Source of the DNA: Balneola sp.
GTDB lineage: Bacteria; Bacteroidota; Rhodothermia; Balneolales; Balneolaceae
Direction: 5' to 3'
NCBI GenBank assembly: GCA_028284195.1
Contig: JANQSE010000002.1
Location: forward strand, 1-64,000
DNA length: 64,000 bases
The stretch's first letter is position 1; each line of letters begins with the position of its first letter. This document shows, piece by piece, positions 1-64,000 of this stretch. The position numbers were made by a program, and so were the translations under genes. The notes beneath the pieces were generated by a model. The model was not told the origin of the DNA and did no database searches. It saw only the letters and a program-made list of their open reading frames with translations.

Positions 1-69
1 AATATTGTAACCAATCCGGTTCAAACGTATGTATCGGAATCAAAACCACAATCTATCCAAAACAGCTGA
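1..69 (+). CDS. 3' end of an upstream gene, possibly Nif3-like (partial)
   Basis: Frame 1 is open from the first base to a TGA at 67-69 and encodes the last 22 residues of a protein (ending NIVTNPVQTYVSESKPQSIQ-NS). The TNPVxxY-like tail and the position directly upstream of a CT398-family coiled-coil gene recall Nif3-like dinuclear-metal proteins, which sit in this place in many Bacteroidota genomes. That identity is inference from a very short tail plus context. The stop lies 10 bases before the ATG at 80, which supports that ATG as the start of the next gene. Confidence 0.45.
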   Translation, partial: NIVTNPVQTYVSESKPQSIQNS

Positions 70-79
70 AAAGCAATCC

Positions 80-814
80 ATGAAAGAAGCACTCCAACAA
101 TTAGCAAATTTACAATACATTGACAGCCGAATTGACGAGCTAAAGCAATTGAGAGGTGACCTTCCCGAAGAAATTCTGGACATTGAAACCGATATTGCAC
201 GAAAGGAAGCACGTCTTACCAAGCTTGAGCAAGAAGAAAAAGATCTTATTGTAGAGCATGACAACCTTAAGCTTGATGTAGCAAGTTCTGAAGAGAAAAC
301 TAAAAAATATGAAGACCAGCAACTTGCTGTTAGAAATAACAGAGAGTATGATGCTCTGACCAAAGAAATTGAAGCACAAAAGCAAGTGATGGAAACTTCT
401 ACTGCGCGTATTGCTGAAATTGCGAAACGCCAGGAAGAAATAGGCCCGGAAATTGAAGAAGCCCGCACTGAGCTGGAAGCTGCAAAAGCGGAGCTGGAAG
501 AAAAAAGCAGTAGTCTGGAAAGCGTGACCAAGTCTACTGAAGATGAAGAAGAAGTTCTTCTTAAAAAAAGAGATGAGGTTGAAAAGGAAGTAGATCCTCG
601 TTATCTGAGAAACTATAACCGCCTGCGTAATGGCTTAAATAACGGGATTGCTGTTGTAGCTATGGACAGAGGTGCTGCATTCGGTATGGCACTACCTCCC
701 CAAACTCAGGTTGAAGTTCGCAGAATGAACAAAGTAATCATCGACGAAAACAGCGGGCGTATAGTTATAGATCAATCATTTTTTGATAAAGCCAAAAAGC
801 AGCTCACTATTTGA
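80..814 (+). CDS. CT398-family coiled-coil protein lacking its zinc ribbon cysteines
   Basis: This 244-residue protein has the layout of the CT398/zf-RING_7 family: a long charged heptad-rich coiled coil (about residues 1-170) followed by a small C-terminal domain. The C-terminal motifs MALPPQTQVEVRR and SGRIVID match the family positions that normally read CGGCFxxLPPQ and CxxCGRIL. Here every zinc-ligand cysteine is gone, and the protein has no cysteine at all. Family members are poorly characterised cytoplasmic proteins, so no reaction can be assigned. The ATG at 80 is preferred over the ATG at 29, because the longer form would overlap the upstream reading frame that ends at 69. A strong terminator follows. 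Confidence 0.85.
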   Translation: MKEALQQLANLQYIDSRIDELKQLRGDLPEEILDIETDIARKEARLTKLEQEEKDLIVEHDNLKLDVASSEEKTKKYEDQQLAVRNNREYDALTKEIEAQKQVMETSTARIAEIAKRQEEIGPEIEEARTELEAAKAELEEKSSSLESVTKSTEDEEEVLLKKRDEVEKEVDPRYLRNYNRLRNGLNNGIAVVAMDRGAAFGMALPPQTQVEVRRMNKVIIDENSGRIVIDQSFFDKAKKQLTI

Positions 815-841
815 AAACACGTTGTCATCAACATTGAAATT

Positions 842-876
842 AAAAGGGAGGCTATTCGTAGCCTCCCTTTTTTTGT
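842..876 (+). terminator. Rho-independent terminator after the CT398-family gene
   Basis: A near-perfect stem (AAAGGGAGGCTA paired with TAGCCTCCCTTT) is closed by a UUCG tetraloop and followed by a run of seven T. It lies 28 bases after the stop codon and separates this gene from rnpB. Confidence 0.9.
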
Positions 877-912
877 TTGGTTTATCTCTTTGCTTTTAAA
901 ATTTTATCTTTC
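872..912 (+). promoter_or_regulatory. Probable rnpB promoter (Bacteroidota type)
   Basis: TATCTTTC at 905-912 fits the -7 consensus TAnnTTTG with one mismatch. TTTG motifs at 872-875 and 876-879 could serve as the -33 element, although the spacer (25 bases or more) is long. The predicted transcription start, a few bases after 912, coincides with the first base of the rnpB P1 helix at about 917, which supports the call. Confidence 0.5.
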
Positions 913-916
913 CAGC

Positions 917-1273
917 GGAAAGCTGGGTGATCGCTCCATACTTTTTTGTGCGGGGAGGAAAGTCCGGACACCAACAAGTACCGTGCTCTGCGATCCTTAG
1001 GGCGAAGCAGAGGCTCGTTGATGGAGACGTTAACGAGACAGAAAGTGCAACAGAAAACAAACTACCTCATTTCGGTGAGGAAAAGGTGAAAAGGTGAGGT
1101 AAGAGCTCACCGCTCCAAGGGTAACTTAGGAGGCACTGTAAACCTCGCGGGGTGCAAGTTCATGTAAGATGAGTCGCCACTTGTCGCAATGCCATCGGGT
1201 GGAACGCATCAGATAAATGATCGCCGAACCACGCTCTATGCGTGGGGTACAGAATCCGGCTTACAGGCTTTCC
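917..1273 (+). ncRNA. rnpB: RNase P RNA (bacterial type A-like)
   Basis: RNase P RNA is the catalytic RNA that removes 5' leaders from pre-tRNAs. The signature GAGGAAAGTCCGGAC near 956-970 is the conserved CR I core. Further conserved blocks follow: ACAGAAA around 1040-1055, the GGGTAACTTAGGAGGC region near 1118-1137 and the AGATAAATGATCGCC stretch near 1209-1224. The ends are set by the P1 helix: GGAAAGC at 917-923 pairs with GCTTTCC at 1267-1273. A terminator follows at once. Small open reading frames through this region are coincidental. Confidence 0.95.
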
Positions 1274-1284
1274 ACAATCACATC

Positions 1285-1320
1285 AACCCCCGCCCTTTCG
1301 GACGGGGGTTTGTTTGCTTT
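1285..1320 (+). terminator. rnpB: Rho-independent terminator of rnpB
   Basis: AACCCCCG pairs with CGGGGGTT around a short CTTTC-containing loop (1285-1310). A T-rich tail follows (TTTGTTTGCTTTTT). Confidence 0.85.
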
Positions 1321-1367
1321 TTAAAACTCTTTTCGTTAGAATGGTTGCACTTCTTAATCATAAGCAA

Positions 1368-1658
1368 ATGAAAGTAATGAGATTAAACATAATTATTATT
1401 TGCTCTTTTTTCTTTTTTTCGGGTATGGCTGAAAGTAAAATAATGGAAAATGAGGCGGCAACTATAGTTCAAAATTGTCAGCCGTGGTCTGGATTTTGTT
1501 TCACAAGCACGTGTATCATGGATTTCTTTCAAAACTATGGCTATCACGTAATATTTATAGATTGCGGTTTAGAACAATATAGATTTCAAGATACAGGCTG
1601 CATAGGGCCATCAGTATATGATTATTGCGACTCAGAAATTTTTGAAAACGAAAATTAG
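1368..1658 (+). CDS. Unrecognised small cysteine-rich exported protein
   Basis: This 96-residue protein starts with a signal-peptide-like segment (MKVMRLNIIIICSFFFFSGMAES). The short mature region holds six cysteines (in QNC, GFC, STC, IDC, TGC and DYC), so disulfide bonding after export is plausible. I recognise no family. The start at 1368 was chosen because longer versions would run back through the rnpB terminator, and because the signal peptide begins there. An alternative ATG lies at 1377. The stop is only 12 bases before the next exported protein, so the two are probably co-transcribed. No clear Shine-Dalgarno sequence is visible. Confidence 0.55.
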   Translation: MKVMRLNIIIICSFFFFSGMAESKIMENEAATIVQNCQPWSGFCFTSTCIMDFFQNYGYHVIFIDCGLEQYRFQDTGCIGPSVYDYCDSEIFENEN

Positions 1659-1670
1659 CTCTTTCCCGCT

Positions 1671-2390
1671 ATGAAACTATTTAGCTCCTCAATCCTTTTT
1701 TTAAGTTTCATCTTCGCAATTTCATGCAACACAAACATTGAAGATGATATGAAAATTCAAGCGGTCAACGCCCTCAATAAGTATGAAAATTCTAATTACT
1801 CTTTAGATCAAGGTAGCAAAAGCTTCATTGTGTTTGGTACTCAAGAAAACGACAAATCAATTTTGAACTTTAATAAAATAAAGCAAAAAAGCCCCGGGTT
1901 TAAAGAAGCCATGAAAGTGAGGCGAAAAAGCAGCCTGGAAAGAAATGAAATTATAAATGCTATTATTGAGAAAAGCTCCTGGTTCGAGATAGATGATTAT
2001 TTTGTCCAAATAGAAGATTCTATACAAGAAAACTTATTTATTTCTTCAATAGAACAAGAAATATCTATTAGAGCTTTAAACGATTTAATTTCCGTTTCAG
2101 AAGAAAGGCCCCTTACAAATGAAGAAGCATTAACGGTAAAGAAATACATACTTATCTTGGACAAAAATAATTTTCCAGATATTGTATTCATTTCAAAAGC
2201 TATGCAGACTTCTTCTAAGGCCTTTAGTTCAAAAGACATGAACAAAATCATTTCTAATCTTAAAATTAATGCCCGGAAGGCTCTTAGTAATTGTGAAGAT
2301 TGTTTCCAAAAAAGAGAGCGGAATGAGTTTGAAAGGCAAAGAGATTTATATTTTAATTCCATGAAAGAAAGCCTTAAAATCATAAATTAA
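1671..2390 (+). CDS. Unrecognised lipoprotein, 239 residues
   Basis: The N-terminus is a lipoprotein signal: a hydrophobic stretch then FAISC, with the cysteine at about residue 19 as the likely lipidation site. The mature part is mostly helical, rich in Lys, Glu, Ser and Asn. It contains a late CEDC pair (about residue 213) followed by a charged helix. No family is recognised. It follows the small cysteine-rich protein after 12 bases. Its last 11 bases overlap the end of the convergent smpB gene, so its stop codon lies within smpB. Its codon usage looks more AT-rich than its neighbours, by eye only. Confidence 0.65.
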   Translation: MKLFSSSILFLSFIFAISCNTNIEDDMKIQAVNALNKYENSNYSLDQGSKSFIVFGTQENDKSILNFNKIKQKSPGFKEAMKVRRKSSLERNEIINAIIEKSSWFEIDDYFVQIEDSIQENLFISSIEQEISIRALNDLISVSEERPLTNEEALTVKKYILILDKNNFPDIVFISKAMQTSSKAFSSKDMNKIISNLKINARKALSNCEDCFQKRERNEFERQRDLYFNSMKESLKIIN

Positions 2391-2844
2391 CCTTATAGCT
2401 ACCCTTTACATTTCGATCTATCTGTCGCTTCAAATCTTTTTCTTTGATGGTATCTCTTTTGTCGTAACTCTTTTTGCCTTTCGCCACACCAAGCTGGATT
2501 TTTGCATAGCCATGAGAGAAGTACAATTTTAGCGGAATAAGTGTATATCCTTTTTGCTGTACATACTTGTCAAGCTCGCGGATTTCTTTTTTACTGAGCA
2601 GCAGCTTACGAATGCGAAGAGGGTCGTGGTTGTTGTACGAGCCATGTTCATATGGCTTAATGTATAAATCCCGAAGAAACACTTCCCGATCCTGAATGTA
2701 AGCGAAAGAATCTGTAAAAGATGCTTTTCCTTGCCGCAACGACTTTACTTCCGTGCCCTGGAGCACAATTCCTGCTTCATACTTCTCATCGATATGGTAA
2801 TCGTGAAAAGCTTTCCGGTTTTGTATAGTTGGTGTGTTGCTCAT
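2380..2844 (-). CDS. smpB: SsrA-binding protein SmpB
   Basis: SmpB binds tmRNA and brings it to stalled ribosomes for trans-translation. The 154-residue protein has the full family signature: N-terminal RKAFHDYHIDEKYEAGI, the TEVKSLRQGKASFTDS block, the YxxGxxxNHDPLRxRKLLL region, and the basic tail KGKKSYDKRDTIKEKDLKRQ. After the usual DR near the end there are ten further residues (NVKGSYKVNL), a slightly unusual tail. These codons are the ones overlapping the convergent lipoprotein gene. The mRNA carries AAAGGAAA just before the ATG. Confidence 0.96.
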   Translation of the reverse strand: MSNTPTIQNRKAFHDYHIDEKYEAGIVLQGTEVKSLRQGKASFTDSFAYIQDREVFLRDLYIKPYEHGSYNNHDPLRIRKLLLSKKEIRELDKYVQQKGYTLIPLKLYFSHGYAKIQLGVAKGKKSYDKRDTIKEKDLKRQIDRNVKGSYKVNL

Positions 2845-2856
2845 TTTCCTTTTAGA

Positions 2857-2945
2857 GTCATTCAGAGCGAAAGCGATAAATCTTCACAACTCATCTTTGC
2901 AAATAAGTAAACATTAAGATCTTTCAGGGGTATCCTTAGGATGAT
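2857..2945. repeat. Degenerate copy of a dispersed inverted-repeat element (tentative)
   Basis: The gap between smpB and the next upstream gene starts GTCATTCAGAGCGAAAGCG and runs to AATCTT. About 30 bases later it has AAGATCTTTC, running to TTAGGATGAT, roughly an inverted copy. The GTCATyC...GATCT arms resemble those of the clear elements at 14857-14935 and 18935-19018. The match is much weaker here, so this is a tentative call. Confidence 0.3.
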
Positions 2946-2957
2946 TTTATATTAAAA

Positions 2958-3383
2958 CTAAACCTCGAAACCCAATGCTTCCAGTTCCTCTACAATTTTT
3001 GCGTCCGGGCTGCGATCCGGGAAAGTTCTGTAGATTCCAAGAATCTGCTCGATTTCGCTGACTGCTTTTTCGTTATCCGGATTAATCTTCAGCACTTCGA
3101 TATATTGTGCTAACGCGCCGTTCATTTTATCGCGCATGTTGGTTACATCAGAATCGCGATACTCTAAAAACAGCCCGTAGTTCAGGTGTGTTTTTTCTCT
3201 AAGTGCCATCACCTCTTCGCTTTTTTCCTGGCTTTCAAGCAAGGTGAGTGCATCAGTATATTGATCATTATCTAAAAAGAATTCGACTTTTTCAGATAGC
3301 GATTGTGGCGGCGGTGTTTGTTTTTTTGGTTCGGCACACGCCATTGCACCTGCAATCAACAGAAGTATAAACACGTTTTTCAT
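2958..3383 (-). CDS. TPR-like lipoprotein of unknown function
   Basis: This 141-residue protein has a signal segment ending AGAMAC, which is a weak lipobox. The mature part has two helical repeats that look like tetratricopeptide units, around residues 32-70 (LDNDQYTDALTLLESQEK) and 85-120 (GALAQYIEVLKINPDNEKA). TPR lipoproteins usually act as scaffolds in the cell envelope, but the partner is unknown here. It begins 7 bases after the M50 protease gene ends, so the two are very likely in one operon with the arginine deiminase gene upstream. Confidence 0.75.
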   Translation of the reverse strand: MKNVFILLLIAGAMACAEPKKQTPPPQSLSEKVEFFLDNDQYTDALTLLESQEKSEEVMALREKTHLNYGLFLEYRDSDVTNMRDKMNGALAQYIEVLKINPDNEKAVSEIEQILGIYRTFPDRSPDAKIVEELEALGFEV

Positions 3384-3390
3384 GGCTTTT

Positions 3391-4617
3391 TTATAGTGTA
3401 AATATTGGGTTCAAGCTTATACAGAGTACAAATATAAGCATACTTAACCAGCCTAACACTTTTCTTCCGGGAGAAAGTGGTTGATAAAATGTAACCGGAG
3501 GATGCTCAACTTTAACAACAAAAGTGATGAAAAACATCCATACTCCCCAAATCAAGGATGATTGCCCTTCCTGAGCTCCGCTGATGATGTAAATATAGAT
3601 TGCTGATGCAATCATTGAAGAGACAAACATTGTGCTTACCCACTTCGATTCTTTATGAAAAGCAATTTGCATCACTGAAAATAAGATCAATGCCCATAGC
3701 ACCCATGAAAGAGCTCCAAAATCGGTGTCGTATTTGCCAAGCAGTTCATGAAAAAAGGGTACAAGCTCTGTTCCTGCAAGAGTAGTTATAAAAGTGAAAA
3801 AGATTCGGGCTGCAATTTTATGTTTCTTGTAGCCAATCAGGGAATACAAAATGTGCCCGCCATCGAGCTGGCCTACCGGCATCAGGTTAAGGGCGGTAAA
3901 AAATAACCCAAACCATCCTGCAAGTAACCAAGGATAATGATACATCTCCCAAAGTGGGGGCACGTTGTCAAACATGGATGCAAGGAAGCCATACAGCAAT
4001 GTATTACCAAAAACAATCGTCATTCCTTCGGCGCCTCCCAAAACGTTCTCCGGGTACTCGCCGGTTCTGGCCACATATTCTTTAAGTTCTTCGTGGCCAC
4101 CAAAATTTTGTACATAGTTGGGCTCAGGAAGTGTGGCAAAACCAACGATCAGAATTATTAGTGAAACTATAAATCCGGCAAGCGGCCCTGCGACACCAAT
4201 ATCAAACAACTTTTTGGTTTGGTGAATCTTTTCTTTGATGCGAATGACTGCTCCCAACGTTCCTATACCAACCGGCAGCGGAATGTAATAGGGTAATGTT
4301 ACTTTGATGTTGTGATATACTGCGGCAAAGTAATGCCCAAATTCATGAAATGTGAGGAAAGACAGAAGCAGCGTTGCGAATAAAACCCCGCGAAGTAAAT
4401 CTTCTGCACCAGGTAAAATCAATGGGCCAATTATAAATGTTCCATCACCAAAGCCGACAAATACTGAACCAACTACAGAAACAGAAATAAATGTGAGCAC
4501 AAAAAGCCCAAGATGCTTTAAAATCGTTTTTGTATCTGGTTTATTTTTGAACTCTTTCTTTGTGGGCAAAACTTCAGATTTTGCCTCTATTGTCGGTTGC
4601 TCCTGGTTATTATTCAA
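3391..4617 (-). CDS. M50-family (site-2-protease-like) membrane metalloprotease
   Basis: This 408-residue polytopic membrane protein has HEFGH at residues 91-95 inside a hydrophobic segment (LLSFLTFHEFGHYFAAV). It also has NLMPVGQLDGGH near residues 245-256. Together these are the zinc ligands and catalytic glutamate of peptidase family M50. There is no obvious PDZ domain, so it resembles the short EGY/cyanobacterial-type subgroup. Substrates are unknown. The start is a TTG at 4617, supported by AGAGGAT a few bases upstream in the mRNA, one of the better Shine-Dalgarno sequences here. It starts 12 bases after the arginine deiminase gene ends. Confidence 0.9.
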   Translation of the reverse strand: MNNNQEQPTIEAKSEVLPTKKEFKNKPDTKTILKHLGLFVLTFISVSVVGSVFVGFGDGTFIIGPLILPGAEDLLRGVLFATLLLSFLTFHEFGHYFAAVYHNIKVTLPYYIPLPVGIGTLGAVIRIKEKIHQTKKLFDIGVAGPLAGFIVSLIILIVGFATLPEPNYVQNFGGHEELKEYVARTGEYPENVLGGAEGMTIVFGNTLLYGFLASMFDNVPPLWEMYHYPWLLAGWFGLFFTALNLMPVGQLDGGHILYSLIGYKKHKIAARIFFTFITTLAGTELVPFFHELLGKYDTDFGALSWVLWALILFSVMQIAFHKESKWVSTMFVSSMIASAIYIYIISGAQEGQSSLIWGVWMFFITFVVKVEHPPVTFYQPLSPGRKVLGWLSMLIFVLCISLNPIFTL

Positions 4618-4629
4618 TGAATATCCTCT

Positions 4630-5859
4630 TTAAACAGCTACTCTTGAAATGGGCATCGTCATACAGCGCGCGCCGCCACGGCCTCTGCATAGTTCATGCC
4701 CCTGAAAACTTACGGCGATTTTATTTTCCTGATTCAGGTTCAATCCCTTTTTTCCATACTCTTCAATAAACTCGAACTGATTCATATAAGAATAACCGTG
4801 ATCAACCAGTGCATTAAAAGTATTGGTATTACGCTCATACCCTACAATCACGCCTGGAGCTAATGCAAATACATTCGCTCCGTCCGTCCATTGCTCCCGA
4901 AATTGATTGGTTCGGTCTTCGCCGCCGCATTTAATAAATGTATAGTTTTTATCCGAAAACTCATTCAATGCTTCCTGAAGCGAGCCTCTCGATTTAGCCT
5001 GAATTTCTCCGTTTGCCTTTTGAAGTGCCACAACATTGTCCCGCTGCTCCATAATTGCCGGAGGGAATGCGATACATTCATTACTGCTTGCAAATGTAAA
5101 TATAGTATCCAGGTGCATGGATGCTCTTTGTTTAGGTATGTCAACAGCAAGTACTGTTTTTACACCATGGTTTAACAGTCCATCAGCTGCTTTCATCAAA
5201 CCGGTAAACGATGTTCTTTCACTCATTCCGATTAAAACCAACTTATCAGATTCCACTAATACATCGCCGCCTTCTATGGATTGATTTCCCGATATGCGAA
5301 TTGCCTTTTCTTTGACTGATTCAAAAAGAGAATGATACTGAACAATGGTTTCCATTATCAGAGATTCCCGAAGCCGTGTTTTTGTAGCTGCCCGGGATAA
5401 CAGAATAGTATCGCCTACAACAGCAGCAAGGTCTCGTGTAAATAATAAATTGGGTGAAGGCAAAAGGCTGAATGAATTATCGCCGGGAAGTTTTCCCTGT
5501 ATACTAAATTCCAGCAGGCTTTCAGGTTCCAGTTTTCTTAATTCTTTTTCAATAACAGAAAGGTTTTCTTCGGGAAACTCACGGATCATTTGCTCGATAA
5601 AAAACGCCCGGGCATCTTCGATTTTAATTGCTTCTCTGAACAGATCCACTATTTCAAACACTTTTCCCGCAGAAGAGATCGCCGTTTTGAATACATCAAG
5701 CATATCTAAATGTTCCTGGCGGGCATCATCTTCAAAAATAATATCATCGAATAGCAGCTCATCTTTAAGTTCCGGATTCACCAAAGAAACCTCGTGGCCC
5801 GGTGTATGCACAATAACACCATTTAAGTGTCCTATTTCTGAAGAAACATTAATATCCAT
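4630..5859 (-). CDS. arcA: Arginine deiminase family protein
   Basis: The protein (409 residues from this ATG) belongs to the amidinotransferase/arginine deiminase superfamily, which hydrolyses arginine to citrulline and ammonia. Visible motifs are FTRD in LLFTRDLAAVVGD, SIEGGDVLV, SMHLDTIFT with the catalytic His, and the C-terminal CRGRGGARCMTMPISR with the nucleophilic Cys at about residue 399. No ornithine transcarbamylase or carbamate kinase gene lies nearby, so this is not a classical arc operon. A longer form starting at a TTG at 5886 is unlikely, because that TTG is part of the -7 promoter element. Confidence 0.9.
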   Translation of the reverse strand: MDINVSSEIGHLNGVIVHTPGHEVSLVNPELKDELLFDDIIFEDDARQEHLDMLDVFKTAISSAGKVFEIVDLFREAIKIEDARAFFIEQMIREFPEENLSVIEKELRKLEPESLLEFSIQGKLPGDNSFSLLPSPNLLFTRDLAAVVGDTILLSRAATKTRLRESLIMETIVQYHSLFESVKEKAIRISGNQSIEGGDVLVESDKLVLIGMSERTSFTGLMKAADGLLNHGVKTVLAVDIPKQRASMHLDTIFTFASSNECIAFPPAIMEQRDNVVALQKANGEIQAKSRGSLQEALNEFSDKNYTFIKCGGEDRTNQFREQWTDGANVFALAPGVIVGYERNTNTFNALVDHGYSYMNQFEFIEEYGKKGLNLNQENKIAVSFQGHELCRGRGGARCMTMPISRVAV

Positions 5860-5883
5860 AAAAACTATTGCTAAAATTGTGCT

Positions 5884-5891
5884 CAAATATA
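5884..5891 (-). promoter_or_regulatory. arcA: -7 promoter element for the arginine deiminase operon
   Basis: Read on the minus strand this is TATATTTG, a perfect match to the Bacteroidota TAnnTTTG -7 element. It lies about 25 bases upstream of the ATG at 5859. No convincing TTTG -33 box is seen at the usual distance. It argues that translation starts at 5859. Confidence 0.55.
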
Positions 5892-5959
5892 GGGGTTCAT
5901 TTACCCATATTTAAAATGTATTTCTCCATTGCCTTGTCTATTTTAATGCCCGCAGATAA

Positions 5960-6817
5960 ATGCTTATGATCTCAAAATCTGAAATAAAATCTTTATTGTT
6001 TCTGATGGATGACCCTGATCCGTTTGTACAGAAGTCTGTCAACAACCGATTTGTTGAACTTGGTGAAAATGTGGTGCCCCTGCTGGATCAATATCGGATT
6101 GATCTAAAAAATGGTGTTGAAAGGGATCGGGTAAATGAGCTTATCCACACCCTCACATTTGATGGACTCCAGGCCGATTTTATTGATGCACTGGAGCAGG
6201 GAGTAAAAAACCGAAAAGATCTTGAGTCGATTATTTTTCTGCTTTCCAGATTTGTAAACCCCACTATTGATACCAAACACTATACAAAAAAACTTGACCA
6301 TTTTGCTGAAATGGTTGCTCCGGGCATACGCTACAAGCTGGATGAAAAAAGGAAAGCAAAACAGCTATTCAAGTTCATTTTCGAAGATCTGAATTTTCGC
6401 GGTGACCAAAACGATTATCATAACCCCGAAAATTGCTTTTTGCACCAGGTTATAGACCGGCGGGTCGGCCTCCCTATTTCTTTAAGCATGGTGGCCATGT
6501 TTGTTGCACAAAGATTAGATCTGCCCGTTTTTGGAGTAAATATGCCAATTCATTTTATGCTCACCTATATAGGTGACCGGGAGGAATATCTTATAGATCC
6601 TTATGACAATGGTGCTGTGGTTACCTATGATCAGTGCTACTTCTTTCTCAAGAAAAATAATATTGAACCAAAGCCTGAGTATTTCCAGGTTGCTTCTGAT
6701 ATGGATATCCTGATTCGTACTCTTCGAAATTTAATCCATAGCTATGAAAGAAAGGAACAACTTGAAAAAATCGAGGATCTAAAGCAATTGCTTTCAACCA
6801 TTGAATTATACGATTAA
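5960..6817 (+). CDS. SirB1/transglutaminase-fold protein
   Basis: This 285-residue protein matches the SirB1-N (transglutaminase_9) family. After a helical N-terminal region come HNPENCFLHQVIDRRVGLPISLS, with a candidate active Cys at residue 159, then NMPIHFML (His) and YLIDPYDNG (Asp). This Cys-His-Asp order is the transglutaminase/cysteine-protease triad. The biochemical role of SirB1 proteins is not established. The gene opens a plus-strand run and shares its intergenic region with the divergent arginine deiminase promoter. A second in-frame ATG lies two codons downstream. Confidence 0.85.
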   Translation: MLMISKSEIKSLLFLMDDPDPFVQKSVNNRFVELGENVVPLLDQYRIDLKNGVERDRVNELIHTLTFDGLQADFIDALEQGVKNRKDLESIIFLLSRFVNPTIDTKHYTKKLDHFAEMVAPGIRYKLDEKRKAKQLFKFIFEDLNFRGDQNDYHNPENCFLHQVIDRRVGLPISLSMVAMFVAQRLDLPVFGVNMPIHFMLTYIGDREEYLIDPYDNGAVVTYDQCYFFLKKNNIEPKPEYFQVASDMDILIRTLRNLIHSYERKEQLEKIEDLKQLLSTIELYD

Positions 6818-6829
6818 ACTACCCCAGCC

Positions 6830-7240
6830 ATGGCGCGATATTCAGGAACAGCTTTATTAAAAAAACTTGGTATAAAGCCCGGCTACAAAGTTCTTGCTGT
6901 GAATGAGCCCAGTCATTATTTCAACATGTTAGGGGAATTACCCGAAGAGGCAGCCGTTGTGGATAAGAACTTCACCGGGTCTATTAATTTTATTCATGTG
7001 TTTTGTAAAACCGAAGAAGAACTACATAACTTATTCCCTCCGCTTAAACACAAATTAGATATCAATGGATTAATTTGGGTTTCCTGGATCAAAAAAATTT
7101 CAAAGAATTACGAATCTACTTTCTCCGAAAATGATGTTCGTACTTTGGGGCTTAACATCGGGTTAGTTGATGTAAAGATTTGTGCTGTTGATGAGGATTG
7201 GAGTGGCTTGAAATTTGTTTACAGAGTTAAGGACAGATAG
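6830..7240 (+). CDS. DUF3052 family protein
   Basis: This 136-residue protein fits the DUF3052 family: N-terminal YSGTALLKKLGIKPGYKV, a central strand-helix core (INFIHVFCKTEEELHNLFPPL), GLIWVSWIKK, and the terminal CAVDEDWSGLKFVYR. Members are small soluble proteins of unknown function, some annotated as related to methyltransferase-type folds. It starts 12 bases after the SirB1-like gene and ends 3 bases before the dehydrogenase gene, so all three are probably one transcript. Confidence 0.88.
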   Translation: MARYSGTALLKKLGIKPGYKVLAVNEPSHYFNMLGELPEEAAVVDKNFTGSINFIHVFCKTEEELHNLFPPLKHKLDINGLIWVSWIKKISKNYESTFSENDVRTLGLNIGLVDVKICAVDEDWSGLKFVYRVKDR

Positions 7241-7243
7241 ATA

Positions 7244-8293
7244 ATGAAAGCTATTACCTTTCAAGGAATTAGGTCTGTTGCTTTATCTAATGTTCCTGAT
7301 CCCAAAATCATTTCTGAATCTGATGCTATTATAAAAGTTGAGCTGGCTGCCATTTGCGGTTCTGATATGCATGTATATCATGGCCGGGAAACCGGCATAG
7401 ACCCAGGAACTATTATGGGGCATGAATTTACAGGTACCGTAATTGAAATTGGCCAGGCTGTAAAAAACTTCTCTGTTAATGATCGGGTTCTTTCTCCCTT
7501 TACCATTAATTGTGGAGAGTGCTACTTCTGCCAAATTGGATTAACCGCACGGTGTGTACATAGCCATTTATATGGCTGGATTGAAAATGGCAAAGGGCTG
7601 CATGGTGTCCATACAGAATATGTTCGTGTTCCAATGGCAGATGGAACATTAGTTCGCCTTCCTGATGACATTAGCTGGGAGCAAGCAGCTTTGTTAGCAG
7701 ATATAGCTTCAACCGGATATTTTGGTGCTGATATGGCCAACATAAAAGAAACCAATACTTGCATTATTATTGGTTGTGGGCCTGTTGGTATTATGGCTGT
7801 TAAAACAGTAAAATATTTTGGTGCCAAAACTATTTTTGCCATTGATAGCATCCCATTTCGGCTAGATTTTGCTCAAAGAAATGGAGCTATACCGGTTAAT
7901 TCCTCTACAGAGAACATTAAAGAAATTATTAGGGAAGCAACCAGTGGCGTTGGAGCCGATTGTATCATTGAAGCTGTCGGTAGTTCTTCTTCCATGAAAT
8001 CATCTTTTGAGCTGCTTAGGCCTGGAGGAATTCTCGCTTCGGTTGGTGTACAAGCTTTTGGTCAGCTTCCTTTTTCGCCTCCCGATATGTACGACAAAAA
8101 TATTATTCTAAAAACGGGACGCTGCTCCTCCCGCTACTATTCAGAAAAATTGATGCCTTTAATACAAAACGGCGACCTTAACGTAACGGATGTGATCACT
8201 CATACATTTGGCTTAGCAAAAGGAGTAGAAGCTTATCGCTTTTTTGATGAAGAAAAAGACCGGTGCTTAAAAGTTTTGTTGAAACCTGGTTAA
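7244..8293 (+). CDS. Zinc-dependent alcohol dehydrogenase (MDR family)
   Basis: This 349-residue medium-chain dehydrogenase/reductase has AAICGSDMHVYHGR (catalytic zinc Cys), IMGHEFTGTVIEIG (zinc His-Glu), and NCGECYFCQIGLTARC, the four structural-zinc cysteines. CIIIGCGPVGIMAVK forms the NAD(P)-binding Rossmann loop. The likely reaction is NAD(P)-dependent oxidation of an alcohol or polyol; the substrate cannot be read from sequence. It begins 3 bases after the DUF3052 gene. Confidence 0.92.
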   Translation: MKAITFQGIRSVALSNVPDPKIISESDAIIKVELAAICGSDMHVYHGRETGIDPGTIMGHEFTGTVIEIGQAVKNFSVNDRVLSPFTINCGECYFCQIGLTARCVHSHLYGWIENGKGLHGVHTEYVRVPMADGTLVRLPDDISWEQAALLADIASTGYFGADMANIKETNTCIIIGCGPVGIMAVKTVKYFGAKTIFAIDSIPFRLDFAQRNGAIPVNSSTENIKEIIREATSGVGADCIIEAVGSSSSMKSSFELLRPGGILASVGVQAFGQLPFSPPDMYDKNIILKTGRCSSRYYSEKLMPLIQNGDLNVTDVITHTFGLAKGVEAYRFFDEEKDRCLKVLLKPG

Positions 8294-8450
8294 AGAGTCT
8301 GTCTCAAAAACTGTATTTCCAAACGTTGTTTTCATTTTTATTACACAAGTTCCCATACTCTTTATCTGTTAATTCTGGTTACTGCTCTTTGCTTTTTCCA
8401 TTCTAATTCTTTTCATTTGGAATCTAACACTCATAAAACTTTGTAATGCC

Positions 8451-9374
8451 ATGCCCGCAATGAACATAAGCCGATCTATCACAATAAATGCTCCGGTTGG
8501 AGATGTTTACTCTAAGCTTAATGATTTTAATTACTGGATCCCCTGGTCACCTTGGTTAATTATGGAGCCCGATGTAAAAGTAACTGTTGCTGATGATGCC
8601 AAGTATTACGAATGGAAGGGAAACCGAACTGGCGAAGGGAATATGAAGGTTACAGAAGAAAAAGAAAATGAAGCCATCCATTATGACCTCACTTTCTTAA
8701 AGCCTTGGAAATCGGAAGCAAAAGTGCGTTTTATTTTCGATAGTACCGGAGATTCCACAAAAGTAACCTGGGAAATGGATAGCTCCCTTCCCTTCTTTAT
8801 GTTTTGGATGAAAAAAATGATGGAGGGGTTTGTGGGAATGGATTATGAGAGAGGCCTGAACATGCTCAAAGAATATATTGAAGATGGCGAGATCAAATCT
8901 AAATTAGAATGGAAGGGAGAGTCGGACTTTCCCGGCACCAAATACATTGGGGTAAAAACCACCTGCGGTATTGATGAAATGGGAGATGTAATGCCTGCAG
9001 ACTTCGGTAAAATTGAAGAGTTTATGAAAGAACATAGTGATATTGGTACCGGCCAGGCTTATACCATTTATCATAAATGGGATATTGTAAAACGGCAGGC
9101 CACATACACAGGGTGTGTTGGGGTAAACTCAGTTCCCGATAACCTGCCATCAGATTTTGTAAGCGGAGAAATTCCCGCAACCAAAGTTTATACACTTCGC
9201 CATATCGGTAAATACGATCATCTTGGAAATGCATGGACAACAATGATGAACATGCAGCGGGGAAAAGAATTCAAAGGAAAAAAAGGAATTCATCCTTTCG
9301 AGCATTATATAACCAACCCGAAAGAAACAGATGAAAAAGACCATATTACGGATGTAGTTTTTGCTGTGATGTAG
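8451..9374 (+). CDS. SRPBCC domain fused to a GyrI-like effector-binding domain
   Basis: The first ~145 residues are a polyketide-cyclase/START-like SRPBCC domain (ISRSITINAPVGDVYSKLND..., then TKVTWEMDSSLPFFMFW). The last ~150 residues match the GyrI-like / AraC effector-binding fold (YIGVKTTCGI..., PATKVYTLRHIGKYDHLGNAW). Both folds bind small hydrophobic ligands, so a soluble ligand-binding role is likely. There is no DNA-binding domain. The start could be the ATG at 8451 or the one at 8460. A 157-base AT-rich gap precedes it, in which I see no clear promoter. Confidence 0.85.
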   Translation: MPAMNISRSITINAPVGDVYSKLNDFNYWIPWSPWLIMEPDVKVTVADDAKYYEWKGNRTGEGNMKVTEEKENEAIHYDLTFLKPWKSEAKVRFIFDSTGDSTKVTWEMDSSLPFFMFWMKKMMEGFVGMDYERGLNMLKEYIEDGEIKSKLEWKGESDFPGTKYIGVKTTCGIDEMGDVMPADFGKIEEFMKEHSDIGTGQAYTIYHKWDIVKRQATYTGCVGVNSVPDNLPSDFVSGEIPATKVYTLRHIGKYDHLGNAWTTMMNMQRGKEFKGKKGIHPFEHYITNPKETDEKDHITDVVFAVM

Positions 9375-9403
9375 ATCCATTCAACACCGACTAAGGATGT
9401 GGT

Positions 9404-9769
9404 ATGAAAACAACTCCAGAACATGATGCAAGAATAGCTAAAATGACATTTGCATCCGTGTATCCACATTATATAACAAAAGTGGAGAATAAAGGCAGAA
9501 CAAAGAAAGAGCTTCATCAGGTTATAGAGTGGCTTACTGGTTTTGATGAGAACAAATTGAATGATCTGATCAGTGAAAAAGCAACTTTTAAGGACTTTTT
9601 CGCTAAAGCCGAATTAAATCCTAATGCTCACTTAATAACCGGTACAATCTGCGGTTACAGAATAGAAGAAATTGAAACCCCGCTCACAAAACAAACCAGA
9701 TATTTAGACAAATTGGTTGATGAATTAGCCAAGGGCAAAAAAATGGACAAAATTCTGCGGCATCAATAA
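9404..9769 (+). CDS. DUF2200 domain-containing protein
   Basis: This 121-residue protein corresponds closely to the DUF2200 family: DARIAKMTFASVYPHYITKVENKGRTKKEL, then VIEWLTGFDE, then NPNAHLITGTICGYRIEEIE, and a C-terminal LDKLVDELAKGKKMDKILR. Proteins of this family are small, soluble and uncharacterised. It follows the SRPBCC-GyrI gene by 29 bases on the same strand and may be co-transcribed with it. Confidence 0.9.
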   Translation: MKTTPEHDARIAKMTFASVYPHYITKVENKGRTKKELHQVIEWLTGFDENKLNDLISEKATFKDFFAKAELNPNAHLITGTICGYRIEEIETPLTKQTRYLDKLVDELAKGKKMDKILRHQ

Positions 9770-9816
9770 ATTATTGCTCATATTTATTTATCAATTTGAT
9801 TAGAAATCCAGTTGTT

Positions 9817-9850
9817 TTTGTCTTTTTCTAACTAAGGCAAACTATCTTTG
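9817..9850 (+). promoter_or_regulatory. Promoter of the potassium channel gene
   Basis: TTTG at 9817-9820 and TATCTTTG at 9843-9850 fit the -33 and -7 elements (spacer 22). The ATG at 9854 is only 3 bases past the -7 box, so transcription would start at or just inside the coding start. Confidence 0.5.
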
Positions 9851-9853
9851 TTT

Positions 9854-11545
9854 ATGAAATTCTTCCCCTCACAAATTTCCTATTTCCTTTCCAACAAAAA
9901 CACCAAGGTCAATATTTCCCGACTTCTTAAGTTTCTTGGTATTCTTTTTGCCCTTATAACCATCTACGGTGTTCTCTTCCATATCATTATGGAACGGGAA
10001 GGCCAGCAACACAGCTGGGTTACGGGTTTCTATTGGACACTGGTAACCATGAGCACCTTAGGTTTTGGCGATATTACTTTTACTTCAGATCTTGGGCGTT
10101 TCTTTTCGATGGTTGTTCTAGGCTCGGGTATTCTTGTGCTGCTAATTATGCTTCCCTTTACCTTTATTGAATTTTTCTATGCCCCGTGGATGGAAGCACA
10201 ATCACGGGCACGGGCACCAAGAGAACTTCCTGCATCAACAAAAAACCATGTAGTCATTACCAGTTACGATCCTGTAACCAAAGCCCTCATCGAAAAACTA
10301 ACCCAATACCAAAAAGAATATGTCTTGCTGGTTCAGGATTTGACAACTGCACTGGATCTATACGATGAAGGCTATCGGGTAATGCTTGGGGAAGCCGATG
10401 ACCCGGAAACCTATAAAAAGCTGCAAATACACCAGGCTGTATTGGTGGTTTCCAGTAGTACCGACATGTTTAATACCAATGTTGCCCATACCATTCGGGA
10501 AAATAACGAGGACGTTAAAATTGTTGCCACTGCTAACTCTTATGATTCTATTGACATTTTGAAACTTGCAGGATGCGATCATGTGCTACATATGGGAAAC
10601 CTTTTGGGCAGAACATTGTCCAGAAGAATTCTTGGGCAGGATGCGCGCGTTCATCCCATAGGCCGGCTTGGTAAAATAGTTATTGGTGAAGCCACTGCTT
10701 ACGACACTCCTCTTGTTGGTAAAACATTAAGAGAATCTCAACTCCGGGAAAAAACAGGAATTAATATCATAGGAATTTGGGAGCGCGGCCAATTTCTCGG
10801 CTCACATCCGGATACAGTAATTCACGAGTACAGTGTAATTATGATGGCCGGCTCAGTAGCTCAGCTTCGAAAGTACGACGAATTATTTGGCAGTTATGCT
10901 ATAAATGAAGAGCCGGTAATTATAATAGGGGGCGGACGAGTTGGCAGAGCTGCCGCCTACCATTTAAAACGCCGCAATATCAAATTCAAGATTATAGACA
11001 AAAACCCGGATCGGATTTTAAACAAACATAACTTTGTTCTTGGTGATGCCAACGATTTAAATACGCTGAAAAAAGCCGGAATAGATTCCGCTCATAGTGT
11101 AATCATAAGCACCAACCAGGACGATATAAACATTTACCTCACCATTTACTGCCGGCACCTTCGCCCTAATATTCATATTGTGGCACGATCTACCCTCGAA
11201 AGAAATGTAAGTTCATTACACCGCGCCGGTGCCGATTTTGTAATGTCTTACGCCACTATGGGTGCCAATGCTGTTTTTAATATTTATGAAGAAAACGACA
11301 TTATCATGGTAGCAGAAGGGCTAAATATATTCAGCCTGAAAACACCAAATAAATTAGCAGGAAAAACCATGATAGAAACCGACATCCGCCACAATACCGG
11401 ATGCAGCGTAATAGCTTATACCAAAAATGGGGAGCAAGTTATCAATCCCGATCCAATTCACCCTATCCCGGAAAACAGCGACCTGATTCTGATTGGAGAC
11501 ACAAAAGCAGAAGAAAGGTTTATTAAAAAATATGGAGATGTTTAA
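9854..11545 (+). CDS. Two-RCK potassium channel (TrkA-N/TrkA-C domains)
   Basis: This 563-residue protein has an N-terminal two-helix pore module. The pore loop reads TGFYWTLVTMSTLGFGDI, with selectivity filter TLGFGD in place of the commoner TVGYGD. Two cytoplasmic RCK regions follow: a divergent one from about residue 115 (HVVITSYDPVTKALIEKL), with a TrkA-C domain around 260-340, then a canonical one with VIIIGGGRVGRAAAYHL (nucleotide-binding glycines) from about 354, and a last TrkA-C domain. It should gate potassium flux across the inner membrane in response to nucleotide or ion ligands. The ATG is preferred over a TTG two codons upstream. Confidence 0.9.
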   Translation: MKFFPSQISYFLSNKNTKVNISRLLKFLGILFALITIYGVLFHIIMEREGQQHSWVTGFYWTLVTMSTLGFGDITFTSDLGRFFSMVVLGSGILVLLIMLPFTFIEFFYAPWMEAQSRARAPRELPASTKNHVVITSYDPVTKALIEKLTQYQKEYVLLVQDLTTALDLYDEGYRVMLGEADDPETYKKLQIHQAVLVVSSSTDMFNTNVAHTIRENNEDVKIVATANSYDSIDILKLAGCDHVLHMGNLLGRTLSRRILGQDARVHPIGRLGKIVIGEATAYDTPLVGKTLRESQLREKTGINIIGIWERGQFLGSHPDTVIHEYSVIMMAGSVAQLRKYDELFGSYAINEEPVIIIGGGRVGRAAAYHLKRRNIKFKIIDKNPDRILNKHNFVLGDANDLNTLKKAGIDSAHSVIISTNQDDINIYLTIYCRHLRPNIHIVARSTLERNVSSLHRAGADFVMSYATMGANAVFNIYEENDIIMVAEGLNIFSLKTPNKLAGKTMIETDIRHNTGCSVIAYTKNGEQVINPDPIHPIPENSDLILIGDTKAEERFIKKYGDV

Positions 11546-11558
11546 TCACAATCTTAAC

Positions 11559-12563
11559 CTAAACCACTCTTCCAACATCTAAAATCTCTTCTCCCATTTC
11601 TTTTACTTTGGCTTTTACTACTCCTAATGCAGATTCTGAAACCACAGCAACCAAACCAATTCCAAGATTAAATGTTGCCTGCATATCTTCTTCAGGTACA
11701 TTTCCAATTTCCTGAATCAAATCATACACCGGTGGACGTTCCCAGCTTTTCCAGTCTATTTCCAAAGTTAACCCTTCCGGTAAAATACGTTTTGTATTTC
11801 CCACCATACCTCCTCCGGTAATATGAGAAAAACCATGTACTCCATCTATTTCCTTTAACGCTGTTATGTGGGGTAAATAAGAACGATGAACCTGAAGTAA
11901 TTCTTCCCCAACAGTACATCCTAATTTTTCCACATAGTCATTCACATCATATTCACTAAAGAGCACTTTTCTGGCTAAAGAATATCCGTTGGTATGTAAA
12001 CCTGAACTTTTAAACCCTACCAATACATCACCTTTTTCAATGCCTGCACCATTTATAACTTTGTCCTCATCAACAATACCTACAATAGTTCCAGCAAGAT
12101 CAAATTCTCCTTCACCATAAATATCAGGCATCTCTGCAGTCTCTCCGCCAATCAGAGCAACTCCGTTTTCTTTACAAGCCGTGGCAAATCCTTTAATCAC
12201 TCCGTATCCAACATTCTGCTCTAACTTTCCTGTAGAAAAATAATCCAGAAAGAATAAAGGGGTAGCTCCGCAAACTGCTATATCATTTACACAATGATTC
12301 ACCAGATCCTGGCCAACGGTATCATATTTTCCAGCCTTAAATGCTACAATAAGCTTCGTTCCAACACCATCCAAAGAACTAACAAAAACGGGATTTTTAA
12401 AAGCTCCAAGATCCGGTTTAAAGAATCCACCAAATCCTCCTATGTTGGATAGAACCGCTTTACTGTGCGTTTCTTTAACCACACCTTTGATAGAACTAAC
12501 CAATTCTTCTCCTGCTTTAATATCAACACCTGAGTCTTTGTAGGTGAATTGCTTCTTAGACAT
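11559..12563 (-). CDS. purM: Phosphoribosylformylglycinamidine cyclo-ligase
   Basis: PurM catalyses the ATP-dependent closure of FGAM to AIR in purine synthesis. The 334-residue length is typical. Family motifs are SSLDGVGTKLIVAFK, GQDLVNHCVNDIAVCGATPLFFLDY (metal/ATP site), IGGETAEMPDIY, SSGLHTNGYSLARKV and GFSHITGGGMVGNTKRILP. The gene is convergent with the potassium channel gene (13-base gap). It begins 5 bases after the YfiT-like gene, suggesting one minus-strand transcript starting near 13.1 kb. Confidence 0.96.
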   Translation of the reverse strand: MSKKQFTYKDSGVDIKAGEELVSSIKGVVKETHSKAVLSNIGGFGGFFKPDLGAFKNPVFVSSLDGVGTKLIVAFKAGKYDTVGQDLVNHCVNDIAVCGATPLFFLDYFSTGKLEQNVGYGVIKGFATACKENGVALIGGETAEMPDIYGEGEFDLAGTIVGIVDEDKVINGAGIEKGDVLVGFKSSGLHTNGYSLARKVLFSEYDVNDYVEKLGCTVGEELLQVHRSYLPHITALKEIDGVHGFSHITGGGMVGNTKRILPEGLTLEIDWKSWERPPVYDLIQEIGNVPEEDMQATFNLGIGLVAVVSESALGVVKAKVKEMGEEILDVGRVV

Positions 12564-12568
12564 GAATT

Positions 12569-13087
12569 TTATGAGTTATTTTTTACCAGTTCTATATGTG
12601 CTAAATGATGATTTCCATGCCAGGCATACATAGCCAGTGCATTTATCAATGTATAATTTATTCCGGATTCAGGATGCTGAAACGTTCTGTTCCAGTCTTC
12701 TTCATTAAACACTTCAAATATCTTAATCCATTTGGCATGCACTGCATCCAGAAAGTTCAATCCCTGTTCAATACTCATCAAATCATAATCACCTAAAGCA
12801 GTCCAGGCACTTTCATTATATGGGCGAATTGTTGGATTATCTTCAGTAAGAGCAAGCTTAAATCTGATTAACGAATTCATATGACTATCACCCATATGAT
12901 GTATTACCTGAAAAGGTGTCCAGCCACCTTCTCTGTATGGAGTATGGAGTTGTTCTTTGGATAATTGTGCAACCAAAGCTCTGACTTTTGATGGAAGCTC
13001 TTTGATATCATTTATGAAACCTTCAGCTTCTGAAACAGAAAAGTTTTTGTCGTAATCAAAATTTCCGATCGGGTATCGCTTATCCAT
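12569..13087 (-). CDS. DinB/YfiT-family putative metal-dependent transferase (BstA-like)
   Basis: This 172-residue four-helix DinB-superfamily protein has the YfiT layout: RYPIGNFDYDKNF near the N-terminus, then GGWTPFQVIHHMGDSHMN and AMYAWHGNHHLAHI. The histidines in the last two would bind a divalent metal. Relatives include bacillithiol S-transferases, but the thiol cofactor of this organism is unknown. The start is taken as the ATG at 13087, one codon inside a TTG. TATATTTA on the minus strand at 13111-13118 is a near-consensus -7 element. Confidence 0.85.
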   Translation of the reverse strand: MDKRYPIGNFDYDKNFSVSEAEGFINDIKELPSKVRALVAQLSKEQLHTPYREGGWTPFQVIHHMGDSHMNSLIRFKLALTEDNPTIRPYNESAWTALGDYDLMSIEQGLNFLDAVHAKWIKIFEVFNEEDWNRTFQHPESGINYTLINALAMYAWHGNHHLAHIELVKNNS

Positions 13088-13090
13088 CAA

Positions 13091-13522
13091 TTCTTCATTT
13101 AATTCTGAAATAAATATACGCTCTTATAAAACTTTTTGAGAGTACTTTTTCCAATTCTTATCCACAGGTAAGAGACAAATAAAATAAGATTTTAAATTTT
13201 GTATTTAGTTATAGGTAATGTGGATTTGTGGAAAAGAAACTTATTCTTTTTCTGAACAATACTTGACACATCTTTGTGGATAGCATTGTTAATTAAGTGA
13301 CTCATTAAAACAGTTACTTAAGAAGGAAGATGTTTTATTATTAACATGTACACCATTTTTATACATATAAACAGATAATTCCTCTTCAACATGAAAAGTT
13401 ATTATATAAAGTTGTTGATTAGGTGAACAAATTGTGGAAACTTGTTGACAACTTTGGGTCATTTCAGTTATCCAATTTTTATTGGAAAGTAATCCACATA
13501 GTAATTCACAAAAAAGTTGTAA
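13091..13522. other. oriC: Candidate chromosome replication origin (oriC)
   Basis: This 432-base gene-free, AT-rich region lies between divergent genes. It has one perfect DnaA box (TTATCCACA, 13158-13166). Single-mismatch boxes lie at 13227-13235 (TGTGGAAAA), 13275-13283 (TGTGGATAG) and 13490-13498 (TAATCCACA), and weaker ones at 13219-13227, 13433-13441 and near 13468. Very AT-rich stretches (about 13179-13215 and 13330-13410) could serve as unwinding sites. Hand-counted samples show G roughly equal to or below C in plus-strand genes to the left, but G well above C to the right. parS palindromes lie 15 kb away. dnaA is not adjacent, and function is inferred. Confidence 0.65.
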
Positions 13523-13963
13523 ATGAAAGTTGTAGTTCAGCGCGTAAAATCAGCTTCAGTAACAGTTGGTAATAAAATAACAGGTGCAATCAGGAATGGT
13601 TTATTGTTACTTGTTGGTATTCATCAGGATGATAGCGTAGAACAGATGAAATGGATGTGTGATAAAATATTAAAGCTTCGCGTTTTTGAAGATGAGGAAG
13701 AGAAAATGAATTTATCAGTTACAGATGTGCAGGGAGGAATTCTTGTTGTCTCTCAATTTACTTTATACGGGGATGCAAAAAAAGGAACCAGACCTAGCTA
13801 TATAGAAGCAGCCCGACCGGAAAAAGCCGAACCTATGTATGAGCAAATGGTCGAGTATTTCAAATCACATTCTGATCTGGATATACAAACAGGAAAATTC
13901 GGCGCTATGATGGATGTGAAATTAGTTAATGATGGACCGGTAACTCTGATTCTGGAGAAATAG
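13523..13963 (+). CDS. dtd: D-aminoacyl-tRNA deacylase
   Basis: DTD hydrolyses D-amino acids mischarged onto tRNA. The 146-residue protein has the full signature: MKVVVQRVKSASVTV, GLLLLVGIHQDD, the catalytic SQFTLYGDAKKGTRPSY, and the C-terminal NDGPVTLILEK, equivalent to the Gly-cisPro region. It starts at the right edge of the candidate origin, divergent from the YfiT-purM transcript. The next gene begins 1 base after its stop. Confidence 0.96.
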   Translation: MKVVVQRVKSASVTVGNKITGAIRNGLLLLVGIHQDDSVEQMKWMCDKILKLRVFEDEEEKMNLSVTDVQGGILVVSQFTLYGDAKKGTRPSYIEAARPEKAEPMYEQMVEYFKSHSDLDIQTGKFGAMMDVKLVNDGPVTLILEK

Positions 13964-13964
13964 G

Positions 13965-14852
13965 TTGGGTGTTATTTTCATTTTTATTGATGGTGTAGGT
14001 ATTGGGAATTCATCTAAAGAGAATCCATTTTATTCCACAACTTATGAGAGCTTTGAAATTCTTTCGGGAGGAAATTTCTTTAAAAATGGAGATGGAGTAA
14101 ACAATACAACTCATATCTATAAACCGATTGATGCAAACCTTGATGTTGAAGGTTTACCTCAGAGTGGAACAGGCCAGACAACTTTATTCACTGGAGAGAA
14201 TGCTTCAAAGGTAATAGGGAAGCACTTTGGGCCATTTCCGCATTCAGGAATTAAATATCTGTTACAGGAGCAGAGTATTTTTCATGCGGTGAAAGAATCA
14301 GGGAAAAAGCCATACTTCATGAATGCATACCCTCCCATCTTCTTTGAACATTCCGAGCGAAGAAACAGATGGAGTTGTACCACACTAATGACAAAAAGTG
14401 CGGAGATCAGATTAAATTCAACACAGGAAGTGCTGGATGAGAAAGCATTAACTGCAGAGATTGTGCAAAATGCATGGAGAGAACAATTAGGTATAGATAT
14501 TCCAAAAATAGATGCATCTGAAGCAGCTCAAAGATTGTTGAATATACTCCCTGATTACGATTTGGTTTTGTACGAGTATTACCTGACAGATAAAGCCGGG
14601 CATAATAAAAGTGATGAAGATGCAGAACGGGTTCTTAAACCATTGGATGAGTTTTTACTTCATATTATTAAGAACAAGAGAAGTGAGGATGTTTTGGTAA
14701 TAACCAGTGACCATGGTAACCTGGAAGATCTTTTGGTTAAAACTCATACCAGAAATGAGGTACCTTTATTTGTGTTGGGAGAAGAAATAGATCACTTTAA
14801 TAAAGTGCAGAGTTTAATTGATGTGAAGGAAGGGATATTGAAGTGTATATAA
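13965..14852 (+). CDS. Metalloenzyme-superfamily protein (phosphopentomutase/iPGM-like)
   Basis: This 295-residue protein is of the alkaline phosphatase-like metalloenzyme superfamily. It has FIDGVGIGNSSKENPF (first metal Asp), PQSGTGQTTLFTGENASK (nucleophile Ser/Thr region), YEYYLTDKAGHN and ITSDHGNLEDLLVKTH (metal Asp/His sites). It is shorter than phosphopentomutase or cofactor-independent phosphoglycerate mutase, so the substrate is open. The start is a TTG right after the dtd stop, so translational coupling with dtd is likely. No better start exists downstream without losing the first metal motif. Confidence 0.82.
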   Translation: MGVIFIFIDGVGIGNSSKENPFYSTTYESFEILSGGNFFKNGDGVNNTTHIYKPIDANLDVEGLPQSGTGQTTLFTGENASKVIGKHFGPFPHSGIKYLLQEQSIFHAVKESGKKPYFMNAYPPIFFEHSERRNRWSCTTLMTKSAEIRLNSTQEVLDEKALTAEIVQNAWREQLGIDIPKIDASEAAQRLLNILPDYDLVLYEYYLTDKAGHNKSDEDAERVLKPLDEFLLHIIKNKRSEDVLVITSDHGNLEDLLVKTHTRNEVPLFVLGEEIDHFNKVQSLIDVKEGILKCI

Positions 14853-14856
14853 ACTA

Positions 14857-14935
14857 GTCATCCTGAACTTGTTTCAGGATCTTAAGAAACGACACTAAAA
14901 ACTTTACAAAGATCCCGAAATAAATTCGGGATGAC
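14857..14935. repeat. Nested inverted-repeat element, copy A
   Basis: Two 26-base arms (14857-14882 and 14910-14935) are imperfect inverted copies running from GTCATCC to GGATCT. Each arm is also a hairpin by itself: in the left arm ATCCTGAA pairs with TTCAGGAT, and in the right arm the central CCCGAA pairs with TTCGGG. The element fills the gap between the metalloenzyme gene and the next gene. The same architecture recurs at 18935-19018, so this looks like a dispersed palindromic family (REP/MITE-like) that could also end transcription. Confidence 0.75.
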
Positions 14936-14959
14936 GATACCAATTAGTACATTCAGATC

Positions 14960-16423
14960 ATGAATAATAAAACTGTATATGTATTAGTAGGGTTTCTTGT
15001 AGTATATGCCCTGCTAATGATCCCGGGATCTTCAGAAATAAATATAGAACGGGCAGGTAACTCACAGCCTTTCATCTGGAATCAGGATAGTCGCTGGGAA
15101 ACACTGGAGTCAAAATTTTCACAAGCCAGAAGCTCTGCGGTTTCAGAAGAACAGCTCATTAATGGTACACTTGAAATAAATGAGTTGATCAACCAATTAG
15201 AAGCCAGAAACTTTAAACCTTCAGAATCATTATTGGATAGTTTATTGAACAGGTTGTTCGATTTAGCACCACTAGTTGCAGCTTCGGGTGAGCAACTAAA
15301 AGAGTTTTCAGAGTTATACAATCGTTCAAGAAGGGTGATCAAAGAAGAGTCAGTCGGCTGGGATATAAATGAAAGGGAAACAAGAGATGTATTGTACAAA
15401 ACCCTCTATGGAATGCGGGCAGCTGTGGAAGAAGTGCTGCTTCAAACAGGAAATGAATTTGATTCGGTTCTGTATGTGAAAGAAGAACCTTCGGAAACAC
15501 CATCCACAACTATTCTTGGGATAAAAGTTCATAGCGGCGATTTATTGGTTTCCCGTGGTGGAGCAGAAGTGTCAGCGTTGATCTCCAGAGGAAACGATTA
15601 TCCTGGAAACTTTTCGCATGTTGCTCTTATCTATATTGAGGAAGGAACTAATATTCCATATCTGGTGGAAGCTCATATTGAACGGGGAGTTGCAATAGCT
15701 ACGCTTGAAGAATACATCAAAGACAGAAAGCTCAGGTTTATGGTGATGCGACCGAGAGCAGACCTTCCACAAATAAGGTCAAACCCGATGCTTCCTCATA
15801 TTGCAGCAAAAGAGATGTACGAAGAAGTACAGCAGCGACATATTCCTTATGACTTCAAGATGGATTTTTATGATCCCAAAGCGATGTTTTGTTCTGAAGT
15901 AGGTTCATATGCCTATCAAAACAATGGAATTCAGCTTTGGCAATCTGAGTCCACAATTTCATCTTTCGGAATCGTAAGTCTGCTAAATACATTCGGAGTG
16001 GAAAATTTTGTTACTCAAATGCCTTCTGACCTGGAATATGATCCACAGTTATCGGTTGTAGCAGAATGGAGAAGCAAAGAAAGCTTATTTAATGATCATG
16101 TGTATAATGCTGTGATAGATGCGATGCTTGTTTGTGCCGATCAGGGAGAAAAAGTGGATTATAATCCGTTTATGCTGCCAATTGCGAGGTTAATTAAAGC
16201 TTATAGTGTTATGAAAAACGGACTTGGTTCTGTAGGTCCGGTTCCGGAAGGAATGAACGCTACTCAGGCATTAAAAAATAACTCTTTCGTCAACCGACAT
16301 GAACAGATTAAAGAATCGGTTCATGAAAAAGTAGAAGAATTCAGATCTGAAAAAGGATATATACCACCATATTGGGAACTTGTAGAAATTGCGGAAGGAA
16401 CTTCCGGATGTAAATCATATTAA
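14960..16423 (+). CDS. YiiX/YebB-like permuted papain-fold cysteine hydrolase, membrane-anchored
   Basis: This 487-residue protein starts with one hydrophobic segment (VYVLVGFLVVYALLMI), which would anchor or export it. After a helical region of ~170 residues comes a circularly permuted NlpC/P60 domain: GDLLVSRGG, then NFSHVALIYIE (catalytic His), LVEAHIERGVAI, and AMFCSEVGSYAY (nucleophilic Cys, like the YCSELV motif of YiiX). Such enzymes act on peptide or lipid amide/ester bonds in the envelope. The patatin-like gene starts 8 bases downstream, suggesting a shared task in the envelope. Confidence 0.82.
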   Translation: MNNKTVYVLVGFLVVYALLMIPGSSEINIERAGNSQPFIWNQDSRWETLESKFSQARSSAVSEEQLINGTLEINELINQLEARNFKPSESLLDSLLNRLFDLAPLVAASGEQLKEFSELYNRSRRVIKEESVGWDINERETRDVLYKTLYGMRAAVEEVLLQTGNEFDSVLYVKEEPSETPSTTILGIKVHSGDLLVSRGGAEVSALISRGNDYPGNFSHVALIYIEEGTNIPYLVEAHIERGVAIATLEEYIKDRKLRFMVMRPRADLPQIRSNPMLPHIAAKEMYEEVQQRHIPYDFKMDFYDPKAMFCSEVGSYAYQNNGIQLWQSESTISSFGIVSLLNTFGVENFVTQMPSDLEYDPQLSVVAEWRSKESLFNDHVYNAVIDAMLVCADQGEKVDYNPFMLPIARLIKAYSVMKNGLGSVGPVPEGMNATQALKNNSFVNRHEQIKESVHEKVEEFRSEKGYIPPYWELVEIAEGTSGCKSY

Positions 16424-16431
16424 GAGGAACG

Positions 16432-17313
16432 ATGAGATTGAAAGAGAAAAAAGTACATCTTGTTTTAGGGAGCGGCGGCGCACGGGGAGTTGCTCATATT
16501 GGTGTTATAGAAGAATTAGAAAAAAACGGATATGAGATCATAGAAGTAATAGGTTGTTCTATGGGGGCGGTAGTTGGTGGGATATATTGCACCGGCCAGC
16601 TTCCGGAATACAAAAATTGGCTGTTAACATTAACAAAGAAAAGAGTATTTGATCTGTTGGATTTTACATTCACCTCTCAGGGTTTTGTGAAGGGTGAAAA
16701 GCTATTTAGCAAACATATGGAAGTAACCGGAAAACAAAATATCGAAGATTTTCCCATCCCTTTTACAGCTGTTGCCACCGACATGAAAGCTAATAAAGAG
16801 GTTCATTTTTCAAAAGGGGATTTGTTTAAAGCATTACGAGCTTCTGTTTCTATCCCGGGAATATTTACCCCTGTTGCCTACGAAGACAAAGTATTAGTGG
16901 ACGGAGGGGTATTGAATCCTTTACCGATCAATCTTGTGAACAAAAGAAAAGATGCCATTATTGTTGCGGTAGATATCAATTCTGGAAAAGTGGTTGAAGA
17001 ACTGCTTGCCAGAGACGAAAAAAAGGAAAGAAAAACACCGGAATGGCTGGAAAGAGTTCTCCCTGATTCAATAAAAGATTTCACCAAAAGCACAGAGAAA
17101 AAGCAAGAAGAATTTTCCCTTTTTGAATTGATGGAAAGCTCTTACAGTTTTACTCAGGACAGACTTACTTCACTTGTGATTGAACACTATAGACCGGATA
17201 TACTGGTAGAAATACCACGCCAGGCCTGCGATACTTTTGAGTTTCACAAATCAAAAAAGCTAATAGAAATTGGAAAAAAAGCATATTACAAAGCGGTAGA
17301 AAAAGCTGGTTAA
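16432..17313 (+). CDS. Patatin-like phospholipase
   Basis: This 293-residue protein has the patatin catalytic layout: oxyanion loop GSGGARGVAHIGVIE (residues 13-27), nucleophile elbow GCSMGAVVGG (Ser43), and the second dyad member in VDGGVLNPLP (around residue 160). It therefore should hydrolyse acyl esters of phospholipids or other lipids. There is no signal peptide and no surface-antigen barrel domain, so it is probably cytoplasmic, like RssA/YchK-type proteins. It follows the YiiX-like gene by 8 bases. Confidence 0.93.
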   Translation: MRLKEKKVHLVLGSGGARGVAHIGVIEELEKNGYEIIEVIGCSMGAVVGGIYCTGQLPEYKNWLLTLTKKRVFDLLDFTFTSQGFVKGEKLFSKHMEVTGKQNIEDFPIPFTAVATDMKANKEVHFSKGDLFKALRASVSIPGIFTPVAYEDKVLVDGGVLNPLPINLVNKRKDAIIVAVDINSGKVVEELLARDEKKERKTPEWLERVLPDSIKDFTKSTEKKQEEFSLFELMESSYSFTQDRLTSLVIEHYRPDILVEIPRQACDTFEFHKSKKLIEIGKKAYYKAVEKAG

Positions 17314-17360
17314 TAGAGTAAAGCTGTCTGGTTTTATATATTCGCAGAAATTGAATTTCT

Positions 17361-18848
17361 ATGAAACAATTTATCCTCTCCATCGATCAGGGAACAACAA
17401 GCTCTCGTACTATTCTTTTTGATAGAACAGGAAATATTCATACTGCGGCTCAAAAAGAATTCAAACAATATTTCCCAAATAATGGATGGGTAGAGCACGA
17501 TCCCAAAGAAATTTGGGAAACACAATCTAAAACGATTGAAGAAGTCGTTTCTAAACTCGATGAAAGAAGCGGGCAAATATTGGCCATTGGTATTACCAAT
17601 CAACGAGAAACAACCGTTGTTTGGAATAAAGAAACAGGAGAGCCGGTTTATAATGCAATAGTTTGGCAGGACAAGCGAACCAGCGGCTATTGCGATCAGC
17701 TAAAACAAGAAGGCTGGGTGCAAACCATCAGAGAAAAAACAGGATTGGTTGTAGACAGTTACTTTTCCGGCACAAAAATAAAATGGATTTTGGATAATGT
17801 AGAAGGGGCAAGAAAAAAAGCGGAAAAAGGAATACTGGCTTTTGGAACTATCGATTGCTGGTTGATTTGGAACCTTACCAAAGGAAAAGTTCACGCAACA
17901 GATGTTAGTAATGCCTCCCGAACCATGCTTTTCAATATCCATACCCTGGAATGGGATAAAGAATTGCTTGAGTTGATGAATATACCCGAAAGCATGTTGC
18001 CGGAAATAAGACAGAGCAGTGAAATAGCAGGAGAAGCAGATCTTGATTATTTCGATAAACCAATACCAATTGCAGGTGTAGCGGGAGATCAGCAAGCGGC
18101 TTTATTTGGCCAGATGTGCCTTGCGCCGGGGATGCTGAAAAACACCTATGGTACAGGATCATTTATCATGTTAAATACAGGAAGCAAGCCCGTTGAATCA
18201 AAGAATAAATTACTCACAACAATTGCCTGGAAAATAAATGATGAAGTTACCTATGCGCTGGAAGGATCTGTTTTTATAGCTGGCGCCATTGTGCAATGGC
18301 TAAGAGATGGTTTGGGTATCATAAAATCCTCAGCAGATATAGAGGCGCTGGCATTATCAGAAAAAGATAATGGAGGGATTTACCTGGTTCCGGCGCTGAC
18401 CGGACTTGGGGCACCGCATTGGGATCAAAAAGCACGTGGAGCCATATTTGGATTAACCCGTGGAACAACGGCTGGCCATATTGCCCGGGCAGCACTTGAA
18501 GGGATAGCATTCCAAGTAAATGATGTGGTCTCTGCCATGCAGAAGGATTCGGCAATCCGGATTAATGAATTAAGAGTTGACGGAGGAGCAGCGGTAAATA
18601 AAACATTGATGCAGTTCCAATCAGATATTTTGGGAATACCGATTATTCGGGCAAAAGTAACAGAAACTACGGCGTTAGGAGCCGCTTACCTGGCTGGGCT
18701 TGCTATTGGTTTCTGGAATAACACGGATGAGCTCCAAAAACAATGGGAAGAAGAGGCGATATTCGAACCAGGTATTGATAGATTAGAAAAAGAAAAGGTG
18801 ATGGAGAAATGGAACCAGGCAATAGAAAAAAGTAAAGGTTGGGTATGA
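17361..18848 (+). CDS. glpK: Glycerol kinase
   Basis: GlpK phosphorylates glycerol to glycerol-3-phosphate using ATP. The 495-residue length is typical. Motifs include [16 protein letters not shown] at the N-terminus, [57 protein letters not shown], and [11 protein letters not shown] followed by LRVDGGAA. No glycerol facilitator or glycerol-3-phosphate dehydrogenase gene is adjacent. It could feed lipid synthesis, which fits the lipid-active patatin upstream only loosely. Confidence 0.97.
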
Positions 18849-18934
18849 GAAAAACAGAATTAGAAGAATTGATAACTATCATTTTAATTTAATAATGATG
18901 ATTTTCCGAGACCAATTGAAAATCCTTTCATTTG

Positions 18935-19018
18935 GTCATCCCGAACTTGATCGGGGATCTGTAAAGAATTGGTTATACTTTTTTGCCCACACAGATCCTT
19001 GAGCAAGTTCAGGATGAC
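18935..19018. repeat. Nested inverted-repeat element, copy B
   Basis: The left arm 18935-18960 (starting GTCATCCCGAACTTG) and right arm 18993-19018 (ending CAAGTTCAGGATGAC) form an imperfect 26-base inverted repeat around a 32-base centre. Arm sequence and spacing match copy A at 14857-14935. It lies between glpK and fabI. A spurious upstream extension of fabI is simply translation of its right arm. Confidence 0.75.
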
Positions 19019-19075
19019 GGCGTTATTATTTTAGAAAAGCAAACAATTAAAATTAACAAAAGAAAATCTATTACA

Positions 19076-19906
19076 ATGAGCGAAGGCTACGGACTACTAA
19101 AAGGAAAAAAGGGAATCATTTTTGGAGCACTGGATGATCGAAGTATTGCATGGCGTGTTGCATTAGCATGTAAAAAAGAAGGAGCAGATTTCGTGCTATC
19201 TAATGCACCCATCGCTCTGCGTTTAGGAACGCTTAATGCACTTTCTGAGGCTACGGATGCTCCAATAATTCCCTGTGATGCAACCAGCGATGAGGAGATC
19301 ATTTCTTTAATGGAGCAGGTAAAAGAAAAGTTTGGCGGCGTTGATTTTATTCTGCACGCGATTGGTATGTCTCCCAACATCAGAAAGAAAAAAGAATACA
19401 CCGATATAAATTATAAATGGTATCAACAGTCGCTGGATATTTCGGCAATTTCGTTGCACAGAGTATTACATCATGCGGACGAGATTGGTGTTTTGAATGA
19501 TGGTGGCAGCGTAATTGCTCTTTCTTATATCGGTGCTCAGCGAATTTTCAGCAAGTATTCTGATATGAACGATGCGAAAGCTTTGCTAGAGTCGATTGCC
19601 CGTAATTATGGAAGTCGGTTGGCTCATCGCGGGATCCGTGTAAATACGATTTCTCAGGCTCCAACCAAAACATCTGCCGGCTCAGGCATTAAAGGGTTTG
19701 ACGGCATGTACACGTTTGCTGAAAAGCTTTCTCCATTGGGTAATCCAACAGCAGATGATTGCGCGGATTATTGTGTGGCTATGTTTTCTGATCTTACCCG
19801 GAAAGTTACTATGCAAAATTTGTTTCATGATGGCGGTTTTGTAACTAATGGTATTTCAGAAGAAATGATTGATGATTTGGCAAAACTTTACTCTAATGAT
19901 GAGTAA
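19076..19906 (+). CDS. fabI: Enoyl-[acyl-carrier-protein] reductase (FabI type)
   Basis: FabI performs the last reduction of fatty acid elongation. This 276-residue SDR protein has GIIFGALDDRSIAWRVAL (the FabI-type nucleotide loop) and HAIGMSPN. The active site reads SYIGAQRIFSKYSDMNDAKAL, with Tyr151, Tyr161 and Lys168 matching the FabI Tyr-x6-Lys arrangement. NTISQAPTKTSAGSGI forms the substrate loop. A longer open frame starts at 18983, but its first 31 codons are made of the repeat copy B and spacer, so the ATG at 19076 is the start. Confidence 0.95.
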   Translation: MSEGYGLLKGKKGIIFGALDDRSIAWRVALACKKEGADFVLSNAPIALRLGTLNALSEATDAPIIPCDATSDEEIISLMEQVKEKFGGVDFILHAIGMSPNIRKKKEYTDINYKWYQQSLDISAISLHRVLHHADEIGVLNDGGSVIALSYIGAQRIFSKYSDMNDAKALLESIARNYGSRLAHRGIRVNTISQAPTKTSAGSGIKGFDGMYTFAEKLSPLGNPTADDCADYCVAMFSDLTRKVTMQNLFHDGGFVTNGISEEMIDDLAKLYSNDE

Positions 19907-19923
19907 GTAGCGAGAGTCTGAGT

Positions 19924-19961
19924 AAAACCCAGATTCCTGCGCAGGCAGGAATCTGGGTTTT
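19924..19961 (+). terminator. Perfect 17-bp hairpin after fabI
   Basis: AAAACCCAGATTCCTGC (19924-19940) pairs perfectly with GCAGGAATCTGGGTTTT (19945-19961) around a GCAG loop. The TTTT at the 3' arm makes it terminator-like. A second, weaker hairpin (ATTCC...GGAAT within 19969-19999, ending GAATGAC) follows. Together they resemble another relative of the palindromic repeat family. Confidence 0.7.
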
Positions 19962-20031
19962 AAAGTAAGTCGAGATTCCGGCTTTCGCTGTGGAATGACA
20001 TTTTCAATAAACACTAAGGTAACTAAAAGCC

Positions 20032-20607
20032 ATGCCTGAAGTAATCCTCGGAATAGACCCCGGCTCCCGATATACGGGATATGCTGTACTTTCTGAGGAA
20101 AAAGGAACATTAATTGCTTTGCGATGCGATGTGCTGAAAATGGATCACATGGAAAATCATTCCGACCGTTTGAAGTATATTTTTGATCAGGTTTCGGGTA
20201 TTATCAAGTCAAACAACCCAACATCTTGCGCAGTGGAAACACCCATTTATGGGGTTGACCCTCAGGCAATGTTAAAACTGGGACGAGCGCAGGCCGCCGC
20301 AATTCTAGCCATTAAACAATGCGGGCTTTCGGCGCATGAATACTTCCCGAAAGTGGTGAAAAAGGCGATTACCGGAAATGGCAATGCAAGCAAAGAACAA
20401 GTAGCATTTATGCTAAACAAAATGGTGAAGCTGCCGGACGAAAAATTAAAGAATGACGCAACGGATGCTCTGGCAGTAGCCTGGTGTCATTATATGAAAG
20501 GAAAAAGTTTCCCGGGATCTGCACCGAAGAAAACCCATCAAAACAATAAAAAGTCAGACTGGGCAGATTTTGTAGCGCAGAACCCGGATCGGATTAAAGG
20601 ACTATGA
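20032..20607 (+). CDS. ruvC: Crossover junction endodeoxyribonuclease RuvC
   Basis: RuvC resolves Holliday junctions with RuvAB. The 191-residue protein has LGIDPGSRYTGYAVL (first catalytic Asp), CAVETPIYGVDPQAMLKLGRAQ (catalytic Glu) and the C-terminal DATDALAVAWCH (the acidic pair). It ends with about 30 extra hydrophilic residues beyond the nuclease core. Its stop overlaps the start of ruvA by 4 bases (ATGA), so the two are translationally coupled. ruvB is not in the window. Confidence 0.96.
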   Translation: MPEVILGIDPGSRYTGYAVLSEEKGTLIALRCDVLKMDHMENHSDRLKYIFDQVSGIIKSNNPTSCAVETPIYGVDPQAMLKLGRAQAAAILAIKQCGLSAHEYFPKVVKKAITGNGNASKEQVAFMLNKMVKLPDEKLKNDATDALAVAWCHYMKGKSFPGSAPKKTHQNNKKSDWADFVAQNPDRIKGL

Positions 20608-21191
20608 TAGCATTTTTAAAAGGTTTTGTGGAAGAAATTGAAGAAGGAAAAGTATATCTGGATGTTCAGGGAGTGGGTTATGGTATTGAGGTTTCTTCGC
20701 AGACAATCGCACAACTAAAAGAAGGAATTGAAGTAAAGCTGTTAGTGCACCATCACATTACAGATAGTGATGAGCGGTTGTTTGGTTTTTATACAAAACA
20801 AGAAAAGCAATTGTTTGAAAAACTAATTACAGTGAAAGGTGTGGGGCCTAAATCCGGAATTACCATTGTTTCGGGTTTACCTGCTGAACATCTGGTCCGG
20901 GCAATTTCTACAAAGGATGCAGCAAGCTTATCGAAAGTACCGGGAATAGGCAAAAAAACAGCCGAAAGAATAATTCTAGAGCTTAAAGATAAGTTGGGGG
21001 AAGAGGTTGGTGTTGCAGGGGGCGTACCGGCTTCTGGGGGAAGTACATCTGACGAAGTAGCTTCTGCGCTGGAATCACTGGGCTTCAAAAAAACGGAAGC
21101 TGAGACAGCAGCACTTAAAGCACTTCAGGAAGAAGAAATCAAAACAGTTCCGGCAGCGATAAAGAAAGCTTTGAGTTATTTGAATAAATAG
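20604..21191 (+). CDS. ruvA: Holliday junction branch migration protein RuvA
   Basis: RuvA binds the Holliday junction and recruits the RuvB motor. The 195-residue protein shows the three RuvA domains: an N-terminal OB fold (MIAFLKGFVEEIEEGKVYLDVQGVGYGIEV), tandem helix-hairpin-helix motifs (LITVKGVGPKSGITIVSGL and LSKVPGIGKKTAERIILELKDKL), and the C-terminal RuvB-binding domain (EVASALESLGFKKTEAETAALKAL). Its start overlaps the ruvC stop by 4 bases. Confidence 0.96.
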   Translation: MIAFLKGFVEEIEEGKVYLDVQGVGYGIEVSSQTIAQLKEGIEVKLLVHHHITDSDERLFGFYTKQEKQLFEKLITVKGVGPKSGITIVSGLPAEHLVRAISTKDAASLSKVPGIGKKTAERIILELKDKLGEEVGVAGGVPASGGSTSDEVASALESLGFKKTEAETAALKALQEEEIKTVPAAIKKALSYLNK

Positions 21192-21292
21192 ACAAGCTGA
21201 TTTAATTCGGGTAACAATTTGTTCATTTTATATTAATAAAAGACATTTGTACCATTATTTTTAGAATTCCCTTCTAACAAAACATATTTATT

Positions 21293-21970
21293 GTGGCCAA
21301 ACAAACGATACTTGTTGTAGATGATGAAAAAGATTTGCTTGATTTAATTGAGTACAACCTTAAAAAGGAAGGCTTTAAAGTTTTGAAAGCCGAAGATGGA
21401 GAAGAAGGAATCGAAGTAGCCAAAGAGCACGACCCGGATTTGATCCTGCTCGATATTATGATGCCTAAAATGGATGGGCTGGAAACTGTTGAACAAATTA
21501 GAAAAGACGACAACCTGAAAAAAATCCCGGTCATATTTTTAACAGCACGTGGCGATGAGAAAACAGAAGTTGAAGGGCTTAACAAAGGTGGAGATGATTA
21601 TATAACCAAGCCGATAAGTACTATAAAACTTATTTCCAGGATAAAGGCAGTGCTCAGAAGGTTTAATGAAAAAGAAGACTCTGTGAATTGTCTTGAAGTT
21701 CACGATCTTTACATCGATAAAGACAGGTATATTGTTTCGCGCAACGAAGAGGAGTTCCATTTACCAAGAAAGGAATTTGAGCTTTTGTTCTTTCTGGCAG
21801 GCAGAAAAGGCAAAGTATTGGATAGGCAAACATTATTGAATAAGGTTTGGGGGGATAATATTTATGTTGTTGATCGTACGGTTGACGTGCACGTTCGCAA
21901 AATTAGAGAGAAACTAGGTGATCACTACATTGAAACAGTTAAAGGCGTTGGCTACAGATTTAAGGAATGA
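21293..21970 (+). CDS. PhoB/OmpR-family response regulator
   Basis: This 225-residue two-domain regulator has an N-terminal receiver with the acidic pair DDEKD, phosphorylation site Asp54 in LILLDIMMPKMDG, and a late Lys in DDYITKPIS. The C-terminal OmpR-type winged helix has LPRKEFELLFFLAGRKGKVLDRQTLL and RTVDVHVRKIREKLG. It is PhoB-like by sequence, but the regulon is unknown and no pst genes are adjacent. The start is a GTG. The kinase gene overlaps its stop by 4 bases. Confidence 0.93.
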   Translation: MAKQTILVVDDEKDLLDLIEYNLKKEGFKVLKAEDGEEGIEVAKEHDPDLILLDIMMPKMDGLETVEQIRKDDNLKKIPVIFLTARGDEKTEVEGLNKGGDDYITKPISTIKLISRIKAVLRRFNEKEDSVNCLEVHDLYIDKDRYIVSRNEEEFHLPRKEFELLFFLAGRKGKVLDRQTLLNKVWGDNIYVVDRTVDVHVRKIREKLGDHYIETVKGVGYRFKE

Positions 21971-23037
21971 CGGCCAGAAAAAAGAACAGGGCTCCATTAT
22001 TTAAACTGGGTTTTAGAATAGCATTTTATACCGCAATAATCTCTGCGGGCATTTCTTTTGCAGCGATCTTCTTATTTACAAATCTATTGATCTACCAGGC
22101 GGTCGGTATCTCAGTGATTATTGCTTTAGGGGTGTTTATTGTTTCATACTACGCTAATTATACACTGGAGTATAGGCGCCTGGAAACGCTGGAACAGATA
22201 TCGCGAAATATTTCTAAAAAACGCTTCGAGGAATACGAAGATATTACGACAAAGTATAATGATGAGATTGACTATCTGGTTCGTCATTTAGTGAAATCAA
22301 GCAGAACGGTTGAAAGAGAAATTCAACGGTTGAATAGAATTGAAAATTACAGGAAAGAATTTATTGGTGATATATCCCACGAACTGAAAACACCAATTTT
22401 TGCTATTCAGGGCTTTGTGGAAACATTACTCAACGGTGCACTGGAAGATGAAGAAGTAAACCGGGAATTCTTAAAAAAAACGATGAGAAATGTAAACCGG
22501 CTAATTTACCTTACAAAAGATCTCATGGAGATCTCTAAACTGGAAACCGGAGAGCTTAAATCGGATATTGAGGAATTTTATTTGTACCCGGTTGTACACG
22601 ATGTAATCGATAGCCTGAATTATAAAGCGGGGAAAGATAAAGTCAGTCTGGAACTCAAAGACATTGATAAAAACCTACAGGTTAAGGCAGATAAAAACCA
22701 GATAAAGCAGGTTCTTATAAATCTTGTAGAAAACGGAGTTAAATATAATGTGCCCAATGGCAAAGTTGTTGTTGATGTGGAAAGCTATGAAAAAGATAAC
22801 TGCCGAGTGGTTTTGTCTGTAAAAGATACCGGAATAGGGATTGATGAGGCAGATCTTCCCAGGGTAACAGAACGGTTTTTTAGAGTTGACAAATCCAGAT
22901 CAAGAGAAAGAGGTGGAACCGGCCTGGGCCTGGCTATAGTGAAACATATTATGGAAGCTCATGGTGAGCAGTTTTATTTTGACAGCAAGATTAACGAAGG
23001 AACGACATTTAAATTTACACTTAGAAAAGCACAATAA
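21967..23037 (+). CDS. Sensor histidine kinase (PhoR-like)
   Basis: This 356-residue membrane kinase is the partner of the response regulator it overlaps by 4 bases. Two adjacent transmembrane helices (residues ~17-40 and ~44-65) leave almost no periplasmic loop, so it probably senses through its membrane region or a partner protein. The H-box is DISHELKTPI with His138. The N-box is QVLINLVENGVKYN, the G1 box DTGIGID, and the G2 box GTGLGLAIVKHI. The short linker at 66-110 takes the place of a HAMP domain. All catalytic motifs are intact. Confidence 0.93.
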   Translation: MTARKKNRAPLFKLGFRIAFYTAIISAGISFAAIFLFTNLLIYQAVGISVIIALGVFIVSYYANYTLEYRRLETLEQISRNISKKRFEEYEDITTKYNDEIDYLVRHLVKSSRTVEREIQRLNRIENYRKEFIGDISHELKTPIFAIQGFVETLLNGALEDEEVNREFLKKTMRNVNRLIYLTKDLMEISKLETGELKSDIEEFYLYPVVHDVIDSLNYKAGKDKVSLELKDIDKNLQVKADKNQIKQVLINLVENGVKYNVPNGKVVVDVESYEKDNCRVVLSVKDTGIGIDEADLPRVTERFFRVDKSRSRERGGTGLGLAIVKHIMEAHGEQFYFDSKINEGTTFKFTLRKAQ

Positions 23038-23100
23038 ATTCAGAGAAGAAAAATAGCTACCTTCTTTATTTATCAGAAAGTTTACATACACAAAAATTTA

Positions 23101-24186
23101 ATGGTTTACGCAGTAATAATGGCGGGCGGTTCTGGAACAAGGTTCTGGCCTAAGAGCACCAAAAAATATCCAAAGCAGTTTCTTAATTTATTTGGTGGAG
23201 GCACAATGATCCAGAATACGGCAGAACGCATCAAAGAAATAATTCCCCAAGAAAGGATACTTGTAGTAACAAATGATGATTATGTTGACATCGTAAAAGA
23301 ACAGCTTCCTAAAGTTCCGGAAAGAAATATTGTTGGAGAACCCGTAGCTAAAAACACAGCCCCATGCGTAGCTATTGCAGCAGAGCTTTTAATAAAAAAA
23401 GATCCGGATGCAGTGATGGTTGTGCTCCCGGCAGATCATCATATTACTAATTCAGAAGAGTTTAAAAGAGTTTTAACTGCAGCAATATCTAAAGCCGAAC
23501 AGGGAAAAGGCTTGGTTACCATTGGTATAAAGCCAGACAGGCCGGAAACAGGGTTTGGTTATATACATGCTGATAGCTCAGAAACTGAGCAACTTGATGA
23601 AAAAAATGTAGAAAAAGTTAGAGGGTTTAAAGAAAAACCTACCCTTCAAAAAGCACAGGAATTTCTGAATTCCGGCGACTATTACTGGAATAGCGGTATG
23701 TTCGTTTGGAAGGCAGAAACAGTATTAAAGGAATTTAAAAAGCAGCTTCCGGAAATGTACAGTTTGTTGAAAGATACTTCTCAGGATTTATATACCGATC
23801 TGCACAGTGCAGGAATCAACGAGTTTTATATGGATTGTGAATCTATCTCAATTGATTATGGTGTGATGGAGGGGGCAAAACAGGTATTTGTTGTTCCTGG
23901 TGATTTCGGTTGGAATGATGTAGGGAGTTGGACAGCAGTGTATGACCTTTCATCAAAAAACAAAGATGGAAATGCAATTCAGGCCGTTAATGCAACGTTC
24001 GCAGGATCCGAAAAAAACCTGGTGGTTTCAAATTCAGGAAAAATGATTTCTCTTGTGGGGATGGAAAACACTGCTGTCGTTGAAACTGATGATGCCATTT
24101 TAATTTGCGATTTGAACCAGGCACAAGGGGTAAAAGAGATTGTAGATCAACTTAAAGGAACAAAAGACTTCAAAAAGTTTCTTTAA
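23101..24186 (+). CDS. manC: Mannose-1-phosphate guanylyltransferase
   Basis: This enzyme makes GDP-mannose from GTP and mannose-1-phosphate for glycan synthesis. The 361-residue protein has the pyrophosphorylase signature VIMAGGSGTRFWPKSTKKYPKQ, then NTAPCVAIAAELL, VVLPADHHI, GFKEKP and YWNSGMFVWK. It is the single-domain form without the C-terminal phosphomannose isomerase cupin. Its TAA stop shares bases with the stop of the convergent PhnP-like gene. Confidence 0.94.
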   Translation: MVYAVIMAGGSGTRFWPKSTKKYPKQFLNLFGGGTMIQNTAERIKEIIPQERILVVTNDDYVDIVKEQLPKVPERNIVGEPVAKNTAPCVAIAAELLIKKDPDAVMVVLPADHHITNSEEFKRVLTAAISKAEQGKGLVTIGIKPDRPETGFGYIHADSSETEQLDEKNVEKVRGFKEKPTLQKAQEFLNSGDYYWNSGMFVWKAETVLKEFKKQLPEMYSLLKDTSQDLYTDLHSAGINEFYMDCESISIDYGVMEGAKQVFVVPGDFGWNDVGSWTAVYDLSSKNKDGNAIQAVNATFAGSEKNLVVSNSGKMISLVGMENTAVVETDDAILICDLNQAQGVKEIVDQLKGTKDFKKFL

Positions 24187-24944
24187 TCAAATTCTATAAC
24201 CTGTTGGTCATAGGCAAGTTTTATGTGATCAGGTAAACGGGCATTGGTCTTTTGGTGATCAACATAGCTGTTCATGTGTATCAGGTAGGCACGGGGAATC
24301 CCCAAATCTTCAATAATATCTACTGCTTCAGGAATGGTTAAATGCGTAGGGTGATTAGGCTTCCAGCGCAGCCCGCTCAGCACGATAACTTTTGAATCTT
24401 TAATAAGTTTTTTTGTGCTGTTAGGAATCTCCTTCACATCTGTTAAGTAGGATAGTGTATTTAATTTGAAACCCAAAACTTCGAGATTGCCATGATTGCA
24501 TGGAAGCGGAGTAACCCGGATATCCCCTAACATTTGTGATTTGGTTATTTTATTAAGAGCCAATGAAGTAGATCCGGGATATTTGTTTTCCCCAAACATA
24601 TAATCGAAGCGGTTCTGTATAGACTTTATACAGCCCGATGACGCAAAAACCGGAATAGGTTTTTTTTGAACATAATTAAAAGCTCTTATATCATCTAATC
24701 CACTAATGTGATCCATATGCTCATGGGTAAGCAAAACATAATCTATTTTTTTAATACCAGCCCGTATGCTTTGTAACCTGAATTCCGGGCCTGCATCAAT
24801 TAGTATGGAATTTTTTTTGGAGGTAACCCACACAGAGCAGCGTGTTCGGGTATTTCTTGGATCATAAGAGAGGCGATCGAACCCAAAGCCGCCTGCAACA
24901 GGCACACCCATTGATGTACCGGTGCCGAGAAACGTGAGTTTCAT
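24183..24944 (-). CDS. PhnP-like metallo-beta-lactamase-fold hydrolase
   Basis: This 253-residue MBL-fold protein has the metal-binding motif LLTHEHMDHISGLDDIRAF, plus upstream TFLGTGTSMGVPV and DAGPEFRLQ. These are the features of the PhnP / RNase Z-like phosphodiesterase group, which cleave cyclic phosphate or lipoyl/octanoyl-type esters. The substrate here is unknown, and no phosphonate genes are nearby. Its ATG overlaps the stop of the 100-residue upstream gene by 4 bases, so translation is coupled. Confidence 0.9.
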   Translation of the reverse strand: MKLTFLGTGTSMGVPVAGGFGFDRLSYDPRNTRTRCSVWVTSKKNSILIDAGPEFRLQSIRAGIKKIDYVLLTHEHMDHISGLDDIRAFNYVQKKPIPVFASSGCIKSIQNRFDYMFGENKYPGSTSLALNKITKSQMLGDIRVTPLPCNHGNLEVLGFKLNTLSYLTDVKEIPNSTKKLIKDSKVIVLSGLRWKPNHPTHLTIPEAVDIIEDLGIPRAYLIHMNSYVDHQKTNARLPDHIKLAYDQQVIEFD

Positions 24945-25243
24945 TCCTCGAAGTCCAATTCTTCTCCATAGCCATGGGGAACAACAGCTAATTTATCCCA
25001 AAGAGAAGAAAGTTCTTTTTTAACGGCTGGCTTTATGTATATACCTGATAAATCAGCGGTTCCTAAAACCCGGGCAATTGTTCCAATTTGGGCTTCAGAA
25101 GGTTTATTTTTATTTACTATTACGAGCCTGTCTCCCTCAACCATGCAATCATTTCCCCGAAAAGAGCCACGCTCCTTGCGCAGCTGATAACCGGCTTGCT
25201 CCAGTAAATACTCTAGCTCAAGAAGTAGTTTGTCTGGTTTCAA
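24941..25243 (-). CDS. Unrecognised 100-residue protein, translationally coupled on both sides
   Basis: I do not recognise a family. The protein is soluble and compact: an N-terminal helix (KLLLELEYLLEQAGYQLRKERG), a strand pair (MVEGDRLVIVNKN), a helix (SEAQIGTIARVLGTAD), and an acidic C-terminus. The start is a TTG whose bases overlap the stop of the upstream outer-membrane-like gene (TTGA). Its own stop overlaps the start of the PhnP-like gene (ATGA). Such double 4-base overlap suggests fixed stoichiometry and a shared pathway. Confidence 0.75.
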   Translation of the reverse strand: MKPDKLLLELEYLLEQAGYQLRKERGSFRGNDCMVEGDRLVIVNKNKPSEAQIGTIARVLGTADLSGIYIKPAVKKELSSLWDKLAVVPHGYGEELDFEE

Positions 25244-25956
25244 AGTGAAATTCCAATGGTTATTAAGTGGTAAGATAAATCATAATCCAATTCTTCACCA
25301 TCAACATCAAAAGAAGAAAACTTGTAATCATAGCCAATACTTAAAGTACGGCCAGGAAACAGGTTTAGAAAATTAATGCGCCCCTTACCTTCGGCGCCCC
25401 AATTGGTTCCGCCGAATAACCCACCACTGGAATTAGCAAAACCGTAAGAAGGAAGAGCCTCCAGGCCGAGCCCGATTTTATTGCCAAGCCGTATACTACT
25501 AAAAACCCCTCCTCCCACTTTAAAAACAGATTGATTGAATTCGTTGTTATTAGTTTCGTTTCGAACACTAGTTACACTTGTTATCAGGCTAACGGGTACA
25601 CCTAATTGAATTCTTCTAGTGCGGACGAACGAAATACGGTTAGTATAGTCAATCGCTAGCTGTAGATAACGTTCATCATCAGCACCCGATAGATTGTTTG
25701 CGAAAGCTAAAGAGGCATTAAGCCCCGGAGACTCAAGGCCAACAAGAAGTATTTGTGACGAAAAATCCAGCCGGCTGAGGTCAACTATTGGGCTTCTTTG
25801 TCCTTTGTAAATAAATTCAGCTGGAGCATAACCAATGCGGAAAAAAGTATTTGAAGCTATTCGTGGTTCACCTGTACCGCCGCGAACGGAGAACATTTGA
25901 GCAGAAACAGAGCTGGAAGCAAGAAAAAAAATTATAAAAAGATATTTAATACGCAT
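25240..25956 (-). CDS. Secreted, probably outer-membrane beta-barrel protein of unknown function
   Basis: The ATG at 25956 gives a clean signal peptide (MRIKYLFIIFFLASSSVSAQ), so the open frame's ten earlier residues are not expected. The ~220-residue mature part alternates polar and hydrophobic residues with many Gly, Ser and aromatic residues, as in small outer-membrane barrels (e.g. LGLEALPSYGFANSSGGLFGG). It ends in hydrophobic strand-like residues (YHLITIGISL). No specific family is recognised. It is first in a coupled three-gene set. Confidence 0.75.
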   Translation of the reverse strand: MRIKYLFIIFFLASSSVSAQMFSVRGGTGEPRIASNTFFRIGYAPAEFIYKGQRSPIVDLSRLDFSSQILLVGLESPGLNASLAFANNLSGADDERYLQLAIDYTNRISFVRTRRIQLGVPVSLITSVTSVRNETNNNEFNQSVFKVGGGVFSSIRLGNKIGLGLEALPSYGFANSSGGLFGGTNWGAEGKGRINFLNLFPGRTLSIGYDYKFSSFDVDGEELDYDLSYHLITIGISL

Positions 25957-26015
25957 GAGAATTAATTTAAATAAAACTACATTCAATCATTAACGTTAAA
26001 TCAAAGTAATATTTT

Positions 26016-26564
26016 ATGAAATTCATTGTACTCTCTTTAATAAGCATTGTGATGATAGGCTTCGGTGCAAATAATCCAAAATCCATTTATGAGTTTAAAA
26101 TGGACAATATTGATGGCAAACCTGTACAGCTGGAAAAATATAAGGGCAAAACGATCTTGATCGTTAATGTGGCTTCCAAGTGTGGATATACCCCTCAGTA
26201 TGAAGGTCTTCAGGCTCTTTATGAAGAATATAAAGATGAAGGTTTTGTGATATTAGGATTTCCTGCAAATAACTTTAAAGGACAAGAGCCGGGAAGCGAT
26301 GAAGATATCAAACAGTTTTGTACTCTTGAGTATGGTGTAGAGTTTCCTATGTTTTCAAAAGTGTCAGTAAAAGGCGATGACCAGGCAGAACTGTTTACGT
26401 ATTTAACGGGTTTAGAAAACCCGGATTTTACTGGGGATATTAAATGGAACTTCGAGAAGTTTTTGATTTCAAAAAAAGGAGAGCTTAAGCGAAGATTTAG
26501 AAGCTCTGTGAAGCCACAAAGTAAAGAACTGGTTTCGGCTGTCGAAGCTGAATTGTCTAAATAA
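26016..26564 (+). CDS. Glutathione peroxidase-family thiol peroxidase, exported
   Basis: This 182-residue protein is of the GPx/BtuE family. The peroxidatic site is NVASKCGYTPQYEGLQ (Cys in place of selenocysteine). Family blocks ILGFPANNFKGQEPG, FPMFSKVSVKG and WNFEKFLISKKGE are all present. A second cysteine in IKQFCTLEYGV is at the usual place for a resolving Cys in thioredoxin-dependent members. The N-terminus (MKFIVLSLISIVMIGFGANNP) looks like a signal peptide, so it probably reduces peroxides in the periplasm. Confidence 0.93.
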   Translation: MKFIVLSLISIVMIGFGANNPKSIYEFKMDNIDGKPVQLEKYKGKTILIVNVASKCGYTPQYEGLQALYEEYKDEGFVILGFPANNFKGQEPGSDEDIKQFCTLEYGVEFPMFSKVSVKGDDQAELFTYLTGLENPDFTGDIKWNFEKFLISKKGELKRRFRSSVKPQSKELVSAVEAELSK

Positions 26565-26623
26565 AGTTTGGCTCGAAGTTGATTTAGTTTTTAAATCAGC
26601 CGTATATTTGAGGCTCTCGAAAA

Positions 26624-26697
26624 GGTCCGGTAGTTCAGTTGGTTAGAACGCCTGCCTGTCACGCAGGAGGTCGAGGGTTCGAGTCCCTTCCGGATCG
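26624..26697 (+). tRNA. tRNA-Asp (anticodon GTC)
   Basis: A 74-base cloverleaf. The acceptor GGTCCGG pairs with CCGGATC (one G-U), with discriminator G at 26697. The D-arm holds AGTTCAGTTGGTTAGA. The anticodon stem CCTGC/GCAGG encloses CTGTCAC, with GTC at 26658-26660. The T-arm is GAGGGTTCGAGTCCCTT. The 3' CCA is not encoded. Confidence 0.97.
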
Positions 26698-26698
26698 C

Positions 26699-26735
26699 AA
26701 ACCCCTTACATTTTTTATGTAAGGGGTTTTTCTTT
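26699..26735 (+). terminator. Rho-independent terminator of tRNA-Asp
   Basis: AAACCCCTTACAT pairs with ATGTAAGGGGTTT around a TTTTTT-containing loop. It is followed by a T-rich tail. Confidence 0.9.
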
Positions 26736-26760
26736 TTAAACAATTTGGTTTAATTCTTTC

Positions 26761-28644
26761 ATGTCTTCTATTTATCCTTTATACGATGTGATTGTTGTTG
26801 GTGCCGGACATGCCGGAAGCGAAGCCGCTGGCGCGGCGGCAGAGCTGGGAGCGAAAACATTGCTCATTACAATGAATCTGGAAGCAATTGCTAAAATGTC
26901 TTGTAATCCGGCAATGGGTGGGATAGCAAAAGGTCAGCTAGTAAGAGAGATTGATGCATTGGGTGGGCTATCGGGAATTGTAAGTGATACCTCCGGAGTT
27001 CAATTCAAAATGCTGAATAAAAGTAAAGGCCCGGCAATGTGGAGCCCTCGTTGCCAAAGCGACCGGATGTTATATGCCCAAAGAATGAGGGAGTTGCTAG
27101 AGCAAAAAGAAAACTTGTTTTTCAGACAGGATAGTATAGTCGATTTAATCATTCAAGATCAAAAAATACAAGGGGTTATAACTCAAACAGGTCAGAGGTT
27201 TTACTCAAAAAGTGTGGTACTTACAAGCGGAACCTTTTTGAATGGGTTGATTCATATCGGTGATAATAACTATGGAGGGGGGCGTTCGGGAGAAAGGGCT
27301 TCTGTAGGTATTTCTGCAGCATTAGAAAAAGTTGGTTTTGCGGTTGGAAGACTCAAAACAGGAACTCCGCCAAGAGTAGACGGCCGCTCTATTGATTACT
27401 CAAAGCTTGAGGTTCAGGAAGGAGATAAAGAACCCGTGCCCTTTTCTTTTTTAACAGAAGAACTACCTAACAAAGAAGATCAACTAACATGTTGGATTGG
27501 GTATACCAACAATAAAGTTCATGATGTGCTAAAAACGGGTTTTGATCGTAGCCCGATGTTTAATGGAAGAATTAAATCAGCCGGCCCAAGATATTGTCCA
27601 AGCATAGAAGATAAAATAAACCGGTTTGCTGACAGGAGCAGGCACCAATTGTTTTTGGAGCCGGAAGGTTGGAATACTTATGAAATGTATTTAAATGGAT
27701 TTTCCACTTCCCTGCCCGAAGAAGTTCAATATGAGGCTTTGAGGACTATCCCCGGTTTTGAGAATGTGATAATGCTTAGGCCCGGATATGCAATTGAATA
27801 TGATTATTTTCCTCCACACCAAATAAAGAGAACGTTAGAAACAAAGTTAATAGATGGGCTGTATTTTGCTGGTCAAATAAATGGAACAACTGGATATGAA
27901 GAAGCCGCTTGTCAAGGTTTAATGGCGGGAATTAATGCCGCCCTCAAGGTTGGCGGAAAAGAACCTCTAATTCTTAAACGGTCTGAGGCATATATTGGCG
28001 TTCTTATAGATGATCTTATCAATAAAGGTACAGAAGAGCCCTATCGAATGTTTACTTCCAGGGCGGAACACCGAATCTTGCTGAGACAGGATAATGCAGA
28101 TCTTCGCCTTACAGAGATAGGTTACAAAATAGGCTTAGCCAAAAAAGAAAGGCACGAAAAAGTGGTTCAAAAGAGAGAAGAGCTTCATTTGCTTCTTGAT
28201 TTACTTTCCAAAAAAACAGTTCGCCCCGAAGTACTAAACCCTCTTTTGAATGAGCTAAACACATCGGGATTAAGCCAGCCAGTAAAAGCAGAGTCCATCT
28301 TATCTCGACCACAGGTTTCTCTTTTCAGAATGATTGAGGCTGACGATGAATTTAGAAAGGAAGTGGAAAGCATTACGAAAAATAAATATGTTTTGGAACA
28401 AGCAGAGATACAAGTCAAGTACTCCGGGTACATTCAAAAAGAGTTTGAAATGGTAGAGGAGCTGGCCCAGAAAGAAAACACACGAATTCCTGAGTCTTTA
28501 GATTATTCCAAAATCAAAAGCCTCTCTTCAGAGGGGTTGCAGAAAATGTCAAAAATCAGGCCTGAGACGATTGGGCAGGCAAGTAGAATCAGTGGCGTTT
28601 CTGCTAGCGATGTCTCAGTTCTGATGGTTTATCTAAAGAGCTAG
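26761..28644 (+). CDS. mnmG: tRNA uridine-5-carboxymethylaminomethyl modification enzyme MnmG
   Basis: MnmG, with MnmE, installs the cmnm5 group at wobble uridine 34. The 627-residue length is typical. The FAD site is [20 protein letters not shown]. GidA family signatures include [72 protein letters not shown] and the C-terminal [16 protein letters not shown]. It is followed at once by a parS-like palindrome and rsmG. The mnmG-rsmG pair is a classical origin-proximal arrangement. Confidence 0.97.
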
Positions 28645-28659
28645 GTTTCACGTGGAACA
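28644..28659. promoter_or_regulatory. parS: parS-like ParB binding site, copy 1
   Basis: GGTTTCACGTGGAACA differs at two of 16 positions from the consensus TGTTTCACGTGAAACA and keeps the central TTTCACGTG. It lies in the mnmG-rsmG junction and contains the candidate GTG start codon of rsmG. Confidence 0.7.
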
Positions 28660-29293
28660 TAGAATACAGATGCTTAGCAAAGATCAATTTAATGTAGTTG
28701 AGGAGTTGTATGAGAAAAACGTAGATAAGCTAGAAGAATACATAGATCTTTTGCTATGGTGGAATCAGAGAGTTAATCTTGTTAGCAGGGAAGTTTCACG
28801 TGAAACAATTGTTGAACACGTAAAGCATAGTTTGTTTATATCAATCAGTTCTGGTTTCCAAAAAGCAAAAAAGATAATTGATGCCGGCTCAGGTGGCGGG
28901 CTTCCCGGTATCCCTTTAGCAATTTGTTTTCCAGAAAAAAACTTTGGTATTAATGATATTGTGTCAAAAAAAGTTTTCGCAATTAACGATATGATTCAAA
29001 ACCTTAATCTGAGAAACGAAGCCAGAGGAATATTTGGGAATATTTCCGAACAGGTTATTTCAGGCTTTGACCTGATTATAACAAAACACGCATTCAAAAT
29101 GGATGAGCTTTCAGCCCTTTTGAATGGACAAAATTGGGCAAGTATAGTTTTTCTTAAAGGGCATCAGGAGGCGATAGATGAATTTGAAAAAGCTAAACTT
29201 AAAGCTGAACTCAATATTATTAGATTAGACTCAGCATTTATGAATGATTTTTATTTGGGTAAGTCAGTTGTAGAACTTAAGAGAGATTTTTGA
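28652..29293 (+). CDS. rsmG: 16S rRNA (guanine527-N7)-methyltransferase
   Basis: RsmG methylates G527 of 16S rRNA. The 213-residue protein has the family features LLLWWNQRVNLVS, the SAM-binding loop DAGSGGGLPGIPLAICFP, and LIITKHAFKMDELSALL. The GTG at 28652 lies inside parS copy 1; an ATG at 28670 is an alternative that would leave the site non-coding. A second, better parS lies within codons 47-52. The next gene starts on the last base of its stop (TGATG). Confidence 0.94.
   Translation: MEHRIQMLSKDQFNVVEELYEKNVDKLEEYIDLLLWWNQRVNLVSREVSRETIVEHVKHSLFISISSGFQKAKKIIDAGSGGGLPGIPLAICFPEKNFGINDIVSKKVFAINDMIQNLNLRNEARGIFGNISEQVISGFDLIITKHAFKMDELSALLNGQNWASIVFLKGHQEAIDEFEKAKLKAELNIIRLDSAFMNDFYLGKSVVELKRDF
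28792..28807. promoter_or_regulatory. parS: parS ParB binding site, copy 2 (perfect 14-bp core)
   Basis: AGTTTCACGTGAAACA matches the consensus TGTTTCACGTGAAACA at 15 of 16 positions. Its 14-bp core GTTTCACGTGAAAC (28793-28806) is a perfect palindrome. It is located inside rsmG, 148 bases from copy 1. parS sites cluster near the origin and load ParB for chromosome segregation. Confidence 0.88.
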
Positions 29294-30249
29294 TGAAAAG
29301 TTCTGAACGAAGACTAAAACTAATGCTGATGCTTCAGCAAAAAGGAGAGAGAAAAACAGTTCAGGAAATAGCAGATTATTTTGGGGTAAGCAAAAGAACT
29401 ATATTTAGAGATTTCAATACCTTGCAAGAAATAAATGTGCCAATTACATGGGATAAATACAGTGGATATGGTGTAATGCCTGGTTTTAAAATCCCGCCGC
29501 TTATGTTTACATCTCATGAATTAGCCACGATAATTGTGGGGCTTAATTTTGTTAAATCTCAGGTTGATGCCGGGTTAGCCCAAGATGCCAAAGGGGTTGA
29601 GGTAAAGATTAAAAATGTGCTTCCTGGCGAACTTAGAGATTTTATGGTGTCGCTTCAGGAAAAAACAGTGGTAGATCCATACTTGAGATTTGGATCAGAA
29701 AAGAAAAAAGGCGGTAATTGGTACACGATCAGTAGTGCTATATCACAACGGAAAAGAATTCAGTTTTCATACAGATCAATATCTGGAGAAACAAGAATTA
29801 GAAAAATAGATCCATATTTACTCGTTTTTTATCAGGATCATTGGAATGTAATTGGGTTTTCACATTTAAGAGGAGATTTTAGGAATTTTATCTTAGAAAG
29901 AGCTCAGGATGTTAGCATTTTAGAAGAGGACTTTATCGATAAAGCAAACACTTCGATAGAGCAGCTGATTTTCAGGAATAACGAAGCATCTCAAAAAGTC
30001 GAGGTGTTGGTTGATAAAGCAGGATATGAGCGATTTAAGGCGAATTTGCCGACTAAAATTTTTAAGGAAAACAATGAAAATTCAGAAAAAATTAAAGTGA
30101 GTTTTGTTGCGGATAATCTTGACTTTATAAATGAGTGGCTACTGCAGTTTGGAAAAAAAATCGAAGTTTTGTCTCCGAGAGAGCTAATCAAAAAAAGAGA
30201 AGCGCTTTTGGAAGAAATGTTAGGAAATAAAAAAGGCTCTCAAAAATGA
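29293..30249 (+). CDS. HTH-WYL transcriptional regulator (YafY-like)
   Basis: This 318-residue protein has an N-terminal winged helix of the HTH_11/DeoR type (TVQEIADYFGVSKRTIFRDF, residues ~17-36). A WYL domain follows from about residue 140 (QRKRIQFSYRSISGETR, then IDPYLLVFYQDHWNVIGF) and a C-terminal WCX-like segment. WYL proteins respond to nucleic acid or nucleotide ligands, often in DNA damage or phage defence, but the target here is unknown. The ATG overlaps the rsmG stop by one base, so it is expressed with rsmG and mnmG. It is convergent with gyrA. Confidence 0.9.
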   Translation: MKSSERRLKLMLMLQQKGERKTVQEIADYFGVSKRTIFRDFNTLQEINVPITWDKYSGYGVMPGFKIPPLMFTSHELATIIVGLNFVKSQVDAGLAQDAKGVEVKIKNVLPGELRDFMVSLQEKTVVDPYLRFGSEKKKGGNWYTISSAISQRKRIQFSYRSISGETRIRKIDPYLLVFYQDHWNVIGFSHLRGDFRNFILERAQDVSILEEDFIDKANTSIEQLIFRNNEASQKVEVLVDKAGYERFKANLPTKIFKENNENSEKIKVSFVADNLDFINEWLLQFGKKIEVLSPRELIKKREALLEEMLGNKKGSQK

Positions 30250-30257
30250 GAGCCTTT
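30232..30257. terminator. Bidirectional terminator between the WYL gene and gyrA
   Basis: AAAGGCTCTCA and TGAGAGCCTTT form an 11-bp perfect stem with an AAAA loop. A and T runs flank it on both sides, so it can serve both convergent transcripts. The stem overlaps the last codons of the WYL gene. Confidence 0.85.
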
Positions 30258-30283
30258 AAATTGATAGCAAACCAGTAAGAAAA

Positions 30284-32737
30284 TTAAACGTCTTCTTCGT
30301 CTTCGTTTGCAACCCGGGTTACCGCAGCGATGTTTCCTTCATCATCGAGGCGCATAATTCTTACCCCTTGTGTATTTCTCCCCATGGTGCGGATTCCAGA
30401 ACAGCCCATTCTTATAACCTTACCTCTTTCGGTAATAATCATTAAATCATCCTGATCGGTTACTTCTTTAAGGGCAATCAAGTTGCCGGTTTTTGCTGTA
30501 ACCTTTAGCGTAATCACTCCTTTGCCTCCTCTCGATTGTTCGCGGTAATCATCTACAAGCGAGCGTTTGCCATATCCGTTTTCGGAGATAGCAAGGACGG
30601 TGGCTTCATGGGTATTTTTGATTACCACCATATCAACCAATTCATCTCCTTTATTTAAGGTCATTCCTCTAACACCGGAAGTATTTCTTCCCATTTCACG
30701 AGCATCAGACTCATGGAACCGAATGGCACGCCCATTCCTATTGGCAAGAATTACATGGCTGTCACCATCTGTTAATTCGGCTCCTAACAAGGAGTCTCCC
30801 TCTTTGATATTGATAGCAATAATACCGTCTCGGCGCGGCCTGCTGTACGCTTCGAGAGATGTTTTCTTTATCTGGCCCTCTTTGGTCGCCATGATAATTG
30901 AGTGCTGTTTCACATATTCTTCATCTTCCAGAGTTTTGACAGGAACAAACGCTTTGATGTGATCATCTTTATCAATCTCGATAAGATTAACAATAGCGCG
31001 GCCCCTTGCCAGACGCCCTCCTTCAGGAATTTCATAGACCTTCAACCAATAACATTGTCCTTTTTCAGTAAAGAAAAGAATGTAGTTGTGATTCGAAGCG
31101 ACAAAAAGATGTTCTACCCACTCTTCATCCCGGGTAGTGGTTCCTTTCATTCCTTTACCGCCGCGGCGCTGCCTTCTGTAACCACTAACGGGCATGCGCT
31201 TAATAAAGCCTTTGTTAGAAATGGTAACAACAACATCTTCATCGGCAATCATGTCCTCAACATTGAAATCCTCTGCAGAATAAACTACTTGAGTACGCCT
31301 TTCATCACCATACCGTTCTTTAATGTCCGCAAGTTCTTCTTTTATAATGTCATATTGGATGTCTCTATTTGAAAGAATTTTTCTGTATTCCTCAATTTTG
31401 TCAACAATCTCTTTGTATTCAGTATCAATTTTATCGCGCTCAAGTCCCGTAAGTTTTTGCAGGCGCATTTCAAGAATTGCTTTTGCCTGGATATCGGTAA
31501 GGGCAAACTTCTTTCTAAGCTCGATATTCGCAACTTGTGGGTTTTTAGATGCACGAATTATTTTAATTACCTCGTCAAGATTATCTAATGCAATTTTTAG
31601 GCCCTCAAGAATGTGCGCGCGTGCTTCAGCTTGGTCCAGGTCATAAATAGTTCGACGAATAACAACATCAACACGGTGCTCAACATAATGGTGAATTAAC
31701 TCCTTTAGGCCCATTATTTTTGGGCGGCCTTTCACTAGTGCAAGATTAATAACCCCAAAAGTGGTTTGCATTTGGGTGTATTTATATAGTTGATTAAGCA
31801 CTACCCCGGCATTTGCGGACCTTTTTAGAATGATAACAACCCGCATTCCCTCCCGGTCGGATTCGTCTCGTACTTCAGAGATCTCCGTTATCTTCTCATT
31901 ATTAACAAGCTCCGCAATCTTTTGAATTAACGTACTCTTGTTAACCTGGTAAGGAATTTCAGTAATTACTATTTGTTCTCTGCCACCGCGAAGCTCCTCT
32001 GTGTTTGCGCGGGCGCGTAATGTAATTTTACCACGGCCGGTTTCGTAAGCTTCTTTTACTCCCTCATATCCATAAATAATGCCTGCAGTAGGAAAATCAG
32101 GAGCTGTAATGTGCTCCATTAACTCCTTTGTTTCAATATCTTGGTTCTCTATATAAGCGGTAATACCATCAACAACTTCGCTCAAATTGTGAGGAGCCAT
32201 ATTAGTGGCCATGCCAACGGCAATACCAGATGACCCGTTAACCAATAGATTAGGAAGCGCCCCCGGCATAACGGTTGGTTCCTGGAGAGTGTCGTCAAAA
32301 TTTGGTTGAAAATCGACAGTTTCTTTGTTCAGGTCTGTGAGAAGCTCTTCTGCAATACGATCCATGCGAACTTCTGTATAACGCATTGCAGCAGCGGAAT
32401 CACCATCAATAGATCCAAAGTTTCCTTGCCCATCCACTAAAGGGTATCTCAGAGAGAAATCCTGTACCATGCGGACGATGGTATCATAAACGGCAGTATC
32501 GCCATGCGGATGGTATTTACCCAAAACTTCTCCAACAATACGTGCACTCTTTTTATAACCCCGGTTATGAAGCATTCCGAGATCGCTCATTCCAAATAGT
32601 GCACGCCTGTGAACTGGCTTTAAACCATCTCGAACATCAGGAAGAGCCCTGGAGACAATAACGGACATCGAATAATCGATGTAAGACGATTCCATTTCGT
32701 CTTCGATAGTAATTGGTATAATTTTTTCTCTAGCCAT
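30284..32737 (-). CDS. gyrA: DNA gyrase subunit A
   Basis: GyrA breaks and rejoins DNA in the A2B2 gyrase. The 817-residue protein has the catalytic-tyrosine motif [11 protein letters not shown]. The quinolone-determining region reads [15 protein letters not shown], with Thr where E. coli has Ser83 and Asp kept at 87. The C-terminal beta-pinwheel carries the GyrA-box [12 protein letters not shown], which separates it from ParC. A second GGKG repeat ([12 protein letters not shown]) and an acidic tail (NEDEEDV) follow. It lies 39 bases downstream of gyrB on the same strand. Confidence 0.97.
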
Positions 32738-32776
32738 AATTTAAATCGTATATCCTTTTAGTTGTGTATCGGCTTA

Positions 32777-34717
<1,941 letters not shown>

Positions 34718-34756
34718 TTAGGGGTGATAGCTTATTTAGATGTGTAATTTGATGCC

Positions 34757-34787
34757 CGAAAATAGAGCTTAAACGAGCAAAATCAAA
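34757..34787 (-). promoter_or_regulatory. gyrB: Probable gyrB promoter
   Basis: On the minus strand TTTG (34784-34787) is followed after about 19 bases by TATTTTCG (34757-34764), one mismatch from TAnnTTTG. The gyrB ATG is about 43 bases downstream. Confidence 0.5.
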
Positions 34788-34866
34788 AAAAGGGAGAGGT
34801 TATATCAAAAAAAATAGAGATAAAAATTCTGACGGGAAATTTAACACTTTTACAGCTCGGGTTTAA

Positions 34867-34875
34867 TGTGGATAA
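34867..34875 (-). promoter_or_regulatory. Perfect DnaA box between gyrB and rpmB
   Basis: TGTGGATAA is the exact complement of TTATCCACA. It lies in the 283-base divergent intergenic region between gyrB and rpmB, upstream of both promoters. No further close boxes are visible here, so it is more likely regulatory or a titration site than an origin. Confidence 0.45.
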
Positions 34876-34929
34876 TCTTAGGAAAATGTGAATAAATTGC
34901 CTTTTTGGGAAAAAACGGCGCCCACGGCG

Positions 34930-34960
34930 TTGATGTTTGGAAATAATACCTCTATCTTTG
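34930..34960 (+). promoter_or_regulatory. rpmB: Promoter of the rpmB-rpmG operon
   Basis: TTG (34930-34932), a 20-base spacer and TATCTTTG (34953-34960) match the Bacteroidota -33/-7 pattern. The rpmB ATG follows 37 bases downstream. Confidence 0.65.
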
Positions 34961-34997
34961 GCGTCTGTTTTCCAAAGAAAAATTAATTGTTAAAACA

Positions 34998-35243
34998 ATG
35001 TCGCGAAGAGACGATATTACTGGTAAAAAGGCGATGAACGGATACCGTTCTTCTAAATCGAATAATAAAACCAAACATCGCTTTCATTTAAACTTACAAA
35101 AAAGACGCTTCTACATTCCTGAGGAAGATAGATGGGTTACACTTAAAGTGTCTGCTAAAACTTTGAGAACTATCAATAAGAAAGGGATTACTGAGGTTTT
35201 GAAAGATGCCCGCCGAAAAGGAACCCTGTTAAAAGAGGTATAA
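34998..35243 (+). CDS. rpmB: 50S ribosomal protein L28
   Basis: This 81-residue basic protein has the L28 pattern: [22 protein letters not shown], then [32 protein letters not shown], then a helical end. It is first in a compact operon with rpmG (4-base gap) and the DUF4295 protein. It has its own well-formed promoter. Confidence 0.96.
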
Positions 35244-35247
35244 AACA

Positions 35248-35412
35248 ATGGCAAAAGACAACAGAGTTCAAGTGATTTTAGAATGTACTGAAAAGCCGGG
35301 TTCATCAAGATATGTAACCACTAAAAATCGTCGTACACAAACAGAGCGCATGGAGCTTAAAAAGTATAATCCTGTATTGCGAAAGCATACAGTCCATAAA
35401 GAAATTAAATAA
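35248..35412 (+). CDS. rpmG: 50S ribosomal protein L33
   Basis: This 54-residue protein reads [20 protein letters not shown]..., then [19 protein letters not shown] and ends HTVHKEIK. It is L33 in the zinc-free form: only one cysteine remains instead of the two CxxC pairs. It is short enough to be missed by a length cut-off. It lies between rpmB and DUF4295 with gaps of 4 and 9 bases. Confidence 0.95.
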
Positions 35413-35421
35413 TCTGAGGAT

Positions 35422-35592
35422 ATGGCTAAGAAACAAACATTCGGTTCAGATGCACTGGCTGCTAAAGCGTCGCAAAGGCGTATGGCAAAAGTTATTATTT
35501 CTACCAAAAACGAAAGTGGCAAATACTCTTATCGCGAAACGATGGTAGATCAGGATAATGTGAAAGACTTTATCCAAAAGAACAAAGTGTAA
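35422..35592 (+). CDS. DUF4295 family small protein
   Basis: This 56-residue basic protein (MAKKQTFGSDALAAKASQRR..., VIISTKNESGKYSYRE, ending FIQKNKV) corresponds to DUF4295. That family is found next to rpmG in Bacteroidota and is presumed ribosome-associated from its location. A TGAGGA Shine-Dalgarno-like sequence lies just upstream of the ATG. It is last in the rpmB operon, followed by a terminator. Confidence 0.92.
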   Translation: MAKKQTFGSDALAAKASQRRMAKVIISTKNESGKYSYRETMVDQDNVKDFIQKNKV

Positions 35593-35610
35593 TTACATTT
35601 ATCAAAAAGT

Positions 35611-35650
35611 TTAAAGGGGTTACGCATTTTGTTGTGTAACCTTTTTTTTT
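35611..35650 (+). terminator. Terminator of the rpmB-rpmG-DUF4295 operon
   Basis: GGTTAC(G)CA pairs with TG(T)GTAACC around a T-rich loop. It is followed by an uninterrupted run of ten T. Confidence 0.85.
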
Positions 35651-35678
35651 GCATAATTTTAAACCAATAGATTTAAGC

Positions 35679-36137
35679 ATGGCTTTAAAAGATCAAATTT
35701 TAGAAGATTTAAAAACTGCAATGAAGGCAAAGAATAAAACCCGTCTTCAAGTGTTACGTTCATTGAAAGCAAAGCTTCAGGAAAAAGAAATTGCTGAAAG
35801 AAAAGATGGAGAAGCAACACTCTCTGATGAGCAATCTATTCAGGTTTTAATGAAAGCAGCAAAACAAAGGAAAGAATCCATCGCTCAATTTGAGCAAGGC
35901 GGGCGAAATGATCTTGCCGAAAATGAAAAGCAGGAGCTGCTGATTATAGAGGAGTACCTTCCTAAAATGATGGGCGAAGAAGAAGTTAGAAAAATAGTCT
36001 CAGAAAAAATTTCTGCTTTAGATGTAACCGGGCCGCAAGAAATGGGTAAAGTGATGGGACCTGTTATGGGATTATTGAAAGGAAAAGCCGATGGTGGGCT
36101 TGTAAGTAGAATCGTAAAAGAAGAACTCAATAAATAA
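35679..36137 (+). CDS. GatB/YqeY domain protein
   Basis: This 152-residue protein is of the YqeY family: ALKDQILEDLKTAMKAKNKTRLQVLRSLKAKLQEKEI, ending in the GatB-tail-like domain GPQEMGKVMGPVMGLLKGKADGGLVSRIVKEEL. The fold resembles the tRNA-interacting tail of GatB, but its function is not established. The ATG at 35679 is preferred over an upstream TTG that lies in the terminator's T run. It overlaps cvpA by 1 base (TAATG). Confidence 0.93.
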   Translation: MALKDQILEDLKTAMKAKNKTRLQVLRSLKAKLQEKEIAERKDGEATLSDEQSIQVLMKAAKQRKESIAQFEQGGRNDLAENEKQELLIIEEYLPKMMGEEEVRKIVSEKISALDVTGPQEMGKVMGPVMGLLKGKADGGLVSRIVKEELNK

Positions 36138-36697
36138 TGTATATACTAGACATCATTATTGGACTTCCTATCCTTTACTTTGGATACAAAGGAGCCACTA
36201 ATGGTTTTGTTAAAGAAGTACTGAACATTGTCGGCATTACTCTGGCAGTTTTTTTGACTTTCAAAAATATGGATGCTTTTGGAGGCCTCATTAAACCTTT
36301 TTTTGAAGGAAATGAAGCTTATATACCTTTTGCATCTGGTGTAATACTTTTTCTCGGAACTCTCATTTCAGTTGCCATTATTGCGGCATTTGCAAAAAAA
36401 TTATTAGAAGCTGTTAAACTTGGAACAGTAAATCGGGTTTTTGGCGCATTATTTGGCGCGCTAAAAGCAGCGCTTTTAGTAAGTACAGTTCTGCTTCTTT
36501 TTTCTGGGTTTAATTTTCCTGCCGAAGAAATCAGAAATGAATCTATATTTTACGAATACGTGCTACAGGTGGGGCCTTTGGCCTATGAAACAATTGCGGC
36601 TGTTTATCCTGGGGCTGAGGGATTTTCCGAAACTATCCAAAAAAACATAAGCAGATATAACCCGGCTACCGATTTACCAATTTTAAACAACAAGTAA
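36137..36697 (+). CDS. CvpA family membrane protein
   Basis: This 186-residue protein has four predicted transmembrane helices (for example ILDIIIGLPILYFGYKGATNGFVKEV, IPFASGVILFLGTLISVAIIAAF and FGALFGALKAALLVSTVLLLFSG). The N-terminal pattern of a short helix plus YKGxxxGFVKEV is diagnostic of CvpA (colicin V production-like) proteins. Family members are linked to envelope homeostasis, with no known reaction. It is coupled to yqeY (1-base overlap) and abuts tyrS. Confidence 0.9.
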   Translation: MYILDIIIGLPILYFGYKGATNGFVKEVLNIVGITLAVFLTFKNMDAFGGLIKPFFEGNEAYIPFASGVILFLGTLISVAIIAAFAKKLLEAVKLGTVNRVFGALFGALKAALLVSTVLLLFSGFNFPAEEIRNESIFYEYVLQVGPLAYETIAAVYPGAEGFSETIQKNISRYNPATDLPILNNK

Positions 36698-37912
36698 ATG
36701 CCATTTCCATCAGTTAAAGAGCAGCTCGCAATTATAAAAAGAGGAGCTGTAGAAATTGTTCCCGAAGAAGAGCTGGTTTCTAAACTCAAGAAATCTATAA
36801 AGGAAAATAAGCCGCTTAAAGTAAAACTCGGCGTTGATCCCACTCGCCCGGATCTGCACCTTGGGCATTCTGTAATTCTCAGAAAAATGAGGCAGTTCCA
36901 GGATCTTGGCCATGAAGTTATTCTGATTATTGGAGGATTTACGGCAATGATTGGCGACCCTACGGGGCAAAATAAAACCCGCCCCCCTCTAACTATTGAA
37001 GAAGTAAACGAAAATGCCCGAACCTATATCGATCAGGCAAAGAAAATTCTTGATAAAAATAAACTCACCCTTACAAATAACAACGACTGGTTAAGCACTA
37101 TGGGCTTTATGGATGTAGTGAGGCTTTCATCCAAATTGACTGTAGCAAGAATGATAGAGAGAGATGATTTTTCAAAAAGGTTCGAAAATAATGAGCCGAT
37201 TTCTTTGCATGAGTTTTTATATCCACTTGCTCAGGGGCAGGACTCTGTTTATTTAAGATCGGACATAGAACTCGGCGGAACAGATCAAAAATTTAATTTA
37301 TTAGTAGGGCGTCAACTACAGAAAGACAATGGTCAGGATCAACAGGTTTGTTTGATGATGCCGCTATTGGTAGGGACAGACGGCACCGCAAAAATGTCGA
37401 AATCCTACAACAATTATATTGGGATTGACGAAGCTCCTAACGACATGTACGGCAAAACACTATCAGTGCCTGATGATTTGATTTATACCTATTTTGAATT
37501 GGTAACGGATCTACAAACAGAAGAACTTCCTGCAGTAAAAGAAAAAGTGGAAAAAGATCCCCGAAACGCTAAGCATGACCTGGCTTATACAATAGTGAGA
37601 ATGTATCATGGAGAGGATAAAGCTAAATCAGCCAGGAACCACTTCGAAAAAACAGTGATTAATAAAAAAGCCCCGGATGATGCTCCTGTATTTGAATTTA
37701 AATCAGGTATCGATCACCGGCTTTTGGACATAATCAATGAAACGAGGTTTTCGCCAAGTAATGGAGAAACAAAACGTATGATAAAACAGGGAGGAATAAG
37801 TCTTGACGACGAAAGAATCCTGGACATGAACTATATGGTGCAGCTTACTAAAGGAGAAGAAAAGGTATTAAAAGTTGGCAAGCGTAAATTTGGTGTTCTG
37901 AAAGGAAGTTAG
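36698..37912 (+). CDS. tyrS: Tyrosyl-tRNA synthetase
   Basis: This class I synthetase charges tRNA-Tyr. The 404-residue protein has the HIGH-type motif PDLHLGHSVILRKM, tyrosine-site residues in GGTDQKFNLLVGRQLQ, and the KMSKS motif in DGTAKMSKSYNNYIG. The C-terminal S4-like domain is present (FSPSNGETKRMIKQGGISLDDERILD). By its long catalytic part it resembles the TyrZ/TyrRS type 2 subgroup. Its ATG directly follows the cvpA stop with no gap. Confidence 0.95.
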   Translation: MPFPSVKEQLAIIKRGAVEIVPEEELVSKLKKSIKENKPLKVKLGVDPTRPDLHLGHSVILRKMRQFQDLGHEVILIIGGFTAMIGDPTGQNKTRPPLTIEEVNENARTYIDQAKKILDKNKLTLTNNNDWLSTMGFMDVVRLSSKLTVARMIERDDFSKRFENNEPISLHEFLYPLAQGQDSVYLRSDIELGGTDQKFNLLVGRQLQKDNGQDQQVCLMMPLLVGTDGTAKMSKSYNNYIGIDEAPNDMYGKTLSVPDDLIYTYFELVTDLQTEELPAVKEKVEKDPRNAKHDLAYTIVRMYHGEDKAKSARNHFEKTVINKKAPDDAPVFEFKSGIDHRLLDIINETRFSPSNGETKRMIKQGGISLDDERILDMNYMVQLTKGEEKVLKVGKRKFGVLKGS

Positions 37913-38680
37913 TTGGTTAAAATAAGTTCCTACAATGTTAATGGAATCAGAGCGGCCCACAGAAAAGGTTTTCTTGATTGGGTTAAAGAATCTAATCCGG
38001 ACATTATTTGCATTCAGGAGCTACGGGCAGATGAGAGCCAAATTCCTATACAGGTTAGAGAGCTGGGATATCATATAAATATTCACATTGCCGAAAAAAA
38101 GGGTTATTCAGGAGTGGCAATTCTTAGTAAAGAAAAACCAATATCCATAAAAAAAGGAATTGGAACTAAATGGATTGATGGAGAAGGCAGGGTGATAGTT
38201 GCCGAATATAATTCATTTTTTGTTTGTTCGGTTTATGCCCCAAGTGGTACAACAGGTGATATTCGCCAAGACATGAAATATAAATTTCTGGACGATTTCT
38301 ATCTTTTCGGGAAAGAAAAATTGGAACTCGAAAAAGAGATCATTTTTTGTGGGGATTTTAATATTTGCCATAAAGAAATTGATATTCATAATCCGCATCA
38401 ACAGCATAATACGTCAGGGTTTTTACCTGACGAAAGAAAATGGATTTCGGATTTTTTAAGCCTGGGGTATGAAGATGTGTTCAGATACCTAAACCATGAC
38501 GTTCCGGATCTTTATAGTTGGTGGAGCTACAGAGCGGCATCGAAGCAAAGAAATAAGGGTTGGAGGATTGATTACCATTTTGCAACGGCCGCGCTGAACA
38601 AAAAAGCTGTTTCATCCGAAATAGAAAAGAAATGGGACATTTCCGATCATGCTCCCGTAACGATTAGTTACGATATTTGA
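37913..38680 (+). CDS. xth: Exodeoxyribonuclease III / AP endonuclease
   Basis: This 255-residue enzyme of the exonuclease-endonuclease-phosphatase fold cuts DNA at abasic sites. Motifs are SSYNVNGIRAAHRKGF (metal Asn), IICIQELRA (metal Glu), CSVYAPSG, FCGDFNICHKEIDIHN (catalytic Asp/Asn), the Trp-rich YSWWSYR, GWRIDYHFAT, and the terminal SDHAPVTISYDI (catalytic His). The start is a TTG immediately after the tyrS stop, so expression probably depends on tyrS. Confidence 0.95.
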   Translation: MVKISSYNVNGIRAAHRKGFLDWVKESNPDIICIQELRADESQIPIQVRELGYHINIHIAEKKGYSGVAILSKEKPISIKKGIGTKWIDGEGRVIVAEYNSFFVCSVYAPSGTTGDIRQDMKYKFLDDFYLFGKEKLELEKEIIFCGDFNICHKEIDIHNPHQQHNTSGFLPDERKWISDFLSLGYEDVFRYLNHDVPDLYSWWSYRAASKQRNKGWRIDYHFATAALNKKAVSSEIEKKWDISDHAPVTISYDI

Positions 38681-38752
38681 TTGAAAAAACGCTTTTATTC
38701 GTGTTTAAAGTTCGATACATTAGCAACACGTTAAATAATTTAATGTGTGATT

Positions 38753-39214
38753 ATGCCGACTAATTTCCAGGGAACAAAAGAAGAACAATCTACCTTAAAT
38801 ACTTTTATCAAATTGATGCGGGCGACAGAAAGCCTGAATCAGAGGCTGTGTAAGCACCTTGCTGAGGCAGGCTTAACAATCAGTCAGTTTGGGGTGTTAG
38901 AAGCGTTGCTTCATCTTGGTTCGCAAAACCAGAAAGAGATTGGACAAAAGTTATTGAAAAGCGGTGGCAATATTACAATGGTGATAGATAACCTTGAAAA
39001 AGGTGGATTAGTTTCAAGAAAAAAAGACCCAAATGACAGAAGAGCATTAATCGTGAGTCTGACGGTTCAGGGTAAAAGTTTTATTGAAGATTTCTTTCCA
39101 AAGCATGTTAAAAGGATAAGCGAAGAGTTTTCTGTTTTGGATGAAAATGAAAAAGAAGAATTGAGCAAAATTTGCAAAAAATTGGGAATGAAAAAAGAAG
39201 TCGGGTCGTTATGA
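38753..39214 (+). CDS. MarR-family transcriptional regulator
   Basis: This 153-residue winged-helix regulator has the MarR layout: an N-terminal dimerisation helix, LTISQFGVLEALLHLGSQNQKEIGQKLLKSGGNITMVIDNLEKGGLV (helix-turn-helix), and the wing RKKDPNDRRALIVSLT. MarR proteins usually repress exporters or stress genes and release DNA when a small ligand or oxidant binds. No exporter is adjacent, so the target is unknown. The ATG at 38753 is preferred over a GTG two codons earlier. A terminator follows. Confidence 0.92.
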   Translation: MPTNFQGTKEEQSTLNTFIKLMRATESLNQRLCKHLAEAGLTISQFGVLEALLHLGSQNQKEIGQKLLKSGGNITMVIDNLEKGGLVSRKKDPNDRRALIVSLTVQGKSFIEDFFPKHVKRISEEFSVLDENEKEELSKICKKLGMKKEVGSL

Positions 39215-39244
39215 GGTTTACTATTGAAACTCCATAAATCCCTC

Positions 39245-39280
39245 AGGGAGTAAGTTTGAACAGCTTGCTCCCTTTTTTAT
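39245..39280 (+). terminator. Terminator after the MarR gene
   Basis: AGGGAGTAAG pairs with CTTGCTCCCT (10-bp stem with one G-T) around TTTGAACA. A T run follows. The remaining 200 bases before uvrB hold only weak repeat-like sequence (GCGTAGCGAAGAGTCTG near 39371) and no gene that I can see. Confidence 0.85.
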
Positions 39281-39478
39281 TACAGAGTTAAAGGTGTTCG
39301 GGAAGTGGTTATGTAGCTCTGATTAGAAGAGCCGTTGTTAGAGCTTAGATTTATTATCGTAGTCACTCAAAGCGTAGCGAAGAGTCTGTAAATATGCAAA
39401 TCTAGCCAAACTCAAGTTGTGTAGCTTCATCTCCCGACTGCCGTGTCAGGATCTGAATGTATCTTTAACTCATACTTG

Positions 39479-41533
39479 TTACAATTCTTCTTCCAGCTGA
39501 GCTATTTGATCCCGGATCCTTGCGGCTTCTTCGAACTCCATATTTTTAGCCGCATGAAGCATCGTCGTGCGTAGATGCTCAATAAGTTTTTCTTTGTTTT
39601 CAAAAGTTACCTCATTCATTGCCGGGCTGGCTTTATATTGAATGCCATCTTCAGCAACTTTTATGGATTCCAGGTAATCCTGAGCAGCAGCTTCTTCTGC
39701 TTCTTTACTAAAATCTAGCCGTCTGTTTGAAATAAGAGAGGGATCAACTAATGGCTTTAGTTCTTTGGCTATTGTCTGGGGGTCAATCCCATGATCTCTA
39801 TTATATTCCTCCTGAATCAGGCGGCGACGTTCTGTTTCGTCCAGTACTTTTCTCATGCTGTCCGTAATCTTATCAGCATACATTATTGCTTTACCGCCTA
39901 CATTTCTTGCAGCTCTACCAACAATTTGAAACAGTGAAGTTTCCGAACGAAGAAAGCCCTCTTTATCGGCATCCATGATTGCGACAAGACTCAGTTCGGG
40001 AATATCAATTCCTTCACGTAAAAGATTGATTCCCACCAGAACATCAAAGTCACCCCGGCGATATTTGTACAATACCTCAATTCTTTCCAGGGCATCCAGC
40101 TCGCTATGCATGTAAGCAGCAGAAACGCCTACATTTTTTAAATATTCGCTAAGTTCCTCGCTCAAGCGTTTAGTTAGCGTAATAACAAGAACGCGTTCTT
40201 TCTTTTCAACTCGTTTTCTGATTTCCTCCATCAAATCATCGACCTGATTAGCCAGCGGCCGTACTTCAAGCTCAGGTTCCATCAACCCTGTGGGCCGGAT
40301 TAGCTGCTCTGTATATACTCCACCACTTTGTTCCAGTTCATAATCACTGGGCGTTGCGCTCACAAAAATCACCTGGTTAACAATAGACTCCCACTCATCA
40401 AATGTGAGTGGACGGTTATCAAGAGCAGAAGGTAAGCGAAAACCATGATCTACAAGCTGAATTTTTCGGGAGCGATCTCCCCCATACATGGCAGAAATTT
40501 GAGGGATAGTTTGGTGGCTCTCGTCAACAACGGTTAGAAAATCATCGGGGAAATAATCCAGTAAACAAAATGGCCGCTCTCCCGGTTTTCGGGCACTGAG
40601 ATATCTCGAATAATTCTCAATTCCTGAGCAGTAGCCAATTTCCTGGATCATTTCAATATCAAATAATGTTCGCTGCTCAATACGTTTAGCTTCGAGAAAC
40701 TTTTCTTCATCAATCAGGACTTTAGTCCTCCATTTAAGCTCTTCTCTTATTTGCTGGGTAGATTCTTCAAGGCGGGCCTTAGTAGTTACATAGTGAGAGG
40801 CCGGGTAAATTGTAAACTCATCAACAGTTTCTTTTACATTTCCGGTGTCCGCATCAAAAAGCTGGAGCGACTCAATTTCATCTCCCCACATGGAAATCCG
40901 CAAGCCTTCATCAGAATAAGCGGGATGCACATCCACAACATCTCCCCGGACGCGGAATGTTCCTCTTCGAAATTCCAGGTCATTTCGGTTATAATGCAAA
41001 TCAACCAAATCATAAAGCAGGGTGTTTCTGGGGATTTCCATTCCTGTTTTTAAAGAAATAATTAGTTTGGCGTACTCTGATGGAGAGCCTATACCATAAA
41101 TACAACTGACAGAAGAAACGATGATCACGTCTCTTCTTCCTGAAAGAAGGGAACTGGTTGCACGTAATCGAAGACGCTGAATTTCTTCATTAATAGAAAG
41201 ATCTTTCTCAATATACTTATCCTGAGCAGATATATAAGCCTCTGGTTGGTAGTAATCGTAATAGGAAATAAAAAACTCTACCCTGTTTTCAGGGAAGAAA
41301 TCGCTTAGCTCTCGATACAGTTGAGCTGCAAGGGTTTTGTTGTGGCTCATTACCAAAGTGGGCCGCTGTACATTTTCAATTACGCTGGCAACAGTTCTTG
41401 TTTTTCCCGAGCCGGTGATACCAAGCAAAGTCTGAAATCGGTCTCCGGCATTTATTCCTTCCGTTAGTTCTTTAATAGCATTAGGCTGGTCGCCCGCAGG
41501 GCTAAAAGGAGACTGTAAATTGAATTCAGACAT
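39479..41533 (-). CDS. uvrB: Excinuclease ABC subunit UvrB
   Basis: UvrB is the damage-verifying helicase-like core of nucleotide excision repair. The 684-residue protein is complete: Walker A in LLGITGSGKTRTVASV, the beta-hairpin FISYYDYYQPEAYISAQDKYIEKDL, DESHQTIPQI (motif II), VILVSATPS-type motif III as FVSATPSDYELEQ, LREGIDIPELSLVAIMDADKEGFLRS, QIVGRAARN (motif VI), and the C-terminal UVR domain (LRTTMLHAAKNMEFEEAARIRDQ). uvrA is in the same window, 18 kb away, and also on the minus strand. Confidence 0.97.
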   Translation of the reverse strand: MSEFNLQSPFSPAGDQPNAIKELTEGINAGDRFQTLLGITGSGKTRTVASVIENVQRPTLVMSHNKTLAAQLYRELSDFFPENRVEFFISYYDYYQPEAYISAQDKYIEKDLSINEEIQRLRLRATSSLLSGRRDVIIVSSVSCIYGIGSPSEYAKLIISLKTGMEIPRNTLLYDLVDLHYNRNDLEFRRGTFRVRGDVVDVHPAYSDEGLRISMWGDEIESLQLFDADTGNVKETVDEFTIYPASHYVTTKARLEESTQQIREELKWRTKVLIDEEKFLEAKRIEQRTLFDIEMIQEIGYCSGIENYSRYLSARKPGERPFCLLDYFPDDFLTVVDESHQTIPQISAMYGGDRSRKIQLVDHGFRLPSALDNRPLTFDEWESIVNQVIFVSATPSDYELEQSGGVYTEQLIRPTGLMEPELEVRPLANQVDDLMEEIRKRVEKKERVLVITLTKRLSEELSEYLKNVGVSAAYMHSELDALERIEVLYKYRRGDFDVLVGINLLREGIDIPELSLVAIMDADKEGFLRSETSLFQIVGRAARNVGGKAIMYADKITDSMRKVLDETERRRLIQEEYNRDHGIDPQTIAKELKPLVDPSLISNRRLDFSKEAEEAAAQDYLESIKVAEDGIQYKASPAMNEVTFENKEKLIEHLRTTMLHAAKNMEFEEAARIRDQIAQLEEEL

Positions 41534-41714
41534 AAGTGATTTGATAAAACCTAGAAACAGGAAAGTTACACAAAAAGGGAAAGCTTTCTTTCCTTTCCTA
41601 ACGTAACAGGAGAATCTATATCAAAAGAACGATATGAAAAAGAATTAGGCAAGCCAAAAACGGCAAAGCCCTAAAGTGAAATAAATAAAGTTCGATAAAC
41701 AACGACGCTACCAT

Positions 41715-41722
41715 TATATTTG
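41715..41722 (+). promoter_or_regulatory. tyrA: -7 promoter element upstream of the tyrA fusion gene
   Basis: TATATTTG is a perfect TAnnTTTG match, 24 bases upstream of the ATG. The -33 region (GTTCG at about 41690) is poor. Confidence 0.5.
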
Positions 41723-41746
41723 ACGAGAATTTTATAAGCCATTAAC

Positions 41747-42880
41747 ATGCCGGATAAACATAAAGCCCTGGAAGGTTCTCGAAAACGAATTGACGAGATT
41801 GATGAGCAGATTTTAGATTTACTTGCCGAAAGAGCAGGTGTAGTGAAAAATGTGATTAAAACTAAGGTAGAAAATCAGCTTCCCGTTTTTGTTCCCAAGC
41901 GCGAAGAAGAAAAATCGGAGTCGTTTAAAAAATTAGCGAAAGAAAAAGGGATTGATCCTGAGTGGGCGGAAGATTTTTTAAGAATGATAATGACTTCTTC
42001 CAGGGATAAACAATCTCAGGAAAAATTTCCGACAGCCACGACTGAACCCAGGCATATTTTATATATAGGCGGTGAAGGTGGAATGGGTAAGTTATACAAA
42101 AAAATCACTGAACAAACAGGGCACATTGCTTATTCCATTGACAAATCTAACTGGTACCAGCTGGAAGAGTTGGCCCCTAATCTGGACATGGTAATTGTTA
42201 CAGTTCCTATCCAGATTACCGAACAAGTGATCGGGCGTTTGAAGGGAAGATTAAAACGAGAAACCATACTGGCAGATTTTACGAGTAACAAGTCTGCTCC
42301 AATACAGAAAATGCTTGAAGCCCATGAAGGCCCGGTAGTTGGTTTGCACCCTATGCATGGCCCTGATGTTCAAAACCTGTCTAAGCAGCTGATGGTGTTT
42401 TGTCCTGGAAGAGAAGCAGAAAAAGCACAATGGTTTGTAGAGCAATGCGAGCTTTGGGGGATGCGTGTTATCCAGGCGGATCAGGATAAACATGATCATG
42501 TAATGCATATGGTACAGGGGCTGCGCCATTTTGTAGCACTGCTACACGGCTCTTTTATGGAAGAATATGACCTGAAACCAAGCGATATGCTGGAATATTC
42601 CAGCCCAATTTACCGGGCAGAAATGATGATGACCGGGCGAATATTTGCCCAAAGTGCAGAACTCTACGCGGATATTGTTTTTGCTAATGAAGAGCGGCGC
42701 GATCTGCTGCTCAAATTTTTTAGCCACCATCAAAAACTAGCAGAAATGGTCAAAGCCAACGATCGGGAAGGATTCATAAAAGAATTTGAAGGGGTAACGG
42801 ATTTTTTTGGAAGATTCGCAACTCAGGCTCTTAATGAGTCAGGGTATTTGATAAATCGTTTGGCAGATAGATTTGCTTAA
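41747..42880 (+). CDS. tyrA: Bifunctional chorismate mutase/prephenate dehydrogenase (T-protein type)
   Basis: This 377-residue fusion carries two steps of tyrosine synthesis. Residues ~10-90 are an AroQ-type chorismate mutase (SRKRIDEIDEQILDLLAERA, then FVPKREEE). From ~105 comes the prephenate dehydrogenase: the Rossmann loop YIGGEGGMGKLYKK, VIVTVPIQITEQVIGRL, GLHPMHGPD, QGLRHFVAL and SSPIYRAEMMMTGRIFAQ. Order, length and motifs follow the E. coli T-protein (373 residues). Catalytic Arg and Glu positions of the mutase appear kept. No other aromatic amino-acid gene is adjacent. Confidence 0.93.
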   Translation: MPDKHKALEGSRKRIDEIDEQILDLLAERAGVVKNVIKTKVENQLPVFVPKREEEKSESFKKLAKEKGIDPEWAEDFLRMIMTSSRDKQSQEKFPTATTEPRHILYIGGEGGMGKLYKKITEQTGHIAYSIDKSNWYQLEELAPNLDMVIVTVPIQITEQVIGRLKGRLKRETILADFTSNKSAPIQKMLEAHEGPVVGLHPMHGPDVQNLSKQLMVFCPGREAEKAQWFVEQCELWGMRVIQADQDKHDHVMHMVQGLRHFVALLHGSFMEEYDLKPSDMLEYSSPIYRAEMMMTGRIFAQSAELYADIVFANEERRDLLLKFFSHHQKLAEMVKANDREGFIKEFEGVTDFFGRFATQALNESGYLINRLADRFA

Positions 42881-43073
42881 ATTCTTGTACGATCTTGAGC
42901 TATGCAAACACTTTGGAAGAAAGGATACTTCCGGAAAGTCTTATTGAGTTAATAATTCCAAATAATTTTCATGTGGTACTTTTGCCAGATTCCAATGTCA
43001 AAAAAGATAATAAGGCTCTAACTCCCTCACTAGAAATAGCTCAAAAATATCACATTAATAGTCATGAAAAGGA

Positions 43074-43601
43074 ATGTTCAAAAACAAACCCTGGATTTAC
43101 CACCACGATGAGCCTTTAACCCGCTATTCACTTGGCCAGGCGGGGGAAAATCCGTTGGTTTGTTTCGGGGTCAATCCAAGTACGGCTGTTCCGGGCAACC
43201 TGGATCCGACAGTAGCATCGGTAGCTCGCTTTGCTGTTGAACAAGGCTATGATGGCTGGCTGATGTTTAATCTGTACCCACAGCGGGCAACCAACCCTGA
43301 TGAAATGCATAAGCTCTTTCAGAAAAAAATTCATGAGAAAAACGTTTCTGTGATTTCTGAGCTGATTAAAAAATATAAGCAACCTTTAGATGTTTGGTGT
43401 GCATGGGGAACATTGATTGAGAAGCGCTCGTATTTGTCCCGCTGCCTGAAAGATATTTACGAAGAACTTTCTGTTACCAACTGCAGATATTTTTCGCGAG
43501 GAAACATCTCTAAAGCAGGTCACCCGCATCATCCTTTGTACTTAAGAAAAGATTCAGAAATGGATGAGTTTGATTTAGGCAGGTATGTTCTTGATAATTG
43601 A
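43074..43601 (+). CDS. DUF1643 family protein
   Basis: This 175-residue soluble protein has the DUF1643 pattern: LGQAGENPLVCFGVNPSTAVPGNLDPTV, GYDGWLMFNLYPQRATNP, VWCAWG and GHPHHPLYLRKD. The conserved Asn-Pro-Ser and His-Pro-x-x-Pro motifs suggest a nucleotide-binding or base-recognising role, but none is proven. In other genomes this family is sometimes linked to mobile DNA or defence regions. Here the flanking genes are housekeeping. Confidence 0.88.
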   Translation: MFKNKPWIYHHDEPLTRYSLGQAGENPLVCFGVNPSTAVPGNLDPTVASVARFAVEQGYDGWLMFNLYPQRATNPDEMHKLFQKKIHEKNVSVISELIKKYKQPLDVWCAWGTLIEKRSYLSRCLKDIYEELSVTNCRYFSRGNISKAGHPHHPLYLRKDSEMDEFDLGRYVLDN

Positions 43602-43712
43602 GTTTTTGCATTTTATATGGCTAAAAGAAAGGAAAGATATAAGAAAAAGATTTTACGTTTCTTGGAGCATTCGGCTTTATATTCATGACTCAAATTCAAA
43701 CTAACTTATGCT

Positions 43713-45014
43713 ATGAAAATTCTTCTTTTACTTTGTTTGTTGTCTATTGTATTAATTGCCGGATGCAGTTCATCTGGTACAATCGATCCCAAAACAATCG
43801 CGAAAGCACAGGAAATTCACGAAAATGTAATTACACTCGACACTCATGTGGATATTAACGTGGCGAACTTTACCGAAGAAAAGAATTACACCATGAATCT
43901 GGATACTCAGGTCGATCTTCCTAAAATGGAAGCTGGCGGACTGGATGTAGCATGGTTGATTGTATATACGGGTCAGGGAGAATTAACCCAAGAAGGTTTT
44001 GATGCAGCTTATGAAAATGCTACTTCTAAATTTGATGCTATTCATCGCTTAACCAAAGAGATTGCTCCTGACCGGATTGAATTAGCATTGACATCAGACG
44101 ATGTTCGCCGCATTCATGCTGAAGGCAAAAAAGTAGCGATGATAGGTGTTGAAAATGCCTACCCGCTTGGAATGGAAATTGAGCGGGTGAAAGAATTTTA
44201 TGAGCGAGGCGCGCGGTACATGTCGCTTGCACATAACGGACACAACCAATTAAGTGATTCCAATACTGGGGAAAGTGATAATGAATGGCTTCATGATGGT
44301 GTGAGTGATTTTGGTAAGGAGGTGATTGCAGAGGCTAACAAATGGGGAATAATGCTGGATCTCTCACATCCTTCTAAAAAAGCAAACCTGGAAACAATAG
44401 CACTTTCTAAAGCACCGGTTATTGCCTCTCACTCTTCAGCAAGAGCATTAGACCTAACCGTAAGCCGAAATTTAGATGATGAAGAGCTTATGGCTTTGAA
44501 AGAAAATGGCGGAGTTGTGCAGACCGTAGCATTACGTGCTTTTGTGGATTCAGAGAAGCATGAAAAATTCCGTGAAGCGTCAGCTAAAATAGAAGAAGAA
44601 ATAGCTAGAGAAATGGGTTTTGAAATAGTACCCAGAGATTCTGTCCGGGCAATGAGTGCCGATACTCGCGAACAATATTTTGCGCTGTATCAGAAAATGA
44701 GCAAGAAAGCCGAGCCAAGAATTAAAGCAGAAGTTTCTGAAGCGGCACCTTCAGTGAATGTGGAAGATTTTGTAGATCACATAGATTATATGGTAGATTT
44801 AATTGGTATAGATCATGTTGGAATTAGCTCTGATTTTGACGGCGGCGGTGGTGTTGAAGGCTGGATGGACGCATCCGAAACACTAAATGTTACCATAGAA
44901 TTGGTTAAACGTGGATATACAGAAGAACAAATTGAAAAAATATGGAGCGGCAATTTACTTCGTGTATTGGATGAAGTACAAAAAGTAGCGAGAGAAATTC
45001 AAAGCCATAAGTAA
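43713..45014 (+). CDS. Membrane dipeptidase (M19 family) lipoprotein
   Basis: This 433-residue protein has a good lipobox (LIAGC), so it is probably anchored in the envelope. M19 zinc dipeptidase features follow: TLDTHVDINV (His-x-Asp metal ligands), MIGVENAYPLG (bridging Glu), YMSLAHNGHNQLSDS, MLDLSHPSKK (His), ASHSSARAL (His) and IGISSDFDGGGGVEGW (Asp). The enzyme should hydrolyse dipeptides, including D-amino acid forms. It stands as a single gene; a small hairpin at 45078-45100 lies beyond its stop. Confidence 0.93.
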   Translation: MKILLLLCLLSIVLIAGCSSSGTIDPKTIAKAQEIHENVITLDTHVDINVANFTEEKNYTMNLDTQVDLPKMEAGGLDVAWLIVYTGQGELTQEGFDAAYENATSKFDAIHRLTKEIAPDRIELALTSDDVRRIHAEGKKVAMIGVENAYPLGMEIERVKEFYERGARYMSLAHNGHNQLSDSNTGESDNEWLHDGVSDFGKEVIAEANKWGIMLDLSHPSKKANLETIALSKAPVIASHSSARALDLTVSRNLDDEELMALKENGGVVQTVALRAFVDSEKHEKFREASAKIEEEIAREMGFEIVPRDSVRAMSADTREQYFALYQKMSKKAEPRIKAEVSEAAPSVNVEDFVDHIDYMVDLIGIDHVGISSDFDGGGGVEGWMDASETLNVTIELVKRGYTEEQIEKIWSGNLLRVLDEVQKVAREIQSHK

Positions 45015-45068
45015 ATTCTCTTTTCTTTTGCCCATAAAATGGCACATGAGCTTAGTGCTCAACTTTTG

Positions 45069-45076
45069 TATATTTG
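45069..45076 (+). promoter_or_regulatory. Candidate -7 element upstream of the DEAD-box-like gene
   Basis: TATATTTG matches TAnnTTTG exactly, 72 bases before the helicase-like gene. A hairpin (ATGCC..TGC/GCA..GGCAT, 45078-45100) would form at the start of the transcript. No -33 box is seen at the expected spacing. Confidence 0.35.
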
Positions 45077-45148
45077 GATGCCTTGCAAATAGCAGGGCAT
45101 TTGTTATTTGAAAATTGAACTATAACGCCAAACAAAAGAGGTGGAACA

Positions 45149-46747
45149 TTGTCTTTTGAACAATATGACCTGAGTCCTGATTTATTGAACGGACTGGTCG
45201 ATACGAGAATTGAAAAGCCAACACCTCTCCAACAAGAAGTTATCCCTCAGGCACTGGAAGGCAAACATTTGCTAATTAAAAATGAAAATGAGGATAACGG
45301 AGCATTTTTAATCCCTGTATTGCAGAAATTGATCGCAAATGGAGAGGCACAAGGCACGCGAATATTAATTTTAACACCATCTGTAGAAAGAGCAAAAGCA
45401 ATTGATGAACTAATCTGGGCGATGGGATATCATGCACAAATAAGTAGTGCATCCCTATCCATGAAAGGAGACAAATCAGATCAAGAGCAAGCCGTATTGG
45501 ATGGAGCACCTGTGATTGTTGCAAATCCGAGACGATTAGTTGACATACTGGAAAAAACCAAGGTTACTTTTAAAGACCTTGAAAGTGTAGTGATTGATGA
45601 AGCACATAACATGGAAAATTTTAGCCTGGTAGGCAGGATAAAATCTATCTTAGGCTTTATTGAAAACCAGCCACAGGTGCTCATATTTTCGGGTACTATG
45701 AATAATGCTACCAAGCAATTAGCGAAGGATGCATTAAATAATCCTGAACTCATTGGTTTCCAGGAAGGTGATCTTGAAAGTAAAGCTTCCGAAGCTATAG
45801 AAATAAACGAAGAGGTCGTCCGGGAAAAACTCCAAAAAGCATCAGTTAAGGTGGTATTGAATTCGGAATCATCGGAAAATATGTTTGATGATGAGAAAAC
45901 GCGCAGCCAGCAAACTGATGATGATAAACCGGTAGAAGATTCCAATGCTGACCTTGAAGCGGTGAAAGCCAAACTTGAAAAGGCATCAGTAAAAGTGGTG
46001 TTGAATCCTGAAAAAGAGGATGAAGAAGCTCCTTCATTTATTCCTCAAGGTTTGGAGCATGCTTACATCAATGTGCCACTACGCATGAAAATCTCAACAT
46101 TGATGGCTCACCTTGAAAATAGCCAGGTTAAACGGATTGTGATTTTTACTGCCTCTAAGCGAACTTCAGACAGGCTTTTTAAAATAATTCTAAAAAAGAA
46201 CTGGGGAGTTGTTAGCGTACACGAAAACCTGGATGAAAGTATATATAACGAACGCTTACAGAAGTTCACTTCCAACGAAATGAAAATACTTGTGGTGGGT
46301 GGAATCTCGGCGAAAGAGATTGAGCTTGATGAGATTACCCAGGTTATTAATTATGATGTACCAAGTGATATTGACGAATATCGTTATAGAGCTGAGCTGG
46401 TTGACTCCGGAAGAGCGGCTCAAATGATCTCATTAGTTTCTACAATGGATCGGGAAGACATTAAGCGGATTACTGAAGAGGCCGGTTATGCACCGGAAGA
46501 AATTACGCTTCCTGAAGAGATAAAGGAAAAAAAACAGCGCAAAGCCCCGGATAAAAATAAGAACCACAGCCATCGAGGATCAAATAAAAGCCAAAAACAC
46601 AAAAACTCTAAACACAAGAGAAAACCTTCCGGGAAAAGCTCTACAACAAACGGACTTCCCCGGCCAAGTTACGATGGGCTTTCCGGCGGCAGAGAAGGGA
46701 GCCGTTCTGGCAGCGTATTTGGTTGGATGAAAAAGCTGTTTGATTGA
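45149..46747 (+). CDS. Degenerate DEAD-box RNA helicase-like protein with duplicated insert
   Basis: This 532-residue protein has the two-RecA-domain layout of RhlE/DeaD helicases. The Q motif PTPLQQE is at 25-31, and motif II survives as VVIDEAHNM (D150-H153). Walker A is absent: residues 45-52 read NENEDNGA where AxTGSGKT is expected. Motif III is SGT instead of SAT. Motif VI (HRxGRxGR) has become YRAELVDSGRAA. An acidic insert (~205-300) holds a repeat: VREKLQKASVKVVLNSE (224-240) and VKAKLEKASVKVVLNPE (272-288). A basic Lys/His/Ser tail (460-515) suits RNA binding. ATP hydrolysis looks unlikely. The start is a TTG. Confidence 0.85.
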   Translation: MSFEQYDLSPDLLNGLVDTRIEKPTPLQQEVIPQALEGKHLLIKNENEDNGAFLIPVLQKLIANGEAQGTRILILTPSVERAKAIDELIWAMGYHAQISSASLSMKGDKSDQEQAVLDGAPVIVANPRRLVDILEKTKVTFKDLESVVIDEAHNMENFSLVGRIKSILGFIENQPQVLIFSGTMNNATKQLAKDALNNPELIGFQEGDLESKASEAIEINEEVVREKLQKASVKVVLNSESSENMFDDEKTRSQQTDDDKPVEDSNADLEAVKAKLEKASVKVVLNPEKEDEEAPSFIPQGLEHAYINVPLRMKISTLMAHLENSQVKRIVIFTASKRTSDRLFKIILKKNWGVVSVHENLDESIYNERLQKFTSNEMKILVVGGISAKEIELDEITQVINYDVPSDIDEYRYRAELVDSGRAAQMISLVSTMDREDIKRITEEAGYAPEEITLPEEIKEKKQRKAPDKNKNHSHRGSNKSQKHKNSKHKRKPSGKSSTTNGLPRPSYDGLSGGREGSRSGSVFGWMKKLFD

Positions 46748-46777
46748 ATTTATTTACATCGTTAATCAGCAAAAAAG

Positions 46778-46808
46778 AAAAAGCCTTTCATTGTCAGAAA
46801 GGCTTTTT
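46778..46808. terminator. Bidirectional terminator between the helicase-like and SPT-like genes
   Basis: AAAAAGCCTTTC (46778-46789) pairs with GAAAGGCTTTTT (46797-46808) around a 7-base loop. A and T runs on either side allow use by both convergent transcripts. Confidence 0.9.
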
Positions 46809-46833
46809 CGTATTCCACTAATTTTAATGTGAA

Positions 46834-48060
46834 TTAAACGGCCACTTTAGCAGCGGATTCAAAAACAAACTCTTTAATCGAGCTGAATGCATCAAGCGTT
46901 TTATCAATGTGCTCATTGGTATGTGCGGCAGTAGGTATTAATCTTATAAGCACGGTTCCTTTTGGTACAACTGGATAAGCAACTCCGCTCACAAATACTC
47001 CATGCTGTTCCCGCAACATGCGCATAATGTCCTGGCAGAGATCGGTGCTACCTTGGGTAAGTACTGGTGTTACCGGGCTTTCTGATGGCAGCACTGTATA
47101 ACCAATATCTTTCAATCCTTTACGAAGCCGAAGCGTGTTTTTCCAAAGCTTTTCTCTCCACTGCGGGTTTTGTTGAATCATTTTTAGCCGTTCACGTGCT
47201 GTAATTACAATCGGCATTGGAACTGACTTCGCAAAAATCTGGCTTCGCACATTCGCTTTTAAAAACTCAATCACCCTTTCTTCTGAAGAAACAAAGGCTC
47301 CAATAAGAGCTACTGCTTTTGCAAAAGTTCCAAAGTAAATGTCAATACCATCTTGACAGCCTAACTGGGTTCCTGTTCCTGATCCATCATTACCAAGCGT
47401 TCCAAAACCATGTGCATCATCAATTAACAAGCGGAAGGGAACCTCTTTCTTTAGCTCGATAATTTCATTCAGAATTCCAAGATCCCCCGTCATCCCGAAA
47501 ACACCTTCAGTAACAACCAGAATAGAGGAATTGTCTTTCTTTTTTGATGCGGCTCTGTACAACTGTTTTTTAAAGCTTTCAATGTCATTGTGCTTGAATA
47601 CCGATTTATCAGCCATAGAAAGCTGCTTCCCATCTACAATGCAAGCATGGCTTAGCTCGTCATAAATCAAAAAATCATTACGGTCGGTTAACGCGTGAAT
47701 TACGCTCATTATGCCTTGGTAACCGTAATTCAATAATTGGGCGGCGGGTTTTTTAGTGAATTCAGCAAGTTCTTGCTCAAGTAATTCGTGTTGAGTTGAG
47801 TTTCCGGTCATTAACCGGGCACCCATTGGTGAGCTTAAAGAATACTCTGCGGTTGCTTTGGTGTCAATTTTCTTTACTTCCGGGTTGCTTCCAATTCCAA
47901 GATAATCATTGATACTCCAAACAATCATATCTTTGCCATTGAACTTCATTTCCGGACCCAGTGGCCCCTCCAGTTTAGGAAAGGTGTAATATCCGTAGCC
48001 GGCTGATGTAAATGGGCCTAACGGGCTTGGCCTGCCCTCAAGCTTATCAAATAAATCCAT
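46834..48060 (-). CDS. Serine palmitoyltransferase-like alpha-oxoamine synthase
   Basis: This 408-residue PLP enzyme is of the alpha-oxoamine synthase family, which joins an acyl-CoA to an amino acid with loss of CO2. Motifs include WSINDYLGIGSNPEVKK, SSPMGARLMTGNSTQHELLE, LIYDELSHACIVDGKQLS, TEGVFGMTGDLG, LLIDDAHGFGTLG, and the PLP lysine in FGTFAKAVALIGAFVSS. The close fit to Bacteroidota SPT-type proteins suggests synthesis of 3-ketosphinganine for sphingolipids. Glycine C-acetyltransferase or another acyl partner cannot be excluded. It ends at the terminator it shares with the helicase-like gene. Confidence 0.85.
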   Translation of the reverse strand: MDLFDKLEGRPSPLGPFTSAGYGYYTFPKLEGPLGPEMKFNGKDMIVWSINDYLGIGSNPEVKKIDTKATAEYSLSSPMGARLMTGNSTQHELLEQELAEFTKKPAAQLLNYGYQGIMSVIHALTDRNDFLIYDELSHACIVDGKQLSMADKSVFKHNDIESFKKQLYRAASKKKDNSSILVVTEGVFGMTGDLGILNEIIELKKEVPFRLLIDDAHGFGTLGNDGSGTGTQLGCQDGIDIYFGTFAKAVALIGAFVSSEERVIEFLKANVRSQIFAKSVPMPIVITARERLKMIQQNPQWREKLWKNTLRLRKGLKDIGYTVLPSESPVTPVLTQGSTDLCQDIMRMLREQHGVFVSGVAYPVVPKGTVLIRLIPTAAHTNEHIDKTLDAFSSIKEFVFESAAKVAV

Positions 48061-48196
48061 ATAAAAGTTTAAGTAGGATAATTTTGCCCGGTTTTACCGA
48101 ACATATTCTAAATGTAAAAAACGGCAAAAAGGTACGGAAATTCGTGCCTAACTCAAAAAGTATAGAATTAAGTAAAAGTCAAAGAATTTTCGTTGT

Positions 48197-48790
48197 TCAT
48201 ATGCACATTAAAAACTGCGCTTCTTTTCCTAAAGCTTTTTTTAGCAATGTTTGATAAGCTTCTGCTGTTATCTCGGTACAACCAAATTGTGCAAGATGAT
48301 TAGTATAAAACTGGGTGTCCCATAAAATAAAACCTCTCGATTTTAATATCTGATGGCAGTAGTACAACGCAACTTTATCCATCTCCTTCTGCTTTTTGAA
48401 CATACTTTCACCAAAGAAAGCTGCACCTAACGAAACACCATATAAACCGCCTATTAAGTGTTGCTGCTTAGAATATATTTCTACCGAATGGGCTTGGCCG
48501 GCTTGATGCAGAACATCATACGAGTTAATGATCAGGTCATTTATCCAGGTTTCAGGCCTTTTGGCGCAGGCTTGTACAACACTCCGAAAGTTGGAATTTA
48601 CCTTTACAAGAAACTCTTTCCGGCGGATACGCCGCTGAACATTCTTTGAAACATGAAACTCATCTATAGGAATAATTCCCCTTTTACCTGCCGAGTACCA
48701 CTCCACACTCTCCGGCTTTCCTGAATCTGCCATAGGGAAAATTCCCTGAGCATATCCTTTGAGCAGTATTTCGGGCGGGATTATTTTCAC
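48197..48790 (-). CDS. aat: Leucyl/phenylalanyl-tRNA-protein transferase
   Basis: Aat adds Leu or Phe to the N-terminus of proteins with basic N-termini, marking them for ClpS/ClpAP degradation. The 197-residue protein has LLKGYAQGIFPMADSG, VEWYSAGKRGIIPIDEFHVSK, TWINDLIINSYDVLHQAGQAHSVEIY, LIGGLYGVSLGAAFFGESMF and FILWDTQFYTNHLAQFG, all family signatures. The start is a GTG (MKIIPPEIL). A perfect inverted repeat lies just upstream. Confidence 0.95.
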   Translation of the reverse strand: MKIIPPEILLKGYAQGIFPMADSGKPESVEWYSAGKRGIIPIDEFHVSKNVQRRIRRKEFLVKVNSNFRSVVQACAKRPETWINDLIINSYDVLHQAGQAHSVEIYSKQQHLIGGLYGVSLGAAFFGESMFKKQKEMDKVALYYCHQILKSRGFILWDTQFYTNHLAQFGCTEITAEAYQTLLKKALGKEAQFLMCI

Positions 48791-48810
48791 ATGTCCGGGT
48801 TTTAGATGTG

Positions 48811-48850
48811 AGTACTTGGTATTGAGACGATTTCCTCAATACCAAGTACT
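48811..48850. repeat. Perfect 16-bp inverted repeat between the metalloprotease gene and aat
   Basis: AGTACTTGGTATTGAG (48811-48826) and CTCAATACCAAGTACT (48835-48850) are exact inverted copies around an 8-base loop. There is no T run on either side, so it is not a standard terminator. It may be a processed hairpin, an operator, or another dispersed palindrome. Confidence 0.75.
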
Positions 48851-48869
48851 GAATACACTAATGTCTGTT

Positions 48870-51281
48870 TCAAAAATCGCAATAGAACATACCGCCCGAA
48901 CCGATTGGAGATCCCGGAGGAGCAGATAGTGTTCTTGGTATTTCAAATTCTTCCGGATCATCCAGATAGCTCTCTATCATCCTCACGGATTGCATAGCCA
49001 CTGCGTCCGGCTTTTCAAAAAGCATTTCATTAAGCTCCATCAGTTTCGCCGCCACAATTGCTTTTGTAACCGGGTTCGTTTGGTTTGATGCATGAAGGGC
49101 AATCAGGTTTTTTATTACTACATGGTTCACAACATCCTGAACTGCTCCTAAATAACCATTCGGCTTTCTTTTTTTCCAACTGTTATCAATCAACTCATCA
49201 ATTACCTCACGGAGGCTCAGATTATTATCTCTTGCGCCGTATTCAACTAACCGGTTTGCTCTTTGAGGATTCAGAATAAGGCTGATGGGTAAATTTGCTG
49301 CTGTTTCAGCTATGCCCAGAGCATCCAGGCTTGGCCCGGTATTACCACGAAAGAGTTCACGAGTGGAAGAAATGCCTGCAGGCCGAGTAGGAATTAAGTC
49401 GAGTAAATTTTCAGGAACGGCGAGAGCTTTAGGATCAATAGCCAGCATCATTTCTTTAAGTGCTTTTCGTTGTGTACCGGCGTCCACGATTTCCGGATTT
49501 GGCTGATTATCACCACGAAGCTTGTAGTAATAATCAAGGCCTCCGATCAGCTTAACGGTTGCCTCTACCTGATAGCGATGGAATAAATAGATAGGAACCA
49601 GTACATCCTCAAGCTCCGACATTGATGTTCCCGGTCGGATATTTGCTTCCCCAAAATTATTCAAAGCAATTTTGCGTACTTCCATAATGTGAGAAAGCTG
49701 GCTTGCAGGGTTAGCTCCATATTCCCACAAATGTGCATAAGGGTGCGCACCACCCTGAGGGCGGGCATCACTGTCTGAAATGTACTTCAATCCGTTTCGG
49801 TGAGCTTCTTCAAGAATTTCGTTTAATGCTTCCTTTTCGTTAGTTCCTTCCGGAAAATCCTGATAGCCGAACTTGATAGTTACCTTATCCCAATCACCAA
49901 TACCAACATCGTACGCATCACTTAAGTCCAATGCTCTGCTTTTGATATCCACTTTTGGATGCGGATAATCCATCACAGATGCCCTGCCGTTTACACTAGC
50001 CGCAAAATTATGGAAGATGCCTAAGGTGTGGCCAATTTCGTGTGCCGAAAGCTGCCGGATTCTCGCCAGTGCCATTTCCTGCATTCGGGGGTCGTCTTCA
50101 TTTCCCTCTTTAAAAGGGGCGAGTAAGCCCTGAGCGATCATATAATCCTGCCGAACACGAAGCGAACCAAGAAGTACATTTCCTTTTATGATTTCGCCCG
50201 TTCGCGGATCAACTACAGACCCTCCATATGACCAGCCGCGCGTTGAGCGATGCACCCAATTGATTACATTGTACCGGATGTCGAGTGGATGTGCATCGTC
50301 AGGAAGTACTTTTACTTGAAAGGCATTTTTATAACCGGCTGCTTCAAAAGCCTGATTCCACCATCTCGCACCATCAAGCAATGCACTTCTTACCGGCTCC
50401 GGTGTCCCATTGTCCAAGTAATAAACAATTGGTTCAACAGCTTCGCTTACAGTGGCACCAGGATTTTTCTTTTCTAGGCGATGCCTGTTTATAAAACGTT
50501 TTACGATCGGCTCGTCAATCGGAATTGCATAGTCCTGATAACTTGTTGCATAAAAACCGCCCCTTGGATCGAATGCTCTTGGCTTGTAATTATCATCGGG
50601 AAGCTCTACAAATGAGTGATGTGTTCGAACGGTAATTGCACGTGCATTGGGAGCAACTGTTCGTAGATATCTGCCGGTTGGATTTCCGGCAAATGTAAGC
50701 ATTGCTTCAAACTCGGTATTTTTTGGGAAGTTGAACGTTCCTTCTGCATACAGTGATGATCTGTTCTTATCCAGATTATATGAACCTTCACCCATTCCAC
50801 GCAGCCTTCCTGAAACTCCGTGGGAATCCCTGATAAGAAACGGGGTAAGATCGATCAGGTATGAGCCATTTTCTTCCGCTTCAATTTTAAAGCCATGCAG
50901 GATAGACGATGCAAAAGCCTCTCTTACCGATTTTTTCTCTAACTCATTATCCGACTTGGCTATGTAACCCAGGTTGGGTTGTATCAGCATTAACTTTGGC
51001 CCTCGCTTCTCAAAATAAACGACACGCTGCCCGCCCTGTTGGCTTCGGTCAAGCCCGATATCATTAGAACCAACACCTGCGGCCAAATAGTTGGCGTACA
51101 AAAACTCGTTGTTCAGCTTATCAATTTTAAGCCACAGCTTGTCGTTATCCTGATCGTAGTAGTAATCGAAATATCCTTTTGTAACGGACAAGTTTTTTGT
51201 TTTTTCCTTGATGGATGGGATTTGGGCTATTGCTGAAATAGAAACAGCTACAAAAAGGAACAGCACAGAGAATCGCTTCAT
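48870..51281 (-). CDS. Secreted zinc-dependent metalloprotease (DUF5117/DUF5118 type)
   Basis: This 803-residue protein has a signal peptide (MKRFSVLFLFVAVSISAIAQ). It matches the large secreted zinc metalloproteases of Bacteroidota that carry a DUF5118-like N-terminal segment, a DUF5117 region and a metzincin-type catalytic domain with QLSAHEIGHTLGIFHNFAAS (HExxHxxGxxH), followed by SVMDYPHP as the Met-turn. Substrates are unknown. It probably acts in the periplasm or outside the cell on peptides or proteins. It is a single gene flanked by aat and the symporter gene on the same strand. Confidence 0.92.
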   Translation of the reverse strand: MKRFSVLFLFVAVSISAIAQIPSIKEKTKNLSVTKGYFDYYYDQDNDKLWLKIDKLNNEFLYANYLAAGVGSNDIGLDRSQQGGQRVVYFEKRGPKLMLIQPNLGYIAKSDNELEKKSVREAFASSILHGFKIEAEENGSYLIDLTPFLIRDSHGVSGRLRGMGEGSYNLDKNRSSLYAEGTFNFPKNTEFEAMLTFAGNPTGRYLRTVAPNARAITVRTHHSFVELPDDNYKPRAFDPRGGFYATSYQDYAIPIDEPIVKRFINRHRLEKKNPGATVSEAVEPIVYYLDNGTPEPVRSALLDGARWWNQAFEAAGYKNAFQVKVLPDDAHPLDIRYNVINWVHRSTRGWSYGGSVVDPRTGEIIKGNVLLGSLRVRQDYMIAQGLLAPFKEGNEDDPRMQEMALARIRQLSAHEIGHTLGIFHNFAASVNGRASVMDYPHPKVDIKSRALDLSDAYDVGIGDWDKVTIKFGYQDFPEGTNEKEALNEILEEAHRNGLKYISDSDARPQGGAHPYAHLWEYGANPASQLSHIMEVRKIALNNFGEANIRPGTSMSELEDVLVPIYLFHRYQVEATVKLIGGLDYYYKLRGDNQPNPEIVDAGTQRKALKEMMLAIDPKALAVPENLLDLIPTRPAGISSTRELFRGNTGPSLDALGIAETAANLPISLILNPQRANRLVEYGARDNNLSLREVIDELIDNSWKKRKPNGYLGAVQDVVNHVVIKNLIALHASNQTNPVTKAIVAAKLMELNEMLFEKPDAVAMQSVRMIESYLDDPEEFEIPRTLSAPPGSPIGSGGMFYCDF

Positions 51282-51363
51282 TATTTTGCAATTAGATTAA
51301 TAATCAAACTACAAAGTAAATGCTTTTTGTAAGGATTTGAAATGGTGTATAAAGGTTTTACAC

Positions 51364-52698
51364 CTACAAAACCTCTTTGTTTTTCATTCTGGCAAAATAA
51401 TCATGCGCAGCTTCCATTACTTTGGGAGAAAGCAGAATAGCCACAGTCATGGTTGGAATAGCCATTAATGCAAACATTCCATCGGTGAAGTTCAACACAG
51501 CATTGATTGTTGCAACTGATCCGAACAAAATTGCTGCTGCATAAAAGAAATTGAAGTACTTCTGCTTGTCTGCACCGATCAAGAAACCAAGGCATTTCGT
51601 ACTGTAGTAGGAATATGTAAAGAGCGAGCTAAATCCAAATATCAGTACACAAACAATTAACAAATACACGCCGGCCGGGCCAATTGCTGCTTCAAACGCG
51701 GAAGCCGTTAATGTGATTCCGTTTTCTTCGCCAGATTGCCAAACACCTGTTACAAGAATTGCGAGTGCTGTCATGGTACATACAACAATCGTATCAATGA
51801 ACGGGCCCATCATAGCAACTAACCCTTCCCGAACAGGCTCTTTGGTTTTGGCTGCGCCATGTGCAAGTGTAGCTGTACCAATTCCTGCTTCGTTCGAGAA
51901 CGCCGCTCTCCGAACTCCGGTAATGATCAATGCTCCCAAAGCACCGCCCATCGCAGATTCAGCGGTAAAAGCGTCTGTAAATATTAGTGCAATGGTACTG
52001 CCTAGTGCTTCAATATTGATTCCAATGATTACGAATACACACGAAACATAAATCAAAACCATAGCTGGTACCATTTTGGAGGCAACTTTTCCGACACGCT
52101 TTATTCCTCCAAAAATTACTAAAGAAACGATAGCTAAGATTACTAATCCGCTAATGAAGTCACTGGTAAAATGATTGGCTGCGTCAGTAATTCCATTTGG
52201 AACCAGCACAAAATCCCGAATGATCTGGGTAACCTGGTTTGCCTGAAAAATTGGGAGCGGCCCAAATAATCCCGCAACAGCAAAAAGAACAGCTAATGGT
52301 TTCCATTTCTTTCCAAGCCCTTCAACGATCATGTACATGGTACCGCCCTGGATGTCTCCGTTGGAGTCTTTCCCACGATACATGATAGAGAGTGTACAGG
52401 TAAAGAATTTTGTTGCCATACCTACAACTGCACTCACCCACATCCAGAATACAGCACCGGGCCCGCCAATAGCAATAGCAACGGCCACACCACTGATATT
52501 TCCTAAACCAACGGTGGCCGCCAGCGCACTGGCCAAAGCTTCAAAGTGGCTGATATCTCCGGGGTCGTTCGGGTCATCATATTTACCGCGCAAAATATTT
52601 ATTGAGTGAAGGAAATACCTGTAGGGGATAAAACGGGAGTAAATAAGAAAAAATAACCCACCTCCTACTAAAAGTATTACAAGTGGTGTTCCCCACAT
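51364..52698 (-). CDS. Sodium:alanine symporter family protein (AgcS)
   Basis: This 444-residue inner-membrane carrier of the AGCS family has about ten transmembrane segments. Signatures are LAATVGLGNISGVAVAIAIGGPGAVFWMWVSAVVGMATKF, GGTMYMIVEGLGKKWK, and the conserved RRAAFSNEAGIGTATLAHGAAKTKEPVREG. It should import alanine or glycine with sodium. The ATG at 52698 gives a protein that lacks the usual ~15 residues before MWGTPL. The frame stays open upstream (LETIDQILAEFSSF) but contains no ATG, GTG or TTG, so the true start may be non-standard. Confidence 0.93.
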   Translation of the reverse strand: MWGTPLVILLVGGGLFFLIYSRFIPYRYFLHSINILRGKYDDPNDPGDISHFEALASALAATVGLGNISGVAVAIAIGGPGAVFWMWVSAVVGMATKFFTCTLSIMYRGKDSNGDIQGGTMYMIVEGLGKKWKPLAVLFAVAGLFGPLPIFQANQVTQIIRDFVLVPNGITDAANHFTSDFISGLVILAIVSLVIFGGIKRVGKVASKMVPAMVLIYVSCVFVIIGINIEALGSTIALIFTDAFTAESAMGGALGALIITGVRRAAFSNEAGIGTATLAHGAAKTKEPVREGLVAMMGPFIDTIVVCTMTALAILVTGVWQSGEENGITLTASAFEAAIGPAGVYLLIVCVLIFGFSSLFTYSYYSTKCLGFLIGADKQKYFNFFYAAAILFGSVATINAVLNFTDGMFALMAIPTMTVAILLSPKVMEAAHDYFARMKNKEVL

Positions 52699-52850
52699 GA
52701 AGGATGAAAATTCGGCTAAAATTTGATCTATGGTTTCCAGAGTGCTGTAAGGTTGGTTGATAAAATATTAAAGCTGTGAATGTAACTTAGAAATCGCAAT
52801 AATGATATGTTAAAGATTATATTCTCTCAATCAATACAAACGTACTTTCA

Positions 52851-53768
52851 TTGGCAGCATACACATTTATTATAAATACCAGGTCTAATTCTTCGAAAGC
52901 AAAGAATTTTATGCTTTCATCAGAGAAAAAAATCGAAGAGTTACTTGACGATTGCGAGATCTTATATATATCTGACCCTTCGGTATTACAGGCAGAAGCG
53001 GAAAAAGCTGCTGAGTTGTCGGAGGTTGTTGTTGCTTGTGGCGGAGATGGCACCATTCAAAGCATTGCAAGAGGGCTTTACGGAACGGATGCTAAAATGG
53101 GGGTTATTCCCATTGGCAGTGGTAATGATTTTGCCAAATCGGTTGGGTTAAAATTGAAGCAAAGTATGGAATACTATCTTGGCATCATCAAAAATAACGG
53201 TGTTAAAAATATTGATGTACCCACCATCAACAATCGAATATTTATAAATACGGTTGGAATTGGATTTGATGGATTGACCAACTATTACGCATCACAATTT
53301 ACCGGGCTTACAGGTATAGCCAGGTACACTATTGCAGGCATAAAAGCTTTTTTTGCAGCAAAACCGTTTGCTATTAAAGGAGCCGTTGATAGAAAGAGTT
53401 TGCACCAAAAAGTATGGCTGGTAGCTATCGCTAATGGGGCTACTGAAGGCGGTAAGTACACAATCTCTCCCGAGTCCTTGAATGATGATGGCAAGCTGGA
53501 ACTCGTAATTGTTCCGGCTTACAGTCGGTTAAAACTAGGCTTGGCTTTTATTATGCTTAGTTTGAGAAAACCGCTTTCGAACTCATATAGTACAATAATT
53601 CCGTTTAAAACAGCCAAAATCAGCCTTGAAGCAAATCAACACATTCATTTAGATGGAGAGGTGGGCGTGTCTGCCAATACATATGTAGTAAAGCTAAAAA
53701 CAGAGAAATTAAAAGTGATAAGCAACCAGCAGGTTTTTAGATCCCATAAAAATTGGCAATCCCATTAA
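52851..53768 (+). CDS. Diacylglycerol kinase-family lipid kinase
   Basis: This 305-residue protein is of the DAGK_cat/YegS family. It has TFIINTRSNSSKAKN, the ATP-site motif VVACGGDGTIQSIARGL, PIGSGNDFAKSVGL, and the second domain with NTVGIGFDGLTNYYA and IHLDGE. It phosphorylates diacylglycerol, sphingosine-like or similar lipids. A sphingolipid substrate is possible because an SPT-like gene is in the window, but this is speculation. The start is a TTG at 52851, since no ATG is available in frame before the first strand. It overlaps the convergent marC gene by 32 bases. Confidence 0.9.
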   Translation: MAAYTFIINTRSNSSKAKNFMLSSEKKIEELLDDCEILYISDPSVLQAEAEKAAELSEVVVACGGDGTIQSIARGLYGTDAKMGVIPIGSGNDFAKSVGLKLKQSMEYYLGIIKNNGVKNIDVPTINNRIFINTVGIGFDGLTNYYASQFTGLTGIARYTIAGIKAFFAAKPFAIKGAVDRKSLHQKVWLVAIANGATEGGKYTISPESLNDDGKLELVIVPAYSRLKLGLAFIMLSLRKPLSNSYSTIIPFKTAKISLEANQHIHLDGEVGVSANTYVVKLKTEKLKVISNQQVFRSHKNWQSH

Positions 53769-54408
53769 TAATAAACTGGACGCCGATTGCCAGCGCAATA
53801 AAACCCATTAAACGGGTAACAACAGACATCCCGGTTTTTCCAATTACTTTATTTAACCAGGGAGCGACTCTTAAAATACCCCAAGCCACAAAAGCAGTAA
53901 GAAAAACAGCCATTCCATTTACTATGTAATCAAAAACACCCGAAGCCTGTGATCCAAAACCAATTACAACAGCTATACTGCCCGGGCCTGATAGTAACGG
54001 CATAGCTAAAGGGCTAAAGCTTACATCTTCTTTTTCCATGGCCGCCTCCTGGTCTTCAGCAGAAAGCTTGCGGCCTCCCTTATCAGGGTTCATCATCGAA
54101 AAAGCTGTTCGCATAATAATAATTCCGCCGGCTATTCTTATTCCGGGTAACGAAATCCCAAAAAAACTGAGAATATATGTTCCTATAAAAAGAAAAGTGA
54201 TTAATACTATAAACATATAGATGGTAGCTTTACGGGCAGTTCGCATCATTTCCTTTTCGGAGTCGCCTTCTGTTAAAGAAAGAAAAACCGGCATTGTAGT
54301 AAATGGATTTACCACCGAGAATAAAGAAGTGAAACTGGCAATTAACAGGGCCCCGGCTCCCATCACTTCAGTAGAAAAGGGAATTATATCTTTAAAAAAC
54401 TCTTCCAT
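53737..54408 (-). CDS. MarC family integral membrane protein
   Basis: This 223-residue protein has about six transmembrane helices, with the MarC signatures ASFTSLFSVVNPFTTMPVFLSLTEG, SFFGISLPGIRIAGGIIIMRTAFSMM, and SPLAMPLLSGPGSIAVVIGFG. Members were once linked to multiple antibiotic resistance, but transport activity is unproven. Its last 32 bases lie inside the end of the convergent lipid kinase gene, so both C-termini share DNA. Confidence 0.92.
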   Translation of the reverse strand: MEEFFKDIIPFSTEVMGAGALLIASFTSLFSVVNPFTTMPVFLSLTEGDSEKEMMRTARKATIYMFIVLITFLFIGTYILSFFGISLPGIRIAGGIIIMRTAFSMMNPDKGGRKLSAEDQEAAMEKEDVSFSPLAMPLLSGPGSIAVVIGFGSQASGVFDYIVNGMAVFLTAFVAWGILRVAPWLNKVIGKTGMSVVTRLMGFIALAIGVQFIINGIANFYGI

Positions 54409-54527
54409 GGGTTAAAAGATACGCACCTTTTTTTGAAATTTTTTATGAATGATGTGAGCTTTTATCAAAGCTTAACTTTATTATCGCTGTTATTCTTTTA
54501 TTTTCTGATTCAATCATAAAAAAATTC

Positions 54528-55004
54528 ATGACTGCTACAGAACTAACATCGCTACAGGAAAACGTGCTGCCTAAAGTTGAGCGCATTCTAGAGAATAAAG
54601 TATCTCTTAATGAAAAGCTTTTTGCGATATGCGAAACTTTGCAGGATAATGTTGAACATTTTGATTGGGTCGGCTTTTATATTGCCGACCCTGAAGTGGA
54701 ACAACAGCTCAAATTAGGGCCTTTTGTGGGCGAACCAACAAATCACACCATCATTCCTTATGGAAAGGGAATTTGTGGACAAGTGGCCTTATCTCACAAA
54801 ACATTTGTTTCTCAGGATGTCGCCTCAGAAGAAAATTACCTTTCATGCAGTCCCTCTGTTAAATCGGAGATTGTAGTTCCTATTCTGAAGGATGGAAATT
54901 TTGTCGCTCAAATCGATATTGATTCAAAAGTCAAGAACTCTATTTCTGAAGAAAAGAAAGAACTTTTAGAAGAAATCTGCATTTTACTATCCAACGAATT
55001 TTAA
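54528..55004 (+). CDS. GAF-domain protein related to free methionine-(R)-sulfoxide reductase
   Basis: This 158-residue single GAF domain has the fRMsr/YebR layout: FDWVGFYIADP, LGPFVGEP, IPYGKGICGQVALSHKTFVSQDVASEENYLSCSPSVKSEIVVPI, and VAQIDIDSKVKNSI. Two of the three family cysteines are present (in GICGQ and LSCSP). The one usually found after LGPFQGxxAC is replaced (PTNHT). If the first missing Cys is required for disulfide exchange, activity may be altered or lost. The TerB-like gene starts 6 bases downstream. Confidence 0.88.
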   Translation: MTATELTSLQENVLPKVERILENKVSLNEKLFAICETLQDNVEHFDWVGFYIADPEVEQQLKLGPFVGEPTNHTIIPYGKGICGQVALSHKTFVSQDVASEENYLSCSPSVKSEIVVPILKDGNFVAQIDIDSKVKNSISEEKKELLEEICILLSNEF

Positions 55005-55010
55005 ACCACT

Positions 55011-55364
55011 ATGAGTACATACGCACTTACGGACGAAACCTCTATCGACACGTTAATTTTTTGGATCGAAAGCTCTGACGGGAGCATCTCTTACTATGAA
55101 GAGGTTACCATTAAAAGAATTCTCGATAACATGCAGTACGATATGACCACATATCACCAAACGTTAAGCCAGATTGGGGCAATGTCCACCGAGCATGTTA
55201 AAGAAATGGTAGAGCAGGCAATCGACCATATAAAACGAAGCTTTTCTGATGACAGAAGACAACTTATTTACTCTTTACTGGAAGCCATTGCTGCCTGTGA
55301 TGGAAAAATATCTGATGCTGAGCAATCTAAGCTGGAATCAATTAAGAGTGAGCTGGGGGTTTAA
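55011..55364 (+). CDS. TerB-like protein
   Basis: This 117-residue all-helical acidic protein resembles the TerB/TerB-C family. It has an N-terminal TLIFWIESSDGSISYYEEVTIKRIL and a C-terminal LLEAIAACDGKISDAEQSKLESIKSELG, both with the D-G-x-I/K-S EF-hand-like loops that bind divalent metals in TerB. TerB proteins are linked to tellurite resistance and stress, but here no other ter genes are present. It is probably co-transcribed with the GAF gene and overlaps the end of the DUF6174 gene by 4 bases. Confidence 0.75.
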   Translation: MSTYALTDETSIDTLIFWIESSDGSISYYEEVTIKRILDNMQYDMTTYHQTLSQIGAMSTEHVKEMVEQAIDHIKRSFSDDRRQLIYSLLEAIAACDGKISDAEQSKLESIKSELGV

Positions 55365-55858
55365 TTTCTCTCAGTAAAAAAATCCCCGGCAAGTGGCCGG
55401 TAATTAGAAATAGAGTGCCCCACTTCATCATCAATGGCATTTTTGTCATAGTCTATCTGTATTGATTCCGGGAAACCTATTTCATCATTATAGTTTACTT
55501 CCACGTTGTCTGCTTCTTTTCTGGCTCTATTTATGATGTCAAAAAAGCCGTCTATAGTGTAATAAAGGTCAGGGTACACATCGCCGACATATTGAAACAT
55601 ATTTTCGGATGTTTGAAAAAATAATGAATCTCCGGTTTCAGGATTAAGAATTTGATATACAGAATCGGAGCGAACTATTATTTCTGCTGAGGGAGCTAAA
55701 GCACAAAAACAACGCATATCATATTGAAACGCATAGTTATTTTGCTTTTGTTCGGTCCATGTTGCAAGAGCTTCCTCATACCCATCATTTTCTTTTGTAA
55801 ACAAAGAGCACGAAATAAACAAAACACTAATAAAAAGTATAAACAGAGTCTTTCTCAT
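55361..55858 (-). CDS. DUF6174-like lipoprotein
   Basis: This 165-residue lipoprotein has lipobox LFISC. The mature part has NNYAFQYDMRCFCALAPSAEIIVRSDSVYQI and GFPESIQIDYDKNAIDDEVGHSISNY, the arrangement seen in DUF6174 family proteins (the YxYxxxCxC and DYDxxxxDDE motifs). Function is unknown. It is convergent with the TerB-like gene (4-base overlap of stops) and is followed upstream by another secreted-protein gene. Confidence 0.8.
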   Translation of the reverse strand: MRKTLFILFISVLFISCSLFTKENDGYEEALATWTEQKQNNYAFQYDMRCFCALAPSAEIIVRSDSVYQILNPETGDSLFFQTSENMFQYVGDVYPDLYYTIDGFFDIINRARKEADNVEVNYNDEIGFPESIQIDYDKNAIDDEVGHSISNYRPLAGDFFTERN

Positions 55859-55902
55859 GAGGCATTCTATTGGTTTCAGAAACTAACCTTTTTACCCGTC
55901 TT

Positions 55903-56583
55903 TTATTTTGTCTTTGTTAAATTTGAGATATGAAGATTGATACTATGATTTACCCTAAAGCCATAATGGCCATCGGTATCAAACTCTCCTTTGTTTATAG
56001 AGGCCAGTTTGCTGCCGTTTATTGAAAATACCAGTTCATCATCAGATACTTTCACTTCAAAATCATTTTGAGCCGAAGATTCCGTTTCGTCTGTAAATAA
56101 ATTAATAGCATCAGACTTTGTCCATTGTTGAATGTTTGAGGTTTCTGAGCCTGTTCTTCTTTTAATCAAAAACTCTCCGGTATTTCTTATAAGAAAGTAG
56201 ATGTATGTTTGATCGTCTTCTTTCAAATCGTTGCCACCAATAAATAACCCAAACGCCTCTCTGTTTCTTCCTTTGGTGTCAAATAAATAGATAGTAGATG
56301 ATAATGTGAAATCCCCTTCTGCTTTATTGTCCGGATGGTAGTAAATCCCCGCCGGACCTGAGGTAAGATGCCAGCCGGGAGTCATATTTACAAAAAAGAT
56401 ATCCGCTGATTCTGGATCCGAACCTACTTTTATTTCGGGGTTTGGCCGATCAAATCTCCATTCCCATCCTTCAGGAACCTTCAGGTTTTCTCCTTGTGGT
56501 TTACTTCCATCCGGCCCTTTCTGTGCAAAAACTGCACTGCTTAAAAAAAGCAGCAAACAACTAATCCCTGATAACTTTTTCAT
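55903..56583 (-). CDS. Secreted protein with a concanavalin-like (DUF1080-type) fold
   Basis: This 226-residue protein has a clear signal peptide (ISCLLLFLSSAVFAQ). The mature part has WHLTSGPAGIYYHPDNKAEGDFTLSSTIYLFD and FEVKVSDDELVFSINGSKLASINKGEFDTDGHYGFRVNHSI, the strand pattern of DUF1080/LamG-like beta-sandwich domains. This fold often binds or cleaves carbohydrate. Catalytic residues cannot be named, and family assignment is by pattern only. The stop is 44 bases from the DUF6174 gene on the same strand. Confidence 0.7.
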   Translation of the reverse strand: MKKLSGISCLLLFLSSAVFAQKGPDGSKPQGENLKVPEGWEWRFDRPNPEIKVGSDPESADIFFVNMTPGWHLTSGPAGIYYHPDNKAEGDFTLSSTIYLFDTKGRNREAFGLFIGGNDLKEDDQTYIYFLIRNTGEFLIKRRTGSETSNIQQWTKSDAINLFTDETESSAQNDFEVKVSDDELVFSINGSKLASINKGEFDTDGHYGFRVNHSINLHISNLTKTK

Positions 56584-56651
56584 AATTGCAATCCATGGTT
56601 TATTACTGTTGCGATCTAATCTAATATTATTAACAAAAAAATTAAACCAGA

Positions 56652-57410
56652 TTAAAGCCAGTCAACAACATCATCTTTGCCTTCTACTTTTACATATTCA
56701 GAGAATATTTCGTGGAGGCTGGAGTTTTCCTGAAGGTTTTTTCGGCTTACAGAGTCCAGATATGCAATGATTCCCCCTTGGTGAAGGATTGCAATATCAT
56801 CACAGAGATTTTCTACCACTTCCAGAATATGACTGGTAATTATCATGGTTACTCCTTTTTCTTTCAATCTACGGAGTACAGTTTTCATTCGATCAATTGA
56901 TATTACATCTACCGCCTCGAATGGTTCATCAAGTAAAAGGATTTTTGGTTCTGTAAGTACTGCGGTTACAAACGCAAGTTTCTTACGACTGCCTGATGAG
57001 AGCTTATGGATTTTCGTTTTCGCAAAGTCTTTGATCTCAAAAAAATCCATTAACGAATATGCCTTCTCAAGCAGTCCTTGTTTTTCTATTTCATAGATAT
57101 CACATACATACTCTACAAATTCAATGCTTGTGAACTGTTCAAACAAAAGGGGTGGCTGCAGCACTGATGCGACATCTCTTTTGATCTCAGCCTCATTTTC
57201 ATCAATAAAATGCTTTTCGTTGATGTGTATATAGCCATCATCAAAAGAGAGCAATCCGGTCAATACCCCAATCAGCGTACTTTTACCAGCTCCATTGGGC
57301 CCAATTAACCCAAAGATAGAGCCTTTAGGAATACTCAAATCAAGTTCTTTTAGCACGATGTGTTCATCGTAGCTTTTGATCAAACCTTTTATTGATATTG
57401 CTTCGCTCAT
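56652..57410 (-). CDS. ABC transporter ATP-binding protein
   Basis: This 252-residue ABC ATPase is of the ABC-2 exporter type. Walker A is GLIGPNGAGKSTLIGVL, the Q-loop SVLQPPLLFEQ, the signature KLSSGSRKKLAFVTA, and Walker B LLLDEPFEAVDVIS. The signature LSSGS replaces the usual LSGGQ, and EAVD takes the D-loop position. Its start overlaps the lgt stop by 4 bases. The permease gene lies immediately upstream of lgt, so the three form one transcript. The exported substrate is unknown. Confidence 0.92.
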   Translation of the reverse strand: MSEAISIKGLIKSYDEHIVLKELDLSIPKGSIFGLIGPNGAGKSTLIGVLTGLLSFDDGYIHINEKHFIDENEAEIKRDVASVLQPPLLFEQFTSIEFVEYVCDIYEIEKQGLLEKAYSLMDFFEIKDFAKTKIHKLSSGSRKKLAFVTAVLTEPKILLLDEPFEAVDVISIDRMKTVLRRLKEKGVTMIITSHILEVVENLCDDIAILHQGGIIAYLDSVSRKNLQENSSLHEIFSEYVKVEGKDDVVDWL

Positions 57411-58282
57411 CCTGTCGTTGCTGTAGATTTTGATTTCTTTTTTAAATAGTAGTTTGCTGCGTAACCTATGGTAAAAATTCCATAGAGTAAAAGAGCTATC
57501 TGCAGGTTACTCATACCCAATGCTGTTATCCCTTCTTTATCAGCCCGGATGTATTCTAAGCCCCAACGCAGTAAAGCATAGCCACCTGTATGAATAAAGA
57601 AAATGAGTGGAGAAATTTTGTCTGTATCCCAGATCTTCTTGAACACCCATAATACAATCAATATTAAGACCACGTCTCCAAACATTTCGTATAGCTGGGT
57701 AGGGTGTACCGGCGCACTTAATGTATCGGTTTGTCCGGGCAAGCCCGTAGTGGAGCTCCAGGCCGGACTCGACAGTCTGTATTCTGTTTCGAATGAGAAA
57801 AGAGTCGTCGCATATCTTGGAAATTGAACCCCAAGAAAGGAATCTGTTGCGGTGCCATATGCATCGCCGTTAAGAAAGCAGCCAATTCTGCCTGCTGCCT
57901 GGCCAAGTAAAACCCCCGGCGATAACAACGAAAAGTATTCCCAGTAATTCATGCCATTGCGTTTTACATAAAAGTATCCCCCAAGCATGCCGCCGGCTAA
58001 ACCTCCCGTAATACTATTACCTGCACCCGTCGGGCTAAAAATTACCCCGGGATTTTCGAAGAAAACATCCGATTGCCAAAATACATAGTGAGAAAGCCTG
58101 GCACCGATTAATGCCCCCACGATGGACCAAACAATTAGTCCTTCAAATTTTTCAACCTTCCCTCCATATTTCTCTACCCGTACTTTTGCCCACCAAACGC
58201 CAAGCACAATGGAGATGAGGAAGTAAATTCCCTCATAGAAATAGATCTGAGTAAATCCAAGATCAAGATGAATAGGCAGCAT
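57407..58282 (-). CDS. lgt: Prolipoprotein diacylglyceryl transferase
   Basis: Lgt attaches diacylglycerol from phosphatidylglycerol to the lipobox cysteine, the first step of lipoprotein maturation. The 291-residue protein has seven hydrophobic segments and the signature AAGRIGCFLNGDAYG with the essential Arg. It also has PTGAGNSITGGLAGGMLGG, HPTQLYEMFGD and GLEYIRADKEG. Many lipoproteins in this window would be its substrates. It sits between the two halves of an ABC exporter (15 bases after the permease, 4-base overlap with the ATPase). Confidence 0.95.
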   Translation of the reverse strand: MLPIHLDLGFTQIYFYEGIYFLISIVLGVWWAKVRVEKYGGKVEKFEGLIVWSIVGALIGARLSHYVFWQSDVFFENPGVIFSPTGAGNSITGGLAGGMLGGYFYVKRNGMNYWEYFSLLSPGVLLGQAAGRIGCFLNGDAYGTATDSFLGVQFPRYATTLFSFETEYRLSSPAWSSTTGLPGQTDTLSAPVHPTQLYEMFGDVVLILIVLWVFKKIWDTDKISPLIFFIHTGGYALLRWGLEYIRADKEGITALGMSNLQIALLLYGIFTIGYAANYYLKKKSKSTATTG

Positions 58283-58297
58283 AAATTTGAGAAGTTT

Positions 58298-59845
58298 TTA
58301 TTCCGTCCAGAGCCGGGTTAATATTTGTTTTTTGAATAGGTTCACAAGAAATCCCACATGCCTCCAAAGGTAAACGGCTATCACTACAATAACCACGCTC
58401 ATAATAGTAATTCTGTACCATTCTAACCCCGGTATTGGAACAAATATGAAGTAGCCCATAGTAAAAATGGCAAATGAAATTACAAAAGTAACTTTTTGTG
58501 GAATGATAGGATGCTTATAGCTAAAAGATGTGTACGTAGCTTTCTGGTACTGATAATAGGAGCTCCAAATAAACAGAACCATAAAACAAAGAAAGAAGAA
58601 GGTATTAGCTACAAAAATCTTGAACACCCCTACGATCTGAGGAATTACCAGAAGCTCAAAAATGGTGATAAGATAAAAGACCATGAGCGGCAAAATAATT
58701 ACGCCCAGAAACCGCTCTTTTAATTGTTTTTCGAGTTTTACCGGAAACTGAAGATGCATGAGTAACTCACGGTTTTCATATCCATACATGTTTGCCATAC
58801 CCATAGCTAATAATGCCACCGGAATACCTGCAAGAATTGTGGGGATCAGAATGGTTTGGGCAGCTTCGTATTTTACCTGCAGCAATAACGGAACATATAC
58901 TACCGGAACTATAGCCAGTGTAAGCAATTGGAGTTTGTTATAAGGATGGATCATTACATAATAGTAATACTTACCTGCATTTTTGCCCATCACTTTTCTT
59001 AAAAATGACCAAAGCTTACTGGTTTGCTGCTCTTCTTTTTTTATGGTTGGGTTATTTAATCCCTCACAGGTTTTATGAAAATGATCGACGACAATTAATC
59101 CTATTAACAAACACAAAAAACCGAAAATAATGGCTGCATTCAACCAGCCATATTCCTCCGTTACTGTTTGTGTTAGTAAACCGCCCGGGCTCCATGATAG
59201 AAAGTTGTTCAGTGTATCTACCCTTGGGATGATATGATAAAAGATTTGCTGCGAGTTTTCGGCGAATAAAGAAACTGCCTGGAAGAGGCCAAATATTAGA
59301 AACAGGAAGCCCGCAACAACAGCAATAAACCTTCGCTCAATGATTTTTATGAACCGATGCTTTATAGAATAGATAAGTACATAGTTGAAAACGATGGCAG
59401 CAATGCCAACCAATACCTGATAGAAGTTTGAGACTTGTATCATTAAAAACACGATCCAGGTAAAGTTGTAGATAATATTAACGGGATGGCAAAAGCCAAT
59501 GATCATCAGATATTTGGAAAGCTTCTTTAAAGGAAAACCAAAACCCAGTAACTTTCTGTTTTCAGCGATATTCAACAATCTGAGATTGGTAAATGAAAAG
59601 TGCATTAGCCAATAGGTGTTGGCGAATACGAGCAATAAAAAACTATAGATTTCAGGGGTTAACCAAGGGAGCTGCATTTTCATCCATGGCTCACTATCCA
59701 AAAGTAAAACCACTACTGCTGTACCTACTAAATTCACGGTCATAATGCCAAGAAACATGATATAACCTATCAGTAACAACAGCTGGAACTTGTTGAGATT
59801 AGATACGAATATTTTCCAGTTAAGAGCTAATAGCCTGCCAAACAT
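58298..59845 (-). CDS. Multi-span membrane protein, probable permease of the adjacent ABC exporter
   Basis: This 515-residue protein has around twelve hydrophobic segments (for example LLLIGYIMFLGIMTVNLVGTAVVVLLLD, IAVVAGFLFLIFGLFQAVSLF and VTFVISFAIFTMGYFIFVPIPG). It has no recognisable enzymatic motif. Such proteins paired with a small ABC ATPase are usually ABC-2-type permeases. It is the first gene of the permease-lgt-ATPase set, and the pairing is inferred from position. Confidence 0.75.
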   Translation of the reverse strand: MFGRLLALNWKIFVSNLNKFQLLLLIGYIMFLGIMTVNLVGTAVVVLLLDSEPWMKMQLPWLTPEIYSFLLLVFANTYWLMHFSFTNLRLLNIAENRKLLGFGFPLKKLSKYLMIIGFCHPVNIIYNFTWIVFLMIQVSNFYQVLVGIAAIVFNYVLIYSIKHRFIKIIERRFIAVVAGFLFLIFGLFQAVSLFAENSQQIFYHIIPRVDTLNNFLSWSPGGLLTQTVTEEYGWLNAAIIFGFLCLLIGLIVVDHFHKTCEGLNNPTIKKEEQQTSKLWSFLRKVMGKNAGKYYYYVMIHPYNKLQLLTLAIVPVVYVPLLLQVKYEAAQTILIPTILAGIPVALLAMGMANMYGYENRELLMHLQFPVKLEKQLKERFLGVIILPLMVFYLITIFELLVIPQIVGVFKIFVANTFFFLCFMVLFIWSSYYQYQKATYTSFSYKHPIIPQKVTFVISFAIFTMGYFIFVPIPGLEWYRITIMSVVIVVIAVYLWRHVGFLVNLFKKQILTRLWTE

Positions 59846-59960
59846 TTACGCAAAATAATGATTTTGTAGCGGATTAAAATATCAGGTTGTAACTAATTAA
59901 AAATAAAAATTGAACCCAATTAGAATACTTAAATATTTATGCCTGGCTTATTTTTATAGG

Positions 59961-62774
59961 CTAAGTTGAAAGATACTCTTTCAAATACTGTCCGGTATAG
60001 CTTTCTTTTACCTTAACTATTTCCTCGGGTGTTCCTTCAGCAACAATTTGTCCGCCTCCGAATCCGCCTTCCGGGCCAACGTCAATAATCCAGTCGGCGC
60101 ATTTTATTATATCCAGGTTATGCTCAATAATAATTACGGAATGTCCGGCATTTACCAATTCATTAAAAGCAGCCAAAAGTTTGGCTACATCTTCGAAATG
60201 GAGCCCTGTTGTGGGTTCATCAAAAAAGTAAATGGTGTGTTCTGAGTTTTGTTTGGTGAGGAACCTTGCCAGTTTAACCCGTTGAGCTTCTCCCCCTGAA
60301 AGGGTTGTAGCACTTTGGCCGAGGTTTAAATATCCTAACCCCACATCTTCTAAAGGCTGAAGTTTTTTGGTTATCGCAGACTCATCCACAAAAAAGTCAA
60401 TAGCCTCAGAAACAGGCATTTCCAGCACATCATGAATGCTCTTTCCCCGGTATTTTATGGAGAGCACATCTTTTCGGAACCGGGTGCCGTTACAAACTTC
60501 ACAGGTAAGTTCAATATCAGCCATAAACTGCATTTCTATTTTTTGAACCCCCTCACCCTGGCAGGTTTCGCATCTTCCTCCCGGAACATTAAATGAGAAG
60601 TGCCCCGGGGTGTATCCCATAATTTTTGCCTGGCGGGTTCCGGCAAACACATCCCGAATTCCATCAAACGCTTTGGTGTAGGTTGCCGGGTTTGAACGGG
60701 ATGAGCGCCCAATCGGGCTTTGATCTACCATTTCCAGGCTGTGGACGCTGGCCATTCCCGAAAGATCTTTAAAACGCCCCACTTTTTGATTGTAAGAACC
60801 AATATGCTTTTGAATACCCGCGTATAGTGTGTCATGAACCAACGTTGATTTGCCCGAACCTGAAACCCCGGTTACAACAACCATTTTACCCAGTGGGAAC
60901 TCAACATTCACGTTTTTAAGATTGTGTTCGCTTGCTCCCTCTAATGTAACAGACCGGCCATTTCCCTTTCGCCGCTTTGCAGGAACTTCAATCTGCTTTC
61001 TTCCACTCAAAAACTTTCCGGTTAATGTGTCTGATGCCAGGAGTTTTTTAAATTCCCCTTCAAACACAATTTCGCCGCCATGCACACCCGCAAAAGGGCC
61101 GATGTCGATTACGTTATCAGCTGCTTTCATCATTTCCGGGTCGTGCTCTACCACCAGCACGGTGTTACCAATATCCCGAAGCGATTCCAGGATTTTGATA
61201 AGGCGGTCGTTATCTCTTGGATGCAAGCCAATGGTTGGTTCGTCAAGCACATACATGCTGCCAATCAATGAGCTTCCTAATGCGTTTGCCAGACTTATCC
61301 GTTGAGATTCCCCTCCGCTTAGCGTGTTTGCAAGTCTGTCCAGAGTCAAATAGTCAAGGCCTACTTCATCCAGATATTTTAATCTCTTTCGTATTTCATA
61401 AAGAATCTGCCCTGCCACTCCCTGCTCGAATTCAGTAAGTTCTAATCCATCAAAGTATTCTCTGGCATGTCCAATGGTTAACTCAGATACTTCGCCCGCA
61501 TGCATAGCTCCAACTTTTATGTACTGAGCATCCTTTCGGATCCGGTACCCTTCGCATTCCGGGCAGCGGCTGTACCCCCGGTACCTGGAATACAATACAC
61601 GCATATGTACTTTATATGCCTGATCTTTTACCATATCAAAGAATTTCCAAATACCAACGTAGTCTCTTTTTCCTTTCCAGATAATGCTTTTAAACTCTTT
61701 AGGAAGCTCAGAGTATGGAGTGTCGATAGAATATTTTTCTTCAGCAGCCACTTTGATCAAATCCCGAAGGTGCATGCTAAACTTTTGAGTAGTAAAAGGA
61801 GCAATGGCTCCGTCGCGAATGGTTTTTTCGTGATCCGGAATTACCAAATCCTCATCAATGCCTGCGACCCTTCCAAACCCCTCACATTTTGGGCACGCAC
61901 CAAAGGGGTTATTAAAAGAGAACATTTGCGGCGTTGGTTCAACAAACTCTATCCCGTCTAATTCAAAACGCTCGCTAAACGGAAGTTCCTCTCCGTTTCT
62001 GATTTTGATGGAAAGCCTGCCACTGCCGTTTTGAAATGCTGTTTCTAAGGATCCTGCAATCCTTGTTATAGTAGCTTCATCGTCTTTCAAAACCAAACGA
62101 TCTACCAATACTCTGAAATTATCGGGCGTAATTTTTTTTGGATCCAGGTCTTGATCTGTGAGATCTGTAATACTTTCATCTTTTAAATTAACAAGGCGGG
62201 TAAATCCTTTCTCCTTTAAAACTTTCAGCTCTTCGGGGAGTTTCTTCTTCTCATGTTGAGGAACAGGAAACAGAATATAAAACCGAGTGCCTTCTTCCTG
62301 AGATTTGTACAGCTCTTCAATTACGATCTTTGGAGTATCCTTTTTTACCTGCCTGCCTGAGATCGGAGAAATGGTTTTTCCAATTCGGGCAAATAAAAGC
62401 CGAAGATAATCATAGATCTCGGTGGTGGTGCCAACGGTTGATCTTGGATTGTTTGATGTGGTTTTTTGTTGGATGGCCATTGCCGGCGAAATACCCTGCA
62501 TAAAATCCACATCGGGTTTGTCCATTCGTTCTAAGAATTGGCGTGCATAACTGGAAAGGCTTTCCACATAACGGCGCTGCCCCTCTGCATAAATAGTATC
62601 GAACGCCAAGCTGGACTTTCCTGACCCCGAAACCCCGGTTACAACGGTAAGCTTGTTTCTTGGAATTTCTACATCAACATTTTTGAGGTTGTGTGTTCTG
62701 GCACCCTTTATAATTATCGGGCGTTCCAGCACTTCCTCTTTCGCTTCAATTGTAGCCGTTTCTTTTGGGGACAT
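59961..62774 (-). CDS. uvrA: Excinuclease ABC subunit UvrA
   Basis: UvrA scans DNA for bulky lesions with UvrB. The 937-residue protein has two ABC ATPase modules: [21 protein letters not shown] with [16 protein letters not shown], and [18 protein letters not shown] with [15 protein letters not shown]. It also has the zinc clusters [18 protein letters not shown], and CETCQGEG...CEVCNGTRF. All catalytic motifs are intact. The mRNA has GGAG shortly before the ATG, a stronger Shine-Dalgarno than most genes here. Confidence 0.97.
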
Positions 62775-62870
62775 ATTCTCCGTTTATATCGAACCCTGAA
62801 TATAATGCTTTATCATTTTTGTTCTGATAAAATTATGAGCAAAAGTTTTTGACCATAGATTTTCTTCTGC

Positions 62871-62914
62871 AAAAAAATGGTTAACCGCAGCCCCATTAAC
62901 GATTAACCATTAGT
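62871..62914 (-). terminator. Terminator of the sortilin-like gene
   Basis: On the minus strand AATGGTTAA pairs with TTAACCATT, followed by a run of T. It lies between the stop of the secreted protein gene and uvrA. A second short inverted repeat (AGACT/AGTCT) is at about 62940-62950. Confidence 0.65.
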
Positions 62915-62963
62915 TTAATGCTACAATAAACACATCCTAGACTAAGTCTGGGATAACCCCCCG

Positions 62964-64000
62964 TCAATTCTGAATTTTTCCACTTTGAGCTTCAAATTCC
63001 TGGATGATGGTTTCGTATTTGCCATCCCATACCTTTTGCAGCTTTGCAAACTGAACATCCACTTTTGCCGCGAGGTCTTCATGCACTTCATACTGTTGTT
63101 TGGTTGGTCTTCCGTAACCTGTAGCTACAGTGCTTGCTAATGCGGCCAGTTTGTTATTCAGTTTTATCTTGAAGTTCAGTACATCCTGTGTGGCTTCTGC
63201 TTTGGTTTGCATCAATTCGTTTTCCACTTCAGACATTGCTTTTAGCATGGCTTTCGCTTTGTCTTGTAGTTCTTTGTTATCCTTAGCTTCTGCCATCATT
63301 TCGTTGATTTCATTACGAACTTCCCGAATGCGGTTGATTGTTTTATGAGTGGTATCCAGTTTCGCTTTTATGGTTTTTACCAGCTCAAACTGGGCGATGA
63401 AATCATCCTGAGATACCTCCGTTAAACGTGGATCTTTGACCACATCAAATGTTCGTTCGCCAACAACGTTTTCACCAATATGCATACGAACGGTGTACGT
63501 TCCGGGAATGGCTGTTGGGCCGGAAGTATTCCCTGCCCAAAGAATCTGAGTTCCTTTTAACCGGGTTACCGAAGGATATTGAAGGTTCCATACAAATTTG
63601 TTCAATCCTTTTTGATTTGTTACCACACTTGGACGAGTTTTGTTTTCATCTTCATAGAATGTACTTGATTCCCGTACCGGCCTGTCGTTTGCATCTTTTG
63701 TGCTGGAATAAGTTCGGATTGTATTTCCGCTTGGGTCGATAAATTCCAATTTAATTTCTTCATCCACTTCATTCCGGAGCGTATAGAAAATTACAGCACC
63801 ACGTTCTGGGTTTTGTCCGTTTGTTGAACCGGGACTGGTGAAACTTGGGCCACCAAATAAGTATGTTTTCTCTGGCTGGAAGAGGTGATTCTCTGCCTTT
63901 GCAATTTGCTCGCTCATTTGATGAAGTACTGGTAAATCGTCCAATATCCAGAACGAGCGCCCTTGAGTGGCTACGACTAAATCTTTATCCCGCTTATGGA
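62964..64000 (-). CDS. Sortilin/VPS10-type secreted protein, C-terminal part (cut by window edge)
   Basis: The frame is open through the window edge with no start. It encodes HKRDKDLVVATQGRSFWILDDLPVL, the typical last beta-propeller blade of bacterial VPS10/BNR-repeat 'glycosyl hydrolase' proteins. A beta-sandwich region follows (LRNEVDEEIKLEFIDPSGN, GLNKFVWNLQYPS, PGTYTVRMHIGENVVGERTFDVVKDPR), then a helical C-terminal segment rich in Ala, Lys and Glu. This order is known from large secreted proteins of Bacteroidota. The N-terminal propeller lies outside the window. Confidence 0.85.
   Translation of the reverse strand, partial: HKRDKDLVVATQGRSFWILDDLPVLHQMSEQIAKAENHLFQPEKTYLFGGPSFTSPGSTNGQNPERGAVIFYTLRNEVDEEIKLEFIDPSGNTIRTYSSTKDANDRPVRESSTFYEDENKTRPSVVTNQKGLNKFVWNLQYPSVTRLKGTQILWAGNTSGPTAIPGTYTVRMHIGENVVGERTFDVVKDPRLTEVSQDDFIAQFELVKTIKAKLDTTHKTINRIREVRNEINEMMAEAKDNKELQDKAKAMLKAMSEVENELMQTKAEATQDVLNFKIKLNNKLAALASTVATGYGRPTKQQYEVHEDLAAKVDVQFAKLQKVWDGKYETIIQEFEAQSGKIQN

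Follow-up and report, generated by a model that had tools for sequence, protein, structure and literature searches.

The basal unwinding system of bacterial chromosome origins consists of a DnaA box, a spacer of up to 16 bp and at least three trios of the form NAN (PMC8287927). In Bacillus subtilis, box-bound DnaA is guided onto 3'-GAT-5' trios, and the strand that carries these is stretched by it (PMC6669920, PMC8287927). The origin of B. subtilis adjoins dnaA, and dnaA is the default marker gene of origin finders (PMC10225481). Origins apart from dnaA are already known in general (PMC10225481, PMC8287927). Escherichia coli, which gives a weak score for the unwinding system, has an oriC that is not beside dnaA (PMC8287927) and that has gidA and mioC as neighbours (PMC10225481). 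A full-text literature search on replication origins of Balneola or Balneolaceae returned nothing relevant, while DoriC may already hold a computed prediction for the order. Here we explore an AT-rich gap between divergent genes in a marine relative of Balneola, which an initial annotation had proposed as an origin placed away from dnaA.

Data and methods

The window analysed covers the first 64 kb of a 697-kb contig, C12, which belongs to a draft genome of 2.68 Mb in 19 contigs. No more than 13 kb of contig C12 belongs to the left replichore, and the remaining contigs of the draft were sampled. Third codon positions were scored separately for plus and minus genes, which limits the effect of coding direction. 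Dtd of the window is 82-86% identical to that of named relatives (Balneola sp., Balneolaceae). The complete genome used for comparison within the genus (G003) is a single contig of 3.49 Mb whose dtd and dnaA positions match CP030887.1. The strict core pattern used for genome searches was TTNTCCACN{36,62}TAGN{3,6}TGTGGANNNGTNNA.

Results and discussion

DnaA boxes and layout of the gap

The gap has a G+C content of 26% and is flanked by the genes that had been named, purM and yfiT on one side and dtd on the other, with yfiT and dtd divergent (Table 1). Its one perfect DnaA box and three boxes with a single mismatch lie exactly where the initial annotation placed them, and the weaker boxes that it mentioned amount to eight with two mismatches. 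The 450 bp before dtd contain four boxes with at most one mismatch, whereas 100 dinucleotide shuffles gave 0.22 on average and never more than 2. Calculated duplex stability places the 60-mers that start at 13166 and 13180 among the weakest 0.4% in the first 464 kb of C12.

Table 1. Features of the proposed origin and its surroundings, in window coordinates
Feature	Position	Strand	Remarks
purM	11559-12563		next after yfiT
yfiT (bacillithiol transferase family)	12569..13090	-	left flank of gap
Proposed oriC	13091..13522	.	AT-rich intergenic, yfiT/dtd divergent; skew minimum at 13165
Perfect DnaA box TTATCCACA	13158..13166	+	on far side of AT-rich stretch
Proposed DNA unwinding element	13167..13218	.	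low calculated duplex stability
DnaA-trio-like triplets TAG-TTA-TAG	13206..13214	+	3'-GAT-ATT-GAT-5' reading away from boxes
First tandem DnaA box AAATCCACA	13219..13227	-	2 mismatches; 4 bp from trios
Second tandem DnaA box TTTTCCACA	13227..13235	-	1 mismatch; most Balneola relatives have a perfect box
DnaA box CTATCCACA	13275..13283	-	1 mismatch; position conserved, -248 from dtd
Weak DnaA box TTATTAACA	13338..13346	+	2 mismatches; one-mismatch box here (-185) in most close relatives
Weak DnaA boxes GTTTCCACA, TTGTCAACA	13433..13451	-	2 mismatches each
DnaA box TAATCCACA	13490..13498	+	1 mismatch; position conserved (-33)
Weak DnaA box TAATTCACA	13502..13510	+	2 mismatches; most close relatives have a one-mismatch box at -21
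dtd (D-aminoacyl-tRNA deacylase)	13523..13963	+	right flank; synteny anchor
Two parS-like palindromes GGTTTCACGTGGAACA, AGTTTCACGTGAAACA	28644-28659, 28792-28807		mnmG-rsmG junction, 15 kb from proposed origin

With the B. subtilis oriC (incC) the gap shares tandem boxes, a short spacer, 3'-GAT-5' trios that lead into AT-rich DNA and further boxes at a distance. It differs from it in having a perfect box beyond the AT-rich stretch and a degenerate middle trio, and in lying 275 kb from dnaA, between dtd and yfiT/purM. Like the E. coli oriC it is not beside dnaA, but its neighbours are other genes, and the unwinding layout that is weak in E. coli is clear here. The tandem boxes, with two mismatches and one, stand within spacer range of the trios, at 4 bp. 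Since the middle trio is TTA, the window does not strictly follow the published NAN rule for three trios, and the run TAG-TTA-TAG breaks there. Roughly half of the 27 sequences in the alignment have a run of at least three NAN trios, and TAGTAGTAG stands at the trio position in many relatives.

As the layout is that of a DnaA-box and DnaA-trio basal unwinding system, the origin would be expected to work in the ordinary way. DnaA would bind the tandem inverted boxes at 13219-13235, assisted by the other boxes, and would then assemble leftward along the TAG trios at 13206-13214 of the plus strand. The AT-rich stretch would be opened leftward through 13167-13205 as far as the perfect box at 13158, whereupon helicase would be loaded and forks would depart both ways. 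We infer this binding, opening and bidirectional firing at the gap from its layout.

Strand composition

Hand counts of bases in the initial annotation (G72/C86 in a sample to the left of the gap, G93/C57 in samples to the right) were reproduced exactly. As support for an origin it had named a genome-wide skew minimum at about 13.3 kb; over the 464 kb of C12:1-464000, cumulative GC skew is lowest at 13165, within the perfect box. The switch in strand composition is real, as third-position skew, (G-C)/(G+C) on the plus strand, flips sign for genes of both strands: left of the gap it is -0.127 for plus genes and -0.105 for minus genes, and right of it +0.184 and +0.117, respectively. Skew is positive in the remainder of C12, as sampled, and on contig C4 positive values give way to negative ones at ~560-600 kb, the change expected of a terminus. 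Raw GC skew drops again at ~46-115 kb because of a run of minus-strand genes; strand-averaged third-position values there are still positive. The strand-biased heptamer AAGGGGG was too sparse, among the matches listed for three genomes, to place a switch.

A box cluster between divergent genes could also serve as a site of DnaA titration or reactivation, comparable to datA or DARS, or as a DnaA-regulated promoter, with no origin present. We regard this as highly improbable, given that the skew minimum and the third-position switch coincide with the gap, that the skew minimum does likewise in two relatives described below, and that the boxes are laid out as in an unwinding system, together with an AT-rich stretch of low stability.

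Complete relatives and the distance to dnaA

In the complete genome of the same genus, the sign of the skew switches at 892-960 kb and reverts at ~2.70-2.79 Mb, about half a chromosome away; sampled stretches were negative in 19 out of 19 cases on one side and positive in 16 out of 21 on the other. The fine skew minimum lies at 955,882, ~170 bp from the core motif (955,637-955,713), with the dtd start at 955,347. A complete genome from another family of the order (G043) has a local skew minimum at 267.8 kb, with weak, noisy skew away from that switch, and carries seven DnaA boxes at 269.7-270.0 kb, in the dtd-purM interval; its record begins at dnaA, which is at 0.7 kb.

As the initial annotation had stated, dnaA is absent from the window. 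It is found on the same contig at C12:288.3 kb, ~275 kb from the gap, and cumulative skew keeps rising past it with no turn. In the complete same-genus genome dnaA is at 1.302 Mb, within one replichore and 346 kb from the skew minimum, and skew is positive on either side of it. A further genome (G245; CP051242.1, 3,747 kb) carries dtd at 320 kb; its dnaA, at 3,619 kb, is ~450 kb away round the circle. Overall, 270-450 kb separate the dtd-purM/yfiT site from dnaA in the four genomes measured. With dnaA as default marker, origins in the Balneola order would be misplaced by hundreds of kilobases.

According to the initial annotation, a denser conserved array of boxes in another intergenic region would count against an origin at the gap. 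Within C12:1-464000 a single comparable cluster exists, upstream of dnaA (~289.3-289.6 kb), where three perfect boxes and one with a single mismatch occur within ~270 bp; two of the perfect boxes recur in several relatives among six genomes scanned. These boxes might mark the true origin and leave the dtd region as a secondary DnaA-binding site. Such an arrangement is very unlikely, since GC skew is positive on both sides of dnaA, in contig C12 as well as in the same-genus genome, and the core pattern matches once, at dtd, and never at dnaA. Because skew does not change there, dnaA autoregulation is the simplest reading of these boxes, and their spacing would fit a promoter of that kind. The presence of conserved boxes at both loci could also mean that both fire as origins, but a second origin firing at dnaA should be visible as a bend in the skew, and no bend is seen, so that we give this reading hardly any weight.

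The features of an oriC that are seen at the gap between dtd and yfiT comprise an intergenic box cluster above chance, a skew switch, an easily opened AT-rich stretch and conservation in relatives. The skew minimum, the same-genus genome and the conserved spacing of boxes support the original reading of the gap as an origin away from dnaA, and we consider it almost certain that positions 13091-13522 are the chromosomal oriC of this Balneola relative. As far as we have found, the location between dtd and purM/yfiT is new.

Conservation across the order

At least three boxes with no more than one mismatch are present upstream of dtd in 28 of 29 relatives; in one relative from the order (L040 of G056) dtd is present and the 450 bp upstream of it contain no DnaA boxes. 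The conserved box spacing that the initial annotation proposed to look for in this intergenic region is seen in the closest relatives, where boxes keep fixed distances from the dtd start, at about -367 (+), -296 (-), -248 (-), -185 (+), -33 (+) and -21 (+). Among the weaker boxes, TGTGGAAAC, the first of the pair at 13433..13451, is conserved in much of the family. Alignment of 27 sequences shows an invariant TTnTCCAC, followed by ~46-50 bp of AT-rich DNA, an invariant TAG that corresponds to the box-proximal triplet, 4-5 bp and an invariant TGTGGA, after which a second box overlaps or adjoins.

The strict core pattern matches 83 of the 129 genomes of the order, at a single place per genome (in some as two overlapping matches), and the reversed control pattern has no match in any of the 129. 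The strict pattern is absent from 46 genomes, some of which are incomplete, and five of those that lack it (G043, G036, G040, G021 and G027) still carry 6-9 boxes beside dtd. Since no comparable box cluster lies upstream of dtd in named genomes of unrelated bacteria (Firmicutes and others), the link between cluster and dtd is not general to dtd. In most of the order the origin appears to lie between dtd and purM/yfiT, far from dnaA. For most members of this order of environmental bacteria the gap would supply a coordinate for the origin, on which estimates of growth rate from read depth could draw.

Sister orders and a possible relocation

In genomes of the same class outside the order, the core pattern has single matches, most of which fall in dense clusters of boxes. 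The cores of these other orders (L263-L277) share the box, the AT-rich stretch, the TAG triplets and the tandem boxes, and have 4-19 boxes in 500 bp, except for L275 with two. In L265, L267, L270, L274 and L277, which represent several families, comEC adjoins the core; elsewhere the neighbours are other genes. None of dtd, purM and dnaA is encoded within ~4 kb of the sister-order core loci examined. dnaA lies 12-13 kb from the core in the two genomes measured (G205 and G197). G197 has two dnaA genes (C1:554; 1718581, L285), one of them 12 kb from the origin-like core.

Comparison of these sequences suggests an old oriC core whose surroundings changed from one order to another. On balance we favour a history in which the core layout was kept in the class and its place among the genes changed, with a site beside comEC and near dnaA in the sister orders and a site between dtd and purM, 270-450 kb from dnaA, in the Balneola order. 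If true, the relocation of a chromosome origin, or of dnaA away from the origin, could be dated here, and it would be a natural case for how an origin parts from dnaA yet retains its core.

Neighbourhood of the proposed origin

The mnmG and gyrB genes and the two parS-like palindromes reported for the window were all found, the palindromes at 28644 and 28792. Upstream of gyrB there are a perfect DnaA box (34867) and a box with one mismatch (34887), and a further box is located at 34569, within the gyrB start. Judged by these boxes, gyrBA may be regulated by DnaA.
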